Origin: Candidatus Venteria ishoeyi
GTDB taxonomy: Bacteria > Pseudomonadota > Gammaproteobacteria > Beggiatoales > Beggiatoaceae
Assembly: GCF_030378065.1 (NCBI RefSeq)
Contig: NZ_JAUCGJ010000002.1
Coordinates: forward strand, 62,001 to 126,000
Length of the DNA: 64,000 nucleotides
Direction: 5' to 3'
A program made the position numbers and the translations under genes. Below, piece by piece: positions 1 through 64,000 of this stretch. Each line of letters opens with the position of its first letter. Within the stretch, counting starts at the first letter, position 1. Below the pieces are notes generated by a model that did not search any database, was not told where the DNA came from, and worked only from the letters and a program-made list of their open reading frames with translations.

Positions 1-1079
1 TCAACTGCATTGACCTTGATATAAGCCAGACCCTTAGCACCGTAGATACTGACATATTTAGTATATGCGTCAATTTGCTTGCGGGTCAATTTGCAACCGG
101 CAGGCACGCGCAGCGCGGCAACCCGTCCATCCTCAGCATTTGCCGGGCCAGAAAATACCTTAAATTCCACGCCAGCCATGAGATCGCCGACATCAGTGAG
201 TTCCAGCGGGTTGCGCAAATCCGGTTTATCCGAACCAAAGCGGCGCATGGCTTCTGCATGGCTCATGGTCTGGAAGCTTTCCGGCAAATCCACATCCATG
301 ATGGTTTTAAACAGATTACGCATCATGTTTTCCATCAGATCGCGCAGTGTCTGCTCATCCACAAAAGACATTTCCAGGTCTAACTGGGTAAATTCTGGCT
401 GGCGATCTGCACGTAAATCTTCATCACGGAAACAACGTACAATCTGATAATAACGATCCATACCCGACATCATCAGTAATTGTTTAAATAACTGCGGCGA
501 TTGTGGCAGCGCAAAAAACTCGCCGGGATGGGTGCGGCTAGGCACCAGATAATCACGCGCACCTTCCGGGGTGGCTTTGGTCAGCATCGGGGTTTCAATT
601 TCCATAAAACCCTGTTTGTCGAGGAAGCTGCGCAGTACCTGATTGACTTGATGGCGCAGTTTAAAACGTGCCAGCATTTCCGGGCGACGCAAATCCACAT
701 AACGATAACGCAGGCGGATATCTTCATGCACATCGGTATCGTCTAACTGGAATGGCGGGGTTTCCGCACTATTGAGAATTTCCAGTTCCTTGCCCAGCAC
801 TTCAATTTTACCGGTGCGCAAGTCTTGATTATCCGTACCTTCCGGACGCAAACGCACGCGCCCGGTGATGCGCAGCACAAATTCATTACGCACTTGCTCG
901 GCAGTGGCGAAAGCCTCGACTGTATCGGGATCAAACACAACCTGAACCGGGCCTTCCCGGTCGCGTAAATCAATAAAAATAACCCCACCATGATCTCGGC
1001 GGCGCTGAACCCAGCCACACAAGGTGACGGTTTGATCAACCAGACTCTCGTCTACTTCTCCGCAATACCGGCTACGCAT
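1..1079 (-). CDS. aspS: Aspartyl-tRNA synthetase, C-terminus cut by window edge
   Basis: Charges tRNA-Asp with aspartate in the cytoplasm (class II synthetase). About 359 N-terminal codons are visible; the bacterial enzyme is usually near 590 residues, so the catalytic motif 3 and the end of the protein lie beyond base 1. The start [11 protein letters not shown] leads into the OB-fold anticodon-binding domain ([20 protein letters not shown]), then motif 2 ([20 protein letters not shown], roughly residues 215-235) and the beginning of the bacterial GAD insertion. Start taken at the ATG complementary to 1077-1079. Family T repeat lies upstream. Whether it is discriminating or non-discriminating cannot be judged here. 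Confidence 0.95.
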
Positions 1080-1112
1080 GAAAACCTCTGTGATAAATAT
1101 GTTGTAAATATG

Positions 1113-1210
1113 GAGTTACGCAAAAGCTGAATTGTTGGCGATTGGGAAAATGTAAGGTTTAAACCAAAACAACTGCCAAAAGCAGCGGAATTACGTAATA
1201 TCAGTTATAA
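1113..1210. repeat. Family T repeat, short diverged copy
   Basis: The left part GTTACGCAAAAGCT and the right part AATTACGTAATATCAGTTAT match the two ends of the fuller copy at 54352-54502. The middle differs. It lies between aspS and the toxin gene, so it could carry or disturb the aspS promoter. Family name is mine; no transposase for it is present in the window. Confidence 0.55.
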
Positions 1211-1273
1211 ATCAAAGCAAAACCCTGAATGATACTGCGCTATGCCATAATGAGCAATCCTTAATTGTGCGAT

Positions 1274-1537
1274 TTATTTTAAGTTTCGATACACTTCACG
1301 CCGATGTCCAATACGCAACACCTCAATTAACAAGGTTTCATCAAAAATATCATAAACAATTCGGTAATTCCCTACTTTGATACGATATGCGTTATCCATA
1401 CCCATAATTTTTCTGGAATCCAATGGTTTAGGCTCCATAGCTAAAGCTTCTATTTTGCCCAAAATACGTTTTTGTAAAGACCGTTCCAACTTTTCAAAAG
1501 TCTTGGCAGCATTACGATTAAACGCAATGCGATACAT
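1274..1537 (-). CDS. RelE/ParE-superfamily toxin
   Basis: Predicted toxin of a type II toxin-antitoxin module; RelE-fold proteins cleave mRNA on the ribosome, while ParE relatives poison gyrase. The 87-residue size, the N-terminal YRIAFNRNAAKTFEKL helix, and the C-terminal YRIKVGNYRIVYDI and VLRIGHRREVYR strands are typical of the RelE branch; the terminal GHRREVY is the usual catalytic region of RelE-like mRNases. The ATG at 1537 overlaps the antitoxin TGA by one base (TGATG), while a GTG at 1540 would extend it by one codon. Tight coupling downstream of the antitoxin supports co-expression. Which target it has is not visible. Confidence 0.85.
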   Translation of the reverse strand: MYRIAFNRNAAKTFEKLERSLQKRILGKIEALAMEPKPLDSRKIMGMDNAYRIKVGNYRIVYDIFDETLLIEVLRIGHRREVYRNLK

Positions 1538-1767
1538 CACAAACCAGCCTTGGCTTTCAAGGTTTGCAAAGAAATCGTTCCCTCACTGATATTTTCAGTA
1601 CGGGCTTTACGAATCGCCTGTGCATCCAATAAATCCTCCAACATTTCCTCATCAAGCGCCGTCCACAAACGTAAACTGGCCTCTAGCAAAGCGTCTTTCT
1701 GTTCAATGCCACTAATTTGCATGGCCTGAGCCATCAATTGTTCATCAATATTTAATGTTGTTTGCAT
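1537..1767 (-). CDS. Ribbon-helix-helix antitoxin, VapB-like N-terminus
   Basis: Antitoxin partner of the downstream RelE-type toxin. The 76-residue protein begins TTLNIDEQLMAQAMQISGI, the strand-helix-helix pattern of VapB-type DNA-binding antitoxins that bind their own promoter as dimers. The C-terminal half (EEMLEDLLDAQAIRKARTEN) is probably the toxin-neutralising segment. An AGG ribosome-binding site lies about 6 bases before the ATG. The N-terminus resembles antitoxins usually paired with PIN-domain VapC toxins, while here the partner is RelE-like, so the pair looks like a mixed module. Stop codon overlaps the toxin start. Confidence 0.82.
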   Translation of the reverse strand: MQTTLNIDEQLMAQAMQISGIEQKDALLEASLRLWTALDEEMLEDLLDAQAIRKARTENISEGTISLQTLKAKAGL

Positions 1768-1828
1768 AAATACCTCCCAAAATTTTGTTTCATTTAGGTA
1801 GCTCGCAAGAAATAATGTACCTGGAATG

Positions 1829-1920
1829 TGCAGGATTTTTATTCGCCTTCAAGGCACAAAAACAGGCGCATAATCATTCTATGCAACTATTTTTGTAACG
1901 CCGAAGACGGGTAAAAAGAC
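1829..1920 (+). repeat. Family M MITE-like element, diverged core (copy A)
   Basis: The stretch CAGGATTTTTATTC followed by an imperfect hairpin (CAAAAACAGGCGCATA ... CTATGCAACTATTTTTG) matches the core of the full 160-bp elements at 55296, 55827 and 59929, but both terminal inverted repeats are missing. It occupies the middle of the 327-base gap between the antitoxin and the isocitrate dehydrogenase gene. Confidence 0.6.
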
Positions 1921-2022
1921 CCGCAAAACAGCTATATTATTCGCTGCGAGTTGCCTTACTTAAGTGTACATAAAAAATATACTACACACATGATAACCGT
2001 ACTTTTAATTACTGCCTTGTGC

Positions 2023-4326
<2,304 letters not shown>

Positions 4327-4337
4327 TGCTTGGCTTG

Positions 4338-4360
4338 CTCCCACGCAAGGCGCGTGGGAG
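4338..4360. terminator. Hairpin after isocitrate dehydrogenase
   Basis: CTCCCACGC and GCGTGGGAG form a perfect 9-bp GC-rich stem with a 5-base loop, 12 bases after the icd stop. It lacks a following U tract, so it is either a Rho-assisted terminator/3' stabiliser or serves the converging rhodanese gene as well. Confidence 0.5.
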
Positions 4361-4396
4361 CCAGAAAATAACAGGCCGTTATGACAAGGTGATACC

Positions 4397-4861
4397 CTAA
4401 TTTGCTGATTTTGGATTTAAATATTGCGCTAAAGCAGCGAGTCCACCTTTGAGAATAAATACTTGTTTAAAGCCAATATGGCGCAGTGTCAGTGCAATCA
4501 CACTGGCTCTTGAGCCTTTTGCGCACAGTACAACAATTTTTTTATTGTCAGGCAGACGTTGGAGATTTTCAGGCTTAAATACCTGTCCCATAGGAATATT
4601 TAAGGTATCAGGTAGATTAGTGCCCATAATTACCCGTTCTCCAGGGGTTCGCACATCTAAAACCACCAGTTTTTTACCTGATTTTATTGCCTTGACAAAA
4701 TCTGGTACTTTGATCATCTGCATGGATTTAGCGCTGGCTTTCCCTGTAAATGGTTGAAACAGTTGCGCATAAGAATCAGCAAGCTCGGTGTCATAAGCAG
4801 GCACAGTGGTAACTGCAAACAAGCTCATAATGACTATCACTAAAATTTGTTTTATGTTCAT
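4397..4861 (-). CDS. Periplasmic rhodanese-like protein
   Basis: Single rhodanese domain protein, 154 residues from the ATG at 4861 (GGGAG sits 8 bases upstream; a GTG three codons earlier is less likely). The first ~22 residues (MNIKQILVIVIMSLFAVTTV) form a Sec signal peptide, so the protein should be exported. The domain shows VVLDVRTPGER, the active-site loop VVLCAKGSRAS with its catalytic Cys, and the C-terminal GFKQVFILKGGLAA. Such proteins transfer sulfane sulfur or act as redox/sulfur carriers; the substrate is unknown. Monocistronic, convergent with icd. Confidence 0.85.
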   Translation of the reverse strand: MNIKQILVIVIMSLFAVTTVPAYDTELADSYAQLFQPFTGKASAKSMQMIKVPDFVKAIKSGKKLVVLDVRTPGERVIMGTNLPDTLNIPMGQVFKPENLQRLPDNKKIVVLCAKGSRASVIALTLRHIGFKQVFILKGGLAALAQYLNPKSAN

Positions 4862-5087
4862 GATAAACACTCCCTGTTAAAACAAGGTTTTACGTCCCCG
4901 TTACAGCGAAACAATCATTATCCCTGCTTATTTAAGTATAGTCTGATTATTTAACTATGCTCTGATAAATTAACACTTGTGTATTTGCTATTGATTACTG
5001 AATCAGGCATATTTATTCAGCTTATTTAACCCGAATTCGACATAAGGCTTTTTCTATTTATAACGAATTCTGTTGATCCTTTGTTTT

Positions 5088-5282
5088 AGCCCTGAAGGGG
5101 CAATATTAATATAGCCCAGGGCAGCGTCCCGGCTAAGCAAAATAAGATTGACCAAGCCCTGAAGGGGCGTAATAATGGGTATTGATATTGTTATTTCGCC
5201 CTTTCAGGGCTTGACTCAAAATAATTACCTGCCCAGGGCATTGCTTTGGGCTATAAGTATTACGCCCCTTTGGGGCTTGGGG
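5088..5282. repeat. GC-rich palindromic repeat cluster (AGCCC/GGGCT type)
   Basis: Fills most of the 456-base gap before purL. AGCCCTGAAGGGGC occurs near 5088 and 5155, and inverted forms CGCCCTTTCAGGGCTT and CGCCCCTTTGGGGCTT near 5197 and 5263; ATAGCCCAGGGCA and its mirror TGCCCAGGGCATTGC face each other inside. Together they make a roughly 190-base imperfect palindrome. I recall the same pattern, which translates into spurious peptides of the SPFQG...PRALPWA kind, from many unrelated bacterial genomes. The rest of the gap (4871-5087) is AT-rich with no gene seen. Confidence 0.8.
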
Positions 5283-5317
5283 ACTGATTTAATCCTTCCA
5301 ACAGGTAAAGAAAAACC

Positions 5318-8300
5318 ATGCTACATTACGGTGATCTCGCACTTTCCCCATTTCGCTGCGAACAACTGCAACAAAAAGTTCCGGCATTAAGCGCAATCAG
5401 TGCACGTTTTATCCATTTTATTGAAATGGATCACAGCGCAGCGGCAACCGAGCAAAGCCAGCTTGAACATTTGCTGTCTTATACCGTTAATGAAGAGCAG
5501 GTGCAGGAAAGCAATAACCCTGCACAGCTACAATGGCTGGTGATTCCCCGCCCCGGTACGATTTCACCCTGGTCGAGCAAAGCCACGGATATTGCGCGTA
5601 ACTGTGGTTTGCAGGGCATCAGCCGGATTGAGCGCGGTGTGTTGTGGCAACTGGGCTGTGAAACCACTTTCGATACTGCCAGTTTACAAATGCTGGATCA
5701 GCTGCTGCATGATCGCATGACAGAGATTTTATTGCCGGTATCGAATAACCAGAGTCTGGAGCAGGTAGAAGCCCGGTTATTTGCCCACGCCGAAGCGGGT
5801 AGTTTGGTGACAGTGCCGATTGCCAAGCAGGGTAAAAGTGCTTTGCAGCAGGCCAATCAAGATTTGGGACTGGCCTTGTCTGAAGAAGAAATGGATTATC
5901 TGGTGGAAAATTTCACGGCTTTGCAGCGTGATCCCAGTGATACTGAGTTAATGATGTTCGCTCAGGCCAATTCCGAACATTGCCGCCACAAGATTTTTAA
6001 TGCCGATTGGGTGATCGACAAGCAGCCACAGGAGCAGTCCCTGTTTGGTATGATTCGTAATACCCATAACACCCACCCCGGCAAGGTGTTATCGGCCTAT
6101 CATGATAATTCTGCGGTAATGGCTGGTTTTGACACGCAGGTGTTCAGCCCCAATACCCAGAATCATCATTACAGCTATCAGCAAGAAGCGGCGCAGATTC
6201 TGATGAAGGTGGAAACCCATAATCATCCTACGGCGATTTCACCTTTTCCTGGGGCGGCAACGGGTTCCGGTGGAGAAATCCGCGATGAAGCGGCAACCGG
6301 TCTGGGTTCGCGTACCAAAGCAGGATTAACCGGATTTTCTGTGTCCAATCTGAATTTACCGGATAAGCCTCGCGCCTGGGAAGATAACTACGGCACGCCG
6401 GGGCGCATGTCCACGGCGCTGGAAATCATGCTGCAAGCGCCACTGGGTGGCAGCGCATTTAATAATGAGTTTGGTCGCCCAAATCTGTGTGGTTATTTCC
6501 GTAGTTTTGAACTGGATGTGGCGGGTAAACGCCGGGGTTTTCATAAGCCGATCATGCTGGCAGGTGGTTTGGGGCATATCCGCCCCATGCATCTGGATAA
6601 AAAAATCATGCCGGTGGGCGCGAAACTCATCGTGCTGGGCGGCCCGGCAATGTTAATCGGTCTGGGCGGCGGTGCAGCTTCCTCCATGAATGCCGGACAA
6701 AGCCATGAAACCCTGGATTTTGCTTCAGTGCAACGTGGCAACCCGGAAATGCAGCGGCGCTGCCAGGAAGTGATTGATGCCTGTCGGCGCATGGGTGACG
6801 ATAATCCGATTTATAGCGTTCATGATGTGGGCGCGGGTGGCTTGTCCAACGCACTGCCGGAACTGATTAACGACAGTGGGCGCGGCGGCATTATTGATTT
6901 GCGTAAAATTCCCAGTGCTGATCCTTCTTTGTCACCGATGGAATTGTGGAGCAACGAATCGCAGGAGCGTTATGTCTTGGCGATTGATGCCGAGCATCTG
7001 GATTTATTTGACAGCCTGTGTCAGCGCGAGCGTTGTCCTTATGCCGTGGTGGGCGAAGCCACAGAAGCGCAGGATTTGAAACTGCTTGACCCATTGCAAA
7101 ACACCACGCCGGTAGAGATGCCGCTGCAAGTGCTGCTGGGCAAGCCACCGAAAATGCAGCGCGATGTCAGTCATGCTGCCGCGCCGGAACAAGCTTTTCC
7201 ACTGGAACAACTGAATTTACAGGAAGCCATGCAGCGGGTGTTAAACCTGCCCGGTGTAGCGGATAAAACCTTTTTGATTAGCATAGGCGACCGCTCGATT
7301 ACCGGTTTGGTAATTCGCGATCAAATGGTCGGCCCCTGGCAAGTGCCAGTTGCCGATTGCGCAGTGACTGCCAGTAGCTTTGCCGATACGATTGGCGAGG
7401 CCATGAGCATGGGTGAGCGCAGTCCGCTGGCCTTGCTGGATGGCCCTGCCTCCGGGCGCATGGCAGTGGGCGAGGCGCTAACCAATCTGGCGGCAGCACC
7501 GATTAAGGAAATGAGTGATATTGTACTTTCCGCCAACTGGATGGCGGCTTGCGGACAGCCGGGAGAAGATGCTGCCTTGTTTGATACGGTAAAAACCGTA
7601 GGCATGGATTTCTGCCCGGAACTGGGCATTGCCATTCCTGTGGGTAAGGATTCTTTGTCCATGAAAGCGGGTTGGGCGGAAGGGGATGAGCAGAAATCCG
7701 TGACATCACCCTTATCCTTAATTGTGTCTGCATTTGCACGGGTGGCGGATATTAACCGTTGCCTCACCCCGCAATTGCGCCCTGATTCTGATACCTGTTT
7801 ATTATTGATCGACTTGGGGCAGGGCCAAAATCGTCTGGGTGGTTCAGCTTTGGCACAGGTCTACCAGGCATTAGGTGATAGCGTACCTGATATTAAAGCC
7901 AAGGATTTGCAAGACTTTTTCCTGGGTATTCAGGCGCTGAACCAGCAGGGTAAAATCCTCGCTTATCATGATCGCTCCGATGGCGGTTTGTATGCCTTGT
8001 TGTGTGAAATGATGTTTGCCGGACAGGGCGGTTTAAGCTTAACAGTGCCACCAGCGTTTGCAGCGGCTGATTTATTCCCTTATTTGTTTAATGAAGAACT
8101 GGGCGCGGTGATTCAGGTTAAAACAGATGACGTTGCTGCTGTGCAGGCATATTTTAAGCAAAACAGTGACTTTGGGGACAGTGTATTTGAAGTTGCAAGG
8201 CCCAATAATCAGGATAATCTGGAATTATCAGCGCTGGGGGTTAGCGATGCGCCCTATCAGCGCCAGCACTTGCAGCGTTTATGGTCAGAAACCACCTGGC

Positions 8301-9181
8301 AAATGCAAACCCTACGCGACAACCCAGAATGTGCTAAACAAGAATATGACCGCCTGTTGGATGATAAAAACCCTGGTTTATTTATCCAGACAGATTTCCA
8401 GATTCAGGCACCTGCCGTGCAAAGCACCCGCCCACGCATGGCAGTGTTGCGCGAGCAGGGTGTTAATGGTCAGATTGAAATGGCAGCCGCTTTTGATCGC
8501 GCCGGTTTTGATGCCATAGATGTGCATATGAGTGATCTAATTGCCGGACGTGTGAGCTTAAAAGATTTTCAGGGGCTGGTGGCTTGTGGCGGTTTCTCTT
8601 ATGGTGACGTGCTGGGCGCAGGTGGTGGCTGGGCAAATTCCATTCGTTTTAATCAACGTGCTTTTGATGAATTTAATCAGTTTTTCCACCGTGGTGACAG
8701 CTTTGCCTTAGGCGTGTGTAATGGTTGTCAGATGATGGCACAATTACATGATTTGATTCCCGGTGCGGAACATTGGCCGCGTTTTGTACGCAATCGCAGC
8801 GAACAATTTGAAGCGCGGCTGGTGATGGTTGAAGTCACTGACAGCCCTTCACTGTTTTTGCAGGGCATGAATGGCGCGAAACTACCGGTGGTGGTGGCGC
8901 ACGGTGAAGGTCGGGCGTATGGCGACAGCCCGGAAAATCTGGTGGCCTTGCGTTATGTGGATAATTACGGAAAAGTGACCGAAACCTATCCCGCCAATCC
9001 CAACGGCTCGCTGGGCGGTGTCACCGGCATGACAACTGAAGATGGACGCTTTACCATCATGATGCCACACCCGGAGCGGATTTTCCTCAGCAATCGTTTT
9101 TCCTATCTGCCGGAAAACTGGCAGGGCGAGGAAAGTCCCTGGATGCAGTTATTTTATAATGCCAGGAACTGGCTGGCCTGA
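5318..9181 (+). CDS. purL: Phosphoribosylformylglycinamidine synthase
   Basis: Fourth step of purine synthesis: FGAR + glutamine + ATP to FGAM. At 1287 residues it is the long single-chain PurL of gammaproteobacteria. The N-terminal domain begins [20 protein letters not shown]; the synthetase core carries [20 protein letters not shown] around residues 297-316 and EIRDEAATG after it, the ATP/metal-binding signatures; the C-terminal class I glutamine amidotransferase has [14 protein letters not shown] and [11 protein letters not shown] with the nucleophilic Cys near residue 1133, and the HPER catalytic end. The start is the first ATG after the palindromic repeat cluster. No purine gene flanks it. 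Confidence 0.98.
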
Positions 9182-9197
9182 TTAATCTGAATGCGAA

Positions 9198-9230
9198 AGA
9201 CCTTCCAGGTTTTGAAAACCTGGAAGGTCT
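9198..9230. repeat. Family P 33-bp perfect hairpin, copy 1
   Basis: AGACCTTCCAGGTTTT, one G, then its exact reverse complement: a 16-bp stem. It lies 17 bases after the purL stop and probably works as its transcript end. Copies 2 and 3 are at 31246 and 56035. Confidence 0.85.
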
Positions 9231-9349
9231 GGCATCTGCTTGGCGATGCTGAAAATGCCAACATTCTATTTATTCTCAGGGGCTGCCATCATTCTGATGG
9301 CGCTCTCATGACAGTTTACCAACAACTTCTGAGTTCAGGTATAATCATA

Positions 9350-9427
9350 AGGAGTGAGAATTTTATAACTTCAGCAACTTGGCTGGTCTTTTTCTCCAGT
9401 TTCTGCATTTATTTCATCCTCACTCCT
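9350..9427 (-). repeat. Family M MITE-like element, internally deleted (copy B)
   Basis: Both terminal inverted repeats are intact (AGGAGTGAGAATTTTATAAC at the left, CATCCTCACTCCT at the right) but 82 bases including the central hairpin are missing compared with the reverse-oriented full copy at 59929-60088. The join falls at the short shared sequence CCA (TCTCCA / CCCAG), as expected for a slippage or microhomology deletion. Confidence 0.85.
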
Positions 9428-9453
9428 AAGCGATAATAAGGGGTGGCAGACTG

Positions 9454-10690
<1,237 letters not shown>

Positions 10691-10700
10691 TGTTCCGCTG

Positions 10701-11951
10701 ATGAGTGGTCAGGTTGTTATTGTATCTGCTGCTGCCAGTGGTACCGCGCTTGCTGCCGTTGCCAGCGGTGCAGCTTTAATTGCGGCGGGCAGTATCGCCT
10801 ATCAGATGTGGCGCAGCCACCAGGCTGAGCAACGCGCCCAGGCGCGTCAGCAAATGCGGGCAGCCAAGCAGAAACTGGCAGACTGGGAAAGTTTTCAAAG
10901 TGCGCAGGAAGCGGACATGAAACAACTACGCAACAGCCGTGAAGCGGCGCGTAACGCCTTGTCTGAATTAAGCCTGCAACAGCATACCATGCAACAGGAA
11001 AGTGAACAGGATTTGCCACAAACGGGCGCTCAGGCACAAAGTTTTCTGGATACTGAAAACATGGCTGTGGGTCAGCAACAATTGCAGCAGATGACAGCAT
11101 GGCTGGAAAATCTGGCACCAGAGTTGGTTCAACAAAAAAATTCTCCCGTGCCAGCATTACAAGCACAGTTGCCACCTTTGCAACAACAATTGGCAAGTAC
11201 GCCCCTGCTGGCATTGGAAAATATACGCAACTTTGTTGCCACAACTCAGCGCAGCATCACCCACTTTGCCGAGCAACTCAACACCCAAAGTCAGCAGGTG
11301 AAGCACATTCAACAACGCGCCAGTAACCTCCTGGAAACGTTACTGACTTATCAACATCTGGCAGAAACTGGTACCCAGCAGGAGGAAGTGCTGGCGCTGC
11401 AACAGCATTTACTCACCATTTTGAATGAGCCAAGTGTACAAACCGGTGCTTTGGATGTGCTGGAGAAAAAATCACAACAATTACAAGGAAGTATTGATAG
11501 CCGTTTAGAGGAAGCCGCCCTCCAGGAAACCATTCGTTCACGGGTGGATTTTCATTTGCAAGCGCTGGGCTACAGTGCTGTCAGTTCCAGTCAGGAAGGT
11601 TTGCAAAGCTGGCAGATTCCCGGCGGTGAGCAAGTCCGTTTTGCGCTGCAACCCAATTATAAACTCAGTTTTCAGGTTGCGCACGAGCGAGAACAGCGTA
11701 GTGAGGCGGCTTTAAGTCTGGCAGAGCGCGCATTTTTACAACAGCAGGAAAACAAGTGGTGTAAAGACCTGCCTAAACTGTTGCAAGCACTGAAACAGGA
11801 TGGTTTTCAATATCAGGTCGAGTTTGAAAGCCAATTACCGGAACAGGCGATTCCGGTTGTAGTATTAGAAACCGTGGAAGCGATATTAGCTGAGCAGGAA
11901 GCAGAAGAAGTGCGCTTTGTAGACCCGGCGAAAAAATATCATACAAAATAA
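10701..11951 (+). CDS. Coiled-coil protein with N-terminal membrane segment, unknown function
   Basis: 416 residues, begun at the ATG at 10701, 11 bases after the hemB stop; the open frame runs back into hemB but that part is unlikely to be used. Residues 5-30 are Ala-rich and hydrophobic (VIVSAAASGTALAAVASGAA), probably a membrane anchor or uncleaved signal. A long Gln/Glu/Ala-rich helical region follows (about 35-280), ending in a compact C-terminal domain with FHLQALGYSAVSSSQEG and GEQVRFALQPNYKLSFQV. I do not recognise the family. Gene order hemB - this - Sel1 lipoprotein, all closely spaced, suggests an operon. Confidence 0.7.
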   Translation: MSGQVVIVSAAASGTALAAVASGAALIAAGSIAYQMWRSHQAEQRAQARQQMRAAKQKLADWESFQSAQEADMKQLRNSREAARNALSELSLQQHTMQQESEQDLPQTGAQAQSFLDTENMAVGQQQLQQMTAWLENLAPELVQQKNSPVPALQAQLPPLQQQLASTPLLALENIRNFVATTQRSITHFAEQLNTQSQQVKHIQQRASNLLETLLTYQHLAETGTQQEEVLALQQHLLTILNEPSVQTGALDVLEKKSQQLQGSIDSRLEEAALQETIRSRVDFHLQALGYSAVSSSQEGLQSWQIPGGEQVRFALQPNYKLSFQVAHEREQRSEAALSLAERAFLQQQENKWCKDLPKLLQALKQDGFQYQVEFESQLPEQAIPVVVLETVEAILAEQEAEEVRFVDPAKKYHTK

Positions 11952-11977
11952 ATTTATCCTTGTAGAGAAATTTAATA

Positions 11978-13657
11978 ATGAACAAAACCCATCGTTTGTC
12001 TCATCACTTATTATCTGCTTTATTACCCAGTCTATTATTACTTCATGCCTGTACTGATACCGAAATACGCCCTGAAAACCCGGCTAAAAGCAGCGTAGCA
12101 ACTACGGATGCGAAATCTGATGCTCAATCTGACAAGGGCGCTGATAAAAATCGGGAAGCGGGTATTAAGCAAGCCATGGAACAAGGCTTAAAAGCTTATG
12201 AAGGCCAGGATTATAAGCGCGCCCTGCCCATTTTTCAGCAATATGCCAACACGGGTATTGCCAGAGCGCAATATGCTTTAGGACTGATGTATGCCAATGG
12301 TGAAGGTATTCAGCAAGATGAGCACAAGGCTGCGCACTGGTATTTAAAAGCGGCGCAACAAGGGCATATGGCGGCACAGAATAATCTGGGCGTGCTGTAT
12401 CGTAATGAGCGTCTTGCTGGTTTTAAGCAAAGTGCAATAAAAGCCAGTACCCCTGAAGAACATGCGCTGTACTGGTTTAATTTGGCTGCCAGACAAGATA
12501 ATGCGCAGGCTCAGGTAAATCTTGCCAGCCTCTATTTTCAGGGTAAAGGCATTCCCAATAACTATCCTATGGCAGCAAAATGGTTTGAGCGTGCGGCATT
12601 ACAGGGACATGCGATGTCCCAGTTTAATCTGGGGGTGATGTATGCTCATGGTAAGGGGGTGGAGCAGGACTTGGTAAAAGCCACCTATTGGTATCACCAG
12701 GCCGCCATGCAGGGCGATGTGAAAGCGCAGTTTAATATTGCTGTATTATATGAGGCTGAGCAAAATGCGCAGGGTAATCTGGCGCGCACCATTCATTGGT
12801 ATCAACAGGCAGCTAAGCAAGGAGATAGCGAATCTCAGCGTAAGTTACAATTGCTGCAACAGAAAATTGATGCTGAACGTAACAAGCTGGAAACCAATTT
12901 ACCCGCGCTTAAACGAGCAGCAGCAGAGGGTGATGCGCAAGCACAATTTGACTTAGGCGTATTCAACCGCCAGGGTTTGGGTCTGGAAAAAAATCTCACC
13001 CAGGCCGCAACATGGTTTCAACGGGCAGCAAAGCAGGGTATGGGGGAAGCGCAATATAATCTGGCGTTGATGTATCTACGGGGGGAAGGGGGGCAACAGA
13101 CACCGGAACACGCTCAGCAACAAGCTGTTATCTGGCTGCAAAAAGCCACAGCACAAGCCAGCAGCAAAGCTTTCCCCCCCGCTGCCCGGCAATTAGGCAA
13201 CTTATATTTACAAGGACTGGGCATCAAAGCCGATCCGGGTAAAGCCATATATTGGTTACGGCAGGCGGCGCAAGCGGGACAAGTCAATGCCGCTCATCAA
13301 TTAGGCACCTTATATCTGCAAGGGGAAGCGATTCCTAAAGATGGCAATGAAGCCTTGCGCTGGTTTCAACAAGCCGCGCAAACCGGTCATATCGATGCTC
13401 AGCATAATCTGGGCATGATGTATGGCTATGGTTTAGAAGTACCTGCCAGTGAGCAGGAGGGCTTAAAGTGGTTGCGACTGGCAGCATTTCAGGGGCATCC
13501 TGAAGCACGTTTTGTCCTCGGTAACTGGTATGAGTCGGGTAAAGGCGTTGATAAAGATCTGCTGCAAGCGCGTTATTGGTATCTGCAAGCAAAAAAAGCC
13601 GGGCGCAAGCTGCCGCAAGCCCCATCAACTTCAACCAACCCAACACTGGAACCCTGA
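11978..13657 (+). CDS. Sel1-repeat lipoprotein
   Basis: 559 residues. The N-terminus has a lipoprotein signal ending LLLLHAC, so Cys25 should be lipidated. A disordered Ala/Ser/Asp linker (to about residue 60) is followed by roughly ten Sel1-like (TPR-related) repeats of the form AQYALGLMYANGEGI...A..W...AA.QG; one pair is separated by a helical insert (LLQQKIDAERNKLETN, about residue 295). Sel1 proteins act as scaffolds for protein-protein contacts, often at the envelope. A ribosome-binding site TGTAGAGAAA is weak. It is followed after 3 bases by the sugar kinase gene. The partner is unknown. Confidence 0.88.
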   Translation: MNKTHRLSHHLLSALLPSLLLLHACTDTEIRPENPAKSSVATTDAKSDAQSDKGADKNREAGIKQAMEQGLKAYEGQDYKRALPIFQQYANTGIARAQYALGLMYANGEGIQQDEHKAAHWYLKAAQQGHMAAQNNLGVLYRNERLAGFKQSAIKASTPEEHALYWFNLAARQDNAQAQVNLASLYFQGKGIPNNYPMAAKWFERAALQGHAMSQFNLGVMYAHGKGVEQDLVKATYWYHQAAMQGDVKAQFNIAVLYEAEQNAQGNLARTIHWYQQAAKQGDSESQRKLQLLQQKIDAERNKLETNLPALKRAAAEGDAQAQFDLGVFNRQGLGLEKNLTQAATWFQRAAKQGMGEAQYNLALMYLRGEGGQQTPEHAQQQAVIWLQKATAQASSKAFPPAARQLGNLYLQGLGIKADPGKAIYWLRQAAQAGQVNAAHQLGTLYLQGEAIPKDGNEALRWFQQAAQTGHIDAQHNLGMMYGYGLEVPASEQEGLKWLRLAAFQGHPEARFVLGNWYESGKGVDKDLLQARYWYLQAKKAGRKLPQAPSTSTNPTLEP

Positions 13658-13660
13658 GCA

Positions 13661-14956
13661 ATGCGTGATTTAAGTATTGGTATCGATTTAGGGACTTCCG
13701 GTTGTCGTGCCGTTGCGCTGGATGGGCAGCAACATCCTTGCGCCTATGCGCAGACGGATTTGCCAACTTCACAACGTCAGGACAATACCAGCACTCAGAA
13801 TCCGGAAGATTGGTGGAATGCCGTTTTTAGCGTCATGGCTGCCTTATGCGTACAAATTGATCCTGAACGGGTAGCAACCATCAGCATTGATGCGACTTCA
13901 GCCAGCGTCTTAATGACCGATGAAAATGGCAAGCCATTGAGCGAAGGTTTAATGTATGATGATGCTCGCAGTTTGTCACAAGCGCATCTGTTACAAGAAA
14001 TGGCACCTGTACCAAGCCTCACGCACAACCCCACTTCCAGTTTGGCAAAATATCTGTATTTACGATCACGGTTGCCACAAGCGCGTTATTTTCTACACCA
14101 GGCAGATTGGATCACAGGACGTTTATTGGGTCATTATGGTTTCAGCGATGAGAATAATTGCCTTAAACTGGGTTATGACCCCCAACATCAGCAGTGGGCG
14201 GCATGGCTGACAACGCTGGAACAAGCCGGTTTAATCAACTGGCAGCAATTCCCCGCAGTTTACCCTCCCGGCAGTATATTGGGGCGGGTGCATCCACAAT
14301 GGCAGGCACAATTTGGTTTATCTGCTGACAGCTATATTTGTGCAGGCACTACCGACAGTACCGCCGCTTTTCTGGCAACGGGGGCCAGTCTGCCGGGTGA
14401 GGCTTTGACCATACTGGGTTCAACGCTGGTGGTTAAAATTTTATCAGAACATCCGGTGAATGCCCCGGAATACGGTATTTATAGCCAGCGCCTGGGTAAT
14501 TTATGGCTGGTAGGCGGCGCATCAAACAGTGGTGGCGCGGTATTACGTCAATATTTTTCTGATGCGCAAATGCAGGAAATGAGTACCGCCTTACGTCCGC
14601 AACACAGTACGGGTTTGGATTATTATCCCTTATGCGCGCCGGGTGAACGTTTCCCCGTAGCGGACAGTCACTACCCCCCCAAATTGACACCGCGTCCAGA
14701 ACAAGACAGTGTATTTTTTCAGGGGATGCTGGAAGGGATTGCCAATATTGAGCAACAGGCCTATGCGCGTTTGCAGTCGTTGGGCGCGCCTGTGTTAAAA
14801 TCCATTCGTAGTACGGGTGGTGGCGCGCGTAATCCGGCCTGGACGCAGATTCGGGCGCAAAAATTAAATGCGCCCCTGCTGGATAACATCTATCATGAAA
14901 CCACCTGCGGCGCGGCTGTTTTACCTGCTTATTATGTGCGCTCAATATCGACATGA
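13661..14956 (+). CDS. FGGY-family carbohydrate kinase (ribulokinase/xylulokinase-like)
   Basis: ATP-dependent sugar kinase, 431 residues, somewhat shorter than the usual ~500 of xylulokinase and closer to the compact D-ribulose-kinase/plant XK-1-like branch. Visible motifs: phosphate-binding IGIDLGTSGCRAVALD at residues 6-21, the catalytic TDSTAAFLATG segment near residue 230, and the adenosine motif STGGGARNPAW near 385. The substrate cannot be fixed from sequence; D-ribulose or D-xylulose are most likely. No sugar transporter or isomerase is nearby; the neighbours are envelope proteins, so the kinase may salvage intracellular sugar. Confidence 0.85.
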   Translation: MRDLSIGIDLGTSGCRAVALDGQQHPCAYAQTDLPTSQRQDNTSTQNPEDWWNAVFSVMAALCVQIDPERVATISIDATSASVLMTDENGKPLSEGLMYDDARSLSQAHLLQEMAPVPSLTHNPTSSLAKYLYLRSRLPQARYFLHQADWITGRLLGHYGFSDENNCLKLGYDPQHQQWAAWLTTLEQAGLINWQQFPAVYPPGSILGRVHPQWQAQFGLSADSYICAGTTDSTAAFLATGASLPGEALTILGSTLVVKILSEHPVNAPEYGIYSQRLGNLWLVGGASNSGGAVLRQYFSDAQMQEMSTALRPQHSTGLDYYPLCAPGERFPVADSHYPPKLTPRPEQDSVFFQGMLEGIANIEQQAYARLQSLGAPVLKSIRSTGGGARNPAWTQIRAQKLNAPLLDNIYHETTCGAAVLPAYYVRSIST

Positions 14957-14983
14957 CATCAACATAGGGCAAGGAAATCAAAA

Positions 14984-15589
14984 ATGACTTTTCGTTATCT
15001 CTGGGGACTACTTTATCAACCGGCGCTGACTTGGGCGATGATTCGTGACACACCTTGTTCCATGGGCGCATGTTATGCCCGCCATGTTTTGATTTTACCC
15101 TTGATTCCTGCAATTTCTGCTTATTTTGGCATGACCCAAATTGGCTGGAAAATGGGTTTTATTCAAAATTCAGTATTTTTAACCCCGGAAAGTGCGCTGC
15201 CAATGGCGGTTTTATCCTGGTTGGCGATGGTTGCAGGTGTATTCTTTATGGCTTATATGCTGCGTTGGATGAGCAGTACCTATGCAGCAAATCCCAATTT
15301 TACGCAATGTATATTACTGGCTTTATATATTGTCAGCCCACTGATGTTATCAGGTTTCATGTTTATCTATCCGATGCTTTGGATTAATTTATTGTTAGCC
15401 CTGCCTGCACTGACCTATACCATTTATCTGCTTTATCTGGGACTGCCCATTGTTATGCAAATTCCTGAAGAGCGCGGATTTTTATTTTCCAGTGCTATAC
15501 TTATGGTTGGTCTGATTGTACTGGTTGCCATGTTGGCAATGACGGCACTGCTATGGGGATATGGCTTAGCGCCCAACTTTACTTCCTGA
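14984..15589 (+). CDS. Yip1-family integral membrane protein
   Basis: 201 residues with about five hydrophobic segments (around residues 30-48, 70-92, 105-128, 130-155, 165-190). The N-terminal LLYQPALTWAMIRDTP is the typical entry of bacterial YIP1-domain proteins. The function of bacterial members is not established. The ATG at 14984 follows a GGCAAGGAAA ribosome-binding site. It is the last gene of the run starting at hemB; the next gene starts after a short AT-rich gap. Confidence 0.8.
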   Translation: MTFRYLWGLLYQPALTWAMIRDTPCSMGACYARHVLILPLIPAISAYFGMTQIGWKMGFIQNSVFLTPESALPMAVLSWLAMVAGVFFMAYMLRWMSSTYAANPNFTQCILLALYIVSPLMLSGFMFIYPMLWINLLLALPALTYTIYLLYLGLPIVMQIPEERGFLFSSAILMVGLIVLVAMLAMTALLWGYGLAPNFTS

Positions 15590-15616
15590 TGTTATGCAGC
15601 CACTTTTTTTAAGCTA

Positions 15617-15632
15617 TGGAGCGAGAATTTTA
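15617..15632 (+). repeat. Family M terminal remnant before the heme sensor
   Basis: TGGAGCGAGAATTTTA matches the AGGAGTGAGAATTTTATAA end of family M with two changes. Nothing more of the element is left. It stands 38 bases upstream of the sensor ATG. Confidence 0.4.
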
Positions 15633-15669
15633 GTGATTGAGTCTGCAAATATATATCATTAAAAATCCT

Positions 15670-17454
15670 ATGAAACTGTCACTGAAAAAAAAGATTATCC
15701 TGATCATGGCGCTTACCTTGGTAAGCGCTATTGTATTGATTGCTATTGCTGATTATTTCCGTATCCAACGGGATATTACCAACGAGCACCTGAAGGATGC
15801 GCGCGATATCCGCGCCATGCTGATGGCCACCCGTCGTATTTATCATCACCAGTTTCTCGATAGCGGTCTACCACTCAATGATAAAACTCTGGGCTTTCTG
15901 CCTGCTCACGCCTTGACCCGAATTTCTATAGATTTTCCTAACTGGTCAGAATCGGGTATGAGTTTCAATAATGTCTCTGACCGTCCGCGCAATCTTACCC
16001 AAAGTGCTGATGAACTGGAACTGGAGGCAATGGACTGGTTTCGTGCCAACCCGGATGCACACGAACGCCTGATATCATTCAGAAATAAACAAGGCCGTTT
16101 CTCCTACCACTACAGCACACCTATTTATGTAGAGAGATACTGCCTGAAGTGTCATGGCAACGAGCAGGATGCACCCTCTACCATTGCCAAACACTATAAT
16201 ACAGCCTTTAATTACAAAGAGGGCGATCTACGCGGCCTACTGAGCATCAAGTTACCATCAGAAGAAATCAGCACAATACTCTGGCGGGAATTAGTCACCG
16301 AAGCCGTGATTTATTTATTCCCTCTACTCATCGCTCTCGGCTTGTTGTTTCTGCTATTAGAGCGTAATATTCTCAGGCATTTGAGAAACTTAAACAATGC
16401 CAGTGCCAAAATAGCCAATGGGGATTTTTCCATTCGCCTGCCGACTACTGTAGAAGATGAGTTAGGACACACTATTATAGCTTTCAATATAATGGTGAAT
16501 GCGCTGGGTGAACGGGAGCGAGAGCAGCAATTTTTGCATGAAAAAGCTGAGTATGCCCGGCGGCAGATGGAAGCAGTTTTGAATAATACAACATCGCTCA
16601 TCTATATCAAGGATCTGGAGGGACGGTACAAGTTCATCAACCGGCAGTTTGAAATATTGTTTCATATCAGCAATGAAGAGATTCATGACAAAACGGTGGC
16701 TGAGCTGTTTCCACCGGAACAGGCGGAGTTCATGCACAGTAATGATATAAAAGTTATTGCAGAGGACAAAGCTGTGGAGGTGGAAGAGGTTATCAGGCAG
16801 GATGACGGCATTCATACCTATCTAAGCATCAAGTTTCCCCTTAAATCGACAACGGGAGAAACTTATGCCATCTGTGGTATATCCACTGATATTACTGTGC
16901 GCATTCAAATGGAGCGCACTGCCAGCAAACAGGCTGCAATCTGGCAATCTCTGATGTCATCCACAACCGAAGCCATCTTTGGTCTGGCTAGCGATGGTAT
17001 TTGTACCTTCTGTAATCCCGCCGCGCTCCAGATGTTGGGTTATAAGAATACAACCGAACTGGTAGGTAAAAAACTGCACCCACTGGTTCACGCCCATCAT
17101 GCCAATGGTAAGGAGTACCCTCACACCATCTGTCGTATGCAACATGCTATCAAAACCGGTCAGGTACTCAAAGTGGAGGATGAAGTTTTGTGGCGTGCTG
17201 ATGGGAACTGCATTCCCGTCATTTATCGTGTTACCCCAATCTATGATGCTGATAAAGTCACTGGTGCGGTAATTACCTGTGAAGATATTACTGAACATCT
17301 GGCGACGCAGCGGGAAAACGAGCAACGAATGGAAGAACTGGAGCAATTCAACCGGTTGGCAGTAGGACGTGAACTGAAGATGATCGAATTAAAAAAAGAG
17401 ATCAATGCATTGCTGCATGAACAGGGAAAGGATCCGCGTTATCACTTGCACTAA
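15670..17454 (+). CDS. Membrane heme-binding (Tll0287-like) sensor with HAMP and two PAS domains, no kinase
   Basis: 594 residues. TM1 at about 9-28 is followed by a periplasmic DUF3365/Tll0287-like domain containing YCLKCHG: Cys158, Cys161 and His162 form a c-type heme site. TM2 lies at 212-231, then HAMP (to about 285), PAS1 (about 300-410), PAS2 (about 425-545) and a terminal helix ending GRELKMIELKKEINALLHEQ. No HisKA, HATPase, GGDEF or other output follows. It should sense a ligand or redox state of the periplasmic heme and signal through partners, plausibly the hybrid kinases downstream. The ATG at 15670 is preferred over a TTG 11 codons earlier. Its TAA lies at the edge of a family M fragment. 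Confidence 0.85.
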   Translation: MKLSLKKKIILIMALTLVSAIVLIAIADYFRIQRDITNEHLKDARDIRAMLMATRRIYHHQFLDSGLPLNDKTLGFLPAHALTRISIDFPNWSESGMSFNNVSDRPRNLTQSADELELEAMDWFRANPDAHERLISFRNKQGRFSYHYSTPIYVERYCLKCHGNEQDAPSTIAKHYNTAFNYKEGDLRGLLSIKLPSEEISTILWRELVTEAVIYLFPLLIALGLLFLLLERNILRHLRNLNNASAKIANGDFSIRLPTTVEDELGHTIIAFNIMVNALGEREREQQFLHEKAEYARRQMEAVLNNTTSLIYIKDLEGRYKFINRQFEILFHISNEEIHDKTVAELFPPEQAEFMHSNDIKVIAEDKAVEVEEVIRQDDGIHTYLSIKFPLKSTTGETYAICGISTDITVRIQMERTASKQAAIWQSLMSSTTEAIFGLASDGICTFCNPAALQMLGYKNTTELVGKKLHPLVHAHHANGKEYPHTICRMQHAIKTGQVLKVEDEVLWRADGNCIPVIYRVTPIYDADKVTGAVITCEDITEHLATQRENEQRMEELEQFNRLAVGRELKMIELKKEINALLHEQGKDPRYHLH

Positions 17455-17521
17455 TGAATAAAAATCCTGTGCCCAGTTTCTGCATTTATTTCATCCTCAC
17501 TCCTAAGGAGTGAGGATGAAA
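17453..17521 (-). repeat. Family M fragment plus head-to-head end (copy C)
   Basis: 17453-17504 matches one third of the element (AATGAATAAAAATCCTG ... CATCCTCACTCCT). A second end, AGGAGTGAGGATGAAA, follows after a single A, so 17489-17521 is a perfect 16-bp inverted repeat with a 1-base spacer. It overlaps the stop codon of the sensor gene and places an AAGGAG ahead of the small gene at 17523. As RNA it would also form a strong hairpin that may end the sensor transcript. Confidence 0.85.
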
Positions 17522-17522
17522 C

Positions 17523-17717
17523 ATGCCTAAGGATAGTAATGATTATAAATTCATTAATTTTATTAAAGGCTTATCAATTGAAATGTCAACAGTTGCTCAT
17601 GTCAGCGATGAGCTTATTGTACCCACACAAAAGCCAGTTTATATTATTGATATTCTCCAGGACAAGTTGCAAAGGTGGCAGGAGGCCAGTTTCACCCATC
17701 CCACCTGTGATAAATAG
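17523..17717 (+). CDS. Small hypothetical protein between sensor and kinase
   Basis: 64 residues, starting MPKDSNDYKFINFIKGL and ending SFTHPTCDK; no signal peptide, no membrane segment, helix-prone centre (VYIIDILQDKLQRWQ). The only Shine-Dalgarno-like sequence, AAGGAG at 17505-17510, belongs to the family M end, with 12 bases to the ATG. I do not recognise it. It ends 38 bases before the 1579-residue kinase. It may be a genuine small adaptor or a chance frame created by the repeat. Confidence 0.4.
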   Translation: MPKDSNDYKFINFIKGLSIEMSTVAHVSDELIVPTQKPVYIIDILQDKLQRWQEASFTHPTCDK

Positions 17718-17755
17718 GCAGCAGATATTGCTGGGCAGATTTTAATGGCAAACAG

Positions 17756-20700
17756 ATGAATCTATTGCCTAAAAGAATTAAATATCAGCTCCTGACCCTT
17801 TGGCTGGCATCTATCATGCTGGTGTTGATGCTGGTCGGCGGCTTATTTTCCTGGCTGTTTTCAGGTATGCAGGAAGAGAGTGCAATTTTTGATATGGAAG
17901 CAACATTCCATATTCTGCAAAATGAGTTGACCAGTCGTCTTGAGGCCTTGCAAAAAAGCACTACCTATCTGGCAGCGCAGGAAGAACTTATTGCCACCGC
18001 TCATCTAATCGATAAGTTTCAGGATCGTGTAAACTATCAGCCACTGATTTTTGATGAAGAAAAGCGCAAACTGGCAACCCACTTGTCCCAATACCTTATG
18101 GCCAGCAAGGTAGATGGACTGATTATCCACGACAGCTCTCTTGTTCCAGCAGCCTTCAGTCTGTATCAAGGTCGGGAGAAGGGGTATTTATCCTATAATG
18201 AGGGCAAGCCAGTACCCCGTATTGATGTACTCGGAAATGAAACATTCCAGCCGATAAAAGCCATTCCTGACAGGCTGAAAACGACCCGCCCCGACATCAG
18301 CCGCCAGGGTCAATGGCTTGTCGGTCATCAGCCATACCTCTCCATCACCTACACCCAGCCCTTGCTGAGTAAGCCTTCTCAAGGGATACAGCAAATCGGT
18401 CTGATCACCGCTTCCATAATTCTGGATGATGTCTTCATGGCGTATATTACCGCAAATTCCAACCTGCATTTTGCTCTGAGTCTGGATGGTAAAACCTGGC
18501 ATGGTAAAACCTGGCGTGGTGATGCTGCTTATGAGAAAACCATGCGTAAGCGCATCCAACACTGGAACATCGAACATAAACACAGCAAACATGATAACGC
18601 CAAACATAGCCATGAGGAAAAACTGTCGCTACGGATACATAATAATTCTAGCACTCATACGCTGCAACTGGCCCCCGTGCAATATCTCTTTAGTGCCGAG
18701 CATTTTGTTGGTAAAACCTATTTGACCCTGCCCGGTGGCATTCGCATATTTGTACTCCTGGCAGAACACCAAAATCCACTATTTACCGTGCTGAATACTT
18801 ATCAACGCGCCATTTACTGGCTACTGGCAATTGCCGCATTGCTATTTATTCCTGCCGGAATTCTACTGTTAAATCAGATTATTAGCAGACCCCTGGAACA
18901 ACTCAGTGTCGGTGTATCTAACTTCAAAGCGGGTAATTTCAAGAAACTGACAGGCTTTGCTGAGGGCAGCGAAACGGCTGAACTGGCCCATGCATTCAAT
19001 GATATGGCACACGATGCCCTTAGCCGTGAAGTTGAACTGACAACACTGTCACGCCAGCATGAGCAGGCCAGACTCCACTTGGAACAAGTCATCAGCAACA
19101 CCAACGTAGGTATCTGGGACTGGAGGGTGCAAAGCGGTAAAGTCGTATTCAATGAACGCTGGGCGGAGATCATTGGTTACAGTCTGGCAGAACTGGCCCC
19201 CGTCAGCATTAAGACCTGGATGATGCATGTGCACCCTGACGATCTGGAGGACTCGAATAAGGCATTAAATGCGTATTGGAATGGTGAGCGCAAAAGTTAT
19301 CAGTATGAGTCACGCATGCGTCACAAACAAGGACATTGGGTGTGGGTGCTGGACAGTGGTCGAACCGTGGAATGGGATGCTGATGGCAAGCCCCTGCGCA
19401 TGATTGGCACTCACTTTAACATCACTGAACGCAAACAGACCGAAATGATGATACGAAAAAGCGAGGACAGGTTCAGGGCTTTGATCGAATCGACTGCGGA
19501 CTGGATTTGGGAACTTGACCCTCAAGGTAATTTTACCTTCACCAGCCCCCGGGTGTACGATATTCTTGGCTACAGCCCGGAAGAAATTGTCGGTAAAAAG
19601 AGCAGTTTTGATCTAATGCCAATGGATAAGGCTGAAAAAGTACGTTCTGAATTTAAGGTGTTAATGGCAAAAAGAGAGCCTTTTAATAATTTGATTAATC
19701 TAAATCTCCACAAAAATGGTCAGCAGGTGATCCTGGAATCCAGTGGCCGTCCTTTTTTTGATGATGCGGGTAAACTTCTTGGCTATCGCGGTATTGACAG
19801 AGATATCACTGCACGCAAACAGGCTGAGGCTGAGTTGAAGCAACATGTCCAGGAATTGAAACAAGCTCGCAAGGCCACTCTCAATATGATGGAAGATGCC
19901 GATGTGGCTCGGCAAAGGCTCAGTACCAGCGAAAAGAACTTTCGCAGTTTTTTCGAAACCATGGACGACATGATTATTATCACCGACCAGCAAGGTGCGT
20001 TGTTGTTCACCAATGACGCGGTAATACAGACGCTGGGCTATTCTCCTGAAACACTCAAGACCATGCATATCCTGGATTTGCATCCTGCGGATAAACGCCG
20101 AGAAGCCGAGGTAATATTTCACAAAATGCTTACAGGCCAGATTAGCAACTACCCATTGCCACTGGAAACCCAGAACAGTCAACAGGTACCGGTGGAAACT
20201 CGGGTATGGTTCGGTGAATGGGATGGCAAAGCCTGTGTTTTCGGCCTGATCAAAGATATCACCGAACGCAGAAAAGCTGAAAAAGCATTGCTGGAAGCCA
20301 AAGAGGCCGCTGAACAGGCCAGTCGCGTCAAATCTGAATTTCTTGCCAACATGAGCCATGAAATCCGCACCCCGCTCAATGCGGTGACCGGAATGGCCTA
20401 TCTGCTCCAGCAAACCTCTTTAGGTGATAAGCAAGAGGCGTATGTCGATAGTATCCAACGCGCCATGAATCATGTCATTAGCCTGATCAACGATCTTCTG
20501 GACTTCTCCAAAATGGAAGCTGGCAAGCTGGAATTGGAATCGGTGTCTTTTGAACTGAATCAGATTCTGGATAAACTTTATGACTTTGTGGTACCGATGG
20601 CTGAACACAAGTCACTGGAAGTACTGTTCAAGGTCTCGGCAGCAGTACCCTATGCCTTGATAGGCGATCCCACACGCCTGGGTCAGATTTTGATCAACCT

Positions 20701-22495
20701 GGCTGGCAATGCAGTCAAATTCTGTGATACGGGCGAGGTGGTTATTGCCATTGCAGTGGAGCGCAGGGAGGATAACAGCGTATTACTGCGCTTTAGCGTC
20801 TGCGATACTGGTATTGGCATGAGCAAATCTCAGTTGGAACGACTGTTCGAGGCATTTCAACAAGGTGACAGCAGCACCACCCGCCGCTACGGTGGCACCG
20901 GCCTGGGTCTGGCTATCAGTCGCTATCTGGTGGAGCAAATGAATGGAGAGATTGGAGTCGAGAGTGTATTGGGAGAGGGTAGTGAGTTCCATTTCACAGT
21001 ATTACTTGACGTACAACCAGGGGCGCAGCCCAATCTTTTCAAGGTACCGAAGAAACTGCGCAGTACGCATTTTCTGGTGGTTGATGATAATAGTACTTCA
21101 CGTGAGATAATAAAGGAAATTCTGCACACTTTGGAATTTAAATGTACCACGGTGGCTTCTGGCCGGGAGGCCATTGCTGAGCTGAAACGAAGCTACCATG
21201 TGGAACAGCAGTGCTATGACATTATTCTGCTGGATTGGCAGATGCCGGAAATGGATGGTATCGAGACCGCTAAACGCATCAACACCGACCCGATGCTACC
21301 CGAGCCACCAAAAATTCTCATGATCAGTGCTTTTGCCGAGGCGCAGGTGATGCCGCAGGCGCAACAGGCTGGTATATCAGCTTATCTGCATAAACCAATT
21401 AATCCTGCTACACTGTTTAACAGCATTATGCGTCTGCTGGATCAGGATGTCGCCAAGGCTCGACAGTACAAGCCCAGCCCTGAACCTTCATTACCCCGGT
21501 TCAAAACCAGTACAGGACATATCCTGGTCGTGGAGGATCAGCCAATCAACCGTCAAATTGCCAGTGAAATTTTAGAGCATAATGGTTTCACGGTAGAAAC
21601 GACAGAAAATGGGAAATTGGCAGTGCAACGTTTGCAACGAGACCCAAAAAGCATCAACTTGATATTAATGGATGTACAAATGCCGGTAATGGATGGCTAC
21701 GAAGCCACCCGGCGTATTCGCCACCTGCCAGGTTGCGCCGAAATCCCCATTATTGCCATGACGGCCCATGCTATCAGGGAGGAGCGTGAGAAATGTCATG
21801 AAGCCGGGATGAACAGCCATGTTTCCAAACCGGTGGATGTCAATCAACTCCTTACTGAACTAACTCATTGGCTACACCTGGAACCTACTAATAAGGCGCA
21901 AAAATCAGCCATTACTGATGCCGGGTTACCTGCATCCGTGCCTGGTATCAACTTGACTGATGGCCTTGCCCGGGTCATGGGTAATCACAAACTCTATACA
22001 CAGTTGTTACGAGATTTCTCCGAGCAATCCCGTCCATTGCTGGAGCAACTGCACAACGATACAGTGACAAATGCTGCCGCAACGGCTCATATCCTGGCAG
22101 GCAGTGGTGGCAACCTGGGTATGATCGCATTGCGTAAATCAGCCAAGGCACTGCAACAGATTTTAGAAAGCGGCGGAAATACTGAGGAAGCCTTACAGCA
22201 ACTTGAGTACTGCTTTGCTGAGGTTGTGAGTTCTATTGATAGCCTTGATTTAGTATCATCCCAGGTTAACGAGTCCAACAGATCAGGTGGTGAAAGTCTG
22301 CGCCAGATTGCACCACAACTAGAAAAACTTGCTGACCTGCTGATTGCCAATGATATGGATGCCGCTATGCTGTGTGAACGCACCCTGACCACCCTGGACA
22401 CAGATAGCGCTAAAGTGCTGCAACCGGTAAACAAGCACATCGCTGCACTGGATTACGTGCAGGCACTACGCCTGTTACAACAAATTATGAATTAA
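17756..22495 (+). CDS. Membrane hybrid histidine kinase: periplasmic sensor, HAMP, 3 PAS, HisKA, HATPase, 2 REC, HPt
   Basis: 1579 residues. TM1 about 15-36; a large periplasmic region to about 345 of the double-CACHE kind; TM2 about 352-374; HAMP; PAS domains near 440-565, 570-690 and 715-830; phospho-acceptor SHEIRTPLN with His near 867; HATPase with NLAGNAVKF, DTGIGM and GGTGLGL (about 1047); receivers with VVDDN...LLDWQMP (Asp near 1158) and VVEDQ...LMDVQMP (Asp near 1305); and a C-terminal HPt with AHILAGSGGNLG (His near 1444). The periplasmic part has six His within residues 269-286. The HPt lacks the Lys usually found in AHxLKG. Closely related in its transmitter half to the 27020 kinase. 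Likely feeds the soluble receivers encoded next. Confidence 0.93.
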   Translation: MNLLPKRIKYQLLTLWLASIMLVLMLVGGLFSWLFSGMQEESAIFDMEATFHILQNELTSRLEALQKSTTYLAAQEELIATAHLIDKFQDRVNYQPLIFDEEKRKLATHLSQYLMASKVDGLIIHDSSLVPAAFSLYQGREKGYLSYNEGKPVPRIDVLGNETFQPIKAIPDRLKTTRPDISRQGQWLVGHQPYLSITYTQPLLSKPSQGIQQIGLITASIILDDVFMAYITANSNLHFALSLDGKTWHGKTWRGDAAYEKTMRKRIQHWNIEHKHSKHDNAKHSHEEKLSLRIHNNSSTHTLQLAPVQYLFSAEHFVGKTYLTLPGGIRIFVLLAEHQNPLFTVLNTYQRAIYWLLAIAALLFIPAGILLLNQIISRPLEQLSVGVSNFKAGNFKKLTGFAEGSETAELAHAFNDMAHDALSREVELTTLSRQHEQARLHLEQVISNTNVGIWDWRVQSGKVVFNERWAEIIGYSLAELAPVSIKTWMMHVHPDDLEDSNKALNAYWNGERKSYQYESRMRHKQGHWVWVLDSGRTVEWDADGKPLRMIGTHFNITERKQTEMMIRKSEDRFRALIESTADWIWELDPQGNFTFTSPRVYDILGYSPEEIVGKKSSFDLMPMDKAEKVRSEFKVLMAKREPFNNLINLNLHKNGQQVILESSGRPFFDDAGKLLGYRGIDRDITARKQAEAELKQHVQELKQARKATLNMMEDADVARQRLSTSEKNFRSFFETMDDMIIITDQQGALLFTNDAVIQTLGYSPETLKTMHILDLHPADKRREAEVIFHKMLTGQISNYPLPLETQNSQQVPVETRVWFGEWDGKACVFGLIKDITERRKAEKALLEAKEAAEQASRVKSEFLANMSHEIRTPLNAVTGMAYLLQQTSLGDKQEAYVDSIQRAMNHVISLINDLLDFSKMEAGKLELESVSFELNQILDKLYDFVVPMAEHKSLEVLFKVSAAVPYALIGDPTRLGQILINLAGNAVKFCDTGEVVIAIAVERREDNSVLLRFSVCDTGIGMSKSQLERLFEAFQQGDSSTTRRYGGTGLGLAISRYLVEQMNGEIGVESVLGEGSEFHFTVLLDVQPGAQPNLFKVPKKLRSTHFLVVDDNSTSREIIKEILHTLEFKCTTVASGREAIAELKRSYHVEQQCYDIILLDWQMPEMDGIETAKRINTDPMLPEPPKILMISAFAEAQVMPQAQQAGISAYLHKPINPATLFNSIMRLLDQDVAKARQYKPSPEPSLPRFKTSTGHILVVEDQPINRQIASEILEHNGFTVETTENGKLAVQRLQRDPKSINLILMDVQMPVMDGYEATRRIRHLPGCAEIPIIAMTAHAIREEREKCHEAGMNSHVSKPVDVNQLLTELTHWLHLEPTNKAQKSAITDAGLPASVPGINLTDGLARVMGNHKLYTQLLRDFSEQSRPLLEQLHNDTVTNAAATAHILAGSGGNLGMIALRKSAKALQQILESGGNTEEALQQLEYCFAEVVSSIDSLDLVSSQVNESNRSGGESLRQIAPQLEKLADLLIANDMDAAMLCERTLTTLDTDSAKVLQPVNKHIAALDYVQALRLLQQIMN

Positions 22496-22504
22496 GGCAT
22501 TAGT

Positions 22505-24268
22505 ATGTCAGAACAAGCACAAAAACCCACCGTGCTGGTAGTCGATGATGCTCCAGATGGTATCCATATTCTTAACCAGATCCTGGCTGACAAGTACCAG
22601 GTGATATTTGCCACCAACGGTTCTAAGGCCCTGTCCATCGTCCATGCACAGCGACCAGAGGTGATCTTGCTGGATATTTTCATGCCCGGCATGAATGGCT
22701 ATGAAGTATGCCATGAGCTGAAGGCTGACGCGGCAACGCGGGATATCCCGGTAATCTTTATCAGTGCCGAGCAGGGCATGGAAAATAAGATGGAGGCATT
22801 CCAGGCCGGTGGTGTTGATTATGTCACCAAACCGTTTCAGGCCACTGAGATCTTGGCTCGCGTTAATGTGCAGTTGGCTCTGGCGCAGGCGAAACAACAG
22901 GCAGAAGTTGCTAACCATGCCAAAAGTGCTTTCCTCGCTAATATGAGTCATGAACTGCGCACACCGCTCAATGCAATACTTGGCTTTGCACAAATATTGG
23001 AACGAGATGATAGTCTGGCGGACAAGCATAAACGAGAAATACGATTAATTCGACGTGGTGGTGATTATCTGCTGACTTTGATTAATGATATTCTGGATTT
23101 GGCAAAAATCGAAGCGGGTCGTTTTGAACTCCTTCCCTGCACCTGGAATACACAAAGTTTTTTTCAGGAATTAAGCTACATGTTTAAAATCCGTGCAGAA
23201 CAAAAGGATATCCTGTTCCGCTATGAAAATTCCATCCCCTTGCCCCAATACCTTTATTGTGATGATAAGCGCCTGCGTCAAATCCTGATGAACTTAGTGG
23301 GAAATGCGGTGAAATTTACCGAACGCGGCAGCATTACTTTGCGCACCACTTTCGAGGCAGGCCAGTTGATTCTGGATGTAATAGATACGGGTGTTGGTAT
23401 CGCGCCAGAGCAACACGACAAGATATTCGAAGCTTTCAGCCAAACCGGGGAAGATCACCATAAACGACAAGGCACGGGGCTGGGACTATCCATATCCCGT
23501 GCGCTGGTGGAAGCGATGGAGGGGAGCTTGAGTCTCACCAGTACACCCGGCATAGGCAGCACCTTTTGCGCCAAGATTCCAGTAGAAGTAATTTCCACGC
23601 ATGCCGAGGCTATAGACAACACGGAGACAGGCCGTGTCATCAGCTATCAGCGCACGCACGGTGAAGGTAAGCTGCGCATTTTGGTGGTTGATGATGTGGC
23701 GGATAATCGTGAAGTATTGCGTGGTTTATTGGAACCGTTGGCATTTGCTATTGAAGAAGCAGGCAATGGTCAACGCTGTCTGGAAATTGTCCAGCAATGG
23801 CAACCGGATCTGATACTGCTGGACTTGCGTATGCCGGAGATGGATGGTCTGGAAGCAACCCGTGCCCTGCGCGCGCTGCCGTTGGAAATACCGATTGTTG
23901 CAGTGACCGCCCGTGCTTTTGAAGAGGATCGAGAGCAAAGTCGACGCGCTGGGTGTAATGCTCACCTTATCAAGCCGTTGCGCTTGGACAAATTGCTCGC
24001 CACATTAGCTCGCTTACTTCCCCTTGAATGGTGTTATAGCGAGGTAGTAACGGATACGGAAGAACCTGAGCAAAGCTTAAATGAAAGTCAACTGATGCAA
24101 ATTGATACTGCAATAAAAAAAGGTGACATCATGACTATTATTGAATTTGCAGAGGCGCTGGTGCAAGACGGTTGCTGCCCTAGAACTGCCAAACAGATTC
24201 TGAATTTGGCAGAGGATTTAGATATTGCCAAACTAAAACGCCTGATGGAAACATTGCGAACAGGCTAA
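22505..24268 (+). CDS. Soluble REC-HisKA-HATPase-REC hybrid kinase
   Basis: 587 residues, no membrane segment. N-terminal receiver with VVDDAPDGIHILNQ and phospho-acceptor Asp57 (LLDIFMP), HisKA with SHELRTPLN (His149), HATPase with NLVGNAVKF, DTGVGIAP and GTGLGLSIS (about 324), second receiver with VVDDVADNREV and LLDLRMPEMDG (Asp near 440), then a short helical tail. Begins 9 bases after the membrane hybrid, so they are probably co-transcribed. The N-terminal receiver is the natural target for the HPt of that kinase; the second receiver could be autophosphorylated. No DNA-binding domain, so output is by phosphotransfer. Confidence 0.92.
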   Translation: MSEQAQKPTVLVVDDAPDGIHILNQILADKYQVIFATNGSKALSIVHAQRPEVILLDIFMPGMNGYEVCHELKADAATRDIPVIFISAEQGMENKMEAFQAGGVDYVTKPFQATEILARVNVQLALAQAKQQAEVANHAKSAFLANMSHELRTPLNAILGFAQILERDDSLADKHKREIRLIRRGGDYLLTLINDILDLAKIEAGRFELLPCTWNTQSFFQELSYMFKIRAEQKDILFRYENSIPLPQYLYCDDKRLRQILMNLVGNAVKFTERGSITLRTTFEAGQLILDVIDTGVGIAPEQHDKIFEAFSQTGEDHHKRQGTGLGLSISRALVEAMEGSLSLTSTPGIGSTFCAKIPVEVISTHAEAIDNTETGRVISYQRTHGEGKLRILVVDDVADNREVLRGLLEPLAFAIEEAGNGQRCLEIVQQWQPDLILLDLRMPEMDGLEATRALRALPLEIPIVAVTARAFEEDREQSRRAGCNAHLIKPLRLDKLLATLARLLPLEWCYSEVVTDTEEPEQSLNESQLMQIDTAIKKGDIMTIIEFAEALVQDGCCPRTAKQILNLAEDLDIAKLKRLMETLRTG

Positions 24269-24289
24269 GGAATGGGAATTAAATAACTT

Positions 24290-24399
24290 ACGCAGTTGGC
24301 GCAGGATTTTTATTCGTATTCTCAAGGCGCGAAAACAGGCGCATAGCAAGCTATGTAACGGTTTTCACAACACAGAAAATGGAGAAAAAAAACAGCCAA
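24290..24399 (+). repeat. Family M MITE-like core, diverged (copy D)
   Basis: GCGCAGGATTTTTATTC, the hairpin GCGCATAGCAAGCTATG flanked by AAAACAG and GGTTTTC, and AGAAAATGGAGAAAAA are all preserved; outer ends are lost. Where other copies read GCCAAGTTGCTGAAGTT this copy reads GCCAAATGACTGAAACCTT, which is the beginning of the 14-bp repeat carrying the downstream start codons. GGAG at 24381 is then the ribosome-binding site available to them. Confidence 0.8.
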
Positions 24400-24441
24400 A
24401 TGACTGAAACCTTATGACTGAAACCTTATGACTGAATCATT
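24400..24441 (+). promoter_or_regulatory. 14-bp tandem repeat with two coupled minicistrons before the GGDEF-EAL gene
   Basis: ATGACTGAAACCTT is repeated at 24400 and 24414, and the third unit at 24428 begins the real gene (ATGACTGAATCATT). Because the unit is 14 bases, each of the first two ATGs reads MTETL and stops at TGA inside the next ATGA (24400-24417 and 24414-24431). Ribosomes entering at the first ATG would therefore have to terminate and restart twice. Copy-number change by slippage would keep this logic. Confidence 0.7.
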
Positions 24442-26125
24442 GGATAAACCTACTGTACTGATAGTAGATGATCTGCCTGATGGTATCCAGGTACTGAACC
24501 AAATCCTGGCTGATGAATATCGGGTATTGTTTGCTACTAACGGCCAAACAGCCCTGACTATCACCCGTGAACAAAAGCCGCAAGTCATCCTGCTGGATGT
24601 GATGATGCCGGATATGGATGGGTATCAGGTCTGTCGCGAGCTGAAAGCAAACCCTGAAACCCGGAATATTCCGATTATCTTTATCACCGGTAAGGATCAA
24701 GATGAAGATGAGGAGATGGGATTTCGTATCGGTGCCGCAGATTATCTGACCAAACCGGTGCGCCCGACCACAGTCAGGGTGCGAGTCAAAAACCAGTTAC
24801 AGCTACGTCGCAGTGAAGAATTAATTCTGCGTCAGGCTTTGTATGACGGACTGACAGGATTACCAAACCGTAGTCTGGCCATGGATCGACTGCGTTATGC
24901 CATACTCCAGGAACAACGCGAGTATACCAAAACCGGGCTGTTATTTATTGATCTGGACAATTTTAAAACCATTAACGATACCCTGGGTCATGATGCAGGT
25001 GATCAGGTGTTGGTTGATGCGGCAAAACGTCTGCGACAATGTATCCGTAAAGGTGATACGGTGGCACGTCTGGGGGGGGATGAATTTGTTATTATCCTGC
25101 CCAGACTGAAACAGGTCAATGATAGCATACCGGTTGCAGAACAGATTTTGAGAAGTTTCACTCAACCGATGCCAATAGCGGGGATGGATTATGTCATCAG
25201 CACCAGTATCGGCATTGCTATCAGCCCTGACGATAGTAATGATTACAAACAGTTATTGGTGAATGCCGATACCGCCATGTATCAATCCAAAAATGCCGGC
25301 AGGAACAATTATCATCTCTTTAATGAAAAAATGAATCAGCATGTGAACCGGCGCATGCAAATGGAAACACACTTACATGGTGCATTGGAACGGGGGGAGT
25401 TGCTGATCTATTATCAGCCGATTGTGGATGTGCTCAGCAACCAGGTGATTGGGGCTGAGGCGCTATTACGCTGGAACAGCCCTCAATTGGGATGGGTATC
25501 CCCCGAAGCGTTTATTGATATTGCCGAGCAAACCGGACTGATTGGGCCTATTGGTGCCTTTGTACTGGAGCAGGGTTGTCGGCAGTTTTGGAATTTGCGA
25601 AGGGCAGATGGACGGTTGCTGTCATTGGCAGTGAATGTTTCACCACAACAGTTCCGGCGTGAGGATTTGACGCAACAGGTAAAGAAAGTGTTGCAAATGA
25701 CCGGAATGCAACCAGGAAACCTCAAATTGGAAGTGACGGAAGGACTATTGCTGGGGAATCAGGATTGTATTAAAGACGCACTGCAAACCTTACATGAAAT
25801 GAATATCCGTCTGTCTATGGATGACTTTGGCACCGGTTACTCATCACTCAGTTATCTGCGAAATTTTGCTTTTGATCTGGTTAAGATCGACCGTTCTTTT
25901 ATAAAGGAAATAACTCAGCGTCCAGATGACGAAGCCTTAGTCACGGCAGCTATCGCCATGGCTCATGGTCTTGGCCTTGAGGTCATTGCCGAAGGTGTTG
26001 AAACACAAGAGCAGATGGCGCTACTGACAAGTAAAGCCTGTGATCAGATTCAGGGGTATTTATTTGCCGAACCGATGCCGTTTGATAATTTTGTCACATG
26101 GTTGAAAGAAAAGGAGTCGCTATAG
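24428..26125 (+). CDS. REC-GGDEF-EAL cyclic-di-GMP synthase/phosphodiesterase
   Basis: 565 residues, cytoplasmic. Receiver with VDDLPDG and Asp57 (LLDVMMP); GGDEF domain with LGGDEF near residue 217 and an RKGD inhibitory (RxxD) site just before it; EAL domain with GAEALLRW (about 344), NVSPQQF, LEVTEG, MDDFGTGYSS, VKIDRSF and EGVETQEQ. All catalytic signatures of both halves are present, so both cyclase and phosphodiesterase activity are possible, gated by receiver phosphorylation. The receiver is a close paralogue of the N-terminal receiver of the 22505 kinase. Translation start is embedded in a 14-bp tandem repeat. Confidence 0.94.
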   Translation: MTESLDKPTVLIVDDLPDGIQVLNQILADEYRVLFATNGQTALTITREQKPQVILLDVMMPDMDGYQVCRELKANPETRNIPIIFITGKDQDEDEEMGFRIGAADYLTKPVRPTTVRVRVKNQLQLRRSEELILRQALYDGLTGLPNRSLAMDRLRYAILQEQREYTKTGLLFIDLDNFKTINDTLGHDAGDQVLVDAAKRLRQCIRKGDTVARLGGDEFVIILPRLKQVNDSIPVAEQILRSFTQPMPIAGMDYVISTSIGIAISPDDSNDYKQLLVNADTAMYQSKNAGRNNYHLFNEKMNQHVNRRMQMETHLHGALERGELLIYYQPIVDVLSNQVIGAEALLRWNSPQLGWVSPEAFIDIAEQTGLIGPIGAFVLEQGCRQFWNLRRADGRLLSLAVNVSPQQFRREDLTQQVKKVLQMTGMQPGNLKLEVTEGLLLGNQDCIKDALQTLHEMNIRLSMDDFGTGYSSLSYLRNFAFDLVKIDRSFIKEITQRPDDEALVTAAIAMAHGLGLEVIAEGVETQEQMALLTSKACDQIQGYLFAEPMPFDNFVTWLKEKESL

Positions 26126-26147
26126 ACTTATAGCATGAGCTTTAGAT

Positions 26148-26200
26148 AGGAGTGAGAATTTTATAACTTCAGAATCTGGACTTATTTCATCCTCATTCCT
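26148..26200 (-). repeat. Family M, minimal copy with both ends (copy E)
   Basis: 53 bases: AGGAGTGAGAATTTTATAAC at the left and TTATTTCATCCTCATTCCT at the right with almost no interior. It separates the GGDEF-EAL gene from the SBP-like gene. Confidence 0.75.
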
Positions 26201-26252
26201 ACAGGGATAAGTACTACGCTAAACTTCAAAGTTGTAACAACAGGGAATGTTC

Positions 26253-27005
26253 ATGATATCAGGCAATCTAAGACTTATTCTTCTATTTATTTTTTATTGC
26301 TTTTATTCACCATTGTTTGCAGAAAATACCCTGCCACCACTGGGTGTTTATATTTATGATCGCCCTCCTCTCTTTAATATCAAAGATACCGATAATATCA
26401 GTGGGATTATCGCAGAACCAACTGCGCAGGTTTTTGAAATGGCAAAAGTGCCTTTTCGTTGGCGTATTACCTCATCCAAAGCGGTATTAAAAAAATTAGA
26501 ACAAAATACCCAGGCATTATGTGGCACCGGTTGGTTCAAAAATACTGAAAGAGAAAAATTTGCCAAATATAGTTTGCCAATCTATCAGGATGGAGCGCGC
26601 GTCATTATGATTAGAGCTAATGATGCAGCGGTTAAAAAACACACCTTTTTTACCCACTTGTTTGCAGATAACAGTCTGAAAGCAGGGTTGAAAAAAGGCT
26701 ATTCTTATGGTCCTTATATCGATGATCGTATTAAAGAATTATCACCGCAAGTGGTCATGACCAATCAAGGCGGGGAGGGTATGATTCGTATGCTTTTAAA
26801 AGGACGTTTTGATTATTTTTTATTGATTCAAGAACAAGCAGAATACTTGCTGAGCCTACCTGATTATCAATCCCAAATAGAATTAAAAACATTCAAGGAT
26901 ATTTTCCCAGGTTGCTTTCGTTATATTCTTTGTAGTCTGAAAACAGACGATAATATTATGCACAGGATTAATCAAGCAATTACAAAACTTAAACTTGCAA
27001 GATAA
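26253..27005 (+). CDS. Periplasmic solute-binding-like protein (SBP family 3)
   Basis: 250 residues from the ATG at 26253 (AGGGA six bases upstream; an ATG two codons earlier would touch that site). A signal peptide covers the first ~24 residues (hydrophobic LILLFIFYCFYSPLFA). The body resembles amino-acid-type binding proteins: LGVYIYDRPPLF, FEMAKVPFRWRI, GTGWFKNTEREKFAKYSLPIYQDGA split as in SBP_bac_3. No permease or ATPase gene is near. It ends 14 bases before a membrane hybrid kinase that has only a modest periplasmic domain, so it may present a ligand to that kinase. The ligand is unknown. Confidence 0.75.
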   Translation: MISGNLRLILLFIFYCFYSPLFAENTLPPLGVYIYDRPPLFNIKDTDNISGIIAEPTAQVFEMAKVPFRWRITSSKAVLKKLEQNTQALCGTGWFKNTEREKFAKYSLPIYQDGARVIMIRANDAAVKKHTFFTHLFADNSLKAGLKKGYSYGPYIDDRIKELSPQVVMTNQGGEGMIRMLLKGRFDYFLLIQEQAEYLLSLPDYQSQIELKTFKDIFPGCFRYILCSLKTDDNIMHRINQAITKLKLAR

Positions 27006-27019
27006 TAAGGAATTTATAG

Positions 27020-30000
27020 ATGAACTCCATACGTGCCAAGTTGTTGTTCTATTATATCCCGCTTGTAGGGCTGAGTGTTTTGGTGCTGTTAATCGTATTG
27101 GAAACTCGTTTTTATTTACAGCAATATGCAAACTTGCAAGATGAGTTGAAAAATACCGCAGATGTACAACAGCATACACTACTAGATGGGTTGTGGGAGT
27201 ATGATATGGAACTGGTGCGTAAACTCACCCTGGAGGCTGGCAAGCTCCCCTATATTCATGCCATACAGGTATTTGATGATACGGGCATCCTGGTTGCTCA
27301 AGCGGGTAATACAGATTCTCCCCCCGAGGATAAACAATTATCAACAATACGTTCGATTATTTATAAAAATGAACAAACCGAAGAGTATATCGGTAAACTG
27401 GTGCTTTCCGTACACAACCGCCTGGTTGTTGCCAAACTTATGGAACACATCAAAATCAATGTGCTGATCATGTTGGTTTTATTGTCAGCGCTGGTATTGG
27501 TGACTTGGTTTGTGGCTTATCGTGTTATTTTAGAACCTTTGGAGCGTTTACATAACTCGATGCAATCAATGAAGGAAAATAATCCATGGCAACCTGTCAC
27601 CTGGTCTGGCAACGATGAAATTAGCGATGTTATTACTGATTATAATGAGCTGAATGAAAAGCAGTTGCTCAATGAAAAAAAACTTATCGATCAGGCTTAC
27701 CTGTTAGATCTTATTTTTAAGCACTCCCTGGATAGTATGGTTTTACTCGATAAACAGTGCAATTATATCCGGGTCAGTGAAAGTTATGCAAAAGCCTGTC
27801 ATCAAAATGTAGTAGATTTACTGGGACGCAAACATTTTGATATTTTTCCCACCAGCTTAAAAGAAGAAATTGAAGAAGCCAAAAAAAATAAAATATTTCA
27901 GCGTAAATCCGCCCAGCAATATCACTTTTTCACACATCCCGGAAGTGATGCAGGTTACTGGGATATTGCGCTGGTTCCGATCCTGGATAAAAATAATGAA
28001 ATTAAATTATTCCTGCTCACCTTGATGGAAGTCAGCGAGCGCAAACAGGCTGAACAGGCATTGCAGGAAGCCAAAAATATGGCTGAGGAAGCCAGCGAGG
28101 TCAAATCCCGCTTTCTGGCTAACATGAGCCATGAGATCCGTACCCCGCTGAACGCAGTAACCGGCATGGCCTACCTGCTCAAACAAACACAGTTGAGTGA
28201 GCGACAAGCGGGCTACATCAATTCCATGCACAACTCCATGACTCATGTCATCCGCCTGATTGATGATCTACTGGATTTTTCCAAACTTGAAGCTAATAAA
28301 CTGGCACTGAAATTGGTTTTTTTTGACCTGGATCAGGTGTTAGATAATGTAACTGAATTACTTCTACAAGAGGCCGAGCGCAAAAAACTTGAATTACTGT
28401 TTTCCATTCCACTGGAAGTGCCGCGTGCTTTAGTCGGGGATCCGACTCGCTTGGGGCAGGTGTTGATTAACCTGGCTGGTAATGCGATTAAATTCAGCGA
28501 ACAAGGTGAGGTACTGATTTCTATTGCAGTGAAATGGCAGAGCGAAGATGAAGCGTGCCTGTGCTTCACTATCAAAGATCGCGGCATCGGCATGAATGAG
28601 ACTCAGCAGTCGCACCTGTTCGAAGCCTTTCAGCAGGGTGATAACAGTATTACCCGGCGCTTTGGTGGTAGCGGGTTGGGTCTGGTGATCAGTCGCTATC
28701 TGGTGGAGGCGATGGGGGGTAATATTGAAGTCAAAAGTTTGCCGGGTAAGGGCAGCACTTTTCGTTTCAGTGCCTATTTTGGATTACAAGCGGAGGAGAA
28801 ACATAAGCCACTTACGGTACCGACGGATTTACGCAAACTGCGCTTTCTGGTTGTGGATGATAATGATACTTCGCGCCAAGTGATGGCTACCATCCTGGAC
28901 TCACTGGGCTTTGATTTTACACTGCTGAAATCCGGGGCAGAAACGGTTGCAATTCTGGAACAAACTCATAACAACCCTGATGAACAAGACTACAATGTTA
29001 TCCTGCTCGACTGGATGATGCCGGAAATGAACGGCTGCGATACGGCGCGGCATATCAACCACAACCCTGCACTGCCGACTCCGCCACTGATTTTGATGGT
29101 GAGCGCCTACGAAAAGGCTAAAGTAATGGCACAGGCCAGCCGGGACGGTATTGTTGGTTATCTGCACAAGCCAGTTAGTGCCTCACAGTTGTTCGACACC
29201 CTGATGAGTTTATTTGGCAAAAATCTGCCTAAGGCGCATCGGCGCGCATTCGTCACCATATCACATAAAAATCTGCATATTGATGGTGGTGGGCGGCATA
29301 TCCTGATCGCCGAGGATCACCCTACTAATCGCATTATTGCCGAAGAAATTCTCCAACAAAACGGCTTTAAGGTGACTTTGGTGGAAAATGGACAGCAGGC
29401 GGTAGAATGTATTGAAGCAAATCCGTCCACCTATGCCGCAGTACTGATGGATTTGCAAATGCCAGTGATGGATGGCTATGAGGCAGTCCGGCACATTCGC
29501 AGGCAGATAGATGCCAGTGAATTGCCAATCATCGCGATGACCGCTCACACCCTGGAAGAAGAGCAGGAGAAGTGCCGTCAGGTGGGTATGAATGCACACG
29601 TTGCCAAGCCGGTGGATGTGGATAAATTATTAATAGAATTGAGCAAGCAACTGGGTATTACAACTAAAAAAATGGTACCCGCATCCGTTCAAGTAACCGA
29701 GGATAAATACCTTCCCCAGCAGGTACCTGGTATTAATTTAGCAGATGGGCTGGTGCGCCTAAGAGGTAATCAGATACTTTACCACCGTTTACTGCGTGAT
29801 TTTCCAGTGCAAAGTAAGACATTCATGCACCGTATTCACAAAGATATTGCCGCCAACACCCTGCAATCAGCTGCTAATATAGCGCACGCTCTGGCGGGCA
29901 GTGCTGGTAACCTCTCTATGATGCCACTGTATAAAGCCGCCAAGACATTACAACAAATCCTGGAAGCAGGAAAACCTAACACAGCTGCGTTGCAGCAATT

Positions 30001-30307
30001 GCAACAGTGTCAGTATGAAGTTGTGGATGCTATCGCAAGCCTGGATTTAGTACCCCCACAAAATCCAGAAACAATAAAACAAGAGAGCAGCGAAGATATT
30101 AGCCAATATTTCCATAAACTTACCAGCTTACTGGTTGACAATGACATGGCAGCCAGCGAAGTCTATGATAAGATTATGGCAGCAGTTACAAACACCACGC
30201 TTGTCAAAGAACTGGAAGCAGTAGGGGACAGTATCAACAAACTGAATTACCCAAAGGCATTACAGTTGCTAAAGTCTTTAAATATCAACAAGACTGAAAA
30301 AATATGA
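27020..30307 (+). CDS. Membrane hybrid histidine kinase: HAMP, PAS, HisKA, HATPase, 2 REC, HPt
   Basis: 1095 residues. TM1 about 7-28, periplasmic domain about 30-145, TM2 about 150-172, HAMP-like linker, PAS near 235-345, HisKA SHEIRTPLN (His near 369), HATPase with NLAGNAIKF, DRGIGMN and GGSGLGL, receivers with VVDDND...LLDWMMP (Asp near 662) and IAEDHP...LMDLQMP (Asp near 810), and C-terminal HPt AHALAGSAGNLS (His near 955; the usual Lys is Ala). The transmitter-receiver-HPt half is a paralogue of the 17756 kinase; the sensing half is unrelated, indicating duplication with sensor exchange. Follows the SBP-like gene closely. Confidence 0.93.
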   Translation: MNSIRAKLLFYYIPLVGLSVLVLLIVLETRFYLQQYANLQDELKNTADVQQHTLLDGLWEYDMELVRKLTLEAGKLPYIHAIQVFDDTGILVAQAGNTDSPPEDKQLSTIRSIIYKNEQTEEYIGKLVLSVHNRLVVAKLMEHIKINVLIMLVLLSALVLVTWFVAYRVILEPLERLHNSMQSMKENNPWQPVTWSGNDEISDVITDYNELNEKQLLNEKKLIDQAYLLDLIFKHSLDSMVLLDKQCNYIRVSESYAKACHQNVVDLLGRKHFDIFPTSLKEEIEEAKKNKIFQRKSAQQYHFFTHPGSDAGYWDIALVPILDKNNEIKLFLLTLMEVSERKQAEQALQEAKNMAEEASEVKSRFLANMSHEIRTPLNAVTGMAYLLKQTQLSERQAGYINSMHNSMTHVIRLIDDLLDFSKLEANKLALKLVFFDLDQVLDNVTELLLQEAERKKLELLFSIPLEVPRALVGDPTRLGQVLINLAGNAIKFSEQGEVLISIAVKWQSEDEACLCFTIKDRGIGMNETQQSHLFEAFQQGDNSITRRFGGSGLGLVISRYLVEAMGGNIEVKSLPGKGSTFRFSAYFGLQAEEKHKPLTVPTDLRKLRFLVVDDNDTSRQVMATILDSLGFDFTLLKSGAETVAILEQTHNNPDEQDYNVILLDWMMPEMNGCDTARHINHNPALPTPPLILMVSAYEKAKVMAQASRDGIVGYLHKPVSASQLFDTLMSLFGKNLPKAHRRAFVTISHKNLHIDGGGRHILIAEDHPTNRIIAEEILQQNGFKVTLVENGQQAVECIEANPSTYAAVLMDLQMPVMDGYEAVRHIRRQIDASELPIIAMTAHTLEEEQEKCRQVGMNAHVAKPVDVDKLLIELSKQLGITTKKMVPASVQVTEDKYLPQQVPGINLADGLVRLRGNQILYHRLLRDFPVQSKTFMHRIHKDIAANTLQSAANIAHALAGSAGNLSMMPLYKAAKTLQQILEAGKPNTAALQQLQQCQYEVVDAIASLDLVPPQNPETIKQESSEDISQYFHKLTSLLVDNDMAASEVYDKIMAAVTNTTLVKELEAVGDSINKLNYPKALQLLKSLNINKTEKI

Positions 30308-30328
30308 ATAACTTCAAAGGAAAAATTC

Positions 30329-31210
30329 ATGAAAAAATATACCAGAACCCAATATTATGGACTGATTGCCGGTGTTTTACTGAGCAGCAGTGTACAAGCC
30401 GATGCGGTTTCAATGGAAGATATGGGTAAAGCACTGTTACAACAGGCAATTGGTGGAGAGGCAAACACGGCGGAAACAAAAGCAACGAGTGCAGAAACAG
30501 CGCAAGCTGTTGAGAAAAGTGCTAAAGCCAGTCAACTTGGTGCAGGTTTGAGTAGTATGCAACTTTCCGGTGGCGTTAAAGATGTTTTATCCATCGGCAC
30601 CGAAAAAGCCATCAAAATGCTGGGCCAGGAAGGTGGTTTTTCTAATAACCCCGCACTTAAGATTGGTATCCCTGATTCCATGAAATCAATTGAAAAAGCA
30701 CTGCGCAGTGCAGGCCAGGGAAAGCGTGTTGATGATGCGATTGCAACGATGAATAAAGCGGCTGAGCAGGCTATTCCAGAAGCTGCCGAGGTTTTCAACG
30801 AAACCATTAAAGCCATGAGTGTCACTGATGCAATGGGCTTAATCAACGGCCCAGAAAATAGTTTGACTGAATATTTTCAAAAAAACAGCAGTGAAGCACT
30901 AAAACAACGTATTTTGCCAATTATCACTAAAGCTACGGCAAGTACCGGCGCAACAGCAGCCTATAAACAATTGACTGCCAAAATGGGCAATCTTGATGTC
31001 AATAAAATGGCGGGTCTGGGAGACTTGGGCGCTTTAGGGAAAGCGGTCGGTATTGAATTACCTGCCACCGTGGATTTGGATGCGTATGTTACTGATAAAG
31101 CCTTAGAGGGTTTATTCAAGACCTTGTCAGAACAGGAAGCCAATATCCGCAAGGGCGGTGCAGCAGCGCAGGCTACTGATTTACTGAAAAAAATCTTTGG
31201 CACTCAGTAA
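30329..31210 (+). CDS. DUF4197 family secreted protein
   Basis: 293 residues. A signal peptide ends near VQADA (residue 26). After a variable Ala/Thr/Glu-rich stretch (about 35-75) come the DUF4197 blocks: ALKIGIPDSM, LRSAGQGKRVDDAIATMNKA, EAAEVFNETIKAMSVTDAM, GPENSLTEYFQKNSSEAL, and the C-terminal ALEGLFKTLSEQEANIR. Function of this family is not known; members are periplasmic or envelope-associated. It starts 21 bases after the kinase and ends the plus-strand locus before a family P hairpin. Confidence 0.85.
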   Translation: MKKYTRTQYYGLIAGVLLSSSVQADAVSMEDMGKALLQQAIGGEANTAETKATSAETAQAVEKSAKASQLGAGLSSMQLSGGVKDVLSIGTEKAIKMLGQEGGFSNNPALKIGIPDSMKSIEKALRSAGQGKRVDDAIATMNKAAEQAIPEAAEVFNETIKAMSVTDAMGLINGPENSLTEYFQKNSSEALKQRILPIITKATASTGATAAYKQLTAKMGNLDVNKMAGLGDLGALGKAVGIELPATVDLDAYVTDKALEGLFKTLSEQEANIRKGGAAAQATDLLKKIFGTQ

Positions 31211-31245
31211 AACTGCTTTTATTTCATGCTATTTTAATGGATTTT

Positions 31246-31278
31246 AGACCTTCCAGGTTTTTAAAACCTGGAAGGTCT
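31246..31278. terminator. Family P 33-bp perfect hairpin, copy 2
   Basis: AGACCTTCCAGGTTTT, one T, then its exact reverse complement, followed by TTTTT. It lies between the converging DUF4197 and fdx genes and is well placed as a bidirectional terminator. Confidence 0.85.
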
Positions 31279-31304
31279 TTTTGCGCCCTACAGCGAATGC
31301 AGGA

Positions 31305-31643
31305 TCAATGATTCTCTTTAGCATGGTTAATGGTATAACGCGGAATTTCAACCACCAGTTCGGCATCGGCAACCAGCGCCTGACATCCCAGTCGGGATTC
31401 TGCTTCCAAACCCCAGGCTTTATCCAACAAGTCTTCTTCATCCTCGGATGCTTCTTCCAGCGAACCAAAACCCTCATGTACAATGACATGACAGGTGGTG
31501 CAGGCACAGGCTTTTTCACAGGCATGTTCCAATTCTATGCCATTTTCCAGCGCGGCATCGCAAATACTGGTACCCGGTTTAACATCAATCGCCATGCCTT
31601 CCGGGCACAGTTCTTCATGAGGTAAAAAAATCAGTTGTGTCAT
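31305..31643 (-). CDS. fdx: ISC-type [2Fe-2S] ferredoxin
   Basis: Electron donor in Fe-S cluster assembly on IscU. 112 residues; the cluster ligands are Cys42, Cys48, Cys51 ([13 protein letters not shown]) and Cys87 (SRLGCQAL), matching Isc ferredoxins. Its ATG overlaps the hscA stop in an ATGA arrangement, so it is translationally coupled. iscX, which often follows fdx, is absent; the next thing downstream is the family P hairpin. Confidence 0.96.
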
Positions 31644-33535
31644 GATGCTGCGTCCTCATTTTGAAAATCTTCTACGTGATGCCCCTGCATGGCTTTACGG
31701 ATACTGCTATCCATTCTGCGTGCGGCAAACTCCTGGGTTACCTGATCAAGCTTATCAATGGCTTGTTTAATTACTTGCGGATCATCGCCGCGGGTTACGT
31801 GTAATAAGCTATCAAGATGCTGCTGGATGTTCTCAAATTCACTGCGTTTGAGTAGATGATGACCATCGGCCTTTAATGCTGCGCGCAAGGCGTTGATGAC
31901 CCGGTCGGCCTCAACTTGTTGCTCGCGTAAGGTACGCGCCTGCGCATCTTGTTGCGCAGAAGTCATGGCATCGCGTAACATGCCTTCGATATCATTATCA
32001 GATAAACCATAAGAGGGTTTAACGCTGATTTCACTATGTGCACCTGTGGTTTGTTCCTGCGCGGAAACGCTGAGCAAACCATCGGCATCAACCTGATACG
32101 TCACACGAATTCTGGCCGCACCTGCGACCATAGGCGGAATATCACGTAGTTCAAAACGCGCCAGAGAACGACAATCGGTGATTAATTCACGTTCGCCTTG
32201 CAGTACATGTACTGCCATTGCGCTTTGACCATCTTTAAATGTGGTGAAATCCTGAGCCTTGGCAACGGGAATCGTGGTATTACGTGGGATGATTTTCTCC
32301 ACTAATCCGCCCATGGTCTCAATGCCCAGCGAAAGTGGCACCACATCCAGTAACAGCATATCATTGTCAGGTTTATTGCCAGCCAGAATATCCGCTTGTA
32401 TCGCTGCGCCAATGGCCACCACTTTATCAGGATCGATATCAACATGCGGTTCGTGTTGAAAAAATTCACCGACTCGCTCCCGCACCCGTGGCACGCGCGT
32501 TGATCCTCCCACCATTACCACTTCCTGAATATCTTCAGGGTTTAAACCCGCATCACGCAAAGCACGGCGGCAGGGTAACAGGGTTTTGGAAATCAGTGGA
32601 TCGACCAGGGCATCAAATTTTTCACGGCTGAGCTGAATTTGCCAGGGTGTTTTTTGTTCATCTTCCAGTATGAGTTGGATGTCTGCCTGTTCGTGGTGAC
32701 TGAGTTGTTCTTTAGCCAAACGCGCAGCACCTAAAATCTGGCGCAATAAATGTGGGCTGGCATTTTCACCAATTTCTGCCTGTTGCAGTAACCATTCAGC
32801 AATCATGCGGTCAATATCATCACCGCCCAGCGCGGAATCTCCACCGGTAGACATCACCTCAAACACGCCCTGATGCAGACGCAGAATGGAAATATCAAAA
32901 GTGCCACCGCCTAAATCATAAATGGCAAAAATACCTTCTGCCTGTTGATCCAGTCCATAAGCAACAGCGGCGGCAGTGGGTTCATTAAGCAGGCGCAGAA
33001 TATTAAGTCCCGCCAGTTGCGCAGCATCTTTGGTTGCCTGCCGCTGGGCATCATCAAAATAAGCCGGTACGGTAATCACCACGCCGGTTAAATCACCCGC
33101 CAAGGAGCTTTCTGCGCGTTGCTTCAAGCTGCGTAAAATATCAGCAGAAATCTGTACCGGGCTGAGTTCGCCAGCAACCGTGCGGATACGAGGCATACCG
33201 GATTCTTCAATAAAATCGTAAGGCAACTGGCTGCCCAGTGTTTTTACATCGTCCAGGCCACGTCCCAATAAGCGTTTGGCGGAGGCAATGGTATTATGTG
33301 GATCATGATTAGCCCGATCTTGTGCCTCATGACCCACCAGCGGCATTTCATCACAAAGATAAGCCACCACGGAAGGTAGCAAATGCAGGCCATTTTCATC
33401 GGCTAAGGTCTCTGCAATACCGCTACGCACAGTGGCAACCAGGGAATTAGTGGTTCCCAGATCAATGCCTGCGGCTAAACGATGTTCATGGGGCGCGGTA
33501 CTCTGTCCGGGTTCGCTAATTTGTAATAATGCCAT
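31640..33535 (-). CDS. hscA: Fe-S assembly chaperone HscA (Hsp70 family)
   Basis: Specialised Hsp70 that binds the LPPVK motif of IscU and drives cluster transfer with HscB. 631 residues: ATPase domain with [28 protein letters not shown] and [13 protein letters not shown]; substrate domain starting at [14 protein letters not shown]; helical lid at the end. Length is standard (E. coli 616). It starts after an unusual 183-base gap behind hscB that contains direct and inverted repeats, and has no clear Shine-Dalgarno sequence. Confidence 0.96.
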
Positions 33536-33581
33536 AGTTTTTTTAACCGGAGTTCAGTGTAAGCTTCTTTCCGTGCTTAAG

Positions 33582-33720
33582 GCACTGAAAACCGCTTTCA
33601 CTTCATACTAAGTTATTGATAATAGGTGCTAGATTTTGCTGTTTTGCACTGAAAACCGCTAAAACCTCACGTATTGAATTGAAATTAATATTTTTTAGCA
33701 CCTAAGCGCCAAAAAATATT
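33582..33720. repeat. Repeats in the hscB-hscA gap
   Basis: GCACTGAAAACCGCT is directly repeated at 33582-33596 and 33646-33660. TAGGTGCTA (33623-33631) is mirrored by TAGCACCTA (33696-33704). AATATTTTTT (33687-33696) and AAAAAATATT (33711-33720) form a 10-bp stem that runs into the hscB stop codon. No gene is seen in the gap. Confidence 0.7.
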
Positions 33721-34255
33721 AAAGGAGCGTTTCCTCTAATTTCTCGGCTTCTTCCTGCAATTTGTAAAAAAAATGCAGTTGGTTAACACAGGTTTGTGCT
33801 TGTGCCAATTTTTCTTGTTGAAATAAAGTCGAAAACTGTTGTAAAAACTGCTGAATATGCTGGCTAACCGTATCGTTGAATCCCATTAAAACCATGCTTG
33901 GATCGGCTTGTTGGGAAATACCCTCTAGTGCTTCACGTAGTTCCATTTGAGTCATTAAAAATTCTGGTTCTAACGGTGGCGTAACTTGAGGATCGGGCTG
34001 CATACCTTTTAAATTCAGCATATATTGCGCACGTTTTAAGGGCTGCTTGAGTGTTTGAAAGGCTTCATTGATTTGCGTTGTTTTCTGCATTGCAATGCGG
34101 CGTTCCTGATCACTGGCATGAGCAAAACGATCCGGGTGAAACTGGCGTTGCAGTTCACGATAGGCTGTTCTTAATTTTGTGATATCCAGTTCAAATTGCA
34201 TAGGCAATTTGAAAAGCTGAAAATAGTTTTCAGTAAGCAATGTATTATCAGACAT
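33719..34255 (-). CDS. hscB: Fe-S assembly co-chaperone HscB (J protein)
   Basis: Delivers IscU to HscA and stimulates its ATPase. 178 residues, standard for the family. The J domain carries HPD at residues 39-41 (RQFHPDRFAHAS), followed by INEAFQTLKQPLKRAQYML; the C-terminal three-helix IscU-binding domain includes LEPEFLMTQMELREALE. It lies 85 bases after the hemerythrin-like gene. Confidence 0.95.
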   Translation of the reverse strand: MSDNTLLTENYFQLFKLPMQFELDITKLRTAYRELQRQFHPDRFAHASDQERRIAMQKTTQINEAFQTLKQPLKRAQYMLNLKGMQPDPQVTPPLEPEFLMTQMELREALEGISQQADPSMVLMGFNDTVSQHIQQFLQQFSTLFQQEKLAQAQTCVNQLHFFYKLQEEAEKLEETLL

Positions 34256-34340
34256 AATCCATCAATTTTATGGGTTGCTTGGGTGTGATTGTTAGCGGAT
34301 GTGCTTTTACTATTTATGAAAATTAACTGATAATTTAAAA

Positions 34341-34859
34341 TTATGCCATCTTATAGAGTGGATACAAGCTGCTTTCTTCCCGTTTAATGCGAGAAACCAA
34401 CACCTCACCAATTTCAGATAAACTCTTTTTAAAGGCTTCAGCATTTTTAGCTGAAACGGGATCGCGTTGGTAAGTATGTAAAAAGCCCATGACTGTACTG
34501 GAAATATGATCCATTTCGGTACGAATTTCATGCATATGTTGAAAAGTTTGTTCATCATTTTGCAAACTGTATTCAAGATAGACATAAAGTTCCACATGCT
34601 CTTTTAGCAAATGTGCATGTAACAGTGTTGAAAAATCACTGAGATTCTGAGCAACGCTGCCATATGCTTTAGTATCCAAACCCTCAAGCATTGCGGTATA
34701 GATATTTAATAATTCTTTGTGTTCAACAATGAGATCATCAATCAGATTTTCATGAAATTTCACCAGACCACGGGAAGATTGGCTGGATGTATTTTTTGCT
34801 TCAGTGGAAACTTCTTCTGGTTTTGACACCGTTGGTTTTTTCTTGAGCCAGTTGAACAT
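34341..34859 (-). CDS. Hemerythrin-like (HHE) protein inside the isc operon
   Basis: 172 residues. After a ~35-residue polar N-terminus come four helices with candidate di-iron ligands: His47 (IVEHKELL), His81/His83/His88/Glu90 (LLHAHLLKEHVELY), His110/His118 (MHEIRTEMDHI) and Glu161/Glu162 (IKREESSLYPLY). This fits hemerythrin/HHE proteins, which bind O2, NO or iron; RIC/YtfE relatives release iron for Fe-S repair. It sits between iscA and hscB in the same direction with a strong AAAGGAGG ribosome-binding site. It is not a standard isc gene. A role in iron supply or oxygen/NO protection of assembly is inference. Confidence 0.78.
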   Translation of the reverse strand: MFNWLKKKPTVSKPEEVSTEAKNTSSQSSRGLVKFHENLIDDLIVEHKELLNIYTAMLEGLDTKAYGSVAQNLSDFSTLLHAHLLKEHVELYVYLEYSLQNDEQTFQHMHEIRTEMDHISSTVMGFLHTYQRDPVSAKNAEAFKKSLSEIGEVLVSRIKREESSLYPLYKMA

Positions 34860-34953
34860 TATGTCCTCCTTTAATAAGCCCCGTTTTTAAACAACTATAA
34901 TTAAGAAAGGCAGCGGTGATCATATCTCAAGCCAATCAGTGTCTACCCATTAC

Positions 34954-35277
34954 CTATACTGTGAAGCTTTCACCGCAACCGCATTCATCCTCTATATTCG
35001 GATTATTAAAACGAAAACCTTCATTTAAGCCTTCGCGGGTAAAATCCAGTTCCGTGCCATCAATATACAACATGCTTTTGGGGTCAACTAAAACCTGTAC
35101 GCCATGAGATTCAAAAACCTGGTCTTCTTTTTCAACCACATCGGCAAATTCCAATACATAAGCCATGCCGGAACAGCCACTGGTTTTAACACCAAGACGC
35201 AGCCCAACACCCTTGCCTCGCCCTGCCAGGGATTTTTTAATATGTTTAGCGGCTGCTTCGGTTAAGGTAATCGCCAT
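34954..35277 (-). CDS. iscA: A-type Fe-S carrier IscA
   Basis: Carries iron or Fe-S clusters from IscU to apo-proteins. 107 residues with the three conserved cysteines Cys35 ([10 protein letters not shown]), Cys99 and Cys101 (DECGCGESF). Starts 15 bases after iscU. Confidence 0.96.
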
Positions 35278-35292
35278 TGATAGACTCCTGAG

Positions 35293-35673
35293 CTAGTCTT
35301 GTTTATCTTGATAATCTTTAATCGCGGCTTTAATCGCACTTTCTGCCAGAACGCTGCAATGAATTTTAACAGGTGGCAAGGCCAGTTCTTCCGCTAAATC
35401 CGTATTTTTAATTTCTGCGGCTTCATCTAGCGTTTTACCCTGTACCCATTCGGTTAATAAAGAGCTAGAAGCAATGGCAGAGCCGCAGCCATAGGTTTTA
35501 AACTTGGCGTCTTCAATAACACCTTCGTTATTCACCTTAATTTGCAGGCGCATGACATCACCGCAGGCGGGTGCGCCAACCATACCGGTGCCGACATCAC
35601 TGTTATCTTTATCCATGACACCAACATTACGAGGGTTTTCGTAATGATCCATGACTTTTTCACTGTAGGCCAT
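35293..35673 (-). CDS. iscU: Fe-S scaffold protein IscU
   Basis: Scaffold on which IscS, ferredoxin and an iron donor build [2Fe-2S] clusters. 126 residues; cluster ligands Cys37 (GAPACGD, with Asp39), Cys63 (YGCGSAIASSS) and Cys106, and the HscA-binding LPPVK at 99-103. Separated from iscS by 112 bases that hold a family T repeat. Confidence 0.97.
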   Translation of the reverse strand: MAYSEKVMDHYENPRNVGVMDKDNSDVGTGMVGAPACGDVMRLQIKVNNEGVIEDAKFKTYGCGSAIASSSLLTEWVQGKTLDEAAEIKNTDLAEELALPPVKIHCSVLAESAIKAAIKDYQDKQD

Positions 35674-35742
35674 GATATTTTCTCCTGCTTAATGATTTAG
35701 TAAATCAGTAGATTATTATATAGAATTAAACGCCAGCTTCCA

Positions 35743-35784
35743 ACCTTCAAAACCTGCGAAAAAGAAGCTTTTGCGTAACATCAG
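35743..35784 (-). repeat. Family T fragment between iscS and iscU
   Basis: Read on the minus strand it begins CTGATGTTACGCAAAAGCTT one base after the iscS stop and continues CTTTTTCGCAGGTTTTGAA, matching the left third of the 54352 element. It makes the iscS-iscU gap longer than usual. Confidence 0.65.
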
Positions 35785-35785
35785 C

Positions 35786-37000
35786 TCAATGTGCATCCCA
35801 TTGTATCGTACTGATATCAATACCTTCTTTATACATATCCCACAATGGTGAGAGTTCACGCAATTTTTCAATTTTTTCCCGAATCAATGGAATCGCGTAA
35901 TCAATTTCTTCTTTTGTGGTAAAACGCCCCAGCGTGAAACGAATAGAGCTATGTGCCAGCTCATCATTACGGCCTAATGCGCGTAATACATAAGAAGGTT
36001 CAAGACTGGCTGAGGTACAGGCTGATCCAGAAGAAACCGCTAACTCGCTCAGCGCCATAATCAAAGATTCACCTTCAACAAAGTTGAAGCTGATATTAAG
36101 ATTGCCAGCAATGCGCTGTTCAACGGAGCCGTTAATATAAACTTCTTCCATATCCTGGAGGCCATTGAGCAATTGATCGCGTAACATGCGAATGCGTTCG
36201 TTATCACTGGCCATTTCTACTTTTGCCAGTCGGAAAGCCTCACCCATACCCACAATCTGATGTGTGGCCAAGGTGCCAGAGCGCATACCACGCTCATGTC
36301 CACCACCATGCATCTGTGCTTCCAGGCGCACCCGTGGTTTACGCCGCACATATAATGCACCGATACCTTTGGGGCCGTATACCTTGTGCGCGGAAAAGGA
36401 CATTAAATCCACTTTCATGGTTTGCATGTCTATTGGCACTTTACCGGCACTTTGTGCAGCATCAACATGGAACAATACTTTGCGCGCACGGGTAATTTCA
36501 CCTAATGCCGCGATATCCATAATCACGCCAATTTCATTATTGACATGCATCAGGCTGACTAAGATGGTGTCATCACGCAACGCAGATTCTAGCTGTTGCG
36601 GACTGATTAAACCATCACTGTCAGGATCCAGCCAGGTAATTTCAAAACCTTCGCGTTCTAACTGACGACAGGTATCCAGCACCGCTTTATGTTCGGTTTT
36701 GCTGGTGATGATATGCTTGCCTTTTTTCTGATAAAAGTGCGCAACACCCTTAATCGCCAGATTATCAGATTCTGTTGCACCGGAAGTCCAGACGATTTCC
36801 TTGGGATCTGCATTAATCAAATCCGCCACTTGCTGACGCGCTGTTTCGATACCTTTTTCAGCATCCCAGCCAAATTGATGAGAGCGTGAGGCGGGATTAC
36901 CAAACATCCCATCAGGCGTCAAGTATTGCATCATTTTTTCTGCAACCCGGGGGTCAACCGGGGTGGTTGCGGAATAATCCAGATAAATCGGTCGCTTCAT
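35786..37000 (-). CDS. iscS: Cysteine desulfurase IscS
   Basis: PLP enzyme that takes sulfur from cysteine and passes it to IscU and tRNA-modifying enzymes. 404 residues, the same length as E. coli IscS, from the ATG at 37000 ([19 protein letters not shown]). An ATG four codons upstream overlaps the GGAG ribosome-binding site and is not chosen. PLP lysine in [12 protein letters not shown] (about 206); catalytic Cys328 in [16 protein letters not shown]. Begins 18 bases after iscR. Confidence 0.97.
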
Positions 37001-37018
37001 GCGGTACTCCATGTTTGA

Positions 37019-37528
37019 TTACACAGCTGCCTGAGATTGTGTTTTAGTTTTTTTATTGGTTTTGCGTACCCGGATATTTTTACAGGTACTTGGCGCATCC
37101 TTGTCAAAATCCAGACCCTTGCTTTGTTCATAATCTGCAACCAGTTGCCCCAGATTAATGCCACTTAAAAAATCATGAATCTGATCACTTAAATTGCTCC
37201 ACAACTCATGGGTCAGGCAAGCTTTGGAATTATGACAATTTTGTTTGCCTTTGCAGCGCGTTGCATCAACGGTTTCATCCACCGCAGTGACCACATCAGC
37301 CACAGCAATTTGAAATGCATCACGGGATAATTGATAGCCCCCGCCAGGCCCCCGCGCACTGTTCACCAAGCCCTGTTTACGCAGACGGGAAAACAATTGT
37401 TCCAGATAAGACAGCGAAATACCCTGACGCTGAGAAATATCAGACAAGGTGATCGGGCCTTCTTGATTGTGCAAAGCTAAATCCAGCATTGCAGTGACGG
37501 CATAACGCCCTTTTGTTGTAAGTCTCAT
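37019..37528 (-). CDS. iscR: Fe-S cluster regulator IscR
   Basis: Rrf2-family repressor whose [2Fe-2S] form represses the isc operon. 169 residues: winged helix ([29 protein letters not shown]) and the ligands Cys92, Cys98, Cys104 and His107 in the order known for IscR. The C-terminal tail is Lys/Thr-rich. First gene of the operon; promoter at 37593-37622. Confidence 0.96.
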
Positions 37529-37592
37529 TCAATTGTTCCCCTGTCTTTTTATAAGATATATCTAAACGCAAGCCACTTTATAAGTGGGGTTA

Positions 37593-37622
37593 ATTATAAC
37601 AATAACCAAGAAAAACAGTCAA
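37593..37622 (-). promoter_or_regulatory. isc operon promoter
   Basis: On the minus strand TTGACT (37617-37622) and TATAAT (37593-37598) with an 18-base spacer, 65 bases before iscR. The palindrome CCACTTTATAAGTGG (37573-37587) covers the expected start of transcription and is a candidate IscR operator by position; it does not match the E. coli type 1 site closely. Confidence 0.7.
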
Positions 37623-37684
37623 GTATAATCCGACACTTATTTTCTAGTTTTGCACTGGGTATTTTGTTGTCGATGTTTTTATGC

Positions 37685-37710
37685 TTTTGCGGTTATAAAT
37701 AACCGCAAAA
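37685..37710. terminator. Palindrome between lon and iscR
   Basis: TTTTGCGGTTAT and ATAACCGCAAAA form a 12-bp perfect stem with a 2-base loop; GAAAATTC/GAATTTTC at 37740-37758 makes a second one nearer the lon stop. Both could end the lon transcript before the iscR promoter, though neither has a classical U tract. Confidence 0.5.
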
Positions 37711-37779
37711 TTTATCTTGATAAATAAAGGCCTTTCTCTGAAAATTCAAGGAATTTTCAAGATTTTATTAAAAATGAGG

Positions 37780-40254
37780 CTAAAACAATAGTTTGAACAC
37801 TTCTTTATAATTTTTTACAAAGTGTGCGTGTACGCCTTCCCGAATATGTTCCGGTAATTCTTCAAAATCACCTTTATTGGCATGAGGAACAATTAATTTA
37901 AAAATATTCACTCGCCGTGCGGCAATGACTTTTTCCTGTATGCCGCCAATAGGCAGGACTTCCCCTGTCAGGCTGAGTTCTCCTGTCATTGCAAAACCAT
38001 GTTTTATGGTTTTATTCAAACCTAATGAAATTAAGGCTGAAGTCATGGTAATACCTGCGCTGGGGCCATCTTTAGGGGTTGCGCCTGCCGGAACATGCAA
38101 ATGAATCAAAGCTTTTTCAAAATAATCTGCTGAAATGCCAAAACGTGCGCTTTCTGATAAGACAAAACTATAAGCAATTTCTGCTGACTCGCGCATAACA
38201 TCACCTAGCTGACCTGTCAGCTTAAAGCCACGGCTATATCCATGGATGCGCCGCGCCTCAATGCTCATGATAGCACCGCCCAAGGCAGTCCAGGCAAGCC
38301 CGGTGACGATGCCAATGCCATGCAAAGGCGGCTCTTTTTCAAATACCGGTCGCCCCAAATAATCTTCCAGATTTTTGGTACTGATTTTGATAGGAGGTTT
38401 TTCACCTTCCAGGATTTTAATAGCGGCTTTCCGACAGGCTGCGCCCAGACGTTTTTCCAAGGTGCGCACACCTGCCTCGCGGGCATATTGCTCAATAATC
38501 TGGCAAATTGTGGCATCGGTAAAACGCACATCCGTTTTTTTCAGGCCGGTTTTTTCCAGTTGACGGCGTAATAAGTGTTTTTTTGCAATTTTTAGCTTTT
38601 CACTGGTGAGATAACCCGACAAATGAATGGTTTCCATACGATCCAGTAACGGCGGAGGAATCGTATCCAGTTGATTGGCTGTACAGATAAATAATACCTT
38701 GGACAAGTCAAAACGCACATCCAGATAATGATCCAGAAAGTCGGTATTTTGCTCTGGATCTAAAACTTCTAATAAAGCGGATGCAGGATCGCCATGATAA
38801 GATGCACCGATTTTATCGATTTCATCCAGCATAATAACAGGGTTTGCCGTGCCCACTTCTTTCATGGCCTGAATAAATTTACCTGGCATGGCACCGATAT
38901 AGGTGCGGCGATGGCCTTTGATTTCTGCTTCATCGCGTATGCCGCCCACGGAAAAACGGAAAAACTGGCGACCAATGGCATCGGCAATTGAGCGCCCGAT
39001 TGACGTTTTACCCACCCCTGGCGGCCCGACCAATAATAAAATTGTACCGCCAATACTGCCGCGTAACTTACCCACACCGATAAATTCAATAATACGATCT
39101 TTAACATCTTTTAAGGCTTCATGATCCCGATCCAGGATTTTCCGGGCTTTTTGAATATGCAACTTATCCTTGGAATAAACGCCCCAGGGCATCAAGGTTA
39201 GCCAATCCAGGTAATTGCGGCTCACGGTATATTCCGGCGATCCGGTTTCCAGCATGGATAGTTTTCGGGTTTCCTCTTCAATCACTTTTGCCGTGGCATC
39301 TGGTAGTTTTAACTTTTTCAGGCGTTCCTGAAACTTTTCCAACTCCGAGGTACGATCATCTTTTTCCAGACCCAACTCTTTTTGAATAACCTTGAGTTGT
39401 TCGCGTAACAGAAACTCGCGCTCCTGCTTATCCATTTTGGACTCAACCTGTTGGCGAATCTGCTCCTGGGCGCGGGCAGTCTGCAATTCCTGATTAAGCA
39501 ATTGCAACACTTTTTCCAGACGTTTTAAGATCGGCAGGGTTTCCAGTATGTTTTGTAATTCCTGTTTACTGGAAGTGGTCAAGCTGGCGGCAAAATCACC
39601 CAGGTGGCTGGGGTCATCAGCGCCAAAACGGTCTAAAAAGATTTTTAACTCTTCACCATAGAGAGGATTGAGTGGCAATAATTCCTTAATGGTATTAATC
39701 ACCGCCAGAATATATGCTTTGAGTTCATCAACCTTATCGTGTTTTTCTTCAGGGTAATAATGTGGTTGAATTACCAAGGGTTGCTTTTGCGTAACCCAGG
39801 ACTCAATCCGAAAACGCTGTAAGCCTTCAACCAGAATTTGCAGCTTATCATCTTCTTTAATGACCCGGTGCAAACGACAAGCTGTGCCCATTTGATGAAA
39901 ATTTTCCTGGCGCAAATCCTTGATATCTTCATTGTGCATCAATATCAAACCGAAAACCTGATGCTCGGTTTCGACAATTGCCTTAATGGTTTTTTTCCAG
40001 CCTTCTGCTTCAATCAGCAGTGGCACGACCTGACCTGGGAAAAATGGACGATTGAGCAATGGCAGGATATGTAAATGAGAAGGCAGTACATCCTTATAAT
40101 GTATCAGGGATGCATTATCACCATCCTCCCCTGTTTCCTTAGCCTTTTCCTCAGTCTTCCCGGTATCCTCTTCACCGGTATGCTCAGTATCTTGATTTTC
40201 TGTAGTCTGTTCGTTGTTGACTGATTCAGTGTCGGTATCGGAAGCATCTGTCAT
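37780..40254 (-). CDS. lon: ATP-dependent protease Lon
   Basis: Cytoplasmic AAA+ serine protease degrading misfolded and regulatory proteins. 824 residues: a highly acidic Glu/Asp/Thr-rich N-terminal extension of about 48 residues not present in E. coli Lon, then the LON substrate domain (HILPLLNRPFFPGQVVPLL), coiled coil, Walker A GPPGVGKTSIGRS (about 408), Walker B VIMLDEIDKIG, and the protease domain with catalytic Ser in KDGPSAGITM (about 730) and Lys in GIQEKVIAA (about 776). AGGGAT precedes the ATG. Single gene, clpX not adjacent. Confidence 0.96.
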   Translation of the reverse strand: MTDASDTDTESVNNEQTTENQDTEHTGEEDTGKTEEKAKETGEDGDNASLIHYKDVLPSHLHILPLLNRPFFPGQVVPLLIEAEGWKKTIKAIVETEHQVFGLILMHNEDIKDLRQENFHQMGTACRLHRVIKEDDKLQILVEGLQRFRIESWVTQKQPLVIQPHYYPEEKHDKVDELKAYILAVINTIKELLPLNPLYGEELKIFLDRFGADDPSHLGDFAASLTTSSKQELQNILETLPILKRLEKVLQLLNQELQTARAQEQIRQQVESKMDKQEREFLLREQLKVIQKELGLEKDDRTSELEKFQERLKKLKLPDATAKVIEEETRKLSMLETGSPEYTVSRNYLDWLTLMPWGVYSKDKLHIQKARKILDRDHEALKDVKDRIIEFIGVGKLRGSIGGTILLLVGPPGVGKTSIGRSIADAIGRQFFRFSVGGIRDEAEIKGHRRTYIGAMPGKFIQAMKEVGTANPVIMLDEIDKIGASYHGDPASALLEVLDPEQNTDFLDHYLDVRFDLSKVLFICTANQLDTIPPPLLDRMETIHLSGYLTSEKLKIAKKHLLRRQLEKTGLKKTDVRFTDATICQIIEQYAREAGVRTLEKRLGAACRKAAIKILEGEKPPIKISTKNLEDYLGRPVFEKEPPLHGIGIVTGLAWTALGGAIMSIEARRIHGYSRGFKLTGQLGDVMRESAEIAYSFVLSESARFGISADYFEKALIHLHVPAGATPKDGPSAGITMTSALISLGLNKTIKHGFAMTGELSLTGEVLPIGGIQEKVIAARRVNIFKLIVPHANKGDFEELPEHIREGVHAHFVKNYKEVFKLLF

Positions 40255-40367
40255 GGGAGATCCCTGATAAAAATAAATAAGTAGTTTGCCTGTTGTGGAG
40301 GCGACCTGGCATTTTTCAATGATTTGATAAATAGCAGAATTGTCGGAAGCAGTGGTTATTTATAAAC

Positions 40368-40385
40368 TTATTTCATCCTCACTCC
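40368..40385 (-). repeat. Family M end fragment upstream of lon (copy F)
   Basis: TTATTTCATCCTCACTCCT is the complete terminal 18 or so bases of family M with nothing beyond it, 115 bases upstream of the lon start. Confidence 0.6.
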
Positions 40386-40446
40386 TTAACGTCACAGGAC
40401 ATTGTTATGGATTCTGTTTTCTATCGCAAAATTATTTTAATTTATC

Positions 40447-40570
40447 CTGTATCAAACTGCTAAGAATTAAATATGATGACGGTGCTGAAGTATGATACAG
40501 CTATCGCCAATTGTTAAAATTTAACTTGATTACTAAAAAACCTGTCCTGTTTTTTCAGGACAGGTTTTTT
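40447..40570 (+). ncRNA. Possible small structured RNA ending in a strong terminator
   Basis: In the divergent gap between lon and the PBP1A gene, CTGTATCA (40447-40454) pairs with TGATACAG (40493-40500), and 35 bases later comes a 15-bp terminator stem followed by T7 (40535-40570). A terminator between divergent genes has no obvious mRNA to end, so a short plus-strand transcript starting in 40400-40500 is suggested. No clear -35/-10 pair was found. Confidence 0.25.
40535..40570. terminator. Strong Rho-independent terminator
   Basis: AAAAAACCTGTCCTG and CAGGACAGGTTTTTT form a 15-bp stem with a T6 loop; A/T tracts on both sides make it active on either strand. Confidence 0.85.
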
Positions 40571-40678
40571 TATGGGAAAAAGACCAGATTATAGCGTGTT
40601 GAACGGTTATAATAAAAAAACAAGCCGTTGTGTCACATCAGTTACTTTAAAAACCACAAGGTTCCAAATTTTTTTGTT

Positions 40679-43381
40679 ATGAACTTCCGCATGATTTTTG
40701 CCAGAACATTACGTATCTCGCTTTATTTTTTATTATTACTGAGCATCATTGCTATTATTGCTTATGCCTATCTGAAAACTGTTATTTATCCACAACTGCC
40801 ACCCACAGATGGTCTGCACAATATCCATATGCAGGAACCGTTGCGGGTTTATTCCAAAGATGGCGCAGCACTGGCGGAATTTGGCGATGAACGGCGTAAG
40901 TTATTAAAATTTGAAGAAATCCCCGAATTAATGATACAGGCGATTTTAAGCATTGAAGATGCCCGTTTTTATCAGCATCATGGCGTTGATTTTCATGGCG
41001 TGGTGCGTGCTGGTGTCAGTTTCATTAAATCTGGCTTTAAGGCGCGACAAGGTGCCAGTACCATTACCATGCAGCTTACCCGTAATCTGTTTCCCAAAAG
41101 TATTGGCAGGGAAAAAAAGCTGGAACGTAAATTCAAAGAAATGCTGGTTGCCTGGGAAATTGAAAAAATACTCAGTAAAAATAAAATTCTGGAACTTTAT
41201 CTGAACACCATTTTTTTAGGCCACCGTGCTTATGGCTTTGGCAGCGCAGCCAGTATTTATTACGATAAAGAGCTTAATGAGTTGACGCTGGCACAATATG
41301 CCATGCTGGCAGGTTTACCCAAAGCACCCTCTGCCAATAACCCCCTGCGTAACCCCAAACGTGCATTAGAACGGCGTAATTATATTCTCAAGCGTATGCA
41401 GCAATTAGGTTTTATCGATACGCAAGGCTATGAAGCCGCCATTGCTGCGCCGATTACGGCAAAACGTTATCGTTTCAGCAAAGATTTTGACGCGCCTTAT
41501 GTGGCGGAAATGGTGCGTACCTATATGCTGAAAAACTACCCGGAAGATGCCTATACGGGAGGTTATCGGGTGTATACCAGTATCGATACTCCCTTGCAAA
41601 AAGCCGCACAGCAAGCAGTGCGCAAAAATTTATTTGATTATGATCATCGTCATGGCTACCGGGGAGCAATTGCTCAGATTGCCATTGAAGACCTATTGCC
41701 CCCTGCAACCGACAATGAACAGCAAGCACTAACAACAGAAGCTGTCAGCCCACAAGAACAACACTGGCAGAAAATTTTAGAAAAATATGCACCTAAAGCA
41801 GGTTTGACTCCAGCCTTGGTTCTTGCCGTGGAAAATCAATCTGCCCAGGCTTATACCTGGAAACATGAACAAGTCACAATTCCCTGGTCAGGTCTGAAAT
41901 GGGCTGCACCTTATATTAATGACTCCAGCCGCGGACCTACGCCTAAAACCGCAGCGGATGTATTAACAGTCGGTGATATCGTTTTCTTAAAGCCCGCACC
42001 GCAAAAAGTAGAAAAAAAGGTAGCGAAAAAACCAGCAGAAACAACGCAGGAAGACACTGAGGCATCAACAGAAGATTTATCCGTACCTTTAATAAAATAT
42101 TGGCATCTGGCACAAATCCCTCAGGTTGAAGGTGCACTGGTTTCGCTGAACCCGGAAAATGGGGCAATTTTAGCCTTATCGGGTGGTTTTAATTTTTATC
42201 ACAGTAAATTTAATCGCATTATCCAGGCAAGACGCCAACCTGGTTCTAATTTTAAACCCTTTGTTTATTCAGCCGCTCTGGATCATGGTTATACGCCAGC
42301 CAGCACTATTAATGATGCACCCGTTGTATTTACAGATTATAAAGGCAAGGTCTGGAAGCCTAATAATTATAGTCATCATTTTACCGGCCCCACCCGAATG
42401 CGTAAAGCCCTGGCAAAATCCCTGAATTTAATTTCGATCCGCATGATGCACGAAATGGGTGTACAAAAAGCATTGGATTATGCCACCCGTTTTGGCTTTG
42501 AGCGCCATCGCCTACCGCCTAATTTGACTTTGGCACTGGGTACGCCGGAATTAACCCCACTGGAAATTATTCGCGGTTTTGCCGTATTTGCCAATGGCGG
42601 TTATCGCATTAAACCCTGGTTTATTGAACGCATTGAAAACCCACAAGGCAAGATTCTCTATCAAGCCAATCCCCAAGTGGTTTGCCGCAGTTGCGATTTG
42701 CCACTGGAAGTGGATGAAAAAGCAGCGCTGCCAATGGGTTTAGCCGCTTTGCTCAAGGAAAAAACAGTGGAAGAAATCGAAATTGCCAAAAGCCCGGTGT
42801 TTGAACCTGATCCTCAAAATAATAGCAAACCCGACAGCGAGGCAAATCAGCCACAATATGCCCCCAGAATCATTACCCCACAAAATGCCTGGCTGATGAC
42901 CTCCATGCTGAAAAGTGTTATTACTGAAGGTACCGCAGTTCGTGCCAAGCGCTTAAAACGTAATGATTTAGCAGGCAAAACCGGTACCACTAATGATCAA
43001 CATGATGCCTGGTTTTCCGGTTTTAATGCCGATATTGTCACGACCGCCTGGGTTGGCTTTGATCAGCCGCGCTCATTGGGTCGTGTCGGGAGAAAAAGGG
43101 AAACCGGCTCCAGTGCCGCTCTGCCCATGTGGATACACTATATGCGCGTTGCTTTAGCCGGTAAGCCACAACATAATCTGCCAAGACCTGCGGGCATCGT
43201 GACTTTACGCATTGATCCCGAGACCGGTTTATTAGCAAGACCTGAACAAAGTAATGCCATCAGTGAATACTTTGAGAGGCGAACAGCCCCTACGCGCTAC
43301 GCGCAAAAAATGGAAGATTTGTATATGTCTGGACAAGGCCCGGATGATGCCGGTTCTCCTGACGCAGATCAGTTATTTTAA
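40679..43381 (+). CDS. mrcA: Penicillin-binding protein 1A (class A, bifunctional)
   Basis: Inner-membrane glycosyltransferase and DD-transpeptidase building peptidoglycan. 900 residues from the ATG at 40679 (a later ATG at 40691 is also possible). TM about 10-32; GT51 domain with SIEDARFYQHHGVDF and GASTITMQLTRN; transpeptidase with SNFKPFVY (SxxK serine), KSLNLIS (SxN) and AGKTGTTNDQHDAWF (KTG). An acid/Lys-rich insert (about 440-475, KVEKKVAKKPAETTQED) and an OB-like region lie between, as in gammaproteobacterial PBP1A. Here it is not beside the pil genes that often neighbour it. Confidence 0.95.
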   Translation: MNFRMIFARTLRISLYFLLLLSIIAIIAYAYLKTVIYPQLPPTDGLHNIHMQEPLRVYSKDGAALAEFGDERRKLLKFEEIPELMIQAILSIEDARFYQHHGVDFHGVVRAGVSFIKSGFKARQGASTITMQLTRNLFPKSIGREKKLERKFKEMLVAWEIEKILSKNKILELYLNTIFLGHRAYGFGSAASIYYDKELNELTLAQYAMLAGLPKAPSANNPLRNPKRALERRNYILKRMQQLGFIDTQGYEAAIAAPITAKRYRFSKDFDAPYVAEMVRTYMLKNYPEDAYTGGYRVYTSIDTPLQKAAQQAVRKNLFDYDHRHGYRGAIAQIAIEDLLPPATDNEQQALTTEAVSPQEQHWQKILEKYAPKAGLTPALVLAVENQSAQAYTWKHEQVTIPWSGLKWAAPYINDSSRGPTPKTAADVLTVGDIVFLKPAPQKVEKKVAKKPAETTQEDTEASTEDLSVPLIKYWHLAQIPQVEGALVSLNPENGAILALSGGFNFYHSKFNRIIQARRQPGSNFKPFVYSAALDHGYTPASTINDAPVVFTDYKGKVWKPNNYSHHFTGPTRMRKALAKSLNLISIRMMHEMGVQKALDYATRFGFERHRLPPNLTLALGTPELTPLEIIRGFAVFANGGYRIKPWFIERIENPQGKILYQANPQVVCRSCDLPLEVDEKAALPMGLAALLKEKTVEEIEIAKSPVFEPDPQNNSKPDSEANQPQYAPRIITPQNAWLMTSMLKSVITEGTAVRAKRLKRNDLAGKTGTTNDQHDAWFSGFNADIVTTAWVGFDQPRSLGRVGRKRETGSSAALPMWIHYMRVALAGKPQHNLPRPAGIVTLRIDPETGLLARPEQSNAISEYFERRTAPTRYAQKMEDLYMSGQGPDDAGSPDADQLF

Positions 43382-43403
43382 ACTCAAGTAATAACAAAAT
43401 ACC

Positions 43404-44036
43404 ATGACTCAAATAATACTGCCTTTATTGCTTATTTCTGCCGCCTATTTAATGGGTTCTTTTTCTGCGGCCATTATTGTCTGCCGCTTATTTGACCTGC
43501 CTGATCCCCGCACCCAGGGTTCCGGTAATCCCGGCGCAACTAATGTGCTGCGCAGTGGCGGTAAAAAGGCAGCGGCTCTGACTTTATTTTTAGATGTCTT
43601 AAAAGGTGTGTTAGCAGTATTGCTGGCATACGGCATTTATGCTTATATGGCAGATGACGGGGGATATGCGCAACTGGTTATCGCACTCACTGCGCTGGCT
43701 GTTTTTCTGGGACATTTATTTCCGGTATTTTTTGAATTCAAGGGTGGAAAAGGTGTTGCCACAGGTTTTGGTGCCTTAGCCACGCTTTCGCCAGCAGCGG
43801 GGGGGTTAATGTTTATCACCTGGGTAGTCATGGCTGTGTTATTTCGTTATTCTTCTCTGGCGGCATTAACCACTGCTGCGATGGTACCCTTATATATGTA
43901 CATTGTGACGGAGTCCTTGCCTTATACCAGTATCACTGCTTTAATCAGTATCCTATTATTCTGGCGACATCGTTCTAATATTCATAAACTGATCAATGGT
44001 CTTGAAGATAAAATTGGTCATAAAAAATCAGCTTAA
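43404..44036 (+). CDS. plsY: Acyl-phosphate:glycerol-3-phosphate acyltransferase
   Basis: First acylation in phospholipid synthesis, using acyl-phosphate. 210 residues, about five membrane segments; conserved motifs GSFSAAIIVCR, QGSGNPGATNVLRSGG and FKGGKGVATGFG are all present. It follows the PBP1A gene by 22 bases, so the two envelope genes are probably co-transcribed. A family T fragment begins five bases after its stop. Confidence 0.95.
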   Translation: MTQIILPLLLISAAYLMGSFSAAIIVCRLFDLPDPRTQGSGNPGATNVLRSGGKKAAALTLFLDVLKGVLAVLLAYGIYAYMADDGGYAQLVIALTALAVFLGHLFPVFFEFKGGKGVATGFGALATLSPAAGGLMFITWVVMAVLFRYSSLAALTTAAMVPLYMYIVTESLPYTSITALISILLFWRHRSNIHKLINGLEDKIGHKKSA

Positions 44037-44040
44037 AAAT

Positions 44041-44107
44041 CAGTGTTATGCAAACGCTTTTTTTTCGCAGGTTTTGACAGTTTGAAACACAAAAAAACAG
44101 TTATCAG
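44041..44107 (+). repeat. Family T fragment after plsY
   Basis: GTGTTATGCAAACGCTTT, TCGCAGGTTTTGACAG and TTTGAAACAC match the left half of the 54352 copy; the right end is reduced to CAGTTATCAG. It begins directly behind the plsY stop. Confidence 0.6.
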
Positions 44108-44154
44108 TATGTCGGTTTCAGGTTACATGGTAATTTTTTTATGGATGACAGCAC

Positions 44155-44955
44155 ATGAAAATTAAAACATTATTTCTACTTATCAGTTCCTTATTCATGA
44201 CCGCTTGCGGCTCGCAATTGCTGAAACCTGATGATCCCAATAGCACAAAAACGCCTGTGGTCTGGTCCACTGATGATACGGCTTTAGCAGTGGTTATTCC
44301 GGTGAATAACCCGGAAAACCCGAATTCAGAACAATACCAGATTGTAACGCAGCGCCCCGATGGTTCTGATCGGCAACAGATTACAGAAGTGTTTCCACAG
44401 ACAGTGATGCAACTGCACTATATTAAAGAACAGGGCTATCTGATCGCCGGATTTAAGTTACAAAATGGTGGCCTGCGCATTGACCGGATTACCCCCAATG
44501 GTAATGCCATTTCTATTATAGAAACCAAAACCCCTGCCATGCAGCTTTGCCAGGGGCAAAAAGACAGCTATGCGCAAACCCCCCTGATTTTACCCTCCCC
44601 GGATGGTTTATGGCTGGTCAATCTGTATAGTCAGACCTGTAATTCTCTGACTATTGATTTTTTACAAGCAGGAAATCTGCAAACTGTCAGCAGTTATGAA
44701 TTGGAACTGGAACAGCAAATGTTTTTTACCTGGCATCCTATGGGCTATTTATTGATTGCAGGCAGCGATCAAACAACGGTCTGGCAGGTCGATAAAGATC
44801 ATCCTCCACTGAAAACCACAGCAAAATATCCGCGTTGTTTTTACCCGTCAACCCGTAGCAGCGCCATCGCCGCAGACGGTCGTCACGCTTGGTTTGAAGC
44901 GGGACAAGTTAAAATTGAGACGGGTGATGCGAAAAAGGCATTTGGTTGTCAATAA
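44155..44955 (+). CDS. Hypothetical lipoprotein
   Basis: 266 residues with a lipoprotein signal (MKIKTLFLLISSLFMTAC, Cys18). The mature part has repeated beta-type units such as YQIVTQRPDGSDRQQIT, GYLIAGFKLQNGGLRI and TPLILPSPDGLWLVNLY, reminiscent of a WD40/TolB-like propeller, which I suggest only from the pattern. Four Cys in the mature domain could form disulfides. It stands alone between plsY and acs. Function unknown. Confidence 0.7.
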   Translation: MKIKTLFLLISSLFMTACGSQLLKPDDPNSTKTPVVWSTDDTALAVVIPVNNPENPNSEQYQIVTQRPDGSDRQQITEVFPQTVMQLHYIKEQGYLIAGFKLQNGGLRIDRITPNGNAISIIETKTPAMQLCQGQKDSYAQTPLILPSPDGLWLVNLYSQTCNSLTIDFLQAGNLQTVSSYELELEQQMFFTWHPMGYLLIAGSDQTTVWQVDKDHPPLKTTAKYPRCFYPSTRSSAIAADGRHAWFEAGQVKIETGDAKKAFGCQ

Positions 44956-44987
44956 AATTTTTATCCCTAAAACGATATAAAATTAAT

Positions 44988-45053
44988 TTGAACATACCAC
45001 TCAAGTGGTAATATTAAAGAACGCAAACGCGTTCAATAGCAGGTTGGAACCTA
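44988..45053 (+). promoter_or_regulatory. acs promoter region with three palindromes
   Basis: TTGAAC (44988-44993) and ATATTA (45011-45016) are 17 bases apart. The spacer is filled by the perfect palindrome TACCACT-CA-AGTGGTA (44995-45010), a candidate operator. Two further inverted repeats follow in the leader: GAACGC-AAAC-GCGTTC (45019-45034) and AGGTT-GG-AACCT (45042-45053). AAAGGAG is the ribosome-binding site. Confidence 0.5.
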
Positions 45054-45078
45054 AGACCAAAAAAGGAGTCTGAAAACA

Positions 45079-47013
45079 ATGTCAAAAGTCTATCCAGTCG
45101 CGGCGGAAACTGCGGCGCACGCCCTGATTAATGCTGAGCAGTATGAAACAATGTATCAGCATTCCATCGAAGATTCCGATGGTTTCTGGGCAGAGCAGGC
45201 AGAAGCTTTTTTAAGCTGGAATAAAAAATGGGATAAGGTACAGGACTGGGATTATAACAGCGCGAATATTCGCTGGTTTGATGGTGGTACACTGAACCTG
45301 AGTTATAACTGCCTGGATCGTCATCTGGAAACTCGTGGCGAGCAAACGGCAATTATCTGGGAAGGTGATGATCCCAGCGTGGATAAAAATATCACCTACC
45401 GTGAATTACACGAAATGGTCTGCCGTTTTGGTAATGCCATGAAAGCGCGTGGCGTGAAAAAAGGTGATCGGGTGTGTATCTATATGCCGATGATCCCCGA
45501 AGCCTCCGTTGCCATGCTGGCCTGTGCGCGCATTGGCGCGGTGCATTCCGTGGTATTTGGCGGTTTCTCACCGGAAGCGCTGAAAGACCGGATTCTGGAT
45601 TCTGATTGCCAGGTGATTATTACCGCTGACGAAGGTCTGCGTGGCAGTCGCCCGGTGCCGTTAAAACAAAATGCAGACAAAGCCATCAGCCACTGTCCCA
45701 ATGTGCATACCGTTTTTGTGGTCGAACACACTAAAGGTGATGTCAACTGGGAGGAAGGACGTGATGTTAAATATGGTGAAGCCGTTGCCGCAGCTTCTAC
45801 CGACTGCCCACCAGAAGACATGGGCGCAGAAGACCCCTTATTTATCCTTTATACCTCAGGTTCTACCGGCAAACCTAAAGGCGTGCTGCATAGTACTGCT
45901 GGTTATGGTTTATATGCCGCGATTACGCATAAATATATCTTTGATTATCACGATGGGGATATTTACTGGTGTACCGCAGATGTGGGTTGGGTTACCGGGC
46001 ATAGTTATATTCTGTATGGCCCCCTGATTAACGGCGCAACCACGCTGATGTTTGAAGGTGTACCCACTTACCCGGATGCCGGACGTTTCTGGCAGGTTGT
46101 TGAAAAACACAAGGTCAACCTGTTCTATACTGCCCCGACAGCAATTCGCGCCTTAATGGGTCAGGGTGAAGATTTTGTTAAGAAATATGATCGCAGCAGC
46201 CTGCGTTTGTTGGGGAGCGTTGGCGAGCCGATTAACCCGGAAGCCTGGGAATGGTATTATCGCGTAGTGGGTGAAGAACGCTGTCCGATTGTCGATACCT
46301 GGTGGCAAACGGAAACCGGCGGCATTCTGATCACCCCATTACCTGGTGCGACAGACTTAAAACCGGGTTCCGCCACCCGCCCATTCTTTGGCGTGAAACC
46401 TGCGTTGATGGATGCTGAGGGTAAGATCGTGGAAGGTAATCCCGCCAGCGGCAATTTGGTTATTACAGCCTCCTGGCCGGGACAGATGCGCACCCTGTAC
46501 GGTGATCACCAGCGCTTTGTTGATACTTATTTCACCACCTATCCCGGTTATTACTTCAGTGGTGATGGTGCGCGTCGTGATGAAGAAGGTTATTACTGGA
46601 TTACCGGGCGCGTGGATGATGTGATTAATGTCTCGGGTCATCGCATGGGTACGGCAGAAGTTGAAAGCGCGCTGGTATTACATGAGCATGTTGCTGAAGC
46701 CGCTGTAGTGGGTTATCCACATGATATTAAAGGTCAGGGCATTTATGCTTATGTCACCTTAAATACTGGCGTGGAAGCTACGGACGAATTGCGTAAAATA
46801 CTGGTGCAATTGGTGCGTAAGGAAATCGGCCCGATTGCCAGCCCGGATGTGATTCAATGGGCGCCCGGCTTGCCTAAAACCCGTTCCGGTAAAATCATGC
46901 GGCGTATTTTGCGTAAAATTGCTGCCAATGAAACCGAAGGTCTGGGGGATACTTCAACTTTAGCGGATCCTTCCGTAGTGGATGATTTGATTGCCAATCG
47001 CGCAAATCAATAA
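45079..47013 (+). CDS. acs: Acetyl-CoA synthetase
   Basis: Activates acetate to acetyl-CoA through acetyl-AMP. 644 residues, typical of Acs. P-loop-like [16 protein letters not shown] near residue 262, WWQTETGG (about 413), [21 protein letters not shown], and the C-terminal [17 protein letters not shown] whose Lys is the acetylation-controlled catalytic residue. No cognate acetyltransferase or acetate permease is adjacent. Confidence 0.97.
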
Positions 47014-47021
47014 TTGAGAAG

Positions 47022-47107
47022 CTGTTGCTAAATCGTCATGAGTCGGGCGCAATAGGTTTAGCAACAGTTTCTGATGTTGCGTAGAGACCTTGCATTACAA
47101 GGTCTCT
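47022..47107. terminator. Two hairpins after acs
   Basis: CTGTTGCTAAA (47022-47032) pairs with TTTAGCAACAG (47057-47067), and AGAGACCTTG (47083-47092) pairs with CAAGGTCTCT (47098-47107). They lie between convergent acs and the helicase gene. The second, GTAGAGAC..GTCTCT, resembles a palindrome common in several bacterial groups. Confidence 0.6.
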
Positions 47108-47144
47108 TACATCCTGTTCTCAATCTCTCCAGATTGGGAATAGA

Positions 47145-49079
47145 TTACTTAAATTGCGCAAAAAATCGTTTAACCACATCCAGATAGCGGGTTTTTGGCA
47201 TACCGGGCAGGCTGTCAAGAAAAGTACGCCCGTAGGATTTTTCCACCAGACGCGGATCACAAATCATCAACAGCCCCCGATCACTGACATCACGAATCAA
47301 ACGCCCTGCCCCTTGCTTTAAGGCAATTACTGCCTGTGGCAATTGATAATCAAAAAAGGGATTAGCCCCCTGTTCTCGCAGATATTGAATCCTGGCTTCC
47401 AATACCGGATCACCGGGAGAAGCGAAAGGCAGTTTGTCGATAATCACGCAGGATAAGGCATCACCACGCACATCCACGCCTTCCCAGAAGCTGCCCGTAC
47501 CCAATAAAACCGCATTACCCAGTGTCCGAAACTGGGATAATAATTCTGCGCGGGGTTGTTGTCCCTGCACCAGTAAAGGCCAGGGGAAATCCTGTTTGGA
47601 CATGTCGGATAAAATATCTTCAGCAATTTGCAGGGCACGATAACTGGTAAACAATAAAAAACTACGGCCTTCGCTGAGCTTTAATACCGGCAAAGCTGCT
47701 TGTATGACTTTTTCGGTGTAATCGGCCTGACTGGGCTGGGGTAAATCCTGTGGCACATACATTAAAGCAGTGTGGCGAAAATCAAACGGGCTTTCCCAAC
47801 GCTGGCTGTGGGGATTTTCCAGGCCCAATTGTGCACAAAAATGTTGAAAATCTTCTGCAACCGACAAGGTGGCAGAGGTGAATATCCAGCTTCGCTTTTG
47901 GGTTTCACGATATTCCTGAAATTGATTAGCCACGGATAAGGGCGTCAGATTCAGGGCAAAACCCTGATTATAATATTCATACCAGCGCACCCGCTCATCA
48001 CCACTGGCAAATTGCAGAATAAACTGTAACTGAGTTTTTAACTCCTCGGCGCGACGGTGGCAGTTTTCCAGCGTTTTACCGCGCTCAGCAATTTTTTCCA
48101 GTGCTGCTTCCAAACCGTCCAGTTGCGATTTCAAGTTTTCCAGTTTTTCCTGAAAATCCTTGTTTTTCTCCAGCAGTTGCCAACTGCCGCGCTCTGGTAC
48201 ATTGCCAAATGCCCGCCGCACATCACGTATTCCTGCTTCCATTTCCGTTGCCAGGGTGGTGATGTCGGCATTACCTTCGGCTTCCAGCACTTCCGCCTGT
48301 GCACTGTCTTTTGCCAGATCCAGCAATTGCCGACTGCCTAAACGCAAGCCAAAAAAGTTAGAAGCAATTTCCGCCAATTGATGTGCTTCATCCAATACCA
48401 CCACTTCCGCGCCGGGTAATAACTCGCCAAGGCCGCCGGTTTGCAGCGACATATCGGCAAATAATAAATGATGATTAATCACCAGTATATCGGCATCATT
48501 GGCTTCACGGCGAGCTTTGACCACAAAACATTCTTCATAATCCGGGCAATGCTGACCCAGGCAATTATCTGTGGTGGATGTCACCTGCGACCAGATGCTG
48601 GCGCGCTCTGGAATTTCGCTCAGCTCTGCAATATCACCGCTGTAGGTGCGTCCAGCCCATTCATGCACTCGCTCCAGATGATCCACACTTGCCAAATCAT
48701 TAAATAAAAACCCGCTTTGCCGGGTATTATCCAGCCGAAAACGGCAAAGATAATTCGCCCGACCTTTGAGCAAAGCCGTTTGTACGGGAACCCCCAGGGC
48801 TTTACGCACAGTGGGCAGATCCCGAAAAAAAAGCTGTTCTTGTAACGGCTTGGTACCGGTGGAAAGAATCACTTTTTTATGGGAAAGTAAGATGGGTACC
48901 AGATAGGCAAAGGTTTTTCCCGTGCCGGTTCCGGCTTCACAAACCAGATCCTCATTTTTTTCCACAATAGTGGCGATCTGCAAAGCCATTTCCCGCTGCG
49001 CTTCACGCGGCGCGAAACCTTTGATATTTTGCGATAACTTGCCATCTTTGGAAAAAATTTGATTAATTTTTGCGTGCAT
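47145..49079 (-). CDS. DinG/YoaA-family Fe-S DNA helicase
   Basis: XPD-like superfamily 2 helicase acting in DNA repair (5'-3'). 644 residues from the ATG at 49079; an earlier start would run into mobA. Walker A EAGTGTGKTFAYLVP; an Fe-S region with Cys in YLCRFRLDN and the group NCLGQHCPDYEECF; DEAH box VVLDEAHQLAEI; C-terminal GTGSFWEGVDVRGD and QGAGRLIRDVSDRG. The [4Fe-4S] cluster would come from the isc system. It is closer to YoaA than to DinG by length. Confidence 0.92.
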   Translation of the reverse strand: MHAKINQIFSKDGKLSQNIKGFAPREAQREMALQIATIVEKNEDLVCEAGTGTGKTFAYLVPILLSHKKVILSTGTKPLQEQLFFRDLPTVRKALGVPVQTALLKGRANYLCRFRLDNTRQSGFLFNDLASVDHLERVHEWAGRTYSGDIAELSEIPERASIWSQVTSTTDNCLGQHCPDYEECFVVKARREANDADILVINHHLLFADMSLQTGGLGELLPGAEVVVLDEAHQLAEIASNFFGLRLGSRQLLDLAKDSAQAEVLEAEGNADITTLATEMEAGIRDVRRAFGNVPERGSWQLLEKNKDFQEKLENLKSQLDGLEAALEKIAERGKTLENCHRRAEELKTQLQFILQFASGDERVRWYEYYNQGFALNLTPLSVANQFQEYRETQKRSWIFTSATLSVAEDFQHFCAQLGLENPHSQRWESPFDFRHTALMYVPQDLPQPSQADYTEKVIQAALPVLKLSEGRSFLLFTSYRALQIAEDILSDMSKQDFPWPLLVQGQQPRAELLSQFRTLGNAVLLGTGSFWEGVDVRGDALSCVIIDKLPFASPGDPVLEARIQYLREQGANPFFDYQLPQAVIALKQGAGRLIRDVSDRGLLMICDPRLVEKSYGRTFLDSLPGMPKTRYLDVVKRFFAQFK

Positions 49080-49113
49080 GATTGGAGAGAAAAAGTAGAA
49101 AGTGTCAGAACAG

Positions 49114-49680
49114 CTATAAGTCTGCTGGTTGATTAATGTTTCTGAATGCCTGGGTTTGCCCGGAAAAATCACAAACGGTAGCAGCCAGCTCCTGATACCA
49201 GCGCTGTACGCCGCGTCCGCCGTTATTTAAATATTCAGATAAGTGTATCACTAAATCCGTGCGCATGAGTACAAACAACGGCTGCTGACGCTGGCTGTCT
49301 TTGGCATAACATAAAACCGCCTGTTGTTGTTGCAATTCATGCCATAAACGGACACAGAGATCAGTGGGTAAAAATGGACTGTCACAGGGTACAAACAGAG
49401 CATATTCTGTATTGATGCTTTGCAGGCTTGCGGCAATGCCTGCTAACGGCCCAGGGTAATCCGGCAAGGCATCAGCAATAACGGGCAGACCCCATTGCCG
49501 GTAAGTTTCCAGATTGCGATTAGCATTAATCGATAAATTACCAACCTGGGGCTGTAGCCGCTGTATGACCTGCGCAATCATCGGTGTTCCAGCAAGCGGA
49601 ACCAGCCCCTTATCCCTGCCCCCCATGCGCTTGCCCTGACCGCCAGCGAGAATAATACCACTGATATTTTCAGGAAACAT
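49114..49680 (-). CDS. mobA: Molybdenum cofactor guanylyltransferase
   Basis: Attaches GMP to molybdopterin to make MGD for DMSO-reductase-type enzymes. 188 residues; signature LAGGQGKRMGGRDKGLVPL at residues 10-28 and YPGPLAGIAASLQ, LFVPCDSPFLP. The ATG at 49680 overlaps the stop of the pteridine reductase gene by one base (TGATG). It is the only Mo-cofactor gene in the window. Confidence 0.93.
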   Translation of the reverse strand: MFPENISGIILAGGQGKRMGGRDKGLVPLAGTPMIAQVIQRLQPQVGNLSINANRNLETYRQWGLPVIADALPDYPGPLAGIAASLQSINTEYALFVPCDSPFLPTDLCVRLWHELQQQQAVLCYAKDSQRQQPLFVLMRTDLVIHLSEYLNNGGRGVQRWYQELAATVCDFSGQTQAFRNINQPADL

Positions 49681-50423
49681 CAAGCATAACCCAAGCTGCG
49701 ACCACCATCCACGGCAATCACCTGTCCCGTTATGTATGGCGCATCTTTGAGCAGAAAAGCAATGCTGCGGGCAATATCATCCGGACAGCCTGGACGCTTT
49801 AAGGCAGTATTGGAAATAATGCGTTGCCGTGCCAGTTCATCCATATCATTTTCCGGCCATAGAATAGCACCGGGAGCGATGGCATTCACCCGCACATCCG
49901 CGCCAAGCTCCCGCGCCAGAGAACGAGTCATCATAATTAATCCCGCCTTGGCAATGCTGTAAATGGGGTGTTTTTTCAGCGGTTGTTTACCGTGAATATC
50001 GACCATGTTAATGATACAACCCTGTTGTTTTGCCAAATGAGGCGCGGCGGCCTGTGCTAAAAAAAACGGTGCTTTAAGATTACTGCCCAGCAAGTCATCC
50101 CAATCAGCTTCAGTGGCTTTGGCAACCGGGGTAGGATAAAAACTGGAAGCATTGTTAATTAAAGCATCCAGGCGCCCCCAGTGCTGAATAATTTTTTGCA
50201 CCAGACTGGGCAGTAATTTGGATTGCAAAAGGTCTGCTTGCAGCAATAACACCGAATCAGGGCGCACGGCATGTAGTTCACTTTGTAAATCACGCGCTTC
50301 CTGGGCAGAATGGCGATAATGCAATACCAGATTAAAACCCTGGCTATGTAAATGCCGCGCCACCACCGCACCCACACGTTTGGCGGCACCCGTAATAAAA
50401 ACAACAGGCTTGTTACTTTTCAT
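49680..50423 (-). CDS. Pteridine reductase (short-chain dehydrogenase, FolM-like)
   Basis: NADPH-dependent reductase of the SDR family, 247 residues: cofactor motif TGAAKRVGAVVA (11-22), NNASSF, active-site YSIAK, and the end GQVIAVDGGRSLGY. The TGAAKRVG form, with Arg in the cofactor loop, is typical of pteridine reductases that reduce dihydrofolate or dihydromonapterin. It is coupled to mobA, another pterin gene, which supports the assignment. Confidence 0.85.
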   Translation of the reverse strand: MKSNKPVVFITGAAKRVGAVVARHLHSQGFNLVLHYRHSAQEARDLQSELHAVRPDSVLLLQADLLQSKLLPSLVQKIIQHWGRLDALINNASSFYPTPVAKATEADWDDLLGSNLKAPFFLAQAAAPHLAKQQGCIINMVDIHGKQPLKKHPIYSIAKAGLIMMTRSLARELGADVRVNAIAPGAILWPENDMDELARQRIISNTALKRPGCPDDIARSIAFLLKDAPYITGQVIAVDGGRSLGYA

Positions 50424-50435
50424 CAGTCCACTCCA

Positions 50436-50858
50436 TCAACACTGCTCCCACGGCAAGCCATGAAAACGCCAGCCGCCCACTGTGCTGCGCTGGTGATTGG
50501 CATTCAGCGCGCCTTCAAAGCCTTCCAACACATTATAAACCCTGGAAAAACCTGCTTGCAGCAAGATTTCTCCCGCATCCAGAGAACGCACGCCACTGCG
50601 ACAAATTAAAATTACCGGCACGCTGTCGTTACTGCCTTGCTCATGTACACCACCCAATACCAGTTTGCGCACCTGCTTAACAAAATCCGGATTGATACTC
50701 CAGTCCGGTTCATCAATCCAGGCGATATTAATCGCCCCTTTAGGGTGTCCGACAAACAGAAACTCCATGGATGAGCGCACATCAACAAAAATCGCGCGTG
50801 GCTCTTGTTCAATTAAATCAAACGCAGCTTTGGGCGTGATGGATTTGATGGCATTCAT
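50436..50858 (-). CDS. Cytoplasmic rhodanese-like protein
   Basis: 140 residues, single rhodanese domain without signal peptide: IFVDVRSSMEFLFVGHPKGA, active-site loop LICRSGVRSLDAG with the catalytic Cys, and FEGALNANHQR near the end. Members with this IAWIDEPDW segment are sulfurtransferases of unknown acceptor. It lies between the YcfL-like gene (2 bases) and the pteridine reductase gene (12 bases), so all five minus-strand genes form one likely operon. Confidence 0.85.
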   Translation of the reverse strand: MNAIKSITPKAAFDLIEQEPRAIFVDVRSSMEFLFVGHPKGAINIAWIDEPDWSINPDFVKQVRKLVLGGVHEQGSNDSVPVILICRSGVRSLDAGEILLQAGFSRVYNVLEGFEGALNANHQRSTVGGWRFHGLPWEQC

Positions 50859-50860
50859 GA

Positions 50861-51295
50861 TTATTTAATTCCAAAGAAATTGGTTTTAAAGGTTGTGGTG
50901 CCAGATAAATGACGCACAACCACTCTAAAATTAACCGCACCGGGATCAGCACTTAAGCTGGTCAAGGTTTTTTGATTATGCCCATAAACCGTAACGGGGA
51001 TCCAGGCATGACCATCAATATCCAACTCATCGCCTGCGGCATTGTACCAGTTAAATTGATATTGCATGGTTTCCGTCATGCTGCTGGTGTTTTCAATAAT
51101 GACGCGCGCACGATACTGATCGCCCACCCATTCCCCTTTTAACTGGCGAATAAACACGTCAGAATTTGGATACTGGCTGATATTGGCCTGCCCCTGTGCA
51201 TTTAAGCGCCCTTCCGAGCCTGCGCTATAATCCGGGCCGGTACAAGCCGTCACTAAAAATAAGCCAGTTAATACGATGAATAATTTCAGTTTCAT
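50861..51295 (-). CDS. YcfL-like (DUF1425) lipoprotein
   Basis: 144 residues with a lipoprotein signal ending LVTAC (Cys18). The mature domain matches DUF1425: FIRQLKGEWVGDQYRARVIIENT, MQYQFNWYNAAGDELD, WIPVTVYGHNQKTLTSLSADPGA. YcfL-type proteins are small outer-membrane lipoproteins of unclear function, usually beside lpoB; that gene is not here. Divergent from msbA. Confidence 0.85.
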   Translation of the reverse strand: MKLKLFIVLTGLFLVTACTGPDYSAGSEGRLNAQGQANISQYPNSDVFIRQLKGEWVGDQYRARVIIENTSSMTETMQYQFNWYNAAGDELDIDGHAWIPVTVYGHNQKTLTSLSADPGAVNFRVVVRHLSGTTTFKTNFFGIK

Positions 51296-51396
51296 GATTG
51301 ACTCCTGGTGTTTTTTCTAATTAACCTGAACTCAGGTTAATTATTACATCATTATTGACCTTCATTCCGGTACAATAGCATAAATAAATTATACTG

Positions 51397-53235
51397 ATGA
51401 TGAATGCTATTTTCTTTAACAGAAATCGTCTAACGCCTTTTCTTTCCCTACCTTATTCTATTTCGCCTATGTATTTTCGTTTATTGGCTTCGGTCAAACC
51501 CTACTGGCGGGTTTTTTCGCTGGTGTTGCTGGCAATGGTGATCAGCGCCCTTACGGAACCGCTGTTGCCTGCGCTATTGCAGCCTTTATTAGATGATGGT
51601 TTTGTCGGCAAAGACCCGGAAACCGTGAAAATGATTCCGCTATGGCTGATTTTATTAGCGCTGGTGCGTGGCGGCGCAACGTTTGTCAGTCAGGTGGGTT
51701 TAACCTGGGTGGCGGGAAAAGTGGTACTGGATCTGCGTGAGATTATGTTTGCGCGTTTGCTGAGCCTGCCCAGCACCGAATTTGATAATGCTTCTTCCGG
51801 GGCTTTGCTGTCTAAGGTGACTTATGATGCCAACCGGGTGATGTTAGCCACCACCGATGCCTTGGTGATTCTGGTGCGTGACAGCCTGGCAATTACTGGT
51901 TTGCTGGCCTGGATGTTATATCTTAACTGGCAGTTATCGGTAATTATTTTTTTAATTGTGCCGGTGATTATTGTCGTGGTGCGCATTGCCAGTAAAAAAT
52001 TACGCCGTGATAATCTGTCCATGCAAAATGCTATGGGAGAGGTGACGCGGATTCTGGAAGAAGCCATCAGTGGGCATAAGCTGGTCAAAATTTTTGGTGG
52101 TCAGGATTATGAAGCCAAGCGTTTTTATACTGCCAGTGATCAGGTGCGCTTTTTAGAAGTTAAAACCAAAGTCATTTCTCATATTAGTATTTTTCTGGTG
52201 CAGACTCTGACCGCTTTGGCGCTGGCTTTAATTATTTTTATTGCAGCAAGCTTATCTAACCAGGGTGATATTTCCGTGGGTGGATTTGTCTCGTTATTTA
52301 CTGCAATGGGCATGTTACTTGCTCCTATTAAACGTCTGACAAAAGTTAATGAGCAGATTCAGCAGGGACTGGCTGCCGCTGAAAGTATTTTTGCTTTAAT
52401 TGATCAGCGCCCTGAAAAAGATGCTGGCAAACATGCGGTATCTACCTTATCCGGGCGCTTGCAATTTAAAGACTTAAGCTTTCATTATACTGACAGCGAT
52501 GGCAGCGCCATGCCCGCCGTGTTAGAGGCGATTAACCTGGATATTCATCCTGGTGAAAGTGTGGCCTTGGTGGGCGTATCCGGCAGTGGCAAAACTACGC
52601 TGGCTAATCTGGTGCCACGATTTTATGATTTACCTGCTGATGTATCAGCAGGCGGTGCTTCAGAAGGTAGTGGCGAAGCACAATTATTGATTGATGGTAT
52701 CGATATTCGGGACTTACCCTTAAAAAGCCTGCGTGATAACTTGGCCTTGGTGAGCCAGGATGTGGTATTGTTTAACGACAGTATTGCCGCGAATATTGCT
52801 TATGGCAGCATGGCTGATGTGGACAGAGAAGCAATCCGGGAAGCGGCAAAAGCCGCCTATGCCCTGGAGTTTATTGATGCCATGCCGGAAGGTCTGGATA
52901 CCATGATCGGCGAGCGCGGCGTTAAACTCTCAGGCGGTCAGCGCCAGCGTCTGGCAATTGCCCGCGCGCTGCTGAAAAATGCGCCAATATTAATTTTTGA
53001 CGAAGCCACTTCCGCACTGGATACTCATGCGGAAAAACAGGTGCAGGCTTCATTGGAATTGCTGAAACAAAACCGTACCACTTTGATTATTGCCCATCGC
53101 CTGTCAACAATTGAAAATGCTGATCGTATCGTGGTGATGGAACAGGGACGGATTGTGGAAATTGGCAACCATGCGCAGTTGCTGGAAAAAAATGGGCATT
53201 ATGCGCGCCTGTACGCAATACAGAAGGTGGGGTAG
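51397..53235 (+). CDS. msbA: Lipid A export ABC transporter MsbA
   Basis: Inner-membrane flippase of lipid A-core. 612 residues if started at the ATG pair at 51397/51400; the ATG at 51469 (MYFRLLASVKPYW) would give the more usual N-terminus and no start has a convincing ribosome-binding site. Six membrane segments in the first ~330 residues, then the ATPase domain with Walker A GVSGSGKTT (about 392), LSGGQRQRLAIARALL signature and LIFDEATSALD Walker B. lpxK, the usual partner, is missing here. Confidence 0.93.
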   Translation: MMNAIFFNRNRLTPFLSLPYSISPMYFRLLASVKPYWRVFSLVLLAMVISALTEPLLPALLQPLLDDGFVGKDPETVKMIPLWLILLALVRGGATFVSQVGLTWVAGKVVLDLREIMFARLLSLPSTEFDNASSGALLSKVTYDANRVMLATTDALVILVRDSLAITGLLAWMLYLNWQLSVIIFLIVPVIIVVVRIASKKLRRDNLSMQNAMGEVTRILEEAISGHKLVKIFGGQDYEAKRFYTASDQVRFLEVKTKVISHISIFLVQTLTALALALIIFIAASLSNQGDISVGGFVSLFTAMGMLLAPIKRLTKVNEQIQQGLAAAESIFALIDQRPEKDAGKHAVSTLSGRLQFKDLSFHYTDSDGSAMPAVLEAINLDIHPGESVALVGVSGSGKTTLANLVPRFYDLPADVSAGGASEGSGEAQLLIDGIDIRDLPLKSLRDNLALVSQDVVLFNDSIAANIAYGSMADVDREAIREAAKAAYALEFIDAMPEGLDTMIGERGVKLSGGQRQRLAIARALLKNAPILIFDEATSALDTHAEKQVQASLELLKQNRTTLIIAHRLSTIENADRIVVMEQGRIVEIGNHAQLLEKNGHYARLYAIQKVG

Positions 53236-53308
53236 TATCCAGATTTAATTGCTTAAACCTGCTATACACTATCAAGCAATTAAACTCAGTTTAAACAGCT
53301 TAAATAGA

Positions 53309-53388
53309 TTTACCGTGAAATATCACGGGTAAACTGGGTATAATGCCCTGAAACTTTGCCAGTCTGGTTATGTGTAACCAGTGCTGGC
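53309..53388 (+). promoter_or_regulatory. Promoter and leader hairpin of the DHH gene
   Basis: TATAAT at 53339-53344 has no good -35, but an imperfect palindrome TTTACC-GTGA-AATA-TCAC-GGGTAAA (53309-53333) covers that place and may bind an activator. In the leader, GCCAG (53358) pairs with CTGGC (53384), enclosing CTGGTTA-TGTG-TAACCAG, a strong stem-loop near the 5' end of the transcript. Confidence 0.5.
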
Positions 53389-53423
53389 TTAATTATCAAA
53401 CATGGAAGATTTGGAGGAGTCGC

Positions 53424-54353
53424 ATGTCCCAAAAATACCGGCTGGTAACCCGCAGTGACTTTGATGGGCTAATTTGCGCCGTATTACTCAAAGAAAAAGG
53501 CTTAATTGGCGACATTAAGTTTGTGCATCCCAAAGATATGCAGGATGGCAAAATTGAAATTACTGATCGCGATATCACAACAAACTTACCTTATGTAGAG
53601 GGTGCGCACCTGGTTTTTGATCACCACTCCAGCGAGGGTATCAGAAATGCAGGCGTAATGCCCGATAATTATATTTTAGATCCAGATGCGCCTTCTGCGG
53701 CGCGGGTGGTTTACAATTATTACGGTGGTCACAGCGAGTTTCCCGATGTACCGCTGGAAATGATGGACGCAGTGGACAAAGGGGATTCCGCCCAGTTTAC
53801 CCGCGAAGAAATTCTGTTCCCAACGGGTTGGGTACTGCTCAATTATATTATGGATGCACGTAGTGGACTTGGGCGTTTCAAGGCATTTCGGATTTCCAAC
53901 CATGATTTGATGATGGACTTAATCGATCACTGTAAGGAAAACAGTATTGATGACATTCTGGCCATGCCGGACGTCAAAGAACGGGTTGATTTGTATTTTG
54001 AGCATCAAAAATCTTCCATGCACCAGATCGAAAAATGCACCAGAATTAATGGTTCGCTGATTATGCTGGATTTGCGTAATGAAGAAGAAATTTATGTTTC
54101 TAACCGTTTCATGATTTACGCCTTATACCCGGAGTGTAACACCTCAATTCATATCATGTGGGGACTGAAAAAACAAAATACAGTTTTTGCAGTGGGTGCT
54201 TCAATCATTAATCGTACCGGTAAAGTTGATATTGGCGAGTTGATGCTGAAATATGGCGGTGGCGGTCATACTAAAGCCGGGACTTGCCAGATTGCCAATG
54301 AGCGAGCAGATGAAGTACTGGGTGAATTGATTGAGGTTTTAAATCAATCCTGA
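53424..54353 (+). CDS. DHH-family phosphoesterase
   Basis: 309 residues from the ATG at 53424 (GGAGGAG just upstream; the open frame extends 18 codons further back without support). The metal-binding motifs are RSDFDGLICAVLL, FDHHSSEG (DHH) and DAVDKGD, and the DHHA1-like end GGGGHTKAGTCQI. Relatives include exopolyphosphatases, oligoribonucleases and cyclic-dinucleotide phosphodiesterases. The substrate cannot be fixed; with a GGDEF/EAL system in the window a nucleotide substrate is possible but unproven. Confidence 0.85.
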   Translation: MSQKYRLVTRSDFDGLICAVLLKEKGLIGDIKFVHPKDMQDGKIEITDRDITTNLPYVEGAHLVFDHHSSEGIRNAGVMPDNYILDPDAPSAARVVYNYYGGHSEFPDVPLEMMDAVDKGDSAQFTREEILFPTGWVLLNYIMDARSGLGRFKAFRISNHDLMMDLIDHCKENSIDDILAMPDVKERVDLYFEHQKSSMHQIEKCTRINGSLIMLDLRNEEEIYVSNRFMIYALYPECNTSIHIMWGLKKQNTVFAVGASIINRTGKVDIGELMLKYGGGGHTKAGTCQIANERADEVLGELIEVLNQS

Positions 54354-54502
54354 TAACGAGTGTTACGCAAAAGCTTCTTTTTCGCAGGTTTTGAAAATTT
54401 GAAACACGAAAAAATCGCTTTTGCTCCACGCTGATTTTTATTTTCGTTTTGTCCAAGCCTTTTTTGTGCTAAAAAAATGGCAATTACGTAACATCAGTTA
54501 TC
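54352..54502. repeat. Family T element, fullest copy (151 bp)
   Basis: Ends GATAACGAGTGTTACGCAA and, inverted, GATAACTGATGTTACGTAA (15 of 19 matching by my count). The interior is AT-rich with no reading frame. The left end overlaps the TGA of the DHH gene. Other copies at 1113, 35743 and 44041. Confidence 0.75.
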
Positions 54503-54570
54503 TTATTAAAAACCGGGGATTTTAACCCGGTTTTTATGGTCTGCTTTTTGCCTGAATATTTGCCCCTATC

Positions 54571-55296
54571 ATGTTGAAACAACTTCTCCAAGGCTTTATC
54601 GACAGTAGCCGTGACTTATTACCTATCGTATTGGTTATTGCTTTTTTCCAATTGGTTGTTTTACAGCAGCCTTTACCGGATTTAGGTAATTTGCTGGGCG
54701 GTATGCTGTTGGTGGTGGCAGGATTAACCTTATTTGTTCGTGGCCTTGAAAAAGGTTTGTTCCCAATTGGTGAGAGCATGGCTTATGCCTTTGTGCGCAA
54801 AGGGAATCTGTGGAGTTTGCTGACCTTTGCATTTGCCTTGGGGTTTGGTACGACAGTGGCGGAACCTGCGTTGATAGCAGTATCCGGGGAAGCAGCAGAA
54901 GTGGCTGCTGCGGGCAATGTGATTGAAAACAGTGCCGCTTCCCAGAAATCTTATGCTAATGGTTTACGTCTGACGGTTGCGCTTTCAGTGGGTTTTGCCG
55001 TGTTATTAGGGGTTTTTCGTATCCTTAAAGGCTGGCCGATTCATTATCTGATTATCAGTGGTTATATTGGCGTGGTGCTCATGACTGGCATTGCACCTGA
55101 CTGGATTATCGGTATTGCTTATGACTCTGGCGGCGTCACCACGTCAACGATTACCGTGCCGCTGGTGACAGCCCTAGGTGTTGGACTGGCTTCCAGTATT
55201 AAAGGGCGCAATCCAATGATTGATGGGTTTGGTTTAATTGCTTTTGCCTCTTTAACCCCCATGATCTTTGTCATGTTATATGGTGTATTGTATTAA
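54571..55296 (+). CDS. DUF1538 integral membrane protein
   Basis: 241 residues, about seven hydrophobic segments. Typical DUF1538 sequence: [51 protein letters not shown] and [18 protein letters not shown]. The family is a presumed transporter of unknown substrate; it often occurs as two adjacent genes with a PII-like regulator, of which only one gene is present here. Its stop codon touches the first base of family M copy G. Confidence 0.85.
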
Positions 55297-55455
55297 GGAG
55301 TGAGGATGAAATAAATGCAGAAACTGGGCGCAGGATTTTTATTCATTTTCAAGGCGTGAAAACAGGCACATAGCAAGCTATGTAACTGTTTTCACAACGC
55401 AGAAAATGGAGGAAAAGACCAGCCAAGTTGCTGAAGTTATAAAATTCTCACTCCT
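55296..55455 (+). repeat. Family M MITE-like element, full copy G (160 bp)
   Basis: Inverted ends AGGAGTGAG and CTCACTCCT. The centre forms a long hairpin: GTGAAAACAG and CTGTTTTCAC flank ACATAG-CAAG-CTATGT. No transposase frame. The left end carries AAGGAGTGAGGATG, a good ribosome-binding site with an ATG; the right end with following bases CTAAGGAG supplies one for the next gene. Confidence 0.92.
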
Positions 55456-55471
55456 AAGGAGCTTATATAAA

Positions 55472-55834
55472 ATGAACCGTAAAGATATCAGTGAAGAAAA
55501 GTATTTTCTGGAATTAAATTGTAAGCTATGTAATGCCCTGCACGAAAAAATGATGCCAAAGTCCACGCAAAAAGATGCGTATTATCAGGATATTAAAAAG
55601 CTTAGAGAAAAAGAAAAGCAGCAATTGCAAGCTTTGATTCAGGAAGGGCAGGAAAAGTTGACACTATTTATTGAAAGCTGTGCGAAAAATCACCGAATAC
55701 TGGCTGAAAAATATGGTGGTAAAATTTCCAAAGAAGTCTCTGATAAATATGATCAAGGCTGGTTAAAGCGTATTGATGATACGGCTAAACAAATTGAAAA
55801 TTTATCACATTTGTTGGAAGAAGCTAAGGAGTGA
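55472..55834 (+). CDS. Small helical hypothetical protein bracketed by two family M copies
   Basis: 120 residues from the ATG at 55472 (AAGGAG 11 bases upstream, at the end of copy G; upstream in-frame codons lie inside the repeat). Mostly helical and charged, coiled-coil-like in KKLREKEKQQLQALIQEGQE and at the C-terminus; Cys at three places (LNCKLCNAL, ESCAKN). Its last codons AAG GAG TGA are the first bases of copy H. AT-richer than the neighbours. I do not recognise the family. Confidence 0.65.
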   Translation: MNRKDISEEKYFLELNCKLCNALHEKMMPKSTQKDAYYQDIKKLREKEKQQLQALIQEGQEKLTLFIESCAKNHRILAEKYGGKISKEVSDKYDQGWLKRIDDTAKQIENLSHLLEEAKE

Positions 55835-55986
55835 GGATAAAATAAATACAGAAACTGGGCGCAGGATTTTTATTCATTTTCAAGGCGTGAAAACAGGCGC
55901 ATAGCAAGCTATGTAACTGTTTTCGGAACGCAGAAAATGGAGAAAAAGACCAGCCAGGTTGCTGAAGTTATAAAATTCTCGCTCCT
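55827..55986 (+). repeat. Family M MITE-like element, full copy H (160 bp)
   Basis: Same orientation and length as copy G, with inverted ends AGGAGTGAG and CTCGCTCCT and the central hairpin GCGCATAGCAAGCTATG. It overlaps the stop codon of the 120-residue gene. The rest of the gap to argC contains only family P copy 3. Confidence 0.92.
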
Positions 55987-56034
55987 AAGTAATCTGAGTT
56001 CGATGTAAGCTTTATTCAGCACTTATAATATTGA

Positions 56035-56067
56035 AAACCTTCCAGGTCTTTAAGACCTGGAAGGTTT
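56035..56067. terminator. Family P 33-bp perfect hairpin, copy 3
   Basis: AAACCTTCCAGGTCTT, one T, then its exact reverse complement. The core ACCTTCCAGGT is the same as in copies 1 and 2, while bases on both sides differ and are compensated in the other arm. It lies 40 bases beyond the argC stop. Confidence 0.85.
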
Positions 56068-56106
56068 GGCATTTCCTGGAATTTATTATTGGATAATTCC
56101 CGTTCC

Positions 56107-57138
56107 TTAGGGTAATAGAGCCACGGCTTCCAGACCCTGCTGTTCAGGTAATCCCAGCATCAGGTTCATGTTTTGTATCGCCTGTCCGGCTGCGCCTTTC
56201 ACCAGGTTATCAATCACTGACAGGATGACTACGGTATCGCCGCCTTGGGGACGATGTATTGCTAAACGGCAGGTATTAATGCCGCGCACAGTCCGGGTTT
56301 CCGGGTGAGAACCTGCGGGTAGTACATCAACGAAAAGTTCATTGGCATAACGCTGCTCAAATAAACTTTGTAAATCAGCATCCACTTGATTTAAGCGGGC
56401 ATACAAGGTGGCATGAATGCCACGAATCATTGGTAATAAATGCGGTACAAACGTCAGGGACACGGGTTTGCCACTGATGTGCTCCAGGCGTTGACGGATT
56501 TCTGGCAGGTGGCGGTGACCATCGGCTTTATAGGCTCTGAAATTATCGGCACTTTCCGCCAGCAGCGTACCCACTGCCGCGCCACGGCCCGCACCACTGG
56601 CACCGGATTTGGTATCGGCAATCAAGCTGCCTGGGTCAATCAGCCCAGCTTCCAGCAAAGGCAGAAAACCAAGCTGCACTGCCGTGGGATAACAGCCGGG
56701 GTTTGCCACCAGTTGTGCATTTTTGATATTGTCACGATGAATTTCAGGCAAGCCATACACCGCCTGTTGCAACAACTCCGGGCAAGTGTGTGGCATACCG
56801 TACCATTGCTCCCAGAGCGCCGGATCGGATAAACGAAAATCTGCGGCTAGATCCACCACTTTGACACCTGCTGCTAATAATGCAGGCACTTGTTTCATTG
56901 CCGTACCATTTGGCGTAGCATAAAATACCAAATCACATTGCGACAGGGTCTTGATATCAGGCTGTGAAAAACATAAATCCAGAAAGCCGCGTAAATTGGG
57001 GAATAAGTCCGCTACCGGTCTGCCTGCTTCAGATCGTGAAGTGATAACCTTAATTTCAATATCAGGGTGTCTTGCCAATAAACGCAGCAGTTCAACACCG
57101 GTATATCCGGTACCACCTACGATTCCCACTTTAAACAT
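56107..57138 (-). CDS. argC: N-acetyl-gamma-glutamyl-phosphate reductase
   Basis: Third step of arginine synthesis. 343 residues from the ATG at 57138 (AAGGA upstream), beginning [21 protein letters not shown], the NADP-binding motif. Catalytic Cys in [12 protein letters not shown] (about 148) and the [12 protein letters not shown] segment. Longer in-frame starts would include the ribosome-binding site. No other arg gene is adjacent. Divergent from the DUF4381 gene. Confidence 0.96.
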
Positions 57139-57211
57139 AACGGATTCCTTAATAAAATAGTACAAAACCTAATATTATATACCGTTCATTCATAATTTGA
57201 CCTTATCTAAA

Positions 57212-57676
57212 ATGGAATTACACGATATTCAACTACCCAATCCGGTTTCCATCTGGCCACCTGCGCCAGGGTGGTGGCTGCTTTTTATACTGACTGTTGC
57301 TGTTTTATTTTTACTGGGGCGTACATTAAGCAGACGTTATCAAAAGGCTGCCGATAAACGTAGCGCCTTAAAAATCAGTCAGCAACTGTTTCAGCGTTAC
57401 CAAAGTCATCAAGACAGCCATGTGTTATTAAATGAGCTATCCAAACTGCTGCGCAGATTGGCTGTGCAACGTTTCTCCAAACATCAGGTGGCTCGCTTGC
57501 ATGGACAGGCATGGTTGGCATTTTTAGATGACACGCTGCCAAAGTCCGGGCTATTTACTCAGGGTATCGGACAACTATTAGGCGATAGTCGTTATCAACC
57601 AGAACAAGCTGAGTTATCCCAAAATCAAATGATGGAACTACAAAACCTGGTGAAGTCCTGGATTAAAGCACAATGA
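57212..57676 (+). CDS. DUF4381 membrane protein
   Basis: 154 residues from the ATG at 57212. LPNPVSIWPPAPGWWLLF followed by a single membrane segment (about 20-42) and a cytoplasmic helical domain including LLNELSKLLRRLAVQRF, all typical of DUF4381. In many bacteria this family lies in MoxR-DUF58-DUF4381-VWA operons (Bat-like, aerotolerance or envelope stress). Its stop overlaps the VWA start (ATGA). Confidence 0.85.
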   Translation: MELHDIQLPNPVSIWPPAPGWWLLFILTVAVLFLLGRTLSRRYQKAADKRSALKISQQLFQRYQSHQDSHVLLNELSKLLRRLAVQRFSKHQVARLHGQAWLAFLDDTLPKSGLFTQGIGQLLGDSRYQPEQAELSQNQMMELQNLVKSWIKAQ

Positions 57677-58653
57677 TAGAATTTCTCTTGCCCTGGGTGG
57701 GCTTTTTAATCCTGCTGCCGGTGCTGGTATATTGGCTGCTACCTGTCGCAAAAGCACCCGGTAGTGCAGCACTGCGAGTACCGTTTTATCATGCCATCAA
57801 TCATCTGGCAGAGGTGCGGCAGCAGCAGTCTTCCTGGAAAAGTCTGAACAGCGTGTTATTGTTGCTGGTTTATATTCTGTTATTGCTTGCTAGCGCACGC
57901 CCACAATGGTTGGGAGAGCCAATTTTATTGCCAGTCAGTGGACGGGACTTAATGCTGGCAGTGGATTTATCCGGCAGCATGGAAACGCCTGACTTGCATA
58001 TAAAAAATCAAGCCGTTGATCGCTTGACTGTGGTTAAAGCGGTATTAGGTGAGTTTATTGAGCGCCGCAAGGGTGACAGACTGGGTTTGGTCTTATTTGG
58101 TGAGCAAGCCTATTTACAAACACCATTGACTTTTGACCGTAAAACGGTAAAAACCATGCTCAATGAATCCCTGATTGGCTTAGCCGGACAAAAAACTGCC
58201 ATTGGTGATGCAATAGGGCTTGCAGTAAAGCGTTTGCGGGAGCGGCCTGAAGAAAACCGGGTATTGATTTTATTAACTGATGGCGCGAATAACGCAGGTG
58301 CGATTCTGCCACAAAAAGCGGCAGAACTGGCACAGCAGGCAGGGGTTAGAATTTATACCATTGGCGTGGGTGCGGATGAAATGTTGCAAGCAGGTTTATT
58401 CGGCGCGCAACGGGTGAACCCTTCCCGGGATCTCGATGAAAAAACCTTAAAACAGGTAGCAAAAATTACGGGAGGGGCTTATTTCCGGGCCAGAGATATG
58501 CAAGGACTGGTGCAAATTTATCAAACACTGGATGAACTGGAACCGGTTGAAGTGGAACAGGAAACTTTTCGGCCCATGACCCCCTTATATCCCTGGCCGC
58601 TGGCAATGGCTTTAGTGTTAGCATTGTTGTTGGGCATTCGGGTTAAGCAATAA
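57673..58653 (+). CDS. BatA-like VWA-domain membrane protein
   Basis: 326 residues. TMs at about 7-24, 58-76 and 305-322 frame a von Willebrand A domain with the MIDAS signature DLSGSMETPDL (about 98) and LTDGANNAG (about 202). Coupled by overlap to the DUF4381 gene. The expected MoxR ATPase, DUF58, and second VWA/TPR genes are missing, so this is a reduced Bat-type operon. It ends ten bases from the convergent permease gene. Confidence 0.88.
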   Translation: MIEFLLPWVGFLILLPVLVYWLLPVAKAPGSAALRVPFYHAINHLAEVRQQQSSWKSLNSVLLLLVYILLLLASARPQWLGEPILLPVSGRDLMLAVDLSGSMETPDLHIKNQAVDRLTVVKAVLGEFIERRKGDRLGLVLFGEQAYLQTPLTFDRKTVKTMLNESLIGLAGQKTAIGDAIGLAVKRLRERPEENRVLILLTDGANNAGAILPQKAAELAQQAGVRIYTIGVGADEMLQAGLFGAQRVNPSRDLDEKTLKQVAKITGGAYFRARDMQGLVQIYQTLDELEPVEVEQETFRPMTPLYPWPLAMALVLALLLGIRVKQ

Positions 58654-58662
58654 ACAATTGTT

Positions 58663-59478
58663 TCAATCGCGGGTTTTGACATCCAGCCAATCCCGCAGCC
58701 AGTCGCCCAGCAGATTTACTGACAAGACCACCAACATCAGCGCCAATCCCGGCGCGAGTACCAGATGCGGGGCCATTAACATATAGCGGGTGCCATCACG
58801 TAACATACTGCCCCAGGAAGCGGCAGGGGATTGCACACCTAAACCTAAAAAGGATAAGCCTGCTTCGGCAATCACAATACCCGCCACGCCAAAGGTTGCT
58901 TCTACAATTAACGGTGCCAACAATAAAGGGATTAAATGGTAACGTAGAATCCGGTATTCATTGGCACCAATTGCCAGCGCTGCACGTACATGCTCACGCT
59001 GCTTCAGTGATAAGGTTTGCGCACGCGCCAGACGGGCAAAACCAATCCAGCCCACCGCAGACAAAGCAAATACCACATTATCTATACCCGGCCCCAGTAA
59101 ACCTGCCAGTGCAATTGCCAGTAAAATACCGGGAAAGGCCAGAAAAACATCCATGATATGGACGATAATACGGTCGATCACACCACCACGCCAAGCACTG
59201 AAAACCCCGATAAAAGTACCCACAAACAAGGACACGCTGATCACCCAGAAAGCGACCAGGAAAGAGGTTTGCGCCCCCATAATCATACGATCTAAAACCG
59301 GACGACCTAATTCATCATAACCCAGCCACTGAGAAAGAGAGGGGGCGGCAAGAATATGCGGCAGTTCAATATGATTGGGTTCCAACGGCAGCCAGGTTCC
59401 AAAAATCGCTAATAGCAACCATAGCGCAAGCAACAGCATTGGAAAAATTAAACGTGGCGGTAATAAATGTGCAGACAT
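58663..59478 (-). CDS. Peptide/nickel-type ABC transporter permease (DppC-like), orphan
   Basis: 271 residues, about six membrane segments: short N-terminal region, the BPD permease domain with TSFLVAFWVISVSLFVG, the EAA-type loop ALAIGANEYRILRYHLIP, and AGLSFLGLGVQSPAASWG typical of DppC/OppC. A DppB partner, ATPases and binding protein are not in the window. Its ATG overlaps the stop of the upstream 115-residue gene (TGATG), so the two are coupled. Substrate unknown. Confidence 0.87.
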   Translation of the reverse strand: MSAHLLPPRLIFPMLLLALWLLLAIFGTWLPLEPNHIELPHILAAPSLSQWLGYDELGRPVLDRMIMGAQTSFLVAFWVISVSLFVGTFIGVFSAWRGGVIDRIIVHIMDVFLAFPGILLAIALAGLLGPGIDNVVFALSAVGWIGFARLARAQTLSLKQREHVRAALAIGANEYRILRYHLIPLLLAPLIVEATFGVAGIVIAEAGLSFLGLGVQSPAASWGSMLRDGTRYMLMAPHLVLAPGLALMLVVLSVNLLGDWLRDWLDVKTRD

Positions 59479-59825
59479 CAGTTTTCAGCAGACATAAAAT
59501 GTGTTTCCTGCATTTCTCCAGTGGTATCAATATCCACACTATTGACACTTGGCATACGACTGAGAATATAAGCCGCCATCAGCAGGGCCATTGGTTTCTT
59601 ATCAGTATCCAAAGCAGACATTAATTTACTTGCTGCAATCTGGCAGCGTTGTTCTGTATTAGGTGAATCCACCCATTCTTTACCCATCTGCCAACCCTGA
59701 TCCATATCTTTATCCATGCGCCTGAAAAACTGTTCATTCTCAGTCAGAAACAGTGTTGGTACATCCAGATGGTAATGTTTGCTATCGATTTTAATATGAA
59801 ATTTCATACTTGTTGTTTGAGTCAT
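59478..59825 (-). CDS. Hypothetical protein coupled to the orphan permease
   Basis: 115 residues, no signal or membrane segment. It starts MKFHIKIDSKHYHLDVPTL after six codons and contains FFRRMDKDMDQGWQMGKEW and CQIAASKLMSALDTDKK, probably alpha/beta then helical. GGAAAC upstream is a moderate ribosome-binding site. I do not recognise the family. Family M elements occupy the whole upstream gap. Confidence 0.65.
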   Translation of the reverse strand: MTQTTSMKFHIKIDSKHYHLDVPTLFLTENEQFFRRMDKDMDQGWQMGKEWVDSPNTEQRCQIAASKLMSALDTDKKPMALLMAAYILSRMPSVNSVDIDTTGEMQETHFMSAEN

Positions 59826-59868
59826 TATAGTTTCCTTTCCTCAGACATGACTTTGAAACTTGGCGCTA

Positions 59869-59925
59869 AGGAGCAAGAATTTTATAACACCAGAAATCTA
59901 GCTGGCTTTTTTTCCATTTTCTGCA
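59869..59925 (-). repeat. Family M truncated copy next to copy I
   Basis: AGGAGCAAGAATTTTATAAC, AGCTGGCTTTTTTTCCATTTTCTGC: the first third of the element, joined directly to the full copy that follows. Confidence 0.75.
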
Positions 59926-59928
59926 CTT

Positions 59929-60088
59929 AGGAGTGAGAATTTTATAACTTCAGCAACTTGGCTGGTCTTTTTCTCCATTTTCTACGTTGTGAAAACAGTT
60001 ACATAGCTTGCTATGCGCCTGTTTTCACGCCTTGAAAATGAATAAAAATCCTGCGCCCAGTTTCTGTATTTATTTCATCCTCACTCCT
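59929..60088 (-). repeat. Family M MITE-like element, full copy I (160 bp)
   Basis: Exactly the length of copies G and H but inverted. Ends AGGAGTGAG and CTCACTCCT, central hairpin GTGAAAACAG...CTGTTTTCAC around ACATAGCTTGCTATG. It lies between the 115-residue gene and the phosphatase gene, ten bases from the phosphatase stop. Confidence 0.92.
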
Positions 60089-60097
60089 TATCTTATC

Positions 60098-61306
60098 TCA
60101 GCGTTGTTTACAGACTAATAAGGTTATATCATCGTGAACCTTGCAATCACCAATATAGCTTTTCAGATCATCAATCACCTTATCCACAATATGGCAACTG
60201 GCTTCCTGCCAGTGTTTTGACACCACTTTGCACAATGCATCCACGCCATATTGCCTGCCTTCTGAATTGCGCGCTTCGGTAATGCCATCAGTATACAAAA
60301 CCACGCCATCACCGGAAGTGAGTTCAATTTTAGAATGTGCCACCCATTTACTGATATCCGGTTCAAGACCCACCATAAAACCTAAATCGGTGGTATCAAT
60401 ACGCTCAACCTCACCATTTTTACGTACAACTAAAACATCTTCATGCTGCCCGGTTAAATGCAAAATACCCGCTTCATAGTCAATCAAAGACAGCGTCAGG
60501 TTTTTATCCGAGTTCATGCGCTGTACATTTTTAAAAATGGCCTGATTCAGCAGATTTAAAAAATCTGTCGGATCGCTGACCTTATTGGTTAGCAGGGTAC
60601 GTACCGCCATTTGTACCATAACCATCAATACGCCACTTTCCAGGCCGTGACCTGTGACATCACCTATGCCGATTTTAATTGGCCCGTTTTCATGTTGCAA
60701 GACATCGTAATAATCACCGCCCACCTCATCAGTAGGCTCCATGAACCCGGTAATATCCAGCTCTTTAATTTTCTCTAATTCATGTGCTTTAGGCAGCAGC
60801 ATTTGCTGCAATTGCTGGGTGACTGCCAGTTCAGAACCCATGCGTACATTATCGGCTTTTAATTGTTTATTAAGACGGTGAATTTCATTGTTGGCATCAC
60901 CTAAGTCTGTATGTTGCTTTTGTAGCTGCTGTTTAAACATCAACACGGTACTGACCAACAAACCAATGATCAAGCCTAGCAAGGTAGGAACAAGCGCAAA
61001 TTGTGGTTTAAATTCCTTTAAGACAAAAATTACCTGTATGGAAAAAAAAGATTCAACAATTAATAAACTTAGCACAATATATTTAATATAAATGCTGACA
61101 ATAGCAGGGAGATATAAACGACGAAATACAACAATGGTACAACTGATCAATGCAGTCAGAATTGCAGCAATTGATAATAATGTGGAAAAATACATATCAA
61201 ACTGCGGATTGTTCAGTATGAGTTGAACGCTGAATATGCTGATGGCTATCAAAAAACTAACAAGCAGATATTTAATATAGAGCTGAATAATTTGTTTGCG
61301 ATCCAT
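60098..61306 (-). CDS. Membrane PP2C-like (SpoIIE) serine phosphatase
   Basis: 402 residues. Four membrane segments (about 10-30, 43-62, 75-95, 106-123), a coiled coil to about 165, then a SpoIIE phosphatase domain with LQQMLLPKAHELEKI, TDEVGGDYYDVLQ, IGIGDVTGHGLESG, LYTDGITEARN and HDDITLLVCK, which hold the metal-binding Asp residues. Such enzymes act on anti-sigma-factor antagonists; none is adjacent. The membrane part is a tandem duplication of a two-helix unit (YIKYLLVSFLIAISIFSVQ and YIKYIVLSLLIVESFFSIQ, 63 residues apart). Confidence 0.9.
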   Translation of the reverse strand: MDRKQIIQLYIKYLLVSFLIAISIFSVQLILNNPQFDMYFSTLLSIAAILTALISCTIVVFRRLYLPAIVSIYIKYIVLSLLIVESFFSIQVIFVLKEFKPQFALVPTLLGLIIGLLVSTVLMFKQQLQKQHTDLGDANNEIHRLNKQLKADNVRMGSELAVTQQLQQMLLPKAHELEKIKELDITGFMEPTDEVGGDYYDVLQHENGPIKIGIGDVTGHGLESGVLMVMVQMAVRTLLTNKVSDPTDFLNLLNQAIFKNVQRMNSDKNLTLSLIDYEAGILHLTGQHEDVLVVRKNGEVERIDTTDLGFMVGLEPDISKWVAHSKIELTSGDGVVLYTDGITEARNSEGRQYGVDALCKVVSKHWQEASCHIVDKVIDDLKSYIGDCKVHDDITLLVCKQR

Positions 61307-61318
61307 TTCCAGATCCCA

Positions 61319-61474
61319 TTAAAATTGATAGCTTAATTGCATATTCAGAGCTGCGCGCTGATCGCCATTGCTTGCAAAAACCTGCACATAGCTCAACAAG
61401 GTTGTAGTAAAAGTTGTAGTGAAAGTTGTAGTGAAAGTTGTTAATAAAAAATTTAATTGCTTATTGTTAGACAT
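61319..61474 (-). pseudogene. Remnant of an outer-membrane protein gene with 12-bp repeats
   Basis: A 51-codon frame with a good ribosome-binding site (AAGGAAC, 8 bases before the ATG). It reads MSNNKQLNFLL, then Thr/Phe repeats (TTFTTTFTTT), and ends ALNMQLSYQF, the aromatic-terminated last strand of a beta-barrel. The beginning looks like a cut signal sequence and the middle is gone, so a larger porin-like gene was probably collapsed by deletion. Its stop is 12 bases before the phosphatase start, so it may now act as a leader. Confidence 0.45.
61401..61440. repeat. 12-bp tandem repeat
   Basis: GTTGTAGTGAAA occurs three times with one variant base (first unit GTTGTAGTAAAA) and a partial fourth. 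The unit is a multiple of three, so gain or loss would not change frame in the 51-codon reading frame. Confidence 0.9.
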
Positions 61475-61672
61475 GATTTAAGTTCCTTATCTATAATAAA
61501 AAATACGTCAGTTATTTGTTTTTATAAGTAAAAATGGACGCTTTGCTAAATTGATTATGACTTAAAAGTAATCAGTGCAATAGTGTACGCGAATTATATT
61601 GTGGCATGGATGATTTTTATAAAAAAACCGGTCTAATAAAAGACCTGTCATCAATCTAAAGGAATTTTTATT

Positions 61673-62122
61673 ATGATCAATAAACTGATATTTTTGTATT
61701 TAACCGCAGTACGGGGAATGCAAACTTTTATTACCCCATTTTTTGATTTTGCCCTGCGGTTTTGGGTGGCCAAGATATTTTTTATGTCGGGTTTGACTAA
61801 AATTGACAGTTGGAGCAGTACCCTGGCCTTATTTGAATATGAATATGCAGTGCCGTTATTACCCCCCCATTTTGCTGCTTATCTGGGAACCGGGGCAGAA
61901 TTATTCTTTCCTGTCTTATTAGTCATCGGTTTATTTAGCCGCTTTGCCGCATTATCTTTGTTTATTTTCAATCTGGTAGCCATGTATTCTTATCCAGACT
62001 TAGGGATTGCCGGAATTAAGGATCATATGCTCTGGGGTACGATGTTAGCCGTGACATTTTTCCACGGTTCTGGTGCTTTATCACTGGATTATTGGATTTA
62101 TCGTAAAAGCAACGTAAAATAA
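61673..62122 (+). CDS. DoxX family membrane protein
   Basis: 149 residues, four membrane segments. DoxX pattern: LRFWVAKIFFMSGLTKI, AAYLGTGAELFFPVLLVIG, GIKDHMLWGTMLAV. Relatives occur with DUF692/BufB-type genes or in thiosulfate:quinone oxidoreductase; no such partner is here. AAAGGAA is upstream; a small hairpin GGTCT/AGACC at 61629-61650 lies in the leader. Confidence 0.87.
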   Translation: MINKLIFLYLTAVRGMQTFITPFFDFALRFWVAKIFFMSGLTKIDSWSSTLALFEYEYAVPLLPPHFAAYLGTGAELFFPVLLVIGLFSRFAALSLFIFNLVAMYSYPDLGIAGIKDHMLWGTMLAVTFFHGSGALSLDYWIYRKSNVK

Positions 62123-62227
62123 CCCACGTTCGGTGTCAGCGCCTTTCTGTAGAACTATTACATGAGATAAAAGGTATTAAAAAATAGAAAAACTCTGATG
62201 GGCTGTCAAATTTAAAGTGATATTGTT

Positions 62228-62872
62228 ATGAATGCATTATACGAAGATGAATTACAAAAGGCGCTTGTTGGCGTGGGCATCAATGCATTTTCAACCCGGG
62301 TTATCGGTTTGCGCGGTGATCAAAGCCTGCGCCACACCGTGTATACACGGGAGCGAATTGCTAATTTCAGCGACTTACATATGGAAGAATTAGCCAATAT
62401 CTTTTTATATTTACTGACAGATACCGGCATTCATCGTTTATCGATAGGTTTTAACAACGATGAGATCAAAACATTTTCAATTTTTGACCCTTTTAATATG
62501 GAAGTGCATAAAGCAGAAGATCTGGTTCGTAAATCTTATTACCAGTCCCATTTTCCACAGATTCACTATGCAGAAAAAGCCGCTTTTATCGATAGGGCTT
62601 ATGAGCATTTATTGCAAGATAATGAATTGCAACGTCTGCCTTACTGGCAGGCTAAAATTCGTGAGCGCAATCAGCGTTTAAACTTGCCCTCGCGTGATGA
62701 CTTGCGCTGTATTTTCAAACGCTTGCCAAGCTTGCGCAGCATGGATAACTTTTTTTTGCGCTCTATGATTATCAGCCTGTTTAACAGCACCGTTTCCTTA
62801 TCCTTTAATTGCGATGGCACGCAATTAATGGCTATTGCAGGGTTTGATGAGTTCTTAAAAAATAATTTTTAA
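62228..62872 (+). CDS. Hypothetical protein, unknown family
   Basis: 214 residues, cytoplasmic by sequence. Begins MNALYEDELQKALVGVGI; contains TVYTRERIANFSDLHMEEL, FDPFNMEVHKAEDLVRKS and a C-terminal LRSMIISLFNSTVSLSFN. No recognised motif. A weak ribosome-binding site (AAAGTGATA). It is convergent with the glycosyltransferase gene and 105 bases behind doxX, with which it may be co-transcribed. Confidence 0.65.
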   Translation: MNALYEDELQKALVGVGINAFSTRVIGLRGDQSLRHTVYTRERIANFSDLHMEELANIFLYLLTDTGIHRLSIGFNNDEIKTFSIFDPFNMEVHKAEDLVRKSYYQSHFPQIHYAEKAAFIDRAYEHLLQDNELQRLPYWQAKIRERNQRLNLPSRDDLRCIFKRLPSLRSMDNFFLRSMIISLFNSTVSLSFNCDGTQLMAIAGFDEFLKNNF

Positions 62873-62876
62873 GCAC

Positions 62877-64000
62877 TTAAATTTCATCTGCTGCTGCGGG
62901 GTTGTAATCACGTTTTTTTACCCGGCGCAGCCAGTTAATACTACGTGTTGCAATCTGCCACAGGCTTTTCAGAAATCCCATGCGCTCTGACCAATACAGG
63001 GAATAAGTGCCATTTTCAAATACCGCTGTCAAGCTCGCCATATTATTGGCTAACATGCTTTCATTCCAAAACGGCAGGATGACGATGCCTTGCGGGTGGA
63101 TGAAAATACTGCGTACTTGTTGTAATAAGCGCCCCAGTGCGCTGCGTTTATAAGTTAGCTGTAAAAATTGATCGCCCAACGCGGTCATGTCATGACCCGG
63201 ATGAAACGCAACGTCAATGAGATGCGCGTGCGGGGCAAACTGGCGTAATTGATTGACAATCTCACGCTCATAATCTTTGCCATCATTGGCATAATCGTTG
63301 ATTTCCCGCACCAGATAAATACGTTTGGGCGCACTACTGTTGCGGCTTTGCCATTGCTCAATAATTGCTGCAACGCTGTCAGCACTAATGGCACTGCGTT
63401 TTAGATTATCCTGGCGTCCATAAGTCCCCTGGAAAAAGTCCTCAATACCATGCAGGTGGAAATCACACAGATCACGACGCTTAATGACTAACTGACGCAA
63501 GCCAAAACGTATGCACTGTAATAATACCCGGCGTACCACAGCAGTATCGCTGTAGCGGGAAAAATAATTAAGGAAATTACGGGTTTCATAATAGCGCAAA
63601 GTGGTAAAAGGCTTGCTCGCACCTTGAAGCGCATGCCAGATTAAAGAATCATAAGCGATGACCACTTTTTTACCGGTGCAACGCTGAATTCTGTGTCCCC
63701 ACTCTGAGTCATCAACATGCAGAAAATAATTATGCCAGATACCGGTTTGTTGTAAAGCTTCATGACGAAACACCAGAGAGTAGGCACCGGCATAACCGGA
63801 TTCACGATAACGTTCACGAATATGCGTCAGTTCATGCAGTTCCCGATGCAAAATATTGGCTTGCCAGCCAAAGCTATCCCGAAACAAACTGCCACCAGCC
63901 TCATAAGCAATGGTTGGATTATCCAGATCCATCATCACCGAACCGGCTACCGCAGCTTCTGGCGTGTCTTGCAAGGTGCGGATTAAATATTGCAAGGTAT
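62877..64000 (-). CDS. GT2-type glycosyltransferase, N-terminus beyond window
   Basis: At least 373 C-terminal residues are visible; the frame stays open to the window edge and the catalytic start with the nucleotide-sugar DxD is missing. The visible part has TPEAAVAGSVMMDLDNP, the acceptor-site FLHVDDSEWGHRIQ, then RYYETRNFLNYFSRY typical of GT2 galactofuranosyl/rhamnosyl transferases. After about residue 210 comes a second domain (KRIYLVREINDYANDGKDYE ... GIVILPFWNESM) resembling part of another glycosyltransferase fold. Likely in surface polysaccharide synthesis. Confidence 0.82.
   Translation of the reverse strand, partial: TLQYLIRTLQDTPEAAVAGSVMMDLDNPTIAYEAGGSLFRDSFGWQANILHRELHELTHIRERYRESGYAGAYSLVFRHEALQQTGIWHNYFLHVDDSEWGHRIQRCTGKKVVIAYDSLIWHALQGASKPFTTLRYYETRNFLNYFSRYSDTAVVRRVLLQCIRFGLRQLVIKRRDLCDFHLHGIEDFFQGTYGRQDNLKRSAISADSVAAIIEQWQSRNSSAPKRIYLVREINDYANDGKDYEREIVNQLRQFAPHAHLIDVAFHPGHDMTALGDQFLQLTYKRSALGRLLQQVRSIFIHPQGIVILPFWNESMLANNMASLTAVFENGTYSLYWSERMGFLKSLWQIATRSINWLRRVKKRDYNPAAADEI

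Follow-up and report, generated by a model that had tools for sequence, protein, structure and literature searches.

The RR-GGDEF-EAL gene of Candidatus Venteria ishoeyi is preceded by a leader that consists of a MITE remnant and by two extra copies of the 14 bases with which the gene itself begins. Each extra copy opens a five-codon reading frame whose stop overlaps the start codon that follows. The explanation that we consider most likely is a MITE-derived leader combined with a recent tandem duplication of the start, translation being affected modestly if at all. Positions given below are those of the window, the whole stretch of 64,000 nucleotides that was analysed, unless another locus is named. 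The features concerned are as follows.

17756-22495, plus strand: hybrid histidine kinase with PAS, HAMP, two receiver and one Hpt domains, the first gene of the run (open reading frame and Pfam)
22505-24268, plus strand: HK2, a histidine kinase with two receiver domains, directly upstream of the RR-GGDEF-EAL gene (open reading frame and Pfam)
24266-24268, plus strand: TAA, which is the stop codon of HK2 and also the target trinucleotide on the left flank of MITE copy D
24269-24399, plus strand: MITE copy D, left end GGAATGGGAATTAAATAACTTACGC intact, right end gone, with similarity perhaps reaching 24408
24379-24417, plus strand: 12-codon frame MEKKNSQMTETL-stop, with its own ATG inside the MITE, sharing its frame with minicistron 1
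24381-24384, plus strand: SD-like GGAG carried by the MITE, 15 nt before the ATG at 24400 and 43 nt before the ATG at 24428
24400-24413, plus strand: unit 1, ATGACTGAAACCTT
24400-24417, plus strand: minicistron 1, MTETL-stop, with its TGA (24415-24417) within the ATGA at 24414
24414-24427, plus strand: unit 2, the same sequence as unit 1
24414-24431, plus strand: minicistron 2, MTETL-stop, with its TGA (24429-24431) within the ATGA at 24428
24428-24441, plus strand: unit 3, ATGACTGAATCATT, the first 14 bases of the RR-GGDEF-EAL gene
24428-26125, plus strand: RR-GGDEF-EAL gene, 565 aa (Pfam receiver, GGDEF and EAL)
26149-26199, plus strand: 51-bp MITE derivative, internally deleted with both ends kept, 23 bp past the RR-GGDEF-EAL stop codon

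The RR-GGDEF-EAL gene and its ortholog

The first-pass annotation had called the gene a c-di-GMP enzyme, and this agrees with the Pfam assignments and with the translation, in which the GGDEF motif, the EAL signature and, five residues ahead of the former, an RxxD inhibitory site are all legible. Because these signatures can be read, the protein looks catalytically intact. The gene has no ATG earlier than that at 24428, the frame being closed upstream by a TGA at 24419-24421, and a receiver domain that starts at residue 10 of the protein fits this start. From the end of HK2 to the gene the distance is 159 nt.

The nearest and only close ortholog was found in genome G013 (64% identity), and searches of the contigs of named relatives returned distant GGDEF-EAL paralogs only. 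In G013 the kinase gene and the GGDEF-EAL gene overlap by 16 nt, with neither the MITE nor the array between them, and the upstream kinase gene, as judged by eye, seems to be of a different type from HK2, with an Hpt-like end. Restart drops steeply with distance, gaps of 38 nt reducing or abolishing it in E. coli (PMC10666635), and the 159-nt gap should therefore have broken any coupling of the kind suggested by the G013 arrangement.

A MITE remnant as leader

The proposal that the leader is a MITE remnant was borne out. Copy D is 82% identical to a full MITE copy over 24266-24408, its similarity stopping at about 24399-24408, and the MITE core gave 236 matches genome-wide at up to 3 mismatches, compared with 0 for a reversed control pattern. 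The family thus consists of numerous short, nearly identical copies that carry no coding gene (consensus 158 bp). Full copies measure 158 bp between their target site duplications and have the inverted-repeat ends GGAGTGAG...CTCACTCC, and in the sampled DNA the same 3 bp stood on both flanks in all 36 of them (TTA in 18, TAA in 17 and ATA in 1), so that full copies carry both the terminal inverted repeats and the target site duplications of a MITE. Copies related to these were also found in two further genera of the same bacterial family (G009 and G014). Six of the 36 full copies in the sampled DNA lie on stop codons, and copy D does likewise; given TAA or TTA as target, insertion on a stop codon can be harmless. 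Copy D's own target duplication is not visible, its right end being gone. It is a member of an older subfamily of the MITE, and its nearest sister is L145 (G000:C9), with 89% identity over 124 nt and the left end GGAATGGGAATTAAATAACTT in common.

Other members of the family were seen in the window. Full copies, flanked by duplications of a TAA or TTA target, lie at 55294-55458, 55825-55989 and 59926-60090, the last adjoined by a partial copy at 59866-59924, and adjacent frames appear to end at the TAA of the copies at 55294 and 55825.

The missing right end of copy D, together with a right-end-like piece past the gene, raised the idea that the gene had been inverted between two MITE pieces, and this was rejected, as the piece in question is a MITE copy with both ends in place that has lost internal sequence. 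A sigma-70-like promoter was sought in the MITE and not found, and a structured RNA leader was set aside, the fold z-score being -0.97, with no Rfam family over the cut-off near the locus.

Tandem duplication of the gene start

Unit 3 agrees with units 1 and 2 at 12 of its 14 positions. The perfect repeat tract runs from 24400 to 24436 (37 bp, 2.6 copies of the 14-bp unit; TRF score 74), and its 23 matched bases running at one period are far above chance. According to the first-pass annotation the units continued out of the MITE, a view that we abandoned: local alignments of the unit with the main MITE consensus, with the sister L145 and with the reverse complement of the left end of copy D were no better than those of shuffled sequences (fractions 0.27, 0.42 and 0.83). 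Because the units match the gene start so closely and the MITE right ends no better than shuffles, units 1 and 2 are, to judge by their sequence, copies of the gene's own start. Literature searches on tandem start duplications turned up nothing comparable. Two further short tandem arrays lie in the window at 61401-61441 (12 bp x 3.4) and 4924-4974 (19 bp x 2.7).

The overlapping MTETL minicistrons that end inside the next ATGA, as described earlier, can be read directly from the sequence, and at both of them (ATGA at 24414 and at 24428) stop and start overlap in the manner of termination-reinitiation coupling. It follows from arithmetic that any unit beginning with ATGA closes its five-codon frame on the next start if the period is 2 mod 3. 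With an ATGA start and a period of 14, overlapping minicistrons therefore arise automatically with every added unit, and the layout is not by itself proof of design or of selection for stop-restart. In an 864-kb sample of the genome, 276 of the 572 ATG-started genes begin with ATGA. The main frame is kept at any unit number.

A second array at trmD

Three ATGAs spaced by 14 were found by pattern search at three places in the whole genome, one of which is the start of trmD.

G000:C17:9317-9348, minus strand: trmD array (locus L165), ATGAATTTTGCCAG twice and then ATGAATTTTGGGGTT, a tandem repeat at the trmD start

An assembly error in the 37-bp tract at the RR-GGDEF-EAL gene is conceivable, but it is made less likely by this second array of the same kind. 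The trmD frame (758-1525 on the minus strand of L165) lies downstream of the array; TrmD was confirmed by NCBIfam, and the neighbours, read by eye, form a rpsP-rimM-trmD-rplS-like run. The architecture is that of the RR-GGDEF-EAL array, with two identical units followed by a diverged third that is the real start, but at trmD the frame is open throughout the array, with an upstream TTG, and the two units have little in common beyond ATGA and the 14-base period. Among 22 readable family members the trmD array is unique to this genome, being absent from the 21 relatives. The third place (C48) was discarded as an array, as it is a chance spacing with no tandem repeat, and three-copy ATGA patterns with a period of 11 or 17 were absent from the genome. 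Of all ATGA sites in the 864-kb sample 4.3% are candidate gene starts, a share that rises to about a quarter if just the non-coding and start sites are counted; that both arrays stand at gene starts is a suggestive, not a strong, excess over random placement.

Heptamer arrays, among them (ATGATTA)n and (ATGAAAA)n, are numerous in four genomes of the same family (G017, G051, G007 and G054), and in G017 the three-ATGA pattern gave 809 matches versus 57 for the control.

Ribosome entry and the possible effect of the array

The GGAG of the MITE is the sole strong SD-like site ahead of the RR-GGDEF-EAL gene. The calculated anti-SD duplex energy was -6.4 kcal/mol before the ATG at 24400 and -0.9 before those at 24414 and 24428, and the ATG of the 12-codon frame is preceded by a duplex of just -2.9, with no SD of note. 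With the GGAG, the one strong site, placed ahead of the first ATG, a relay in which ribosomes enter at 24400 and restart twice is plausible. In reporters, ATGA overlaps couple translation (PMC6728339) and the last 15 nt of the upstream frame are enough for coupling (PMC10666635), data which make the hops of such a relay plausible, and coupling from HK2 over the 159-nt MITE gap implausible. In E. coli, an SD was needed for efficient restart in four of five tested pairs (PMC6728339).

We favour the following course of events. The TAA that stops HK2 would have received a MITE, which would then have lost its right end and come to serve as the leader of the RR-GGDEF-EAL gene, 159 nt now separating that gene from HK2. 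Two rounds of tandem duplication of the gene's opening 14 bases would have followed. Some ribosomes may now enter at the ATG at 24400, aided by the MITE-borne GGAG, and proceed by termination-reinitiation, and others may start straight at 24428. Each added unit would mean one more restart step, probably at a modest loss of expression, and output should therefore fall with unit number. Against this stand the spacing of 15 nt between the GGAG and the ATG at 24400, which exceeds the usual SD spacing, the lack of an SD within the units, and the absence of the array from G013, the one true ortholog. To this full account, with relay and direct starts side by side and a modest loss per unit, we give somewhat less than an even chance; the function of the array is probably either weak attenuation or near-neutral.

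The chief competing reading is that the array is a neutral by-product, the gene starting at 24428 without help from an SD and the minicistrons being hardly translated. In a sample of 635 genes from this genome the median anti-SD energy was -3.9, with 48% of genes at -4 kcal/mol or better and 52% weaker, figures that are rough in that start codons were chosen mechanically. With 52% of sampled genes lacking a strong SD, initiation at a weak SD such as that of 24428 would be ordinary and a relay not needed, and the claim that translation of the gene depends on two stop-restart events was accordingly not upheld. The frequency of ATGA starts, from which a duplication with a period of 2 mod 3 yields the observed layout, also fits a neutral origin, as does the failure of either array to be conserved, the one in the ortholog and the other in the 21 relatives. 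The presence of two independent three-unit arrays of the same period exactly at starts fits it less well, being more than random placement among ATGA sites would give, although this excess is weak if non-coding and start sites alone are counted. We regard neutrality as a serious possibility, if a minority one.

It seems unlikely that the array is an adaptive rheostat, in which slippage would shift the unit number among cells or strains and so tune the c-di-GMP enzyme. Units 1 and 2 are identical and the adjoining MITE has diverged, which probably means that the latest duplication postdates the insertion or that the array undergoes turnover; the insensitivity of the main frame to unit number and the existence of the trmD array are likewise in keeping with a rheostat. 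However, 2.6 copies of a 14-bp unit make a short tract for slippage, and trmD, as a housekeeping gene, does not suggest a switch. We consider it very improbable that an RNA-binding regulator recognises the repeats, as has been proposed for the TAACTGA heptamers of marine Beggiatoaceae: direct repeats beside start codons are known in that family (PMC4679880) and the sampled DNA of this genome has one TAACTGA doublet, but the unit here is not TAACTGA, and ATGAATTTTGCCAG shares so little with it beyond ATGA that no common binding sequence is evident.

Comparison with known systems

As in ATGA termination-reinitiation coupling (PMC6728339, PMC10666635), stop and start share an ATGA, and short upstream frames suffice for coupling in reporters; unlike in that system, two serial five-codon duplicates of the start here take the place of a real upstream gene. 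The axe-txe mini-ORF (PMC8708949), for which distance and frame matter, and the iraD uORF (PMC5574718) are likewise very short frames ahead of a gene that affect its translation, but they are single frames with experimental proof, whereas ours are two identical tandem frames known from sequence alone.

The TAACTGA repeats of Beggiatoaceae (PMC4679880) resemble our array in being short direct repeats immediately 5' of start codons, mostly without an SD. They have a period of 7 and one fixed sequence genome-wide, in contrast to the period of 14, the copying of the gene's own start and the ATG in every unit seen here, and the TAACTGA sites of the window are single and lie elsewhere. At locus L234 (12578-12591) a TAACTGA doublet followed by near-copies represents the repeat type described for marine Beggiatoaceae. 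The MITEs of Ca. Thiomargarita nelsonii (PMC4853749) are also short non-coding inverted-repeat elements with hundreds of copies, often beside genes; the family here is distinguished by its length of 158 bp and its 3-bp TTA/TAA target duplications.

Implications

It is conceivable, though we think it rather unlikely, that the copying of a gene start into a chain of ATGA-linked minicistrons makes a stepwise attenuator of translation, employed at two or more genes of this genome (the RR-GGDEF-EAL gene and trmD), and that the number of units sets the output. Since their units have hardly more in common than ATGA and the period of 14 bases, the two arrays form a clean test pair. Should the relay fail, they would serve as a warning that duplication of an ATGA start at a period of 2 mod 3 automatically gives overlapping minicistrons. 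If the relay works, output would drop at each added stop-restart junction, and a single tandem start duplication would offer bacteria an easy mutational path to graded control of translation.
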